DNA from: an uncultured Eubacteriales bacterium
GTDB lineage: Bacteria; Bacillota; Clostridia; Lachnospirales; Bianqueaceae
Assembly: GCA_902783575.1 (NCBI GenBank)
Contig: CACZRP010000068.1
Span: 1-33,878, forward strand
Direction of reading: 5' to 3'
Length of the DNA stretch: 33,878 bases
In this document: piece after piece, positions 1 to 33,878 of the stretch
Position numbering within the stretch: position 1 is the stretch's first letter
Layout: each line of letters begins with the position of its first letter
Translations under genes and position numbers: made by a program
The notes under the pieces: generated by a model
Databases searched by the model: none
The model's input: only the letters and a program-made list of their open reading frames with translations
Told to the model about the DNA's origin: nothing

Positions 1-2
1 AG

Positions 3-1253
3 TTTCAGTATCTGCCTTTCGCGGAGCTGTACATGGATGAGTACTCCCGGCTGATTCCCGATCCCGAGCGTTTCCCCTCCTCCATCGGCGTCGATGAAGA
101 AGGAAAGCCCGTCTGCCTGGGCTTTAAGCCGCTGGCGGATCAGATTCACGCCATGGGGCTGAAATTTGGTATTCATATCATGCGGGGTATTCCCCGGCTG
201 GCAGCCCACGGGCATATGCCAGTGCTGCTTGGTGAGGGCGGCGGTTCGGCAGCTGGCGAAGGGGCGGCCACGACAACTGGCGAAACAGCAGCGGCCGCGA
301 TGGCAGAAGCGAAAGCCGCGGCAGCAGAAGCCGCCGACAACGCCGTCCCTGCGACAATCGACGCAGCGGAGATCGCGGATCCCTCCAGCATCTGCAGCTG
401 GAATCCCTACATGTACGGACTGAGGGTTAATCATCCCCAGGCCCAGGCCTACTATGATTCCATCATGAAGCTTTACGCCTCCTGGGGCGTGGACTATATC
501 AAGTGCGATGACATCTGCCGCGAGGACGCCCCCGGCGCCCACGCGGAGATTGCCATGCTGCATAAAGCCATTGAAAGCTGCGGCAGAGACATTGTGCTCA
601 GCCTGTCCCCCGGACCGGCGAAGATCACCGAAGCGGAGCACTACGCCGCCAACGCCAACCTGTGGCGCATCACCGATGATTTCTGGGACACCTGGCCCCT
701 GCTGAAAGAAATGTTCCGCCGGGCGGAGCTGTGGCAGGGAAAGGCGACTCCCGGTCACTATCCCGATTTTGACATGCTGCCCGTGGGCATCATCGGCGGC
801 CGCTTTGGCGACAAAAAGGAGCGCCGCACCGGTTTCAGCGAAGAGGAACTGCGGACCATGATGAGCCTCTGGTGTATTTTCGGAGCGCCGCTGATGATGG
901 GCGGTGAGTTGACAAAGCTGGATGCATTCAGTCTGGATCTGCTGACCAGAAAAGAAGTGCTGGCCATGCTGCCTCTGGGTCTTTATGCCCGGCAGCTGAA
1001 GCGCACCAGCGAAGAAGCCGTCTGGGCCAGCCGGAATCCCGAAAAGGGCACCTGTTATCTGGCACTGTTCAATCTCTCTGATGAAGAAAGAGCCATGAAC
1101 TTCTGGACCGCGGAGCTGGCGGCTCAGGGCCTTTATACACAGTCTGTCACTTCCTATACAGAGCTCTGGAGCTGCCGGGAAGGACTGAGCGCCGGCGGAG
1201 CTATTGCTGAAACCGTGCCGGCTCACGGCGTCCGGCTGATTCGGATCGGGTAA
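3..1253 (+). CDS. GH27 alpha-galactosidase-like glycosidase, 5' end outside window
   Basis: The frame is open from base 3 with no start, so the N-terminus lies upstream; residues are counted from the Met at 33. It reads as the catalytic barrel and C-terminal beta domain of a GH27 enzyme, which hydrolyses terminal alpha-galactosides or related sugars. Seen: the GIHIMRGIPR strand, CSWNPYMYG, the nucleophile strand DYIKCDD (Asp159) and WRITDDFWDTW, whose second Asp (Asp216) aligns with the GH27 acid/base. Odd: residues about 66-106 are an Ala/Gly/Thr-rich low-complexity stretch inserted in the catalytic domain between the MRGIPR strand and CSWNP, where relatives have a short loop. No signal peptide can be judged. 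A kinase fusion starts 12 bp downstream behind AAAGGAGG, suggesting co-transcription. The family is fairly sure; the exact sugar is not known. Confidence 0.85.
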   Translation, partial: FQYLPFAELYMDEYSRLIPDPERFPSSIGVDEEGKPVCLGFKPLADQIHAMGLKFGIHIMRGIPRLAAHGHMPVLLGEGGGSAAGEGAATTTGETAAAAMAEAKAAAAEAADNAVPATIDAAEIADPSSICSWNPYMYGLRVNHPQAQAYYDSIMKLYASWGVDYIKCDDICREDAPGAHAEIAMLHKAIESCGRDIVLSLSPGPAKITEAEHYAANANLWRITDDFWDTWPLLKEMFRRAELWQGKATPGHYPDFDMLPVGIIGGRFGDKKERRTGFSEEELRTMMSLWCIFGAPLMMGGELTKLDAFSLDLLTRKEVLAMLPLGLYARQLKRTSEEAVWASRNPEKGTCYLALFNLSDEERAMNFWTAELAAQGLYTQSVTSYTELWSCREGLSAGGAIAETVPAHGVRLIRIG

Positions 1254-1265
1254 AGGAGGCAAACC

Positions 1266-2870
1266 ATGATTATTTTGATTGATGCGGATGATGTGCTGGA
1301 GGATCTGTCCCCCAAATGGGTGGCCTGGCTGAACGCGCGCTACGGGCTGAACGCCCCTTATGAGACCCATACCGACTGGAACATGGAGCATGTGTTCCCT
1401 ACGCTTAGCCGGGAGCAGGTCTATGATGTCGAGATGAATGAGGAGTTTTACGCCACTCTGGAACCGCTGCCCGGCGCCGTCAGTTGCGTGCGGCGGCTGG
1501 TGGAGGCGGGCCACAGCGTGTATGTGGTGACCACCACACCTTACCAGATTGTCAGGGCCAAGATGGAGCAGGTCATTTTCCGCTATTTTCCTTTCCTGTC
1601 CTGGAAGAACGTGATCCTGACCTCCAACAAGCACCTGATCCAGGGAGACGTGCTCATCGATGATGGCGTTCATAACCTTCTGGGCGGCAGCTATCGGAAA
1701 ATTCTCATGACCGGCCCCTATAACAAAGATTTCGATGCCGAGGGCGCCGGGATGATCCGGGTTCATAACTGGGATGAAATTGACGCGGCTCTCCGCGGCA
1801 TGATGGAGGAAGCGCCGACGACCGGAGGGGATGAGATGGCCGACGGCACGGCAAAGGCCGGCGATGAACCTGCAGCCGCGATGGCTGGCGCACCTGAGAC
1901 CGCGAAGGCGGCTGGCGCGCCGACGGCCAAGGAGTCTGCGGCGCCGGCCCTGATCTGTGCGGGTGTTGCCCTGGTGGATTCCATGATCAAGGGCTTCGAT
2001 CCCAATCCCGTTTCCGCCACCGGCTTCCGGGCCGAGTCGGGTGTCCTGCGGGTAGGCGGCGAGGCCGTCAACGAAGCGGTGGCTGCCTCCAAGCTGGGGA
2101 CCCGTACCGCCATTATCTGCGGCCTTGGCCAGGACGAGGCAGGGGATATTGTTTTGAACACTCTAAAGGAGGCTGGCGTTTTCACCGATTATGTCATCCG
2201 CAGCGATGACCACGAGACACCGGTAACGACCATGTTTATCGCTGCGGACGGCAGCCGGAAATCCATTACCAGCCGCGCTCATCGGTACAACTGCCATCCC
2301 GAAAAATACACCCATCTCTTTGCGGGCACCCGGGGTCTGATTCTGGGCTCCCTCTTCCGGTCACCCTTTGACGATCCCGCGATTGTCTTTCAGGTAATTT
2401 CCGCCGCGAAGGCGGCGGGCCTGACGGTTTTCGCTGATACCAAGCTGCCGAATTTCCGGGTTCTGGGCCTGAAGGATCTCGCTGATTCTCTCCCTCTGGT
2501 GGACTATATCACCCCCAACGAGGATGAAGCCCGGTTCTATTCGGGGAAAGATCAGCCGGAGGAGATGGCGGATGTGTTCCTGGGATACGGGATCAAAAAT
2601 GTCATTATCAAGTTAGGCAGCCAAGGCTGCCTGATGAAAAATGCTTCGGGCATTGTCCGGCTTCCGGCCTGCCATATCGTTCCGGTGGATGCCACCGGCG
2701 CGGGAGACAACTTCGTGGCGGGCTTCGCTTCGGAAATCCTCCGGGGCACCAGTCCTGAAATGGCGCTGGCCTTCGCCAATGCCTGCGGCGCCATCTGCAC
2801 CACGGCTTTCGGTGCCGGAACGGCATTAAAAAACCGGGATCAGGTACTGGAATTCCTGTCCCGGCAGTAA
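1266..2870 (+). CDS. Fusion: HAD-type 5'(3')-deoxyribonucleotidase domain plus PfkB sugar kinase
   Basis: Two enzymes in one 534-residue frame. Residues 1-180 resemble the NT5C/YorS HAD phosphatase group: the N-terminal IDADDVL (nucleophile Asp6, acid Asp8), VVTTTP, and DVLIDDG near residue 137. Residues about 183-228 are an Ala/Gly/Thr-rich linker. Residues about 229-534 are a PfkB/ribokinase-family kinase with an N-terminal ICAGVALVD strand, a GGEAVNEAVAASKLG sugar-binding motif and the DATGAGDN signature, with catalytic Asp481. The kinase would phosphorylate a sugar or nucleoside; the HAD part would dephosphorylate a small phosphate ester. The start is set by AAAGGAGG, 6 bp before ATG. No frameshift is needed to join the halves, so the fusion is real in this sequence. 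The substrate is unknown; the GH27 neighbour suggests sugar catabolism. Confidence 0.85.
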   Translation: MIILIDADDVLEDLSPKWVAWLNARYGLNAPYETHTDWNMEHVFPTLSREQVYDVEMNEEFYATLEPLPGAVSCVRRLVEAGHSVYVVTTTPYQIVRAKMEQVIFRYFPFLSWKNVILTSNKHLIQGDVLIDDGVHNLLGGSYRKILMTGPYNKDFDAEGAGMIRVHNWDEIDAALRGMMEEAPTTGGDEMADGTAKAGDEPAAAMAGAPETAKAAGAPTAKESAAPALICAGVALVDSMIKGFDPNPVSATGFRAESGVLRVGGEAVNEAVAASKLGTRTAIICGLGQDEAGDIVLNTLKEAGVFTDYVIRSDDHETPVTTMFIAADGSRKSITSRAHRYNCHPEKYTHLFAGTRGLILGSLFRSPFDDPAIVFQVISAAKAAGLTVFADTKLPNFRVLGLKDLADSLPLVDYITPNEDEARFYSGKDQPEEMADVFLGYGIKNVIIKLGSQGCLMKNASGIVRLPACHIVPVDATGAGDNFVAGFASEILRGTSPEMALAFANACGAICTTAFGAGTALKNRDQVLEFLSRQ

Positions 2871-2914
2871 TAGTTTGTTTTAAAAAAGTGGCAATTCCTT
2901 GTGGTAATCGGCTG

Positions 2915-2992
2915 GTAGGAAGTCTATAGTTTTTAGCATATTCTTCCTACTTTACAGTAGGAAGTATTGCTGTTTTCCTGAAAACTTCCTAC
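2915..2992. repeat. Array C: two 36-bp 7-22-7 palindromic-arm units (arm GTAGGAA)
   Basis: Unit C1 is 2915-2950 (arms 2915-2921 and 2944-2950). Unit C2 is 2957-2992 (arms 2957-2963 and 2986-2992). Each has GTAGGAA, exactly 22 bp of core, then the perfect reverse complement TTCCTAC; the gap is 6 bp (TTTACA). Alternative pairings exist: the inner arms make an 8-bp stem (2943-2950 with 2957-2964), and the outer ends make a 13-bp inverted repeat (2911-2923 with 2984-2996). The array lies between convergent gene ends. It has the same geometry as the arrays at 10590-10923 and 11006-11390 but a different arm sequence. Confidence 0.8.
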
Positions 2993-3018
2993 CAGCAAAT
3001 TGACCAGCCGAACGCCGT

Positions 3019-3050
3019 CTTCCCCTGCGGGGAAGTGGTAAGCTTTTTTT
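3019..3050. terminator. Possible terminator hairpin
   Basis: A perfect 7-bp stem CTTCCCC/GGGGAAG with loop TGC at 3019-3035, then TGGTAAGC and seven T at 3044-3050. The T-run begins 8 bp after the stem, farther than usual. It sits between convergent genes and would end transcription from the kinase-fusion gene. Confidence 0.4.
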
Positions 3051-3124
3051 GGACCCGGGAATATCAACCGCCTGTGTCAGTTTTGCATAATTTCGGCATA
3101 ACGGGCGGGCCTATCGGCCCGGAA

Positions 3125-4270
3125 TCAGCTGCGGTGTCCGGGCGTGGTGCCCTCGATTTTCTTGTATACTTTAATAAAATAGGCGCTGTCCGAAAAGCCC
3201 AGGGCCTCCGCCGCCTGGCCGACGCTGATGCGGTGGGTCTCCAGAAGATTTCTTGCTTCCCGGATCTTTGACCGCTGAATATAATGGGTCACCGTTTCGC
3301 CGGCGGCCTTTTTGTATTCCGCGCATAGATAAGACTTGCTGTAGCCCAGAGACTCCGCCACATCCGCCAGGGACAGGGGCTCATAGAGGTGAGCCTGGAC
3401 ATATCGATGAATCCTTCTCACCAGCGGGGAGGCCGAGTCTGTTTCCAGCCGGGCCACCAGATGGGCATACTGCCGGGTAAATTCCATGAAAACATGGTTG
3501 AAGTCCTCCCTGGAGATAATGGTTTCAATCCTTTCGCCGAAATGATCCACCAGAGGATTGATCATCTCCGGATCTACCCCCGCCTGAACGGCCACCCGGG
3601 ACAGATACATATTCGCGCCGAGAAGATAGCGGCGGATCTGCCTCACATTGGTCAGATGATCCGGAGAATCGTAGATAAACAGCTTCTCATTGAAAAACCG
3701 GACGAGGTCCTTTTCCTTTCCGGAACGGATAAAATACAGCACATTGTCCTCGATATTCAAATCATCCCCTCCCCCCATCACCGGCTCAGGAGGAACAAAT
3801 TCGCTGCGGTAGGCATCGGCCCAGTGAAATTCCAGAAAAGAAAATTCCGTTTCGGTCTCATCGTTCAACAGGTGGTTGAGAAACCGAAGATAATTCTGCA
3901 GCTTCTTCATATCGCAGGGGGAAAAGCGATTCATGGACCGCTGGAGCGAGGATGCCATGAGATCCGGCAAATAGATCCGGTGGGCCAGCCGCCTGGCCAT
4001 GGGCAGGGTGCATTCAAAGGCGAAAAGCGGTCCCAGAATCAGCTGGGAGTCGGCACCTGAAAGCTCAATGCCTCCCGCCAGCACCCCCTCCGGCGTCACC
4101 AGCGTCCAGGCCCTGGGAAGGCTCTTCGGCAGCGAAGCCACCAGGGCCTGAGAAAGACCAAAATCAGGTTGACGGAGGGTATCACCGGAGATGATTTCCC
4201 CGTTTCTGACATTCAATACCGGAAAACCGGCGGCATCGATAAACTGCTGCTGCAGAAGATGATAGTCCAT
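3125..4270 (-). CDS. AraC-family transcriptional regulator
   Basis: 381 residues. The N-terminal 270 residues are a ligand- or partner-sensing region without a cupin signature that I can recognise; they begin MDYHLLQQQFIDAAG. Residues about 283-381 form the two-helix-turn-helix AraC/XylS DNA-binding domain (LSLADVAESLGYSKSYLCAEYKK, in parts, then VGQAAEALGFSDSAYFIKVYKK). It is a paralog of the regulator at 16236-17423: both start MDYxL or MDMDYIL, have a similar length and share the N-terminal plan. It is divergent from the GPH symporter at 4411, with 140 bp between. That space holds 20-bp-spaced direct repeats typical of AraC operators, so it probably activates the symporter-hydrolase operon in response to a sugar. 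The inducer is unknown. Confidence 0.9.
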   Translation of the reverse strand: MDYHLLQQQFIDAAGFPVLNVRNGEIISGDTLRQPDFGLSQALVASLPKSLPRAWTLVTPEGVLAGGIELSGADSQLILGPLFAFECTLPMARRLAHRIYLPDLMASSLQRSMNRFSPCDMKKLQNYLRFLNHLLNDETETEFSFLEFHWADAYRSEFVPPEPVMGGGDDLNIEDNVLYFIRSGKEKDLVRFFNEKLFIYDSPDHLTNVRQIRRYLLGANMYLSRVAVQAGVDPEMINPLVDHFGERIETIISREDFNHVFMEFTRQYAHLVARLETDSASPLVRRIHRYVQAHLYEPLSLADVAESLGYSKSYLCAEYKKAAGETVTHYIQRSKIREARNLLETHRISVGQAAEALGFSDSAYFIKVYKKIEGTTPGHRS

Positions 4271-4295
4271 GCTGCGCCTCCATCAAAACTTATAT

Positions 4296-4355
4296 AAATA
4301 TATTACTATAAGCAGAAATATATTACAATTATTTCTGTCTTTTTTCTTTTACAAT
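4296..4355 (+). promoter_or_regulatory. AraC-type operator and promoter for the GPH symporter operon
   Basis: An 11-bp direct repeat AAATATATTAC occurs at 4296-4306 and 4316-4326, exactly 20 bp apart. The proximal copy extends to TTACAAT (4323-4329); the distal equivalent is TTACTAT (4303-4309). A -10 box TACAAT lies at 4350-4355, 20 bp after the proximal motif, and the -35 region is poor (AATTAT), as expected for an activated promoter. The divergent GH-A promoter has the same layout. Regulator binding is inferred, not shown. Confidence 0.65.
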
Positions 4356-4410
4356 GAACTCAGAATTTTACCCGTGAACGACAACTAAATACTCAAAGGA
4401 GGCCCTTCTC

Positions 4411-5829
4411 ATGTCCGAAATGACCCAGCCCGTTGAAACGAAAAAGAAAAAAGAACTGTCTTTTGGCAAGCTTCTCGCCTGGTCCCTTCGCGGAGGTTCC
4501 ACCGGCGTCGCCCTGATGGTGATGGGATATTTAACCATCTTCTGCACCAATACCCTTGGAATTCCCGCCATTACCGTCGGTTCCCTGATGCTGGCCAGCA
4601 AGTTCCTTGATGGCATCACCGACATCTTCGCCGGCTTTATTGTTGACAAAACCAACACCAAAATCGGCCGCGGCCGTCCCTACGAGCTCTGCGTCATCGG
4701 TCTGTGGGCCTCTACCCTGGCCCTGTTCCTCTGCCCCGCCGGCTGGACCACCACCCTCAAATGCGTCTGGATTTTCTGCATGTACGCCTTTGCCAACTCC
4801 GTGTTCATGACCTTCCTGAACGCCAACCAGACGGTTTACATGGTCCGTTCCTTCTCCGATCCCAAGCATTACGTTTCCCTGTCCACCTACGGCGGCATCA
4901 TCCCCATGGTGGTGGTTGTGATCTTTAACATCATCTTCCCCATCCTGATGGGCAAGTTTGCCACCTCCCAGGGCGGCTGGATCACCCTGATTGCCATCTT
5001 CGCCGTGCCCATGACCGTCATCGGCCTGCTGCGCTTCATCTTTGTCAAGGAAATCAACAATGTGGACGCCAAAGCCGGCGAAAAGCTTTCCATGAAGGAC
5101 GTGTTCCTGGTTCTTAGAAACAATCCTTACATTTATATTATCGCGCTGGCGACGCTGATCATGAATCTGGTCACCAACATGGGCGTGAATGTCTACTACT
5201 TCAGTGACATCGTCGGCAACGTGGGCCTCATGGGCGCCCTGTCCGCAGTGCAGATCATCGCCATTCCCCTGATGGCCATCATGCCCCAGTTTCTGAAGAA
5301 GACCACCGTGGTCCGGATTATCCGCATCGGCCTCATCGTGATGATTGGCGGCTATGTTCTGAATTTCTTCGCCGGCTCCAATTTCGCGCTGCTGGCTGTG
5401 GCGGCGGTGATGTTCGGCGCCGGCAGCATGCCCATCTCCATGCTGAGCGGTCTGATGATCATCGACTGCGCTGACTACAACGAATACAAAGGCCTGTACC
5501 GTCTGGAAGGCTCCCTGAGCGCCATCAACGGTTTCGCCACCAAGCTGGGTGCCGGCCTGGGCGCCGGTCTGCTGGGCATCCTGCTGGGCGTTGCCGGTTA
5601 CGACGGCACCGCCGCGGTTCAGACCGCAGGAGCGCTGAACATGGTCCGCATGCTCTACTCCCTGATTCCCGCAGCCCTGTATGTGCTGGTTTACCTGGCC
5701 TTCCATCTGTACAAGCTGGATAAGCTGATTCCTGAGGTGCGCCGCGTTAACGCGGAACACCGCGAAGAAAACCGTGCCAAAAACGAGCAGGAAGCCGCTG
5801 CCACGGAAGAAAAGATGGAGGATCAGTAA
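4411..5829 (+). CDS. GPH-family (MelB-like) sugar:cation symporter
   Basis: 472 residues with about 12 hydrophobic membrane segments, a short Lys-rich cytoplasmic N-terminus and a charged C-terminal tail (EEKMEDQ). The motif LDGITDIFAGFIVDKTNTK with GRGRPYE, around residues 70-95, matches the glycoside-pentoside-hexuronide:cation symporter family, where the Asp residues of the DxxxD pattern coordinate the coupling cation. CADYNEYK near residue 353 is also typical of the C-half. It should import a glycoside or oligosaccharide with Na+ or H+. The start is fixed by AAAGGAGG, 7 bp upstream. The hydrolase-like gene begins 1 bp after the stop codon, so the two are probably translated from one message. 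The divergent AraC gene is the likely regulator. Confidence 0.9.
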   Translation: MSEMTQPVETKKKKELSFGKLLAWSLRGGSTGVALMVMGYLTIFCTNTLGIPAITVGSLMLASKFLDGITDIFAGFIVDKTNTKIGRGRPYELCVIGLWASTLALFLCPAGWTTTLKCVWIFCMYAFANSVFMTFLNANQTVYMVRSFSDPKHYVSLSTYGGIIPMVVVVIFNIIFPILMGKFATSQGGWITLIAIFAVPMTVIGLLRFIFVKEINNVDAKAGEKLSMKDVFLVLRNNPYIYIIALATLIMNLVTNMGVNVYYFSDIVGNVGLMGALSAVQIIAIPLMAIMPQFLKKTTVVRIIRIGLIVMIGGYVLNFFAGSNFALLAVAAVMFGAGSMPISMLSGLMIIDCADYNEYKGLYRLEGSLSAINGFATKLGAGLGAGLLGILLGVAGYDGTAAVQTAGALNMVRMLYSLIPAALYVLVYLAFHLYKLDKLIPEVRRVNAEHREENRAKNEQEAAATEEKMEDQ

Positions 5830-5830
5830 G

Positions 5831-7888
5831 ATGGAGACCTTATACAATCCCGCCAGTGACGAATATTTCAGCCAGCCTTATATCGATGTCAAAGAGCATC
5901 GGCTGACCCCTGTCCCCCACTACTACGTGCACGGCGGTTTCAAGGGCACCGAGATTGACGGCGCCAACGAGGTCCGCTTCTGCTTCTATTATCCCGAGAA
6001 ACAGGCCTACGAAGGCCGCTTCTTCCAGTATGTTTCCCCGGCTCCCGAGGATGAGCACGAGTCCGAGCACCTCACCGGCGAGGATGACCGGATTTCCTTC
6101 TGCCTGACCCACGGCGCTTACTTTGTGGTTTCAAACCAGGGCGGCTTTGTCATCGGCCACGATCCTTCCCGCCTCTACAAGGCCAGCTCCGCTTCTGCCG
6201 AGTTCAGCCGCAAGATCGCGAAAGAGCTTTATCAAACAGACGAGCGCCCCTATGGCTATATTTTCGGCGGCAGCGGCGGTTCCTTTAAAACCATGGGCGC
6301 CATGGAAGCCACCGAAGGCATCTGGGACGGAGCGGTTCCCTATGTCATGGCCAACCCCATGGCGGCCCCCAATGTTTTCGCTTCCCGCATGCACGCCGTA
6401 CGGCTGCTGGGAGAGGAAGGCCTGAAGAAGGTGGTGGCAGCCATGGAGCCCGGCGGATCCGGCGATATCTATGAAGGCCTGGATGATATGCAGAAGGCAG
6501 CCCTGAAGGAAGCCACCTCCATGGGCTTTCCCGAGAAGGCCTGGTTCTGCCATCCCTTCATGGGCGACGGCGCACTGATGGTGCTGGTGCCCACTGTTTA
6601 CGCCATGTTCCCCACCTATTTCAGGGATTTCTGGGAGAAGGAAGGCTATGAAGGCGCCGATCCCGCCTCCGATGCTGTCCGCGACCGGATGCAGTTTGTC
6701 ACCACGGTGGAGGAAGTGATTTACGAGAAAAAAAAGGAGATCTCCGAAGAGGAGTTCTCCAGTGTAGACAACAGCTGGGTCAACACCATGCTGGGCGGCG
6801 AGGCCCTGCCTAAAATCAGGATCTCCGAGGCCCTGCCCCAAGGAACCTTCCAGTTCCACTGCCGCTTCCAGGTGCTGTCCGGAGCCTGCCAAGGCGCTGA
6901 AATCAATATTTCCGAAATTGACGGAAAGCTGATCACCCTGCATCCCGAGAACAAAGGCGCCGGCAACACCAATCCCTTTAAGGATCTGAAGATAGGCGAC
7001 CAGGTGATGATAGACAACTCCGATGCCATTGCCATGCAGTTCTTCCATCGCCATCAGATTCCTGATGCTTCCTATCATGTCTACGATCAGTTCCGTGACG
7101 CGGAAGGCAACCCCATCCCGGCCCAGCTCCCCATGCTGATTGCCAAGTTCATCGCCGTCAGCGGCGCCGGTACGATGATCGACGGAAATATCCACGGCAA
7201 AGTGATCGGCCTCTGCTCCATGCTGGATGAGAGCGCCTGCCCCTGGCACGGCGACTGGTACCGTCAGGCGGTGGCCAGACACGGAAAATCCGAGGATTTC
7301 CGTCTCTACTACCACGACAACTCCATCCATGACGACCGCGCCGGCCATCTGGAGGATCCTCAGCATCAGGTGGATTATCTGGGCACCCTGCATCAGGCTC
7401 TGATGGATGTGGCGGCCTGGGCGGAGAAGGGTACCCTCCCCCTGCCCACCATGAATTATACGTTAGAAGACGGCCAGATCCGCCTTCCTGACAGCGCCAA
7501 AGAGCGGGGCGGCATGCAGCCGGTGGTAAAGGCCTGTGTTTCGAAGGATGCAAACGCCGGCGGCGTGGCTGACGGTCTGGCTGGCGGCAAGAAGGTTACG
7601 GTAAAGGCCGGCGAGAAGGTCTTCTTCCACGCGGTCATCGAAATGCCCGAGAACGCGGGTTCCGTCACCAAGGCCTGCTGGGATTACGAAAAGACCAACG
7701 ACTGGTCCGGCTCCGAAGAGCTGATCCGCCGTGAGGATGGTCTTGTGCAGATGGAAACCACCCACGTTTTCGAAAAACCCGGCCTGTACTATCCCTGCAT
7801 CAAGGTACAGAGCCAGCGAAACGGTGATCTTTCTGACATCTTCACCCAGTGCAAAAACCTGGACCGGGTGTGCGTCGAGGTTCAATAA
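5831..7888 (+). CDS. Large alpha/beta-hydrolase-like protein, possible tannase/feruloyl-esterase relative
   Basis: 685 residues from the ATG at 5831, behind GGAGG in the end of the symporter gene; an in-frame ATG at 5774 lies inside that gene and is not needed. YIFGGSGGSFKTMGAMEA places a nucleophile-elbow-like GxSxG at residues 146-150 (Ser148), with the following helix. LYYHDNSIHDD near residue 500 could supply the His. About 110 C-terminal residues after the catalytic region (KVTVKAGEKVFFHAVIEMP onward) look like a beta-sandwich domain, PKD-like in flavour. No signal peptide is seen, so it is probably cytoplasmic and acts on the cargo of the adjacent symporter. I infer the esterase role only from the elbow and context; the exact family is not recognised. 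Confidence 0.65.
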   Translation: METLYNPASDEYFSQPYIDVKEHRLTPVPHYYVHGGFKGTEIDGANEVRFCFYYPEKQAYEGRFFQYVSPAPEDEHESEHLTGEDDRISFCLTHGAYFVVSNQGGFVIGHDPSRLYKASSASAEFSRKIAKELYQTDERPYGYIFGGSGGSFKTMGAMEATEGIWDGAVPYVMANPMAAPNVFASRMHAVRLLGEEGLKKVVAAMEPGGSGDIYEGLDDMQKAALKEATSMGFPEKAWFCHPFMGDGALMVLVPTVYAMFPTYFRDFWEKEGYEGADPASDAVRDRMQFVTTVEEVIYEKKKEISEEEFSSVDNSWVNTMLGGEALPKIRISEALPQGTFQFHCRFQVLSGACQGAEINISEIDGKLITLHPENKGAGNTNPFKDLKIGDQVMIDNSDAIAMQFFHRHQIPDASYHVYDQFRDAEGNPIPAQLPMLIAKFIAVSGAGTMIDGNIHGKVIGLCSMLDESACPWHGDWYRQAVARHGKSEDFRLYYHDNSIHDDRAGHLEDPQHQVDYLGTLHQALMDVAAWAEKGTLPLPTMNYTLEDGQIRLPDSAKERGGMQPVVKACVSKDANAGGVADGLAGGKKVTVKAGEKVFFHAVIEMPENAGSVTKACWDYEKTNDWSGSEELIRREDGLVQMETTHVFEKPGLYYPCIKVQSQRNGDLSDIFTQCKNLDRVCVEVQ

Positions 7889-7903
7889 TTCAAATTTGAC
7901 TAG

Positions 7904-8020
7904 CGCATCGCTGAGAGCTTTATGTCCCTTTCGGATGAAGAAGGCAGGAAGCAGTATGACAAGCAGCAAAAAGAGGCCGGCATTTACACCGACCTCACGG
8001 TTTACGAATCAAAGATGTAA
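7904..8020 (+). pseudogene. Remnant of the C-terminus of an unidentified gene
   Basis: After TAG at 7901-7903 a frame stays open for 38 codons, RIAESFMSLSDEEGRKQYDK then QQKEAGIYTDLTVYESKM, to TAA at 8018. The composition is that of a real charged helical protein tail, not random sequence, and it lies in the same frame as the hydrolase that ends at 7888. No ribosome site precedes the internal ATG at 7922. Most likely the last codons of a deleted neighbour gene. A 32-residue ORF is a less likely alternative. Confidence 0.45.
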
Positions 8021-8043
8021 TCAGGCACGAGGCTCCCGCTTTC

Positions 8044-9075
8044 TCAGCCTCCGAAGCGGTTGAACCAGGCCCTATCCTCAAAGGCCTTTTTCCTGGGCGG
8101 GTGGATCGCCGCGGCAGGCTTTCCCACCGGCAGCATGCAGACGAGATCGTATTCACTGGGCACGCCCAGGATTTGCGCCATCTGCCAGCCGATGCGGTCG
8201 GTGTCGGTGATGTGGCCCTCATACCAGCAGCTCTCGTAGCCCAGGGCCTTGATGGCCAGCAGCATGTTTTCAATGGCGGCGGAATAGTCCTGCACCGCGA
8301 AGCACCGGTCCCGGTAGGCGTTGATGCGCCGGGTGAGCACCAGGATCAGGGCCGGGGCGGTTTCGCCCACGGGCGGGTCGATGACTGCCCGCAGCTGTTT
8401 GAGAATCTCCGGATCATCCACCGCCATCAGGCTGGTGGTCTGCTTGTTGCAGCCGGAGGGCGCCGCCAGCCCAGCCTCCATGATGGTCTGCAGATCCTCC
8501 CGGGGAACCGCGTCCGGCTGATAGATGCCGCGGTAGCTGTGACGGTCATGGATCAGCTGAAGCAGCTTTGCCGCACTGTCCGCATCTGCCTGAGGCTCCT
8601 CATTTTTCTTCGTGAACTTTTCCAGACGGTAAAGCCGCTCCTCATCCAGGACGGCCTTGCCGTTTTTGTATTCATAGCCCATGACCCGGTAGAAAGGCAG
8701 CCCGGTGATGGAAGCCGGCACCTCGATGCGGACGGCCCGCAGGGCGTACTCGTCCTTCTCCAGGGTTTCCACCAGCTGGCGGCCGATGCCCCGGCCCTGG
8801 CACGCCGGATCCACGAAGACGCTGAACAGGCTGCTCTCATCCTCCCTGTCCCAATAGGGGCCGATGGCGCCGCAGCCCAAAATCCGGCCGTTCTCCTCGG
8901 CCACGTAGAAATGGGTCCAGGCGGCCCGCTCCGCCACATATTCCGGCGTGTGCCGCTGCACCAGCTCGTCGATCATATTTGCCGGATAGTCCGAAGCGTT
9001 CGAAATCTTCAGGGTTTCCCGGATCAGGGCGGATACGGCCTGGGCATCGGACTGCGTGAATCTTCTGATTAGCAT
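8044..9075 (-). CDS. Fusion: GNAT N-acetyltransferase plus nitroreductase-family domain
   Basis: 343 residues. Residues 1-150 are a GNAT acetyltransferase: MLIRRFTQSDAQAV start, CGAIGPYW, then the acetyl-CoA loop CQGRGIGRQLVE near residue 93 and FYRVMGYEY. Residues about 168-343 are an FMN-dependent nitroreductase-type domain: DRHSYRGIYQ (phosphate-binding RxSxR-like), AGLAAPSGCNKQ, a central AIENMLLAIKALGYESCW and the closing MLPVGKPA strand. The linker is charged (KFTKKNEEPQADAD). GNATs transfer acetyl groups to amines; nitroreductases reduce nitro compounds, quinones or flavins. Together they suggest detoxification of one class of compound, but the substrate cannot be read from sequence. 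It starts 1 bp after the stop of the hydrolase at 9077, so it is the second gene of a two-gene operon. Confidence 0.85.
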   Translation of the reverse strand: MLIRRFTQSDAQAVSALIRETLKISNASDYPANMIDELVQRHTPEYVAERAAWTHFYVAEENGRILGCGAIGPYWDREDESSLFSVFVDPACQGRGIGRQLVETLEKDEYALRAVRIEVPASITGLPFYRVMGYEYKNGKAVLDEERLYRLEKFTKKNEEPQADADSAAKLLQLIHDRHSYRGIYQPDAVPREDLQTIMEAGLAAPSGCNKQTTSLMAVDDPEILKQLRAVIDPPVGETAPALILVLTRRINAYRDRCFAVQDYSAAIENMLLAIKALGYESCWYEGHITDTDRIGWQMAQILGVPSEYDLVCMLPVGKPAAAIHPPRKKAFEDRAWFNRFGG

Positions 9076-9076
9076 T

Positions 9077-10015
9077 TTACTCTCCTTCCAGCACTTTCTG
9101 GCTGAACTCCCGCACCAGCTGCTCGTAGCGGTCTGGATCCAGCAGAAAGCTGAGGCCGTGGCCCGCGCCGGGGAAAATCTCCAGCCGGATCTTTTCCGGG
9201 TTCGCGGCGTAAAGCTGCCGGCTCATATCGCAGGGCACAAAATGGTCATGATCTCCATGAATCAGCAGGACGGGGACCTTCAGATGGGGCACTGCCTCAA
9301 TGGCCGAGGCCTCCCGTAGGTTGACGCCGCCGAAAAGCCGGGCCGAGGTCAGGGCCAGAAAGCCGCCCAGGCCGCCGGGAACTTTCATATCTTTGCACAC
9401 TTTTTTAATGATGGCTTCCGGCGAGGTGTAGGGACAGTCAGCCACGATGCCCTTGACCTGTTCAGGAAGCTCCAGCTCCGATGCCATCAGCACCGTGGCC
9501 GCGCCCATGGAGATGCCCACCAGGATGATCCGGGTATCTTCGCCAAATCGCTGGAGGGCGTACTGAATCCAGTCCAGTGCGTCATAGCGCTCTTTGATGC
9601 CGAAGGTGATGGTATGGCCTTCGCTCTGAAGATGAGCCCTCTCTTCGATCATCAAAACATTGTGACCTTCCCTCAGCATGATCTGGATTCCTCCGCTGAA
9701 ATCCCTGGCGGGGGTTCCGCGGTATCCATGAAAGCAGATATCAAGGGGCGCGCCGTCCTGCTGATGATAGTACCGGCCCGAGAGCTTCAGGCCATCATGG
9801 GAAGTGATATAGACCCGCTCGAAGGGAATGCTTCTGGCTTCTTCGATCATGCTGCGGATCTTCTTGGCCCGCTCCGTCATCTGGGGCGTTATTGCCACAT
9901 GCAGGTCGTCGTTCTGGGTCTGGTTGGGCGAGTCAAAGGCAAATCTATACACGCCATAAAGGATGCCGGTCAGCGCAAGGGCGGTGCCGGCGGAAATGGC
10001 TGGCAGTTTTTTCAT
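9077..10015 (-). CDS. Membrane-anchored alpha/beta hydrolase
   Basis: 312 residues from the chosen start. MKKLPAISAGTALALTGILYG is a membrane anchor or uncleaved signal. The hydrolase fold follows: oxyanion CFHGYRG, nucleophile elbow VGISMGAAT (GxSxG), acid in VLLIHGDHDHFVP and catalytic His in FPGAGHG. This matches the bacterial family of extracellular esterase/lipase-like hydrolases (YqkD/YfhR-like). Start choice: the frame opens at 10075, but that codon lies upstream of the likely -10 box at 10064-10069. Met codons at 10039 and 10015 remain; 10015 has AGGAC 8 bp before it and begins the signal segment, so it is preferred. It leads an operon with the GNAT-nitroreductase fusion. Confidence 0.85.
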   Translation of the reverse strand: MKKLPAISAGTALALTGILYGVYRFAFDSPNQTQNDDLHVAITPQMTERAKKIRSMIEEARSIPFERVYITSHDGLKLSGRYYHQQDGAPLDICFHGYRGTPARDFSGGIQIMLREGHNVLMIEERAHLQSEGHTITFGIKERYDALDWIQYALQRFGEDTRIILVGISMGAATVLMASELELPEQVKGIVADCPYTSPEAIIKKVCKDMKVPGGLGGFLALTSARLFGGVNLREASAIEAVPHLKVPVLLIHGDHDHFVPCDMSRQLYAANPEKIRLEIFPGAGHGLSFLLDPDRYEQLVREFSQKVLEGE

Positions 10016-10063
10016 TTTGTTAGTCCTATATTTTTTCATTTTCCGCGGGGAAACTATTTTTCG

Positions 10064-10069
10064 ATTATA
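10064..10069 (-). promoter_or_regulatory. Extended -10 promoter for the hydrolase operon
   Basis: On the minus strand TGTGCTATAATCG contains TATAAT with an extended TG one base upstream; no clear -35 is seen. Transcription would begin near 10057, which rules out the upstream start codon at 10075 and supports translation from 10039 or 10015. Confidence 0.55.
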
Positions 10070-10171
10070 GCACATATGCCGCGTTTTTTCTCTGTTTTTT
10101 CAGGCTCTTTTAAGCTTGGGGCTTTATGATATGCCCATAAACAGAATATAAACCGAAAGGAAATATCAACT

Positions 10172-10447
10172 GTGGAAAAAATCAAGCAGACAATGGCCGT
10201 GCTTACGGCGGCTGTCCTGGTGCTCTCCAGATGCTCTCAAGTCAGTCAGAACAATGCGGCAGCGGAAACGCAGCAGTCCATGGAGATTGAAGTTTCTGCT
10301 GAGACATCAGCCGGGGAGCCCACTGCAGAGTCGGAGTCCTCCGAGGCCGCGGCCGGGGACAGCTACATCAGCTCTTTTGACGGCGATCTGTCCTCTGTCA
10401 ATCTGAACGGCTTCACTCTTTATATCGATGGCGAAGCCATCAGCTGA
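10172..10447 (+). CDS. Small secreted or lipoprotein-like protein, probably decayed
   Basis: 91 residues from a GTG codon, behind AAAGGAAA. A signal segment (TMAVLTAAVLVLSRCSQVS) ends in VLSRC, where Arg occupies the -1 position that is normally Gly, Ala or Ser in a lipobox, so lipidation is doubtful. Then comes a Ser/Glu/Ala-rich, acidic linker typical of Clostridia lipoproteins, and a short folded-looking end (SFDGDLSSVNLNGFTLYIDG) that stops abruptly. The damaged lipobox and lack of a full domain suggest a truncated gene. A shifted frame after about 10440 stays open to 10538, so a frameshift is possible. A strong terminator follows at 10545. Confidence 0.5.
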   Translation: MEKIKQTMAVLTAAVLVLSRCSQVSQNNAAAETQQSMEIEVSAETSAGEPTAESESSEAAAGDSYISSFDGDLSSVNLNGFTLYIDGEAIS

Positions 10448-10456
10448 AGATTATGA

Positions 10457-10536
10457 TCTGCCAAGGGCAGAGTTCCATGAAAAATCAAGAATATTTCTCT
10501 GCCAAAAGCAGAGTTCCATCAATATCAAGACTATTT
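10457..10536 (+). repeat. Imperfect 40-bp tandem direct repeat containing small hairpins
   Basis: Copy 1 is 10457-10496 and copy 2 is 10498-10536, differing at a few positions. Each begins with a stem-loop: TCTGCC-AAG-GGCAGA (10457-10471) and CTCTGC-CAAAA-GCAGAG (10497-10513). The base changes in the stems are partly compensated. They share CTGCC/GCAG words with the cores of the following arrays but do not fit the 7-22-7 arm geometry. Confidence 0.7.
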
Positions 10537-10544
10537 AAGTCATT

Positions 10545-10570
10545 GGGCCCGCAGCATAAGCTGTGGGTCC
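10545..10570 (+). terminator. Rho-independent terminator after the small lipoprotein gene
   Basis: An 11-bp stem GGGCCCGCAGC / GCTGTGGGTCC with tetraloop ATAA, then TTTGCCTTT. Two of the pairs are G-U wobbles that form only in plus-strand RNA, supporting a plus-strand terminator. It separates the lipoprotein gene from array B. Confidence 0.75.
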
Positions 10571-10589
10571 TTTGCCTTTGGATGGTCCG

Positions 10590-10923
10590 TCATGAATTTT
10601 TCCTGAAACAGGCAGTTATTCATTATTTTTCATTTTTTGGCTTGTTTTTCATAATGAAGATTTCCTGATATTGGCAGTTTCTCATTATCTTCTTTTTCGA
10701 AGCCAGGCGGCGCTGCCCTGTCGTAATGAACTTTTCACCTATACAGGAATTTTACATGACATAAGCAAAGTTCGTCTGGTTGATGATAATGAAAAACTGC
10801 CTCATACGTGAAATCTTCATTACTCAAAAAAAACCTGTAATGATAAACTGCCTGTGCAGAGAATTGTACATGACAAAAAATCGGGTTTCATGAGAAACTG
10901 CAAAATATAGGAGATTTTCATTA
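10590..10923. repeat. Array B: six 36-bp 7-22-7 units (arm TAATGAA-like)
   Basis: Units: B1 10590-10625, B2 10652-10687, B3 10724-10759, B4 10787-10822, B5 10838-10873, B6 10888-10923; the gaps are 26, 36, 27, 15 and 14 bp. Arms read outside-in are TAATGAA or close variants (TCATGAA, TAATGAG, TAATGAT, TCATGAG, TCATGTA). Every core is exactly 22 bp and follows nATTTCC, about 9 variable bases, then GCAGTTT in one orientation (B1, B2 forward; B3-B6 reversed). Several cores contain a small stem-loop, for example CCTG-AAA-CAGG in B1 and CTGC-CTGT-GCAG in B5. The region is AT-rich and has no plausible gene. Confidence 0.85.
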
Positions 10924-10931
10924 CGGACTAT

Positions 10932-10988
10932 TGTTACCCTGCATGGGTTCAGTCACCAAAAGTGTTACCCGTAAGGGGATCAGACATC
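10932..10988 (+). repeat. Pair of 26-bp imperfect direct repeats starting TGTTACCC
   Basis: Copies at 10932-10957 and 10963-10988, period 31, with 19 of 26 positions identical, including TGTTACCC and GGGnTCAGnCA. They lie exactly between arrays B and A. The arrangement recalls the repeated transposase-binding sites near ends of some insertion sequences (IS21-type ends begin TG), but no transposase or second end is visible, so this is only a possible remnant. Confidence 0.5.
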
Positions 10989-11005
10989 AACCGAAAAAAA
11001 AGGGC

Positions 11006-11390
11006 TCGAGGATTTTTCCTGATATTTGCAGTATTCCTCGATTTTCAAACTTTTTGCTTGTTTTTCTTCGAGGATATTTCACGGCAGAGGCAGTTTTCCT
11101 CGATCGCATTTTGAGGAGGCATTCCTGGCTGTCTATTTTTCGAGGATTTCTCTGCTATATGGGAATTTTCCTCGAAGCGAGCATGCAGCTGCAGTCCAAG
11201 GTTCGAGGATAACTGCTTCATAAGTGAATTTTCCTCGAAGCGCATAATTGTCGTCGAGGAAAACTCCCTGCCGCGTGAATTTTCCTCGATAAAAAAATGA
11301 CGATCGAGGATATTTCGCTGCAGATGCAGTTCTCCTCGATAAAAAAAACAGCGATCGAGGATTTTTCCTTATATGAGGAAATTTCCTCAT
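11006..11390. repeat. Array A: seven 36-bp 7-22-7 units (arm TCGAGGA)
   Basis: Units: A1 11006-11041, A2 11068-11103, A3 11140-11175, A4 11203-11238, A5 11254-11289, A6 11304-11339, A7 11355-11390; the gaps are 26, 36, 27, 15, 14 and 15 bp. Thirteen of fourteen arms are exactly TCGAGGA (or TCCTCGA on the right); only the last arm, TCCTCAT, differs. All cores are 22 bp and follow the same nATTTC...GCAGTTT plan as array B. A1-A5 match B1-B5 in core sequence and orientation (A4 and B4 share AACTGC, TCATA and GTGAA). Apical stem-loops are visible in A4 (TTCA-TAAG-TGAA), A6 (CTGC-AGAT-GCAG) and A7 (TTTCCT-TATATG-AGGAAA). No gene lies in this stretch. Confidence 0.9.
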
Positions 11391-11394
11391 AAAA

Positions 11395-11754
11395 TTATTT
11401 CCATTCCTGTGGCTGCTCCTCTTTTCGGATATGCCACTGTCTGGGGGAATGATCGAAAACCTTTTCTGAAATGAACCACCCCAGCCACCAGGCGCTAAGC
11501 ACCGAGGCCAGCAGGGAAATAAATCCGGAAGCAATATTATCAAGCAGACGGCGGAGTCTGATCTCCTCATTTTCAAAGATGCTTCCGCAATTTCTGGTGA
11601 GGGTCTGGGGATAATAGGTCAGGAAGAAGAATACCGCCGCTCCGATGGAAAACAGGAATCCCAGAATATGGAACAGGCGCTTATTGTACCGGTAATACAG
11701 AAAATGACACAGGATGGCGGCGAGCAGAAGACCGAAGGCGATATATAAAGCCAT
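11395..11754 (-). CDS. Small three-helix membrane protein of unknown function
   Basis: 119 residues with three hydrophobic segments at about 3-21, 27-48 and 74-95, a Cys/Asn-containing connection (TRNCGSIFENEEIR) and a basic hydrophilic C-terminus. I do not recognise the family. The start at 11754 is fixed by AAAGGGGG about 8 bp upstream. It has its own strong promoter (TTGACA, 18 bp, TATATT), and its ribosome site can be sequestered by an upstream arm present only in read-through RNA (see 11760-11817). It ends 4 bp from the last unit of array A, which makes it the gene most closely linked to the arrays, though no functional tie is shown. Confidence 0.7.
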   Translation of the reverse strand: MALYIAFGLLLAAILCHFLYYRYNKRLFHILGFLFSIGAAVFFFLTYYPQTLTRNCGSIFENEEIRLRRLLDNIASGFISLLASVLSAWWLGWFISEKVFDHSPRQWHIRKEEQPQEWK

Positions 11755-11759
11755 AAAAA

Positions 11760-11817
11760 GAACCCCCTTTCGCTGTCAGTTTTTTTCAATATAGCAAAAG
11801 GGGGGTTCGGGTGTCAA
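11760..11817 (-). promoter_or_regulatory. Promoter plus inverted repeat that can mask the ribosome site of the small membrane protein
   Basis: Minus strand: -35 TTGACA (11812-11817), 18-bp spacer, -10 TATATT (11788-11793). The spacer holds GAACCCCCC plus TTT (11797-11808), which is complementary to AAAGGGGGTTC (11760-11770), the ribosome site just before the ATG. RNA begun at this promoter would lack the upstream arm and stay translatable. RNA reading in from the transporter gene would fold into a hairpin ending in TTTTT, hiding the ribosome site or terminating. It therefore doubles as the terminator of the 11846-13555 gene. Confidence 0.65.
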
Positions 11818-11845
11818 GAAATGTATTCCAAAGAATTTCGAATCG

Positions 11846-13555
11846 TTATTTTTTCTTCGCGTGCCGGGCTTCTTTTCTGGCTTTCTTTTCCAGATACTTC
11901 GCGTTCTCGGTCTCGAAGTCGAGGCCCTTCTTCTGACACTTTTCCTTCAAGTCAGCGATGCGGTTCTCCTCAAAACGCTTCTCTGCCTCCAGAGCATCCA
12001 GCCGGGCCTGCTCCTCCGGATCGACCCAGACCTCGCCGCGGGCGAGGACGGCTTCCTTCTTCCGGCGGTACAGCTCCTCGTTGATGACGGGCATCTTCTT
12101 CTCCACATCCACCATGGGCAGCAGAACGATGACCACCACCGCCAGGATAATGTCCAGCAGATAGAAGGACATGGTCATGAAGCTGGTCACCTGGGCCGAG
12201 GGCAGCACGCCCTGGGCATCCACAAAGCCCAGCCGCAGGATACCGGATTCATAGCCGCCGGCGAAGGGGGCGTAGATCAGGGTCTGAATGGCCGTGATCA
12301 CGGCCACGCCCAGCATGCCCTCCAGCCGCATGTGGGATTTGTACTCCACGCTGTCAAAGGCGTAGCATGTCAGCGTGGCGAAAATATAGGCGTTGGGCAG
12401 CATACCCACATTCCGCAGAAAGCCCGCCACCAGGGCCGGCACTATCTTGTCCGGGAAGAACCATCCCAGCAGGGAGCCCAGCAGCACCAGCACGTAGCCG
12501 CCCACGGTCAGGTTCTTGATGCCCACCTTCTTGGCCAGGGGGTAGATGATAAATGCGCCGATACCGGTCATGGAGCCGGTGATCACCTGATAGATGGTGA
12601 ACATCAGCGGATTGTCTACGCCGCCCAGCAGGAACTTGATGTAGAAATACTGGACATTGCCGCCCTTGTAGTTATCCACAATGCCGCCCACGGTGGTGAT
12701 AATCATCATAATGACGAAATACTTGTTGGAAAGAAGGGCCTTCAGCTGATCCTTTAAGGGCGCCTGGGCCTTCTCCTCGCCGGCCTCGATCTCCAGGGAA
12801 ACATCCTCGCTGATTCGCTCGCGGGTATAGAAGTACTCCAGGAGCAGCAGAGGAATGGCAATGACAGACATACAGATCAGCAGGACGGGGTAGCCGTTGA
12901 TATCCTTCTCCAGCCACATGGGCAGAGCCACCATGTTCAGCAGCATGCCGATGATGATACCGGAAATCAGGGTCCAGGACATCTTGCGGATATACTGGAT
13001 GTGGGCCTTCTCCTTGGGATCACGGGTGGTAAGGGAGCAGATATTGTCTCTGAAAAGATAGAAGTAGCTGGAGCCGATGGTGTGGAAGCAGATCAGCAGG
13101 AAGAAGAAATAATACCAGTAGCTCTCTCCCAGGGTGTTGCCGGGGAACAGGAAAATCAGCGCCCCGATGATGATAGTGATAAATCCGAAGATCAGGTGCC
13201 AGGGTCTCATGCGTCCCTGCCGGCTTTTGGTATTCTGGATGAGCCAGCCGTTCAGCAGGCCCACGCCCATGCCCAGGATCTTGGTGACGGTCATCACCAC
13301 CTCGTAGCGGCTGCCCATCTGGATGATCATGTCCACGTTGCCGGCGCCGTACATGGCGCCGGTCTGCTGGGTGAAAAATTTCTCCACCAGCGCGGCCACC
13401 GAGTTGACCACAAAGATCAGGCCCAGGGGGCCGATCAGGTGTCCCAGCACCCATTCTTTGGTGGAAACGGTGTTGGTGGTCACCTTTGAGTCCATAAACG
13501 GTCTGTCGAACAGGCCTCCTGCCAGGAGCCCTTTGGATGCTTTCTTTGCTGACAT
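11846..13555 (-). CDS. GPH/MFS-type sugar transporter with long C-terminal coiled-coil tail
   Basis: 569 residues, longer than the usual 450-480 of the MFS_2/GPH family. About 12 membrane segments lie between residues 35 and 495. GWLIQNTKSRQGRMRPW near residue 105 corresponds to the family's cytoplasmic loop motif (usually D-x-T-x-S-x-x-G-R-x-R-P-W). The Asp residues that bind the coupling cation in MelB-type members are not obvious here, so the coupling mode is uncertain. Residues about 505-569 are Glu/Lys-rich and probably a coiled coil (EEQARLDALEAEKRFEENR). It starts 33 bp downstream of the GH-A glycosidase and shares its operon; it probably imports the product or substrate of that enzyme. 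The start has GGAGG about 6 bp upstream. Confidence 0.85.
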   Translation of the reverse strand: MSAKKASKGLLAGGLFDRPFMDSKVTTNTVSTKEWVLGHLIGPLGLIFVVNSVAALVEKFFTQQTGAMYGAGNVDMIIQMGSRYEVVMTVTKILGMGVGLLNGWLIQNTKSRQGRMRPWHLIFGFITIIIGALIFLFPGNTLGESYWYYFFFLLICFHTIGSSYFYLFRDNICSLTTRDPKEKAHIQYIRKMSWTLISGIIIGMLLNMVALPMWLEKDINGYPVLLICMSVIAIPLLLLEYFYTRERISEDVSLEIEAGEEKAQAPLKDQLKALLSNKYFVIMMIITTVGGIVDNYKGGNVQYFYIKFLLGGVDNPLMFTIYQVITGSMTGIGAFIIYPLAKKVGIKNLTVGGYVLVLLGSLLGWFFPDKIVPALVAGFLRNVGMLPNAYIFATLTCYAFDSVEYKSHMRLEGMLGVAVITAIQTLIYAPFAGGYESGILRLGFVDAQGVLPSAQVTSFMTMSFYLLDIILAVVVIVLLPMVDVEKKMPVINEELYRRKKEAVLARGEVWVDPEEQARLDALEAEKRFEENRIADLKEKCQKKGLDFETENAKYLEKKARKEARHAKKK

Positions 13556-13588
13556 GATATCCTCCTGAATCAGATTTCTTCTATATAA

Positions 13589-16036
13589 TTATTCTTCCAT
13601 TACCAGATGCATGTGGAAAGAGGGCAAAGAGCCGCTGAGGGTAAAGCGCAGCTCCTGGTCTGTAGCCTCGGGCAGCAGGGTTTCCATCACATTTCCTTGA
13701 AGATCCAGAAGCTCCAGCCTTGCCTTCGAGGCCTTGACCAGCAGCGCCCCTTCCAGGGATTCCGAATAGAGCTTGCCGTCCAGCCGCACGTTGGTGAAGC
13801 GAAGGCCCGGCATCAGCTCCGGTCCCGGCGTGTAGGACGCCTGATCGGTGCCGGTCTTGCCCACCGCCGTCAGCAGAAATTCCTTCGCGCTATCCAGAGT
13901 TCCCTCCAGGGAAAGCAGGGCCAGGCTGAGGCGTTCATTGCCGGTGTTTACCGAGATCCGGTCACTGAGCCGGATCCTGCCCTCCAGCGGGGCCGGATCA
14001 CCGCTGAAGTAAGCGGCCTTCGGGGACTGGATCCGGAACAGGCGCCGGTTGGGATCAAAAGTAAGCTCGCCCGTATCGGACACCAGGGCGTCCTCCACCA
14101 GGCCGGTTCCTTCTTTGAGGATGCCCCAGGATTTCATGGCCCGATCCATCAGGAACGCAAACTGCCGGTAGTCACCACTGCCGGCGATGCCGGCAATGCT
14201 GTCAAAGACGATGCTCTTTTCTCCCAGGTGAACGCCGGGCTGAATCTCTTCGGTATCTTCCGCAGCCCGGGTCAGGCGTCCGTCGCCGGAGGCTCTTCGC
14301 AGGGGATCCCGGTAGGGAGACCAGGCGTAATAGGCGCTGTGAGCAGCTTCTGAAAGGTCGCCGCCGTCGAAGAAGCCGGCATTCACCGCCAGATCCGCGT
14401 CTCCCTGATAGCGGTCGCCCTCTTCCAGAAAGACATTCCGGATGGCGGTCACATAGGGGAAGAAGCAGGCTGGCATGGCGTTGAAGTTCGGCAGGCTTTT
14501 CCAGTCATTCTTTGTATAGACCACATCCACCCGATTTCTGGCCGGGGACACCAGTCCCTTCAGGAACAGGTGGGCCATAAATCCAAACTGGCTGATGAGG
14601 GCCGGATCGTTGTAGGCGTCGAAAACGGTCAGGATCTCGTCCGGTTTTTCATCGTCCGGCTGATCGGAGGTATTGTAGTTATAAAGGATCAGGCCGTCCC
14701 AGTCGTTCAGGCAGGCATAGGCCACGGTGTGGACAAAGGCGGTAGAGTGGAAGGGATGCAGGCCGTACTCGTTCCATTCGCTGAGGGTGAAGGGCTTGCC
14801 CTCCACGATGGCCAGGGAAGCCATGGACAGGATCGTCGTTCCCAGGGCACCCACGCCCATCTGCACCGTCAGGGGATTGACGCCCACGTACTCGGTGGGC
14901 CCGTAGACCATGTAGTTGTCGCCCTGCAGGGGGAACATGGGATGGTTGAAATAGCTGTTGTTTTCCATCATATCGGCGCCGGCATGGCCGTAGACATCGG
15001 CGGCGCCCGCCATCAGGTTGCTGGTGACGACGGGGACCCGAACTCCCAGGCCCTTGAGGAAATCCATCATTTCCTGATAGAAGCTGCGGTTCATATAGGC
15101 GCCGAACTCCATAAAGTCCGCATACCGGGCGGGACCCTCGGCACTGTCCCAGGGACCGGCGGGCTCGCTTACTGTCTGATAGAAGCTGCCCTCAATACCC
15201 CGCACCGTGCCCAGGGCCGGATCCTCGTCCTCGCCCAGAGCGCAGACGCCCTCGAAGGTCCAGGCCTTTTTCAGGTTCTCCCGGGTATGGTATTTCATCA
15301 GGAGGAACTGACCGAAGCGGCGGCTCACCTCTTCCCGGTAGGGACGCAGCTCCGGTAAGCTGCTGTCGGTGCCCTTGATGGCGGATTCCTCGTTGTTGAT
15401 CTGCACCGTCATCACCGCCGGGTCATCCTTCAGTGCCAGGCCGGTGTAGGGATTCACATGGCAAAGGAGCTCTCTGGCGTATTCCTTCTGCAGCTCCTTC
15501 AATCTCTCATTATACATCGAAAAGCGCTTGGTGCAGGAGGGAAAACTGCCGGGATAGTCCAGATCGTCTCCCTCCGTGAATTCCCTTGCCACCAGAAGAT
15601 CAATATGAAGATAAATGCCCTTCTCCTTCAGCTTGGCCGCCAGATAGTCAAAACGGTCCAGGCCTTCCGGATGAAAATACCGGCTGGTCTTCCGGTCATA
15701 ATCAATGAGAGGTGTTTTCCGGCTGCTGGACCAGCTGCCGGCATGATCCTCTCCCTCGGCAGCCAGGGGCGCGTCCGCGGCATGGAGGCGCACCACGTTG
15801 ACCCCCAGGCTGGCCAGGCGGGCTGCCAGCCGTTCAGCATCCCGATGATTCGGGGTGTTGGAACGGGTGGCCAGGTTAAATCCTAAAAACCGGGCCCGGG
15901 TGCCGTCTTCAAAGTACAGATGGCCATCGCGGCTGGTCACAAAGCCGTGGCAGCCGGCGGGGGCATCCAGCAGATAGGAAAAGTCCAGCAGGCCCCTGGT
16001 GGGCTCGGCGATGGGAATCGAAATGGAATGATTCAT
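13589..16036 (-). CDS. Clan GH-A glycoside hydrolase (cellulase/beta-galactosidase-like), cytoplasmic
   Basis: 815 residues, no signal peptide. Residues about 40-470 form a TIM barrel: FLGFNLATRSNTPNHRDAERL, then LGVNVVRLHAAD, IYLHIDLLV, the acid/base motif VQINNEES (Glu216 after Asn-Asn, the clan GH-A N-E pair), LGVRVPVVTSN, and the nucleophile motif TLSEWNEYG (Glu420). The remaining about 340 residues contain beta-rich C-terminal domains. The combination resembles GH5/GH42-type enzymes, but I cannot assign a family number. The lack of a signal and the transporter in the same operon suggest hydrolysis of an imported oligosaccharide. It is the first gene after an AraC-type promoter and divergent from the AraC gene at 16236. 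Confidence 0.8.
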   Translation of the reverse strand: MNHSISIPIAEPTRGLLDFSYLLDAPAGCHGFVTSRDGHLYFEDGTRARFLGFNLATRSNTPNHRDAERLAARLASLGVNVVRLHAADAPLAAEGEDHAGSWSSSRKTPLIDYDRKTSRYFHPEGLDRFDYLAAKLKEKGIYLHIDLLVAREFTEGDDLDYPGSFPSCTKRFSMYNERLKELQKEYARELLCHVNPYTGLALKDDPAVMTVQINNEESAIKGTDSSLPELRPYREEVSRRFGQFLLMKYHTRENLKKAWTFEGVCALGEDEDPALGTVRGIEGSFYQTVSEPAGPWDSAEGPARYADFMEFGAYMNRSFYQEMMDFLKGLGVRVPVVTSNLMAGAADVYGHAGADMMENNSYFNHPMFPLQGDNYMVYGPTEYVGVNPLTVQMGVGALGTTILSMASLAIVEGKPFTLSEWNEYGLHPFHSTAFVHTVAYACLNDWDGLILYNYNTSDQPDDEKPDEILTVFDAYNDPALISQFGFMAHLFLKGLVSPARNRVDVVYTKNDWKSLPNFNAMPACFFPYVTAIRNVFLEEGDRYQGDADLAVNAGFFDGGDLSEAAHSAYYAWSPYRDPLRRASGDGRLTRAAEDTEEIQPGVHLGEKSIVFDSIAGIAGSGDYRQFAFLMDRAMKSWGILKEGTGLVEDALVSDTGELTFDPNRRLFRIQSPKAAYFSGDPAPLEGRIRLSDRISVNTGNERLSLALLSLEGTLDSAKEFLLTAVGKTGTDQASYTPGPELMPGLRFTNVRLDGKLYSESLEGALLVKASKARLELLDLQGNVMETLLPEATDQELRFTLSGSLPSFHMHLVMEE

Positions 16037-16110
16037 GGTTAATTCCTCCGGAAGACAGAGCCGGAGCAGCTAAAATAGCGGCTTCTGTCTTTGACTGTTA
16101 TCTTGACAAC

Positions 16111-16167
16111 AGTGTAACAAAACTAAAGGCCGGAGTATTGTAAAATTCAGTATAAAATTGTAAAATT
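16111..16167 (-). promoter_or_regulatory. AraC-type operator and promoter for the GH-A glycosidase operon
   Basis: An 11-bp direct repeat, plus-strand ATTGTAAAATT, occurs at 16137-16147 and 16157-16167, exactly 20 bp apart; on the transcribed orientation it reads AATTTTACAAT. The proximal TTACAAT (16137-16143) ends exactly 20 bp before the -10 box TACACT (16111-16116). The -35 is weak, fitting an activated promoter. Spacing and motif match the symporter promoter at 4296-4355. Confidence 0.7.
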
Positions 16168-16235
16168 AAAGCAAAAATAATCATTGTTGCAGAGACAACT
16201 GGAAAAAGCGAAAAAGCCAGAGGAGGGGCCAGCCT

Positions 16236-17423
16236 ATGGACATGGATTATATCCTGTTTTCCCGGCAGTTCTTTGAAGCGACGGGCATTTACGTGAACCT
16301 ATTGCTGAACGGTGAGGTCATCTATTCCTCCTTCGGAGAGGAAATAGCGCTTCAGCCCCAGGCCCGCTGGGAGGTGTACCCTGCCGACCGAAATCCCGAG
16401 TTCTCCTCCATCAATCCCGATCTGGAGCACGGCCATGTGCATATCGAGGGCACCGGCTATGATCTGTTTCTCGGGCCGGTGCTGACGGCGCCGGTGACTC
16501 CGGAGCTGATCCGGGAGTTTTTCGAAGAGACGCAGCTGCCCGCCGCCTACCGGGAGGAGGCCGCGGAAATTCTCTCCCATATGCCCATCCGCTCCCATCC
16601 CCAGTTTATCCGCTATCTCTGCTTTCTGCATCTATGCCTGAATCACAAGGAAGCCCGGGTGGATGATCTGTACCGGGAAGCAGAAAACTCACGATCCAGC
16701 CGCCATCAGCGGGCGGCGGACAGCTGGGTCGAAGCCGGGGAGAATGAATCTTCCCTCAGCCATCTGGATTATGAGGAGCAGCTCTATCATCTGATTTCCA
16801 GGGGCGATCAGGGAAATCTCAAGCGGTTTCTGGAAAAAAACCGGAATTTCGCCGAATCGGAGCTGAAGGCAAGAACGCCCCTCCGCCATGCCAAGAACAG
16901 CTTCATCGCCCTGGCGGCGAAGGCCGGAACCCTTGGGGCCGTGAGAGGGGGCGCCGATCCCGAGAGAATTGCCCGTCTCACTGATCAGTATATTCTGGAA
17001 TGTGAGCAGCTCCGGACCCTGGATGAGGTGCGGCGCCTAAGGTATATTCTGCTCATGGATCTCTGCCAGCGGGCCGGGGAGGCGGCCCTGCCCCAGGGGG
17101 CTTCGATGGAAATCCGGCGCTGCCTTGCCTTTATCCGGGCCAGCAATAACCGGCGGATCAGCGTGGAGGATGTGGCCGGGGTGATCCACCGCAGCGCCTC
17201 CTATGTGACGCGGCGCTTTAAGGAGGAGCTGGGCCTTTCCGTTTCCGATTATATCACGGCATCAAAAATGGAAGAGGCCTTAGACCTCCTCCAGTACAGC
17301 GACCTGTCCCTGTCGCAGATCAGCGCCTATCTGGACTATTCCAGCCAGTCCTATTTTCAGAACGTCTTCAAAAAGCATTATGGCTATACGCCGGCCTCCG
17401 CCCGGAAAGGCGCAGGGCACTAA
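16236..17423 (+). CDS. AraC-family transcriptional regulator, paralog of the 3125-4270 regulator
   Basis: 395 residues. The N-terminal region (MDMDYILFSRQFFEATG) and the overall plan match the AraC protein at 3125-4270. Residues about 295-390 hold the two helix-turn-helix units: ISVEDVAGVIHRSASYVTRR, FKEELGLSVSDYI, then LSLSQISAYLDYSSQSYFQN and VFKKHYGYTPASAR, the last being the usual family ending. The start is fixed by AGAGGAGGGG about 8 bp before the ATG. It is divergent from the GH-A glycosidase and GPH-type transporter, 199 bp away, and very likely activates them through the direct repeats at 16137-16167. The inducer is unknown, probably an oligosaccharide or its product. Confidence 0.9.
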   Translation: MDMDYILFSRQFFEATGIYVNLLLNGEVIYSSFGEEIALQPQARWEVYPADRNPEFSSINPDLEHGHVHIEGTGYDLFLGPVLTAPVTPELIREFFEETQLPAAYREEAAEILSHMPIRSHPQFIRYLCFLHLCLNHKEARVDDLYREAENSRSSRHQRAADSWVEAGENESSLSHLDYEEQLYHLISRGDQGNLKRFLEKNRNFAESELKARTPLRHAKNSFIALAAKAGTLGAVRGGADPERIARLTDQYILECEQLRTLDEVRRLRYILLMDLCQRAGEAALPQGASMEIRRCLAFIRASNNRRISVEDVAGVIHRSASYVTRRFKEELGLSVSDYITASKMEEALDLLQYSDLSLSQISAYLDYSSQSYFQNVFKKHYGYTPASARKGAGH

Positions 17424-17438
17424 AGAGCAGGCGGAACT

Positions 17439-17465
17439 CCGGGGACGGAACATCGGACCGGGGAC
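17439..17465 (+). repeat. Two CCGGGGAC words upstream of the transglutaminase gene
   Basis: CCGGGGAC at 17439-17446 and 17458-17465, 19 bp apart. The reverse complement GTCCCCGG occurs twice downstream of the acyltransferase gene (19556-19563 and 19597-19604). The two-gene block is thus bracketed by the word in opposite orientation. Confidence 0.5.
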
Positions 17466-17479
17466 AGTTCTTTGTGTTC

Positions 17480-17508
17480 TTGACAGGTCTGCGGGTTTTT
17501 GATATGCT
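17480..17508 (+). promoter_or_regulatory. Promoter for the transglutaminase-acyltransferase pair
   Basis: TTGACA at 17480-17485, a 17-bp spacer and TATGCT at 17503-17508; the start codon follows at 17540 behind AAGAGGAAAA. A near-consensus housekeeping promoter, with no operator recognised. Confidence 0.7.
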
Positions 17509-17539
17509 ATGCGGTGATTTTTTGTAAAGAGGAAAATTC

Positions 17540-18469
17540 ATGAAAGTAAGGTTACAACAATTTTTCAGATATATCGCTGTGCTGATAAGTGCAGTGCTGC
17601 TGCTCACGGGATGCAGCCGGGCTTCCGATTTTTATTTTTCGGGCTCCGACGATCCCCTGGACCTGAGGGAGATCCAGCAGCTCCGGCGGACCGCGTCCCT
17701 GCAAAGCGCCGTGTCCCTGCAGAAGGACGGAGCGCTGAAGGATGCCGCAGCGGGAACGGAGGACTCCGGCCTGGAGGAAATCCCGGAAGACGGGGTGCCG
17801 GCCGCGGGTCCGGCCTCTTCCGAGGATTCTGCCGCCAAGAAGCTGCCCCAGGGCCCCTGGAAGGAGGAAAGCCAGCCGCCCCTGTTCTATGACGCCGAAT
17901 ATATGGAAGAAAACTATGCCATGGGCGCTGCGGTTCTGGACGTCATCGGCTGGGATCTGAAAACCGCCTACGACTGGTGCGCCAGTATGGATTATTACAG
18001 CGAAACGCCGGACGATGCCGCCCTGGGCGTCATCTGGTTTGCCAACTTCGGCTTCGATCTGCACGGAGGCAACTGCTATACCTACGCGGCGGCCTTTACG
18101 GTGATGGCCCGGCTTCTGGGCTATGAGGCCCGCCAGGTGGATGGTCATATCCTGGATTTCGAGTACCTGCACCATTCCTGGGTGGAAATTGTGGTGGATG
18201 GCGAGACCTACATCTGCGATCCCGAATTTGAATGGCAGAAAAACCTTGACGGTTATATGAAAAAATACGATGATGAAGGCATCTGGCCCCTGAATACGGA
18301 GCTGATCACTTACATGCCCGATGACCCCCAGCCCGGGAGCATCGAGGCCATTGTGGAAAGAGGCTGGCCCGCGGAGCCGCCCTACGGCGAGTTCACCGGC
18401 TACGGCAGTTACCTGGAATCTGCGGATCCGAATACGGGCTGTGTCGGGGACGAGGTTCCCCTTCAGTAA
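17540..18469 (+). CDS. Transglutaminase-like lipoprotein
   Basis: 309 residues. The signal peptide ends in a clear lipobox (VLLLTGC), predicting an outward-facing membrane-anchored protein. A Ser/Glu/Pro-rich spacer follows to about residue 120. The transglutaminase-like cysteine-protease fold has all three triad residues: Cys179 in GGNCYTYAAAF, His212 in LHHSWVEI and Asp227 in YICDPEFEW. Such proteins cleave or cross-link peptides at the cell surface; the substrate is unknown. The acyltransferase gene begins 20 bp downstream, suggesting that both act on the cell envelope. Confidence 0.85.
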   Translation: MKVRLQQFFRYIAVLISAVLLLTGCSRASDFYFSGSDDPLDLREIQQLRRTASLQSAVSLQKDGALKDAAAGTEDSGLEEIPEDGVPAAGPASSEDSAAKKLPQGPWKEESQPPLFYDAEYMEENYAMGAAVLDVIGWDLKTAYDWCASMDYYSETPDDAALGVIWFANFGFDLHGGNCYTYAAAFTVMARLLGYEARQVDGHILDFEYLHHSWVEIVVDGETYICDPEFEWQKNLDGYMKKYDDEGIWPLNTELITYMPDDPQPGSIEAIVERGWPAEPPYGEFTGYGSYLESADPNTGCVGDEVPLQ

Positions 18470-18489
18470 TCACAGCCGGGGGAGTTGTC

Positions 18490-19539
18490 ATGACAGAAAT
18501 AAAAAAAGCCCGGAAAGTTCCGTATCTCAGCCTGATCCGGGTGATCAGCTGCCTGGGAATCGTGATTCTTCACACATACTATATCTATGTTTCCTACTGT
18601 CCCGCGGAGCCGTCCCAGCAGGTCATCTCCTACGGCATCCGCAACGCCATGATGTGGGCCGTGCCCTGCTTTGTCATGGTCACCGGCGCCCTGCTGCTGG
18701 ATCCGGCCAGAAAGCTTAGCCTTAGGAAGCTGTTTTCCCGGTATATTCTCCGGGCGGCTCTCGCCCTGGTCATCTTTACCCTTCTCTTCGGGGCCGTGGA
18801 TCTGTGGCTGGCGGGCAAGAACCCCGCGCTGTCGGACCTCTGGAGCCTGCTGCTGAAGATGTATACCAACGGCAGCTGGTCCCATCTGTGGTATCTGTAC
18901 ATGCTCATCGGCCTTTATCTGGCCATGCCGGCCTTCCGGCTCATCACCGCTGGCGCCGACAGGACCACCCTCCGGTATCTGCTCCTCGTGGGGCTGATTT
19001 TCATGCTGATTCTGCCCACCCTGGATACCATCACCGGTGTCAAAACCGGCTTTTACATTCCTGTGTACACCGTCTATCCCTTCTATCTTTTTCTCGGCTA
19101 TGCCCTCCATCAGCGGCTGATCCGCATTCCCCGGTGGCTGGCCGCTCCCATGCTGGCGGCGGGTGTTCTCAGCGCCCTGGTGCTGACGCAGCTGCAGATG
19201 ACCCAGGGACTGGACATGATCAAAAAGCTGCTGACCAATTATTCCTTTGTGCTGACAGGCCTCATGGCCGCGGGGCTTTTCGGCCTGCTGCTGCCGGGCG
19301 AAAAAAAGGCCGGGGTCTCCAAAGAGCCCCGGTGGGTGCAGTTTCTGGACGAGAATTCCTTTGGCGTCTACCTGATTCATTATCTGGTGCTGAAGCTGGC
19401 GGTGACCCAGATCAGCTGGAATCCCTATCAGTCAGGCGGCAATCTGGTGCTGCTCCTGGTAAGCCTGGGAGTTTTCCTTATTTCCCTTGGCGTGACCTTC
19501 CTGCTGCGGCTGATCCCCGGCGCCAAAAAGCTTCTGTAA
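18490..19539 (+). CDS. Acyltransferase family 3 membrane protein (OafA/WecH-like)
   Basis: 349 residues with about ten membrane segments. The first one carries SLIRVISCLGIVILHTYY; the His after the Arg-rich start is the conserved acyl-transfer residue of the family. SHLWYLYMLIGLYLAMP near residue 135 and FGVYLIHY near residue 295 are also typical. Members O-acetylate or succinylate surface polysaccharides or glycans; the acceptor cannot be read here. It has no SugE-like or SGNH extension. The ribosome site GGGGGAG lies 5 bp upstream, and it is co-transcribed with the transglutaminase lipoprotein. Confidence 0.9.
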   Translation: MTEIKKARKVPYLSLIRVISCLGIVILHTYYIYVSYCPAEPSQQVISYGIRNAMMWAVPCFVMVTGALLLDPARKLSLRKLFSRYILRAALALVIFTLLFGAVDLWLAGKNPALSDLWSLLLKMYTNGSWSHLWYLYMLIGLYLAMPAFRLITAGADRTTLRYLLLVGLIFMLILPTLDTITGVKTGFYIPVYTVYPFYLFLGYALHQRLIRIPRWLAAPMLAAGVLSALVLTQLQMTQGLDMIKKLLTNYSFVLTGLMAAGLFGLLLPGEKKAGVSKEPRWVQFLDENSFGVYLIHYLVLKLAVTQISWNPYQSGGNLVLLLVSLGVFLISLGVTFLLRLIPGAKKLL

Positions 19540-19541
19540 AT

Positions 19542-19609
19542 CATAACGCAAAACGTCCCCGGACAGGATGATCTCCTGTCCGCATAACGCAAAACGTCCC
19601 CGGACAGGA
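19542..19609 (+). repeat. Perfect 27-bp direct repeat with internal hairpins
   Basis: Copies at 19542-19568 and 19583-19609, period 41, both starting CATAACGCAAAACG and ending CCGGACAGGA. Copy 1 is followed by CCTGTCC, giving a 7-bp GGACAGG hairpin (19561-19581). Copy 2 forms the arm of the terminator. It looks like a tandemly duplicated terminator element. Confidence 0.75.
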
Positions 19610-19634
19610 AATCCTGTCTCGGGGACGCTTTTTT
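19595..19634 (+). terminator. Rho-independent terminator after the acyltransferase gene
   Basis: CGTCCCC (19595-19601) pairs with GGGGACG (19621-19627); inside, GGACAGGA pairs with TCCTGTC around a short loop. CTTTTTT follows (19628-19634). It sits between convergent genes and overlaps the last codon of the ATPase gene by one base. Confidence 0.8.
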
Positions 19635-20383
19635 CATTCTTCCCGGCTGCTGAGAATCCGGTTGACGAATTCCCGGGCGCGGTCGGTTTTGGGGTTCTGG
19701 AAGAATTCCTGGGTGGGACCGGTTTCAATGGCCTTGCCGCCCTCCAGGAAGAGAATTTTGCGGGAAACGCTGCGGGCAAATTCCATCTCGTGGGTAACCA
19801 CCAGCATGGTCATGCCCTCCTCCGCCAGCTGCCGCATAACGGAAAGCACCTCGCCGATGAGCTCCGGATCCAGGGCGCTGGTGGGCTCATCGAAATAGAT
19901 AATCTCGGGATCCGTGGCCAGCCCTCTGGCTATGGCCACACGCTGCTGCTGTCCGCCGGGAAGCTGGGAAGGATAGCTGTCCAGACGGTCCGCCATGCCC
20001 ACCTTTTCCAGGGCCTTGATGGCTTTCTGCTTCGCTTCTTCCTTGTTCATGTGACGGGCCGCCGTCAGTCCCAGCGTGACGTTCTGCAGCACGGTCTTGT
20101 TCTGGAAGAGATTGTAGTTCTGGAAAACGAAGGCCGTCTTCTGGCGTATATCGGCGATCTGCCGTTTCCTGGCCGTCTTGAGATCCACCTGCTCTCCATC
20201 AAAGTTGATGGTGCCCTGGTCGGCTCTCTCCAGGAAGTTCAGGCACCGGAGAAAGGTGGTTTTGCCGCTGCCCGAGGGGCCGAGGATGGCCACCACGTCG
20301 CCTTTTTCCACATTCAGATCGATGCCCTTGAGGATTTCCTTGCCGTCAAAGGTCTTATGAACATTTTTGATTTCCAGCATCAT
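19634..20383 (-). CDS. Polar amino-acid ABC transporter ATP-binding protein
   Basis: 249 residues, full length for the family. Walker A GPSGSGKTT at residues 35-43, Q-loop FQNYNLFQN, signature LPGGQQQRVAIARGLA, Walker B IIYFDEPTSALDP, then the H-loop VVTHEM. This is the HisP/GlnQ class that energises import of polar amino acids. It overlaps the permease stop codon (ATGATG start, TGA stop), so the two are translationally coupled; a start at 20380 would be equally acceptable. The last gene of the minus-strand transporter operon. Confidence 0.95.
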   Translation of the reverse strand: MMLEIKNVHKTFDGKEILKGIDLNVEKGDVVAILGPSGSGKTTFLRCLNFLERADQGTINFDGEQVDLKTARKRQIADIRQKTAFVFQNYNLFQNKTVLQNVTLGLTAARHMNKEEAKQKAIKALEKVGMADRLDSYPSQLPGGQQQRVAIARGLATDPEIIYFDEPTSALDPELIGEVLSVMRQLAEEGMTMLVVTHEMEFARSVSRKILFLEGGKAIETGPTQEFFQNPKTDRAREFVNRILSSREE

Positions 20384-21108
20384 ACCGCGCCACCCGCCTT
20401 TCTGCTGCCGAAGAGGCGTCCGAAGAATCCGGGGGCGGGGGCTGTCTGGCCGTAGGCTCCCAGCTTGCGCTCGCCGAAGTGCTGCAGCGCTGTCAGGATG
20501 GTGCAGAACATCAGGTAAATGAGAGCCACTTCCGTGTACAGGCCAAGGCTCTCATATACACGGCCGTTGATAACCTGGGCCTGGCGGAACATTTCCATCA
20601 CGGTGATGGTGGCAGCTAGGGAGGTTTCCTTGGTCATGGAGATCATGGAGTTGGACAGGGCGGGGAAGGCCACCCGGAAGGCCTGGGGCAGCACGATGTG
20701 CCACATGATCTGCAGATAGTTCATGCCCACACACTGACCGGCTTCCACCTGACCCTTGGACACGGACTCCAGGGCGCCGCGCACCGACTCGGCCATGTAG
20801 GCCGCCTCGTTGATGCCGAAAACCAGCACCGCGCAGGGGAAGGCGTTCAGCACAATCCCGATATTCGGCAGTCCGTAGAAAATCAGGTAAAGCTGAACCA
20901 GCAGGGGCGTGCCGCGCACCACCCAGATATAGAACCGGCAGATCTGCCTGAGCACCTTGATATTCGCGTATTGAATCAGCGCGACGATGACAGCAATGAT
21001 AATTGCCAGCGTAAAAGATAACAGCGTCAGCGGGATGGTGACCCTGAGGCCGTAGCCCAGAAGTCTCGGAAACGCATCCAGCAGGACTTCCCATAAATGA
21101 TCATCCAT
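20380..21108 (-). CDS. Polar amino-acid ABC transporter permease
   Basis: 242 residues with about five membrane segments. The N-terminal helix LGYGLRVTIPLTLLSFTLAI fits the His/Glu/Gln/Arg permease family, and the EAA loop GQVEAGQCVGMNYLQIMWHI (residues about 135-155) contacts the ATPase. A single permease gene implies a homodimer or an unseen partner. It follows the binding-protein gene after a hairpin at 21141-21174, and its stop overlaps the ATPase start. Confidence 0.95.
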   Translation of the reverse strand: MDDHLWEVLLDAFPRLLGYGLRVTIPLTLLSFTLAIIIAVIVALIQYANIKVLRQICRFYIWVVRGTPLLVQLYLIFYGLPNIGIVLNAFPCAVLVFGINEAAYMAESVRGALESVSKGQVEAGQCVGMNYLQIMWHIVLPQAFRVAFPALSNSMISMTKETSLAATITVMEMFRQAQVINGRVYESLGLYTEVALIYLMFCTILTALQHFGERKLGAYGQTAPAPGFFGRLFGSRKAGGAV

Positions 21109-21140
21109 AACAAAAGCCTTTCAAGATCGAAAAAGAGAGA

Positions 21141-21174
21141 GGCACGCCGCTGTTTTGCACAGGCGGCGTGTGCC
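21141..21174 (-). terminator. Hairpin between binding-protein and permease genes
   Basis: On the minus strand GGCA-CA-CGCCGC pairs with GCGGCGTGCC (10-bp stem with a 2-base bulge), followed by TCTCTCTTTTTC. It is probably a leaky terminator or a 3' stabiliser that keeps the binding-protein message more abundant than the permease and ATPase messages, a common layout for such operons. Confidence 0.6.
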
Positions 21175-21191
21175 AAAAAGTTGTTTTTTTA

Positions 21192-22049
21192 TTATTCGGG
21201 AGTTGTCAGATCCAGGCCGAAGTACTTCATGCTGATCTCAGCAAGGCGGCCGCTCTGTCTGGCCTCTTCCAGGATGCGGTTGACTTCCTGGATGAAGGTT
21301 TCAGTGGAAGCGTCTTTTCTGACGGGGAAGGCAATGGGAGCGCCTTCGGATTTGTCAACAACCTTCAGGGGAGCGTCGGGATGCTCTTTCATGTAGTCGT
21401 TGACGGAAACCTCCGCGTTCACAGTGGCATCCACACGGCCGTCGGTCACCATGGCCAGGGTTTCGTTCAGGGTATCCACGTAGGTAACGGTGGCGCCGTA
21501 GCTCTCGGTCAGGGCCGCATAGAGGCTGTTGGGAGAGTTGGTGGTGGTTTTGCCCTTCAGGTCCTCAAAGCTGTTGATGTCGGTGTTGTCCTCACGAACC
21601 ACCAGCACCGTGCGGTCATATACGTAGGGATCGGAGAAGGTGTAGCTCTTGGCCCGCTCTTCAGAGTAGCCAACGCCGTTGCAGGCGATGTCAAAGCGTC
21701 CGCTGGAAACGCCGGAAAGAATGGCTTCCCAGTTGGTCTCGGCAAATTCAGCTTTAACGCCAAGGCCATCAGCGATCAGCTGTCCGATTTCCACATCCAG
21801 TCCCACCAGGTTGTCGTTCTCGTCGTGGTAGGTCCAGGGGGCCCAGCTTCCTTCAGTGGCGATAATCAGGGTACCGCGCTCTTTGATGGTGGTCAGAAGA
21901 TCCTTTTCCGCAGCTTCGGAACCGGCTTCAGCCGCTTCGGAAGCCTGAGAGGCATCGGTGCCAGAATTGCTTCCAGCTCCGCTGGTTCCGCATGCCACAA
22001 GGCTCAGGACCATCAGTAATGCCATGAGCAGGCTCAGTGCTTTCTTCAT
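21192..22049 (-). CDS. Amino-acid ABC transporter substrate-binding lipoprotein
   Basis: 285 residues from the Met at 22049, which has AAGGAGGA upstream and begins a standard signal (MKKALSLLMALLMVLSLVAC, lipid-attachment Cys20). An in-frame ATG at 22154 lies at the promoter and is not used. After a Ser/Ala/Glu-rich spacer comes the two-lobe SBP_bac_3 fold: GTLIIATEGSWAPWTYHDEN, LVGLDVEIGQLIADGLG, FDIACNGVGYSEERAKSYTF (in parts), with the family's ligand-carboxylate Arg in SEERA. The ligand is probably a polar or cystine-like amino acid; this is inferred. It is divergent from the HxlR gene. Confidence 0.95.
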   Translation of the reverse strand: MKKALSLLMALLMVLSLVACGTSGAGSNSGTDASQASEAAEAGSEAAEKDLLTTIKERGTLIIATEGSWAPWTYHDENDNLVGLDVEIGQLIADGLGVKAEFAETNWEAILSGVSSGRFDIACNGVGYSEERAKSYTFSDPYVYDRTVLVVREDNTDINSFEDLKGKTTTNSPNSLYAALTESYGATVTYVDTLNETLAMVTDGRVDATVNAEVSVNDYMKEHPDAPLKVVDKSEGAPIAFPVRKDASTETFIQEVNRILEEARQSGRLAEISMKYFGLDLTTPE

Positions 22050-22066
22050 AATAAATAATCCTCCTT

Positions 22067-22081
22067 CAGTCCTTGGGACTG
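22067..22081 (-). other. Short hairpin in the leader of the binding-protein gene
   Basis: CAGTCC-TTG-GGACTG, a perfect 6-bp stem, ends 3 bp before the AAGGAGG ribosome site. It could tune translation or message stability; no riboswitch is recognised. Confidence 0.45.
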
Positions 22082-22137
22082 TATTCAATAAAATTGACTG
22101 CAAAAAAAACTTGCATTGTGTAACCTTTCGGAGTATG

Positions 22138-22166
22138 ATAATACCATCACTCAATCAAAAATGCAA
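22138..22166 (-). promoter_or_regulatory. Promoter for the amino-acid ABC transporter operon
   Basis: Minus strand: -35 TTGCAT (22161-22166), a 17-bp spacer, -10 TATTAT (22138-22143). Beside it ACTAT-TATAAATG-ATAGT (22169-22186) is an inverted repeat between this promoter and the HxlR start, a plausible HxlR operator. Confidence 0.65.
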
Positions 22167-22201
22167 GTACTATTATAAATGATAGTGGAGAATAAATTTT
22201 C

Positions 22202-22588
22202 ATGACTTTTGAAGAAAAGTACCAAAAGATACGGGAAGAGATCCGTAAGGGCGAAGATATCTGTCCCGTCATGTATGCTGTTTCCGTGATTGGACAAAAA
22301 TGGAAAATTCCCATCCTGTGGCAGCTGGCCTGCAAAAATGAGCCCATGCGCTTCTGCGAGCTGAGACGGAGCCTGGACGGCCCCACCGACGCCATGCTGT
22401 CCAAGGCCCTGGATGAGCTTCAGGAAAGCGGCCTGATTCACCGCATTCAGTATGACTGTATCCCCCCGAAGGTGGAATACACCCTGACCTGCAAAAGCAA
22501 GGCCCTGCTGCCGACCCTCATCTCCCTGCGGGACTGGGCCCAGGGCATCATCGACGAAGAATGCACGAAGAAAAAACAAACGCCGTAA
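22202..22588 (+). CDS. HxlR-family transcriptional regulator
   Basis: 128 residues. The winged helix-turn-helix of HxlR regulators is clear: CPVMYAVSVIGQKWKIPILW, then MRFCELRRSLDGPTDAMLSK and LIHRIQYDCIPPKVEYTLT (wing). Cys21, before the first helix, is the position that senses thiol-reactive compounds in several family members. It is divergent from the ABC transporter with 152 bp between, so it may control that operon; a redox or cystine link is inference. Confidence 0.9.
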   Translation: MTFEEKYQKIREEIRKGEDICPVMYAVSVIGQKWKIPILWQLACKNEPMRFCELRRSLDGPTDAMLSKALDELQESGLIHRIQYDCIPPKVEYTLTCKSKALLPTLISLRDWAQGIIDEECTKKKQTP

Positions 22589-22617
22589 GCCAGGGCCCCG
22601 GCGTCTCATGGGCTCCT

Positions 22618-22642
22618 CCCACCCTTCAAGAAAAGTGGGTTT
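22618..22642 (+). terminator. Weak candidate terminator between convergent genes
   Basis: CCCAC (22618-22622) and GTGGG (22635-22639) make a 5-bp stem with a 12-base loop followed by TTT. The stem is short; support is weak. Confidence 0.3.
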
Positions 22643-22656
22643 CCGCCGCCTGAAAA

Positions 22657-23244
22657 CTATTTATGAAAGCTTGCTACAATCGCCCTGATGGAGCGATGTA
22701 AATAGGGAAGAAATTCCTCCAGGCTGACAGGATCGCTGGTTAGAATAACGCTGTAGCTCACTGCGCTGACCATCTCGATGATGGTGAACAGTTCGATCTC
22801 CAGATTTTTTCTGCCAGCGTCATCCTGCCAGGGAATATTCTTAAAAACAGCCGCATAGCCTTCTTCATTTTTTTCCATTACCTTATAGAAAAGCTCCCAG
22901 CTGATTCTTTTGTTTAAAAAACGAAGCAGCAGGGGGTTTTCTTTTAACTGGAAGAGAATATCATCCATAATTACCAGCAGCTTGTCCGTGTTGGTCTCCA
23001 GCTTTTCGTAGCCGGAATGCTCCAGGGCGTGCCGCATCAGCTGCTCGGACCGATGGATGATCAGCTTCTCATTCAGGTCGTATTTGTCCTTAAAATAAAG
23101 ATAAAAGGTTCCTTTCGCCACTCCGGCCATCTCCACAATATCCGAGATAGTGGTGTTGGCGATGCCTTTACTGGTGAACAGCTGGAACGCGGTTTCCATC
23201 AGGCTGTTCTTTTTTTGCTGTTTGTTTTCCTCTACTCTGCTCAT
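22657..23244 (-). CDS. TetR-family repressor of the MMPL exporter
   Basis: 195 residues. Helix-turn-helix at residues about 15-60 (LMETAFQLFTSKGIANTTIS, then VAKGTFYLYFKDKYDL), followed by a helical ligand-binding and dimer domain ending VASFHK. It is divergent from the MMPL gene, and between them lie two TGAC-centred palindromes: one overlaps the -35 of the exporter promoter and one lies downstream of the start site. The inducer is probably an exported compound. The start at 23244 gives the expected short polar N-terminus. Confidence 0.9.
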   Translation of the reverse strand: MSRVEENKQQKKNSLMETAFQLFTSKGIANTTISDIVEMAGVAKGTFYLYFKDKYDLNEKLIIHRSEQLMRHALEHSGYEKLETNTDKLLVIMDDILFQLKENPLLLRFLNKRISWELFYKVMEKNEEGYAAVFKNIPWQDDAGRKNLEIELFTIIEMVSAVSYSVILTSDPVSLEEFLPYLHRSIRAIVASFHK

Positions 23245-23395
23245 GATCTCTCATCCTTTGAAGGCGTATGTCATCTTTTCTTCATTGTATTTTCTTCTCT
23301 CCGCAAAGTCAAACGAAAAATCCATAAGAAATCCTGGAGTCGGCACGGTTTTTCTGACAAAATGACCAAAATTCATTTTTATTGTGCTGAAGCTA

Positions 23396-23454
23396 TTGAC
23401 CGTTGGTCATTTTCGTGGTATAACAGTCACGATGAATAAATTGACTGATGGTCA
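23396..23454 (+). promoter_or_regulatory. Promoter with two TetR-type operators before the MMPL gene
   Basis: -35 TTGACC (23396-23401), a 17-bp spacer, -10 TATAAC (23419-23424). Operator 1 is the palindrome TGACC-GTT-GGTCA (23397-23409), overlapping the -35. Operator 2 is TGACTGATGGTCA (23442-23454), past the start site; both are followed by TTTT. A half-site TGACCA lies at 23363-23368 toward the repressor gene, which may also be autoregulated. Confidence 0.75.
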
Positions 23455-23530
23455 TTTTATAAATATGACGGCTGTTTCCGGTCCGGCGCAATCCTGCGCT
23501 GATCGCTTCAGCCTCAAGTCGGAGGCTATT

Positions 23531-25642
23531 ATGTATCACATTGCAAAATGGATTACCCGGCACAAGGTGCTGGTCACCGTAGTTTCCCTCGTCCTGATGA
23601 TTCCGGCCATCTTCGGATATCTCAATCTCAGGGTCAACTACGATGTGCTCTACTATCTGCCGGATGATATCGAAACCATGCAGGGACAACAGATTCTGCT
23701 GGATGATTTCGGAAAAGGCGCCTACGCCTTGTTTGTGGCGGAGGGCATGACTGACCGGCAGGTGGCCGATCTGAAGGCGCAGATCGAAAAGGTCGATCAT
23801 GTGGCGGATGTCATCTGGTATGACAGCGTCATGGATCTGAGCGTGCCCGCGAAGATCCTGCCGGAGGATCTGTACAAGGCTTTCCACACGGAGGACGCCA
23901 CTTTGATGGCCATCTTCTTTGATACCGGCTCCTCGGCCGATGAAACCATGGATGCCATTGACCAGATCCGGAAGATTGCGGGAGAGAAATGCTTCCTGAG
24001 CAGCATTTCCGCCATTGTCACCGACACCAAGCATCTGGTGGAGCAGGAGCTGTTCTGGTACGTGCTGATTGCCGTGCTGGCCTCCGCCGCGGTGCTGGCG
24101 GCCACGATGGATTCCTGGATGGCCCCGGTGCTGTTCCTGACGAACATCGGAATTGCCGTTATCTATAATCTCGGAACCAACTGGATTCAGGGTGAAATCT
24201 CCTTTATCACCATGTCGCTGGCGGCTGTGCTGCAGCTGGCAGTCACCATGGATTATTCCATCTTCCTCTGGAACGCCTACAAGGAGCAGCGGTCAAAAAT
24301 CGCGGACAAGGAAGAAGCCATGGCCCAGGCCATCTGCCAGACCATCAGCTCGGTGTCCGGCTCTTCCCTGACAACCATCGCGGGCTTTATTGCGCTGTGC
24401 TTTATGTCCTTCACCCTGGGCAAGGATCTCGGGGTTGTCATGGCCAAGGGCGTGGTGTTTGGCGTACTGACCTGTATCACCACCCTTCCAGCCATGATCC
24501 TGCTCTTTGACAGAGCCATTGCCCGAACCGCCCACAAGCCCCTGACCATCCGCGGCGAGAAGCTGGCCGGGTTCATAGTCAGGCACCACCGGGTATTCCT
24601 GGTTCTGATGCTGCTTTTATGGATCCCGGCGCTATATGGCTACCATCAGGTGAATGTCTACTACAATCTGGATATCTCCCTGCCCGATTACCTGCCTTCG
24701 GTGCAGTCGAAGGAGGAGCTGAAGGAGCATTTTGACATGAGCACCATCCATATGATTCTGGCCGACGAGGATCTTTCTTCCAGGGACGCCCGGCTGATGC
24801 TGGATGAGATGCAGCAGGTGGACGGCGTTCAGTTCGCCATCGCCACCGACAGCCTGATCGGCTCCCGGATTCCCAAGGCATGGCTTCCCGAGGATCTCAC
24901 GCAGAAGCTCTCCAGCGGCGGCTATCAGCTGATGCTGATCGGCACCAGCTACCCCGTGGCTTCCGATGAAATCAACCGGCAGATCGGCACCCTCGAGCAG
25001 ATCATGAAAAAATACGATCCCAGCGCCATGCTGATTGGCGAGGGTCCGGGCACCAGAGACCTGATCCGCATCACCGATTCCGATTTCAAGATGGTGAGCG
25101 CGGTTTCCATCGGCGCGATTTTCCTGATTATCCTGGCCGTCCTCCACTCACCCGTGCTGCCAGTGCTGCTGGTGCTGGTCATTGAGCTGGCCATTTACAT
25201 CAACATGGGCGTCTGTGGCTTCACCGGCGAAAAGCTTCCTTTCGTGGCATCCATTGTCATCGGAACCATCCAGCTTGGCGCCACCGTGGACTACGCCATC
25301 CTGATGACCGACCGGTACGTGCACGAGCGGCTGCAGGGTCACGACAAAAAGGCCGCTGCCAACGTTTCCCTGTCCACATCCATGCCGTCCATCTTTACCA
25401 GTGCGCTGGGCTTCTTCGCTGCGACCATCGGTGTTGGAATTTTCTCGGACGTCGATATGATTGGTTCCCTTTGCCGGCTGATGGCCAGGGGCGCCCTGAT
25501 CAGCATGACAATGGTGCTTCTTCTGCTGCCGGCTTTCTATCTGCTGTTTGATCCGCTGATCATGAAGACGCGGTGGAAATCGCTGGCGGAGCGCAGAAAG
25601 ACGTTGAAGCGAAAGTGGACGCCCGCCGCTCATGAAGGATAA
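23531..25642 (+). CDS. MMPL/RND-family exporter
   Basis: 703 residues from the Met at 23531, preceded by CGGAGG; the frame is open from 23384, but that region holds the promoter and operators. It has two RND halves, each with one helix, a large extracellular loop and five helices. The paired proton-relay motifs are present: AVTMDYSIFLW (Asp241-Tyr242) and GATVDYAILM (Asp587-Tyr588). Gram-positive MMPL proteins export lipids, surface glycolipid precursors or antimicrobial compounds using the proton gradient. It is repressed by the divergent TetR and followed 77 bp later by the heptad-repeat lipoprotein, its probable partner. Confidence 0.93.
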   Translation: MYHIAKWITRHKVLVTVVSLVLMIPAIFGYLNLRVNYDVLYYLPDDIETMQGQQILLDDFGKGAYALFVAEGMTDRQVADLKAQIEKVDHVADVIWYDSVMDLSVPAKILPEDLYKAFHTEDATLMAIFFDTGSSADETMDAIDQIRKIAGEKCFLSSISAIVTDTKHLVEQELFWYVLIAVLASAAVLAATMDSWMAPVLFLTNIGIAVIYNLGTNWIQGEISFITMSLAAVLQLAVTMDYSIFLWNAYKEQRSKIADKEEAMAQAICQTISSVSGSSLTTIAGFIALCFMSFTLGKDLGVVMAKGVVFGVLTCITTLPAMILLFDRAIARTAHKPLTIRGEKLAGFIVRHHRVFLVLMLLLWIPALYGYHQVNVYYNLDISLPDYLPSVQSKEELKEHFDMSTIHMILADEDLSSRDARLMLDEMQQVDGVQFAIATDSLIGSRIPKAWLPEDLTQKLSSGGYQLMLIGTSYPVASDEINRQIGTLEQIMKKYDPSAMLIGEGPGTRDLIRITDSDFKMVSAVSIGAIFLIILAVLHSPVLPVLLVLVIELAIYINMGVCGFTGEKLPFVASIVIGTIQLGATVDYAILMTDRYVHERLQGHDKKAAANVSLSTSMPSIFTSALGFFAATIGVGIFSDVDMIGSLCRLMARGALISMTMVLLLLPAFYLLFDPLIMKTRWKSLAERRKTLKRKWTPAAHEG

Positions 25643-25668
25643 CAAGAAATCATAGTTTGATATAGAAT

Positions 25669-25705
25669 CGTCTGAAGCCTGCACCAAATGAAGGCCCTTC
25701 AGACG
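25669..25705 (+). other. Inverted repeat between exporter and lipoprotein genes
   Basis: CGTCTGAAG (25669-25677) and CTTCAGACG (25697-25705) form a perfect 9-bp stem with a 19-base loop, just before the GGAGG of the next gene. There is no T-run, so it is more likely an RNA-processing or attenuation element than a terminator. Confidence 0.5.
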
Positions 25706-25719
25706 GAATGGAGGTTGAA

Positions 25720-28257
25720 ATGAGACATCAGATAAAAACACTGCTGGCTGAGGGTATGACGGGAATTTTGCTGCTGACTTCTCTCACCGGCTGTACCGCT
25801 GAGGCAGAAAACAAGGCAATGACCCTCTCCGAGCCGGATCAGCAGATTCAGGAGGCCGCCTCTTCCATGCTGGCGCAGACTTCGCACAGCAATGAGGAAG
25901 GCAAAGAGGAAACGGTCTATGTGATTGCCGACGCCAATGGAAAGCCCAGCGAGACCATTGTCAGCACCTGGCTGAAAAACCCGCAGGGCGCGGCATCTCT
26001 GGAGGATGTCACGGATTTAACCGACATCCGGAATGTAAAGGGCACCGAAACCTTCACCCGGACCGCTGACGGGCATCTGACCTGGGACGCCGGCGGAAAC
26101 GATATTTATTACCAGGGCACAACGGACAGAACCCTCCCGGTGAGCACCAGCATTTCCTATCAGCTGGACGGGAAGGATATGAAGCCGGAAGAACTGGCCG
26201 GCAGGAGCGGTCATCTGGTAATCCGCTTTGATTATGTGAATCATGAAAAAGTGACGGAGCAGATCAACGGCAAAGATGTCACCCTTTACCAGCCCTTCAC
26301 CGTGGTTTCCGGTCTGATGCTGGACAAGGACAAAGCCTCAAACATCACCGTCACCAAGGGCAAAGTCATCGACACCGGCAATCAGGCCATCGTTCTTGGG
26401 CTGGCCATGCCGGGTCTTGCCGAGAGCCTGGATCTGGCTGGCAGGAAGACCACCGACGGATCACCCCTGACTGTGGATATTCCGGACAGCGTGACGGTGG
26501 AGGCGGATGTGACCGATTTCAAGCTGATGACAAGCCTGACCATGATCTCCAATGACATGATGCAGGACCTGGATCTGTCCTCCGTAAACTCCGTGGACGA
26601 GCTGGAGAATGCCATGAAGGAGCTGACGGATGCCTCCACACAGCTGAAGGATGGATCCTCCGCACTGTACAACGGTACCTCTGCTCTCAGCGAAGGAGCC
26701 GGAGCGCTTTCTGAAGGAATCCACACAGTCGATGAAGGCGCCCTGGCACTGAAGGATGGCGCCCTGGCACTGTCCGGAGGCCTTGACAGCCTGGAGGCTG
26801 GCGCAAGCCGTCTGGCCGAAGGGACCACTGCCCTTTCCAGCGGCGCCCAGGCCGCATCCGAAGGAGCCGGCCAGCTGGGGGACGGACTTCAGACCCTGAA
26901 TGGCCAGACTCCCGCGCTTTGTGACGGCGCGGCCAAAGCTGCCAAGGGTGCCGAAGCCCTGAGCGCAGGCGCCAATCAGGTAAAAGAAGGCGCCGCCGCC
27001 CTGGATAGCGGACTCGGAACACTGCAGTCCTCCGCAGCAAATCTTCCGGCCGGTGCTGCCGCTCTTTCCCAGGGCGCGCTGAAAATCGGGCAGGCCCTAA
27101 AGAGCGATGAGGGTCCCAGCCTCTATGCCGGTGCCAAGCAGATTGAAGCCGCCTCGGGCGCCATCAGCCAGGGGCTGACTGCCGAGGAAGGCTCCATCCA
27201 GGCAGCGGCGGATCAGATTGCCCAGGGTGCTCAGCAGCTTTCTGGCGGAGCCCAGCAGATTTCTCAGGCAGCCGGCACACTGCAGGGGATGCTGGGGACA
27301 ATCCTTGAAAAAGCAGAAACCTATACGGAAGTTCTTTCCGGCCTGGGTATTGATGTATCCAGCTATCTGGCCCAGGCAGAGGCGGCCTATGCCGCTCTCG
27401 GACAGATGAAGGACGGAGCCGATGCGATTGCCGCAGGCCTCACCGGAGAAGGTGCTTCCATTTACAACGCGGCTGCCGGTATCTCCGCCGGTGCCGAAAA
27501 GCTGGGCGAAGGCGCGGACCAGATCGGAGCCGGCGCCAAATCCATGGAGGATGGAATCGATACCCTGGTAAGCGATGAAAATCTGGGAGCTTTAACTGCA
27601 GGGCTGAACACCCTGGCCGAAAGCTCAGCCGCCCTCACCGGCGGCGTGGATCAGCTGAAAACCGGAGCTGATGCCCTTCAGGCCGGCACCGTACAGGTGG
27701 CGGATGGAGCCTCTGCCCTGAAGGAAGGCACCTCTGCCCTGAGCGAAGGCGCCTCTGCTGCCGCTGATGGCATCAGCCAGCTGGCCGAAGGGGCCGAGAA
27801 TCTGAAAGACGGAAACGATGCCCTTGCCGAGGGCGCCGCTGCTCTGGACACCGGAGCCCAGCGCCTTGCCGAAGGCGCCCGCTCCGCATCGGAGGGAGCT
27901 GCTGACCTTTCCAGCGGTGCCAGTGAACTGAAGGACGGCACCGGCAAGCTCAGCGAAGGCTCCGATGAACTGACGACCGGCGTGAAGGAACTGCTCGAAG
28001 GAGCGAAAGAACTGATGAATGGTATGTACACCTTCGATGAAGAAGGCATTCAGAAGCTCTCCTCTCTGGTGGAAGATGATGCGAAGGATCTGGTGGACCG
28101 GGTAAAAGCCCTTCAGGAACTGAGCACCCATTACACTTCCTTCGACGGAACCGAGGCCGAGGATGCCACTGCCGGAGACGGCAGCGCCAATAACGGTCAG
28201 GCCGATAAAAACAAAAACTCCGTCCGGTTTGTGATCCGGACAGAGTCGATCGAATAA
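25720..28257 (+). CDS. YhgE/Pip-like heptad-repeat surface lipoprotein
   Basis: 845 residues from the Met at 25720, with GGAGG 5 bp upstream; the ATG at 25708 lacks a site. The signal ends in a lipobox (LLLTSLTGC). Residues about 40-285 are a globular beta-rich region. Residues about 290-765 are dominated by a seven-residue repeat, GAxxLxx (GTSALSE, GASAAAD, GISQLAE, GAENLKD, GNDALAE), a pattern of X-X-X-x-x-L-x-x-G found in YhgE/Pip and other MMPL-partner proteins, which should form a very long rod-like helical or coiled-coil structure. Unlike full YhgE, I see no C-terminal membrane bundle; the end is polar (RFVIRTESIE). It is probably a periplasmic-side adaptor for the exporter. Confidence 0.8.
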   Translation: MRHQIKTLLAEGMTGILLLTSLTGCTAEAENKAMTLSEPDQQIQEAASSMLAQTSHSNEEGKEETVYVIADANGKPSETIVSTWLKNPQGAASLEDVTDLTDIRNVKGTETFTRTADGHLTWDAGGNDIYYQGTTDRTLPVSTSISYQLDGKDMKPEELAGRSGHLVIRFDYVNHEKVTEQINGKDVTLYQPFTVVSGLMLDKDKASNITVTKGKVIDTGNQAIVLGLAMPGLAESLDLAGRKTTDGSPLTVDIPDSVTVEADVTDFKLMTSLTMISNDMMQDLDLSSVNSVDELENAMKELTDASTQLKDGSSALYNGTSALSEGAGALSEGIHTVDEGALALKDGALALSGGLDSLEAGASRLAEGTTALSSGAQAASEGAGQLGDGLQTLNGQTPALCDGAAKAAKGAEALSAGANQVKEGAAALDSGLGTLQSSAANLPAGAAALSQGALKIGQALKSDEGPSLYAGAKQIEAASGAISQGLTAEEGSIQAAADQIAQGAQQLSGGAQQISQAAGTLQGMLGTILEKAETYTEVLSGLGIDVSSYLAQAEAAYAALGQMKDGADAIAAGLTGEGASIYNAAAGISAGAEKLGEGADQIGAGAKSMEDGIDTLVSDENLGALTAGLNTLAESSAALTGGVDQLKTGADALQAGTVQVADGASALKEGTSALSEGASAAADGISQLAEGAENLKDGNDALAEGAAALDTGAQRLAEGARSASEGAADLSSGASELKDGTGKLSEGSDELTTGVKELLEGAKELMNGMYTFDEEGIQKLSSLVEDDAKDLVDRVKALQELSTHYTSFDGTEAEDATAGDGSANNGQADKNKNSVRFVIRTESIE

Positions 28258-28312
28258 ACACAAAGCCATTCCATTACGGAAAAGACAAGGCTATATCCAA
28301 AGTATAAAACAA

Positions 28313-28338
28313 GGGGCGAAGTCCACAGACTTCGCCCC
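28313..28338. terminator. Terminator between convergent genes
   Basis: A perfect 11-bp stem GGGGCGAAGTC / GACTTCGCCCC with loop CACA, followed by GACTTTT on the plus strand and preceded by AAAAC (GTTTT on the minus strand). It likely serves both the lipoprotein gene (plus) and the GNAT-Nudix gene (minus). Confidence 0.8.
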
Positions 28339-28378
28339 GACTTTTGTATGTGAATAAAGTTGCTGCCACTTCCAGGTC

Positions 28379-29443
28379 TTATTCATATTCTTCCCGAATC
28401 GTGAACTGATCCGGAAGATGGAAAATCTCTGTTTTCAGAAACATGGGATAGAAGTATTCATCCTTCAGCCTGTCAAAGGGCAGCCACTCAAAGGTGTGAA
28501 CATGGTCATTCTCTGAGAGGATGAATCTGGCTCCTCTGCTCTCAAGATCTGTTTCGGAGACATCCATCAGGAAATAGATACAGATCTCATGATAGTTGAG
28601 ATGATCCACATCTTCGTTGAAGAAGCCCTGATTCAGCCACAAAGGGCGAACAATTTTGGCCCTGATGTCCAGCTCCTCCTCCAGTTCCCGGACGATGGCA
28701 TGCTCCGCCGTTTCGCCCATGCAGACTCTTCCGCCCGGCAGATAAAAGTAGGGCGAGCGCTCATCATGCATGGCCAGAATCTGATCGCCCTGCAGAATGA
28801 TGGCGCAGACCCGGTAATTGAATTTATGGGAGCCGACGATAAGGAAAATGTCATGCACCATATCCGGTGCGATATCCGTTTTCGGCACCAGCTTGTCTTC
28901 GTCGCGCAAAATAGCGTGCCAGACCAGGTCGTGAATGCCGGAATTGTTCTTTCCGGCGCCGCGCCAGATGCCTTCTTCCCGCATTCCTGCCTTTTCCATG
29001 ACGCGGCCGGATCGGGGATTGTTGATATCATGGCCTGCAGCCACACGCCGGAAGCCCTCGCTGTCGAACAGGAACCGGATGACGGCCTTTAAGGCTTCCG
29101 GCATGATATCCTGCCCCCAGAAGGCTTTGCCAAGGCAGTAGCCTATATCCGCGGAGTCCGTGCCGTCATGGGTCTGCCCCACCACAGAAATATTCCCGAT
29201 CACCTGACCGGTCCTCTTCCATTCGATGGCCCAGTTATAGAAATCAGGTTCATCGTAGTGGGAAATCCAGTCCTCCAACACCTTCTCAGAAACATCGACG
29301 CCTGTATGGGTGGGCCAGGTCAGATATTTCGTCACTTCCGGATCGGATGCCCAGTTGTCAAACATATCCTGCGCATCTGCCATCGTAAACTTCCTCAGAA
29401 TGAGGCGATCTGTCTCCAGTGTCCGTGTACCTGAATGAGTCAT
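28379..29443 (-). CDS. Fusion: RimJ-type GNAT acetyltransferase plus Nudix hydrolase
   Basis: 354 residues. Residues 1-180 are a GNAT of the RimJ/RimL type: LETDRLILRKFTMADAQDMF start, ADIGYCLGKAFWGQDIMPEA with acetyl-CoA contacts, and NNPRSGRVMEKAGMREEG. Residues about 200-354 are a Nudix domain; the box GRVCMGETAEHAIVRELEEE, then LDI, follows G-x5-E-x7-REU-x-EE-x-G-U except that Asp replaces the final Gly. The metal-binding Glu residues are kept. Nudix enzymes split nucleoside-diphosphate-X compounds; the GNAT half would acetylate an amine. The substrate is unknown. The start at 29443 has GGAAAGGA about 9 bp upstream. Confidence 0.88.
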   Translation of the reverse strand: MTHSGTRTLETDRLILRKFTMADAQDMFDNWASDPEVTKYLTWPTHTGVDVSEKVLEDWISHYDEPDFYNWAIEWKRTGQVIGNISVVGQTHDGTDSADIGYCLGKAFWGQDIMPEALKAVIRFLFDSEGFRRVAAGHDINNPRSGRVMEKAGMREEGIWRGAGKNNSGIHDLVWHAILRDEDKLVPKTDIAPDMVHDIFLIVGSHKFNYRVCAIILQGDQILAMHDERSPYFYLPGGRVCMGETAEHAIVRELEEELDIRAKIVRPLWLNQGFFNEDVDHLNYHEICIYFLMDVSETDLESRGARFILSENDHVHTFEWLPFDRLKDEYFYPMFLKTEIFHLPDQFTIREEYE

Positions 29444-29487
29444 GAGAAAACCATCCTTTCCTGATCATAGATCGAGTATACTAGGCC

Positions 29488-30102
29488 TCATGTCAACGCA
29501 GAGGCGGTTTCAAAGGCCATGTCGGTCATCGCCGCCGGCAGCAGTTCTTCCGGTCTGTTATCCGGACGGATCCAGTCATTGATATATCTCTCCGGCAGGA
29601 TCAGCGGCATCCGGTTATGAATGAACCGAATCTCCTTCGCCGGTTCCCTGGTCAGAATCACAAAGACGGGGAGCCCGTTCTCTATCCGGTACAGGCCGCA
29701 GAGCCATGTCATGGCAGAATCCTTCGGCTGAATCTTATATTTACTGCCGGCATGCATCTTTCCGTCGCTGCCCTGCAGGTGCTCCCATTCGAAATACCAG
29801 GAGGCCGGCACAATACAGCGTCTGCTATTCCAGGAGTCCCTGAAGGTCGGTTTATCACCGGCGCTCTCGCACCGGGCATTCACCAGCAGCGATTTTCCGG
29901 AGAATCCCCACTTCATGGGAAATACCGTGCGTTTCCCCCGGCGGTTCGGGGCAATGACCGGCACCACATCCGTCGGCCTGATTTCTCCATTGGTTTTGAT
30001 CGTGGCCATTCCCTGCCATTGCCGGACCAGGGATGATTGGTTCATTTCGTCCGCAATTATTTCAAATTCCGGCGATTTCTCTACCCAGTATCTGCCGCAC
30101 AT
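29488..30102 (-). CDS. SRAP-domain abasic-site DNA repair protein (YedK/HMCES type)
   Basis: 204 residues. Begins MCGRY: Cys2, exposed after Met removal, is the catalytic residue that forms a thiazolidine link to abasic sites in single-stranded DNA. The other family motifs are present: NARCESAGDKPTFRDSW, RRCIVPASWYFEWE and RFIHNRMPLIL, with the conserved His. The protein shields abasic sites in ssDNA; in bacteria it is often near SOS or mobile genes. No SOS box is recognised upstream. Family call is sure. Confidence 0.93.
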   Translation of the reverse strand: MCGRYWVEKSPEFEIIADEMNQSSLVRQWQGMATIKTNGEIRPTDVVPVIAPNRRGKRTVFPMKWGFSGKSLLVNARCESAGDKPTFRDSWNSRRCIVPASWYFEWEHLQGSDGKMHAGSKYKIQPKDSAMTWLCGLYRIENGLPVFVILTREPAKEIRFIHNRMPLILPERYINDWIRPDNRPEELLPAAMTDMAFETASALT

Positions 30103-30146
30103 AACTAATCTCCTGTACTGATGGACACGCCTTATCTCGCATTTAA

Positions 30147-30932
30147 TTACAGCTGATTAAGGATGTCCCTCTCTGAGTAATTTTTTGATTCTATCACGAT
30201 GCTTCTGTCCGGGAAAACCTCGCTGCAGATCCTCAGCTCCAGATCCTGCCGGTGTAAAAAATGGCGGATCAGATCCTCTTCTCCCTGTAAGCCGCGGGAT
30301 TTTGCATAAGGACAATCATTGAAGAATCCCAGCATCATCGGGAACCACAGCTCATTTCCCTGTTCATCCGATCTTTCCTTCCGGATGGTTTCCAGATTCC
30401 CACGGATATCCTTTGCCTGCAGATATATAATACGGTAGTTTTTCCCGCCCAGCGCCTCGCGGACCTTCCTGTAAAATGACAGGATTTCCTCATCATCCGC
30501 CTGCCGGAACAGGATCATATCCTCCACAATGTTCTGGAACAAAGAACACTCAAAGATCATTTGGTCCGAGTCCCATTTCCTATAGCGGCCAAGCACGATG
30601 GATTGGAACGCATCGAAGGAGATCCGGTTATTGTATATCTCATACTGTTCCAGATCCTGATAGAACTTCCTGTCATCCGCTGCGATCTTCGTATAACAGA
30701 TGATCTTCCTGCATCCTTCAGAATACGTCTTCTCTTCGAGCTTGGAACGCATCTCCGGATACTTTTCCACGATCCTTTGATACTGATCATCATCAACGTA
30801 AGCGCACCATGACAGCTCAACGGGGGAGTATTCACCTTCCCGGACCGCGGTATATCCGGGATTCATATCAGATAGTTTCTGAACCAGGGTGCTCTTGCCG
30901 CTCCCCTGCAATCCTTCTACGAAATAATTCAT
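30147..30932 (-). CDS. P-loop nucleotide-binding protein, kinase-like
   Basis: 261 residues. Walker A GLQGSGKST lies at residues 7-15 immediately after the first strand (MNYFVE), the layout of nucleoside/nucleotide and small-molecule kinases. The central part is rich in charged helices (EEKTYSEGCRKIICYTKI); IIYLQAKDIRGNLETIRKER looks like a lid region with Arg residues. The phosphate acceptor is not identifiable, and I do not recognise a named family. It starts 43 bp from the GNAT gene, all on the minus strand, in a loosely packed block of small accessory genes. Confidence 0.75.
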   Translation of the reverse strand: MNYFVEGLQGSGKSTLVQKLSDMNPGYTAVREGEYSPVELSWCAYVDDDQYQRIVEKYPEMRSKLEEKTYSEGCRKIICYTKIAADDRKFYQDLEQYEIYNNRISFDAFQSIVLGRYRKWDSDQMIFECSLFQNIVEDMILFRQADDEEILSFYRKVREALGGKNYRIIYLQAKDIRGNLETIRKERSDEQGNELWFPMMLGFFNDCPYAKSRGLQGEEDLIRHFLHRQDLELRICSEVFPDRSIVIESKNYSERDILNQL

Positions 30933-30975
30933 AGGCGTGGACTCCTTATTCTCTTTCTTCTGACTTCCAGGGGAA

Positions 30976-31437
30976 TCAGTTTAAAGACATTACATAGATC
31001 TGACAGGGATTAGCCTCATCCCACAGGAGCGGAAAAACTTCGAATTCTTTGAAGCCACAGCTTTTGTAAAACAGATTTGTCCTGTCATAATCTTCATACA
31101 TTCCCATCTTCACGGTCTTGACCTGCATGAACTCATATCCCTGCGATCTGGCAGTTTCTTTCGCCCTTTCCACCAATTGCCGGCCAACGCCGCCCCTGTG
31201 ATGGTTCTGCAGAACTCCCATAACGGCCAGCTCAACCGTCGCTTTACCTGTTTCTTTTAAGCAGAGGAATCCGATCGGCTCCTGTTCCTCTTTGGCCGCA
31301 AAGAATGTCCAATCGGCAGATCCGGAAATGTATTCTTCCCTGCTCTCTTCTACCCCAAACCAGTCTGTGAGAGCCTCCAGTATTTTTCTTGCAATCGCCT
31401 GCTTTTCCTTTGAATCGGTAATTTCAACAATCATCAT
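30976..31437 (-). CDS. GNAT-family N-acetyltransferase
   Basis: About 153 residues from the Met at 31437 (MMIVEITDSKEKQAIA). The frame is open to 31500, but that start has no ribosome site, whereas AAAAAGGA directly precedes the 31437 start; a start at 31434 would be nearer the usual spacing. GNAT motifs: WTFFAAKEEQEPIGFLCL, then VMGVLQNHHRGGVGRQLVE with the acetyl-CoA loop HRGGVG, and NLFYKSCGFKEFEVF. It acetylates an unknown small amine. Confidence 0.8.
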   Translation of the reverse strand: MMIVEITDSKEKQAIARKILEALTDWFGVEESREEYISGSADWTFFAAKEEQEPIGFLCLKETGKATVELAVMGVLQNHHRGGVGRQLVERAKETARSQGYEFMQVKTVKMGMYEDYDRTNLFYKSCGFKEFEVFPLLWDEANPCQIYVMSLN

Positions 31438-31530
31438 TCCTTTTTCCCCAGTGTTCAACTGATCCTGCTCCCGCAGGAAGTATCTAGTAGTTATGATCAA
31501 CGAAAAATATTACCCTGGCGGCTGTCTGGT

Positions 31531-31863
31531 TCAGGCATAATGAGCATTCGCCGTGGATGTGAGAATCAAAATAAAAATAAAAATCACCGTGGATCCGATG
31601 GTGCTGATCAGCTGAATGGTTTTCACTGTCTGGCTGCGAACGCCAAAGAGCAGCAGAATACTGGTAATGATACTGACAGCGGCAACAGCAATCTGAAGAT
31701 ACAGCATAAACGATTGATCGGCAATGTTCAGTCTGTCGATGGGACTGCGGTGCCATTCACGGATGTTTCCGGCGGGCATCACGGCGCGGTCTGTATAGAT
31801 CGCCAGATTCAGAACCACAAAATACACAATATTCACAAGAATGGAAAGTATGGCAATTAACAT
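31531..31863 (-). CDS. Small membrane protein, unknown
   Basis: 110 residues with three hydrophobic segments at about 1-23, 51-74 and 83-104, separated by a polar loop (GNIREWHRSPIDRLN). The start at 31863 is preceded by AGGAGGG. No family recognised. It lies next to the XRE-type membrane regulator, with 48 bp between, so the two may form a small sensor-like pair; this is inference only. Confidence 0.7.
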   Translation of the reverse strand: MLIAILSILVNIVYFVVLNLAIYTDRAVMPAGNIREWHRSPIDRLNIADQSFMLYLQIAVAAVSIITSILLLFGVRSQTVKTIQLISTIGSTVIFIFILILTSTANAHYA

Positions 31864-31911
31864 TTTTCGTTACTCCCTCCTAGTATGGAAAGAATGGCAC
31901 TTGGCTATTAC

Positions 31912-32550
31912 CTACTGCCGCTGTTCCTGTTTCTCGGTAACTGAGACTGTACCTCCCCTGTCATCAAAAAACAGCTTGATTTGGGAGATCATGACATTGG
32001 CGTCGTCGTAGGATTGTCCGGCAAGGACTGTGTCATTGATATAGGAGTCGCCTCCCATTTCACAGATTCGGAAGTTCTGATCGTAAACGATGTCATAACT
32101 GTACTGCTTTCCTTCCAGTTCACAGATCAGCGTGCTTCGCGTATATTCAGCGTCTCGCTTTCTTTCCGTTTTGAACAAAATGACCGCCGCAACATAAAGG
32201 ACAAAGGTTGCGGCCAAAAACAGAAGAATCCCTCTGAAGATCTTCTTTCTGCGAACAGCTTTATTCGCCAGCTGGCCATTTAAAACGGCCAGCTGTTTTG
32301 CAATCTCTTCCAGGCCTTGTCCTTCTTCACTGCTTTTTTTCTCTGTTTCCGGTTCAGGAATACTGCCCAACAGGGTACTGACCGGAACCTCCAATACTTC
32401 AGAAATCGTGCTCAACATTTCGGCATCCGGGACGGAAGCTCCTTTTTCCCATTTGGATACCGTCTGTCTTACCACATTGAGCTGCTGCGCAAATGTTTCC
32501 TGTGTGAATCCCTTTTCTTTTCTGAGAATTCGGATATTGTCTCCAAGCAT
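31912..32550 (-). CDS. XRE-family membrane-bound transcriptional regulator
   Basis: 212 residues from the Met at 32550, set by AGGAGGT 7 bp upstream; an in-frame ATG at 32595 lies above the -10 box. Residues 1-60 are a Cro/C1-type helix-turn-helix: IRILRKEKGFTQETFAQQL, then VRQTVSKWEKGASVPD. A Glu-rich hinge leads to one membrane helix (IFRGILLFLAATFVLYVAAV, residues about 104-126), then an outside-facing domain of about 85 residues (YSYDIVYDQNFRICEMGGDS). This HTH plus single-helix plan is common in Clostridia and suggests a membrane-tethered regulator. Targets unknown; the small membrane protein at 31531 is a candidate. Confidence 0.85.
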   Translation of the reverse strand: MLGDNIRILRKEKGFTQETFAQQLNVVRQTVSKWEKGASVPDAEMLSTISEVLEVPVSTLLGSIPEPETEKKSSEEGQGLEEIAKQLAVLNGQLANKAVRRKKIFRGILLFLAATFVLYVAAVILFKTERKRDAEYTRSTLICELEGKQYSYDIVYDQNFRICEMGGDSYINDTVLAGQSYDDANVMISQIKLFFDDRGGTVSVTEKQEQRQ

Positions 32551-32581
32551 CTTAGTTACCTCCTGTGCTCTTGATGGGCTG

Positions 32582-32611
32582 ATTATACCCTCCACAGGCC
32601 CGTTGCCTCAA
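32582..32611 (-). promoter_or_regulatory. Promoter for the XRE-type regulator
   Basis: Minus strand: TTGAGG (32606-32611), an 18-bp spacer, TATAAT (32582-32587). The perfect -10 lies 31 bp above the ATG at 32550, excluding the longer start at 32595. Confidence 0.65.
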
Positions 32612-32643
32612 GCAATGCAGGTTAACATTTACCCTTTGTTTAC

Positions 32644-33878
32644 TCAGGTTCGGGAGCCTTTCTTCAGGATAAAAATCAACATGACGATACTCATGAGCGT
32701 TGAGACCGGCGCAGCCAATCCGATAAGAAAAAGATTCGTATTTGGCAGACGGCTGAAAAGGAAGGTGGCAGGAACTCTTCCCAGGAAAGTGGCTATCAGG
32801 TTTTGGATCATATTCGACGTTGTTCGTCCGCATCCGTTCAGATAGCCGGACAGACAGAACGAGATCGAAGTCAGTACCCCATCAATACTGTAAGCCATCA
32901 TATAACGGCCGGCCATATCAATAACTTCCATATCATTCGTGAAAAGGGAAGGGAAAACATGCGGCTTTATTTCACAGAAGACACAGAACAGAAGCTCGAT
33001 GATGACACAGACTGCGATGCTCATTTTCACCGCAGCGGATGCGCGTTCATAGTTCCCGGCGCCGAAATTCTGCGCGACCACAATGGAAAGGGCAGCGCTG
33101 ACGGAATTCTGGATCAGGAATGCAATGTTGATGATCTTATCGCCGATGCCCATAGCGGCGCTGGCGGAAAGGCCCATCGCATTGATGATTGCCGTAATGA
33201 ACATGAAGCTTAAGTTCACCAGAATGCTCTGCAGTCCCATGGGAAGACCGACCTTGAAAATCTGCAGGGTCGTCTCTTTATCCACGCGGATATCAGAGAC
33301 GTGAAATGCAAAGCCCATCCCTTTTTTCATGATATAGAGCAGACTATAGATAAAGCTGATCCCCTGCGCAGCGATAGTGGCAATGGCGACGCCTGCCGCG
33401 CCCATCTTAAATACACCGGTCAATACAAAATCGCCCACAATGTTAAAGACACAGGCGACAGCTACAAAAAGCAGCGGACGTTTGCTGTCGCCGATGGCGC
33501 GAAGAATTGCGCCGACCGTATTGTATCCGATGATCAGAGGGATTCCAAACGTGCAGATCAAACAGTAAGCCCGTGCTTCTTTTTCTGCCTCAGGCGGTAT
33601 ATTCAGGAGCCTTAGCATCAGGGGATACAGCAAGAGCATCAGCACCAGAAAGATCAGACTGATCAAGGAAAAGTCGATGATAGAATTCCCGACAATCCTG
33701 GCGGATCTTTTTTCGTCTCCGGCACCGACGGCCTGCCCCAGCAAGACGGTCGCGCCGGTCGAAAGGCCATAAGCCAGAAACGTCATGAGGCTGAGTACCT
33801 GCGCTCCGGTAGCGACCGCCGAGACACTGGCGGTGGTTGCGAATTTGCCGACGGTAAACGTATCGACGGTGCCATACA
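32644..33878 (-). CDS. MATE-family multidrug/toxin exporter, 5' end outside window
   Basis: At least 411 codons; the frame is open through the window edge (VDTFTVGKFATTASVSAV and beyond), and the first Met in view, at 33786, is internal. Relatives have about 440-460 residues, so only some 30-50 are missing. Seen: LSTGATVLLGQAVGAGDEKR after the first helix pair, and GDSKRPLLFVAVACVFNIVG and AMGIGDKIINIAFLIQNSVS, both typical MATE repeats. About 12 membrane helices in two halves; these proteins export cationic drugs or metabolites with H+ or Na+. It ends 94 bp above the XRE start on the same strand, with the XRE promoter between. Confidence 0.92.
   Translation of the reverse strand, partial: YGTVDTFTVGKFATTASVSAVATGAQVLSLMTFLAYGLSTGATVLLGQAVGAGDEKRSARIVGNSIIDFSLISLIFLVLMLLLYPLMLRLLNIPPEAEKEARAYCLICTFGIPLIIGYNTVGAILRAIGDSKRPLLFVAVACVFNIVGDFVLTGVFKMGAAGVAIATIAAQGISFIYSLLYIMKKGMGFAFHVSDIRVDKETTLQIFKVGLPMGLQSILVNLSFMFITAIINAMGLSASAAMGIGDKIINIAFLIQNSVSAALSIVVAQNFGAGNYERASAAVKMSIAVCVIIELLFCVFCEIKPHVFPSLFTNDMEVIDMAGRYMMAYSIDGVLTSISFCLSGYLNGCGRTTSNMIQNLIATFLGRVPATFLFSRLPNTNLFLIGLAAPVSTLMSIVMLIFILKKGSRT

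Follow-up and report, generated by a model that had tools for sequence, protein, structure and literature searches.

Arrays of inverted-repeat units with fixed geometry and helical phasing were observed in the window, by which the whole stretch of 33,878 nucleotides analysed here is meant. They point to an undescribed protein-and-site system in gut and rumen Clostridia, in which DNA arrays would be paired with cognate PD-(D/E)XK-like proteins; the arrays in the window are quite probably dispersed copies of such gene-linked arrays. No description of them was found in the open-access literature on REP-like, intergenic and nuclease-associated repeats. An earlier note, made from the sequence alone, was right in its main points, and its interpretation is partly supported overall; the six- and eight-unit composites, the helical phasing, the position-by-position homology of elements A and B and the gene partner go beyond it.

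Composite architecture and abundance of the arrays

The units that the earlier note had described, each with a 22-bp core between 7-bp inverted arms, were found where it had placed them (Table 1): thirteen together, namely six of element A, six of element B and one degenerate B unit, and two of element C elsewhere. Arm pairing, described there as exact or nearly so, is exact in six B units (0.00 expected in the window), while the arms of A (TAATGAA/TCATGAA in the window) pair imperfectly. The core ATTTCC...GCAGTTT that all units were said to share is present in about half of them; the others carry its reverse or a nearly symmetric form, and the C cores in the window are not of this type. The two C units (2915-2992) represent a remnant of an eight-unit element.

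Table 1. Positions of the repeat elements and their units in the window.
Feature	Positions	Strand	Description
Element A	10590..10923	+	six 36-bp dyads, start-to-start 62-72-63-51-50, arms TNRTGA(A)
A unit 1	10590..10625	+	
A unit 2	10652..10687	+	
A unit 3	10724..10759	+	core near-symmetric
A unit 4	10787..10822	-	reverse-orientation core
A unit 5	10838..10873	-	reverse-orientation core
A unit 6	10888..10923	-	
Element B	11006..11339	+	six exact dyads TCGAGGA-N22-TCCTCGA, start-to-start 62-72-63-51-50
B unit 1	11006..11041	+	
B unit 2	11068..11103	+	
B unit 3	11140..11175	+	core near-symmetric
B unit 4	11203..11238	-	reverse-orientation core
B unit 5	11254..11289	-	reverse-orientation core
B unit 6	11304..11339	+	
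B unit 7, degenerate	11355..11390	+	51 bp past unit 6; 50-bp period by tandem-repeat finder
C unit	2915..2950	-	corresponds, in reverse, to unit 6 in the contig C89 copy of C; arms GTAGGAA/TTCCTAC
C unit	2957..2992	-	corresponds, in reverse, to unit 1 in the contig C89 copy of C; distance to the other C unit 42 bp

Copies of A and B are composites of six units with fixed start-to-start distances (62-72-63-51-50), in which the first five cores run forward, forward, near-symmetric, reverse and reverse, whereas the sixth is variable, being near-symmetric in most B copies and reverse in most A copies; the two elements are frequently adjacent. Element C has eight units, whose spacing is mirror-symmetric (42-53-42-64-42-53-42) in two copies. 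Among 15 copies of B, identities of 96-100% were observed for the arms, 52-77% for the cores, 53-72% for the spacers and 28-29% for the immediate outer flanks, with constant spacer lengths of 26 bp (15/15 copies), 14 bp (15/15) and 36 bp (13/15). The geometry is under selection, as had been proposed, because the spacer lengths are fixed while the spacer sequence diverges. No target-site duplication was found, and synteny was not kept in an empty-site comparison with congeners. Two other repeats occur beside these elements, a tandem repeat of 41 bp that contains a small hairpin (TCTGCCAAGGGCAGA / TCTGCCAAAAGCAGA) and adjoins element A at 10457-10536, and a 31-bp repeat present twice (TGTTACCC...GGG.TCAG) between A and B at 10932-10990.

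In the 2.5-Mb genome, a fragmented assembly that is 86% complete and in which several contigs end in arrays, 96 exact B units were counted at about 19 places, some of them partial, with 0 in the reversed control; C has 39 units at 8 places (reversed control 0), and A occurs at about 11 places. An arm-free scan of 859 kb gave 22 same-arm clusters of at least three units at gap 22 as against 0 in eight order-3 Markov replicates, and none of the other gaps scanned, from 3 to 60, approaches gap 22. Chance, which the earlier note had named as the test of its reading, is excluded by these three comparisons, the units being far commoner than expected.

The search with free arm sequence, likewise suggested beforehand, revealed further families of this geometry. 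This genome has D (GGAGGAG), E (TGTACACAA) and F (TCACAGA, gap 19); the congener G005 has CTTGTYA and TACATCC (gap 23), and the uncultured Clostridiales RUG159 (G017) has TCAAGGA and TGGGTCT. In their core profiles, A and B are similar to TCAAGGA, CTTGTYA and C (p 0.0005-0.02) and unlike E and TGGGTCT, although the sets are small and the result is weak. When TCRAGGA arms were compared with the GTDB contig collection, only the RUG159 matches were real and the rest were judged single chance matches.

Linkage of the arrays to a protein family

On contig C21, an E array lies directly upstream of the gene for a 257-residue protein without a Pfam match, and through this gene a paralog family was reached that has seven members in this genome and occurs in 18 of the 19 genomes of the taxonomic family. 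An array, defined as one 6-mer present at least four times in each orientation, was detected in 16 of the 71 flanks (500 bp) of 38 paralog genes; for other genes the figure is 5 of 1128 flanks (Fisher 7e-17), and the enrichment persists when the two previously known loci are left out (p 9e-15). Distances from array to gene, taken at the nearest edge, are about 20-270 bp among related genes of several genera, and the dyads at paralog arrays mostly span 35-39 bp, with exceptions of 31 bp (L301) and 30 bp (L314). No clear array lies within 500 bp at roughly half of the paralog loci, a number of which stand at contig ends. The 16 exclude cases with looser arms that were recognised by visual inspection: a D array lies 3' of the C85 gene, and similar repeats lie 3' of the paralogs at G017 C75, G000 C83 and G016 C274 and of one on a human-gut contig (L321). 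A B array was observed 85 bp upstream of a paralog gene on contig C66, and this gene (G000:C66:6517-7287) is probably the partner of B; no partner gene was found for A or C in this 86% complete assembly.

As for placement, the genes on either side are convergent at 14 of 18 array-bearing regions versus 17% of neighbouring gene pairs, where 13 were assigned by predicted genes on both sides, the fourteenth counts the tRNA-Ala gene beside the C90 array, and genes were called by a simple custom script, not a published gene finder. The genes flanking the arrays have no common function, and these neighbours are ordinary and unrelated.

In the mechanism that we propose, the two inverted arms of each 36-bp dyad would be read by a sequence-specific dimeric protein, most likely a cognate paralog of this unnamed PD-(D/E)XK-like family, and with units whole helical turns apart the bound dimers would align on one face of the DNA as a nucleoprotein array. 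Each protein would bind its own cognate array; near the gene, such binding may autoregulate, and dispersed copies would be held mostly between convergent genes, where they would be tolerated or useful. Spreading of the arrays by a nuclease activity of the protein is plausible. The arms are conserved in old copies, which suggests that binding still matters and may still be of use to the host, unlike what would be expected of a purely dead repeat.

A protein that only regulated its own gene and a regulon through the arrays, with no part in their spreading, would suit the arrays found directly upstream of a gene (the B, E, V, TACATCC, TCACCAA and AAGCAGAA cases). This is unlikely, however, as in more than half of the cases the gene precedes its array, and the dispersed copies are found mainly between convergent genes, at a distance from promoters.

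Helical phasing of the units

For 20 arm families from more than 10 genomes, the spacing of units has a period of 10.6-10.7 bp, the best between 6 and 16, with a phase near 0 (R 0.73, p 0.00025; p 0.001 across all periods tested). The signal therefore resides in DNA and not in RNA. The earlier note had left the choice between binding site and folded nucleic acid undecided; the evidence favours a DNA site bound by protein.

The idea that transcribed arrays fold into hairpins that process or stabilise convergent mRNAs, or form one large structured RNA, appears quite unlikely, even though the arrays are located at the 3' ends of genes and element B folds well on both strands (z -8.1 and -6.7). 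These folding scores were set aside because any set of inverted repeats yields them. Changes in the B arms are one-sided (3-8 versus 0-1 compensated per position), the mismatched pair of A unit 6 is retained in 10/10 aligned copies, and complementarity among the cores within one copy is no greater than between cores of different copies, with 3 of 42 tests nominally below 0.02 and no consistent copy-specific signal. Long-range pairing between units gave no copy-specific signal, and no Rfam match was found. The same arm sequence in about 100 units, together with 10.6-bp phasing, is unexpected for RNA stems.

Exchange of arms and their proposed specificity

Between the consensus sequences of A and B, the cores agree at 22/22 positions in unit 1 and at 15-18/22 in units 2-6, and the order and spacing of units are alike, yet each of the twelve arms is different. 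Of the sister elements in the congener G005, the one at a single locus has the arm CTTGTTA, and those elsewhere have CTTGTCA. The arms thus switch jointly on a retained scaffold and are near-invariant across dispersed, diverged copies, which is to be expected of arms read by a trans-acting factor and not of mere stems. Under the proposed recognition by a cognate protein, the arms would change together because they follow the specificity of that protein.

Each paralog has an arm of its own, unlike those of other paralogs, and in two species pairs the orthologues keep a common arm (TAGCAAG; AAGCAGAA). Several repeat families do cluster in the regions concerned, so that arrays and nuclease-like genes might simply gather in permissive, repeat-rich intergenic sites without mutual recognition; this is improbable, since one private arm per gene is not a random sample of the arms of the genome, the arm is retained between orthologues of different species, and arrays are about 50-fold more frequent in the flanks of paralog genes than in those of other genes.

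More tentatively, with doubt slightly outweighing belief, the cognate pairing of arrays and proteins may constitute a new class of system, in which several PD-(D/E)XK-like proteins per genome, each specific to its own array, spread these helically phased dyad arrays along the chromosome and occupy them, and specificity switches by wholesale exchange of the arms on a conserved scaffold. Several pairs of paralog and arm per genome provide a natural series for the study of changes in DNA specificity and, were this proposal true, a possible source of new sequence-specific binders; it would also account for a large share of the repeats found between convergent genes in these Clostridia.

The probable partner protein

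The family comprises PD-(D/E)XK-like proteins of about 260 residues with many paralogs. In an alignment of 31 members (A3), the N-terminal half is variable and the C-terminal domain contains SKSE, PDF and EHxG motifs, with conserved acidic positions at E162, D192 (in PDF) and E207. The lysine of the ExK motif is not in its usual place, where EHxG is found instead, and the nearly invariant K224 may substitute for it. With the canonical lysine displaced, nuclease activity is uncertain and the domain may be catalytically dead. One paralog, L319 (G000:C70), is without the conserved PD and RSKSE motifs and is possibly decaying or repurposed.

The C-terminal domain is similar to the C-terminus of the candidate defence protein PDC-S68 (1e-28, PADLOC), with which it has the SKSE...PDF...E arrangement in common. 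Other PD-(D/E)XK models matched more weakly, T7 endonuclease I, at E 0.17, is no more than a lead, and no solved homologue was found by sequence at E below 0.1. The C-terminal arrangement presumably also resembles that of TnsA. From PD-(D/E)XK nucleases such as these, the partner proteins differ in standing alone at about 260 residues, in their N-terminal half and in their many paralogs per genome, many of them beside an array, with no helicase or transposition partner seen.

Comparison with known repeat systems

Checked criterion by criterion, the arrays fit neither CRISPR repeats nor REP/BIME elements nor integron attC sites, as had been stated. Integron attC sites have 7-bp outer complementary boxes and a variable inner part, and the units are like them in this; the boxes differ in sequence, no cassettes were found, and the integrase model TIGR02249 scored below its cut-off in this 86% complete genome, as in control genomes, in agreement with the absence noted earlier. 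A CRISPR array would have a constant direct repeat and unrelated spacers all of one length; here, cores and spacers are position-conserved between copies, and the spacing within one element varies from 50 to 72.

Like REP/BIME elements with their RAYT proteins, the arrays are multi-copy, extragenic, palindromic and composite, dispersed and located at the 3' ends of genes; members of the protein family adjoin their own version of the repeat, and repeat and protein vary together. The C arms moreover start with GTAG, and Y1 proteins are present in the genome. Nevertheless, an ordinary REP/BIME family spread by a Y1 (RAYT-type) transposase is very improbable. The arms are separated by 22 bp (B, C, D, T, W), whereas loops of at most 11 nt are used in REPs (PMC12306157), and the REP head GT(A/G)G (PMC2817692) is absent from most arm families (A, B, D, E, V, T, W), only C starting with GTAG. 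The RAYT-like gene (L187) has no array in its vicinity, only one of three IS200-type genes is near an array (L190, an E array), and the gene linkage of the arrays is to another protein family. The enzyme is PD-(D/E)XK-like here and HUH in RAYT; the arms, about 20-22 bp apart, form a dyad that mostly spans 35-39 bp, as opposed to a tight hairpin; and, unlike REPs, the units form helically phased arrays of about 4-10, with arms wholly different between related elements. If the pairing with PD-(D/E)XK-like proteins is true, it would represent a second, independent solution to the RAYT/REP role, by a host-resident nuclease-like protein with its own dispersed repeats.

The RAYT-like Y1 protein at L187 (8095-8337) has a degenerate HUH motif, and relatives of it occur in most genomes of the taxonomic family, with arrays absent nearby in the loci inspected.

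Mobile-element collections and additional repeats

No match to the array DNA was found in the plasmid and phage collections. Among viral contigs, the B arms and the C arms had one match each, both judged unrelated, the W arms had none, and no relative of the protein was confirmed.

A long array with arms TTGTCACAGA/TCTGTGA, gap 19 and a period of about 53 was observed at L109 (4930-5680) and L261 (5768), for which a partner gene was not found. A palindrome of about 170-190 bp (CCTTTGCCTGGCTTAA ... TTAAGCCAGGCAAAGG) recurs near arrays, at L106 (6640-6830) and L109 (5700-5870), and adjoins two nuclease-like paralogs, being 3' of the gene at L318 and upstream of it at L320.
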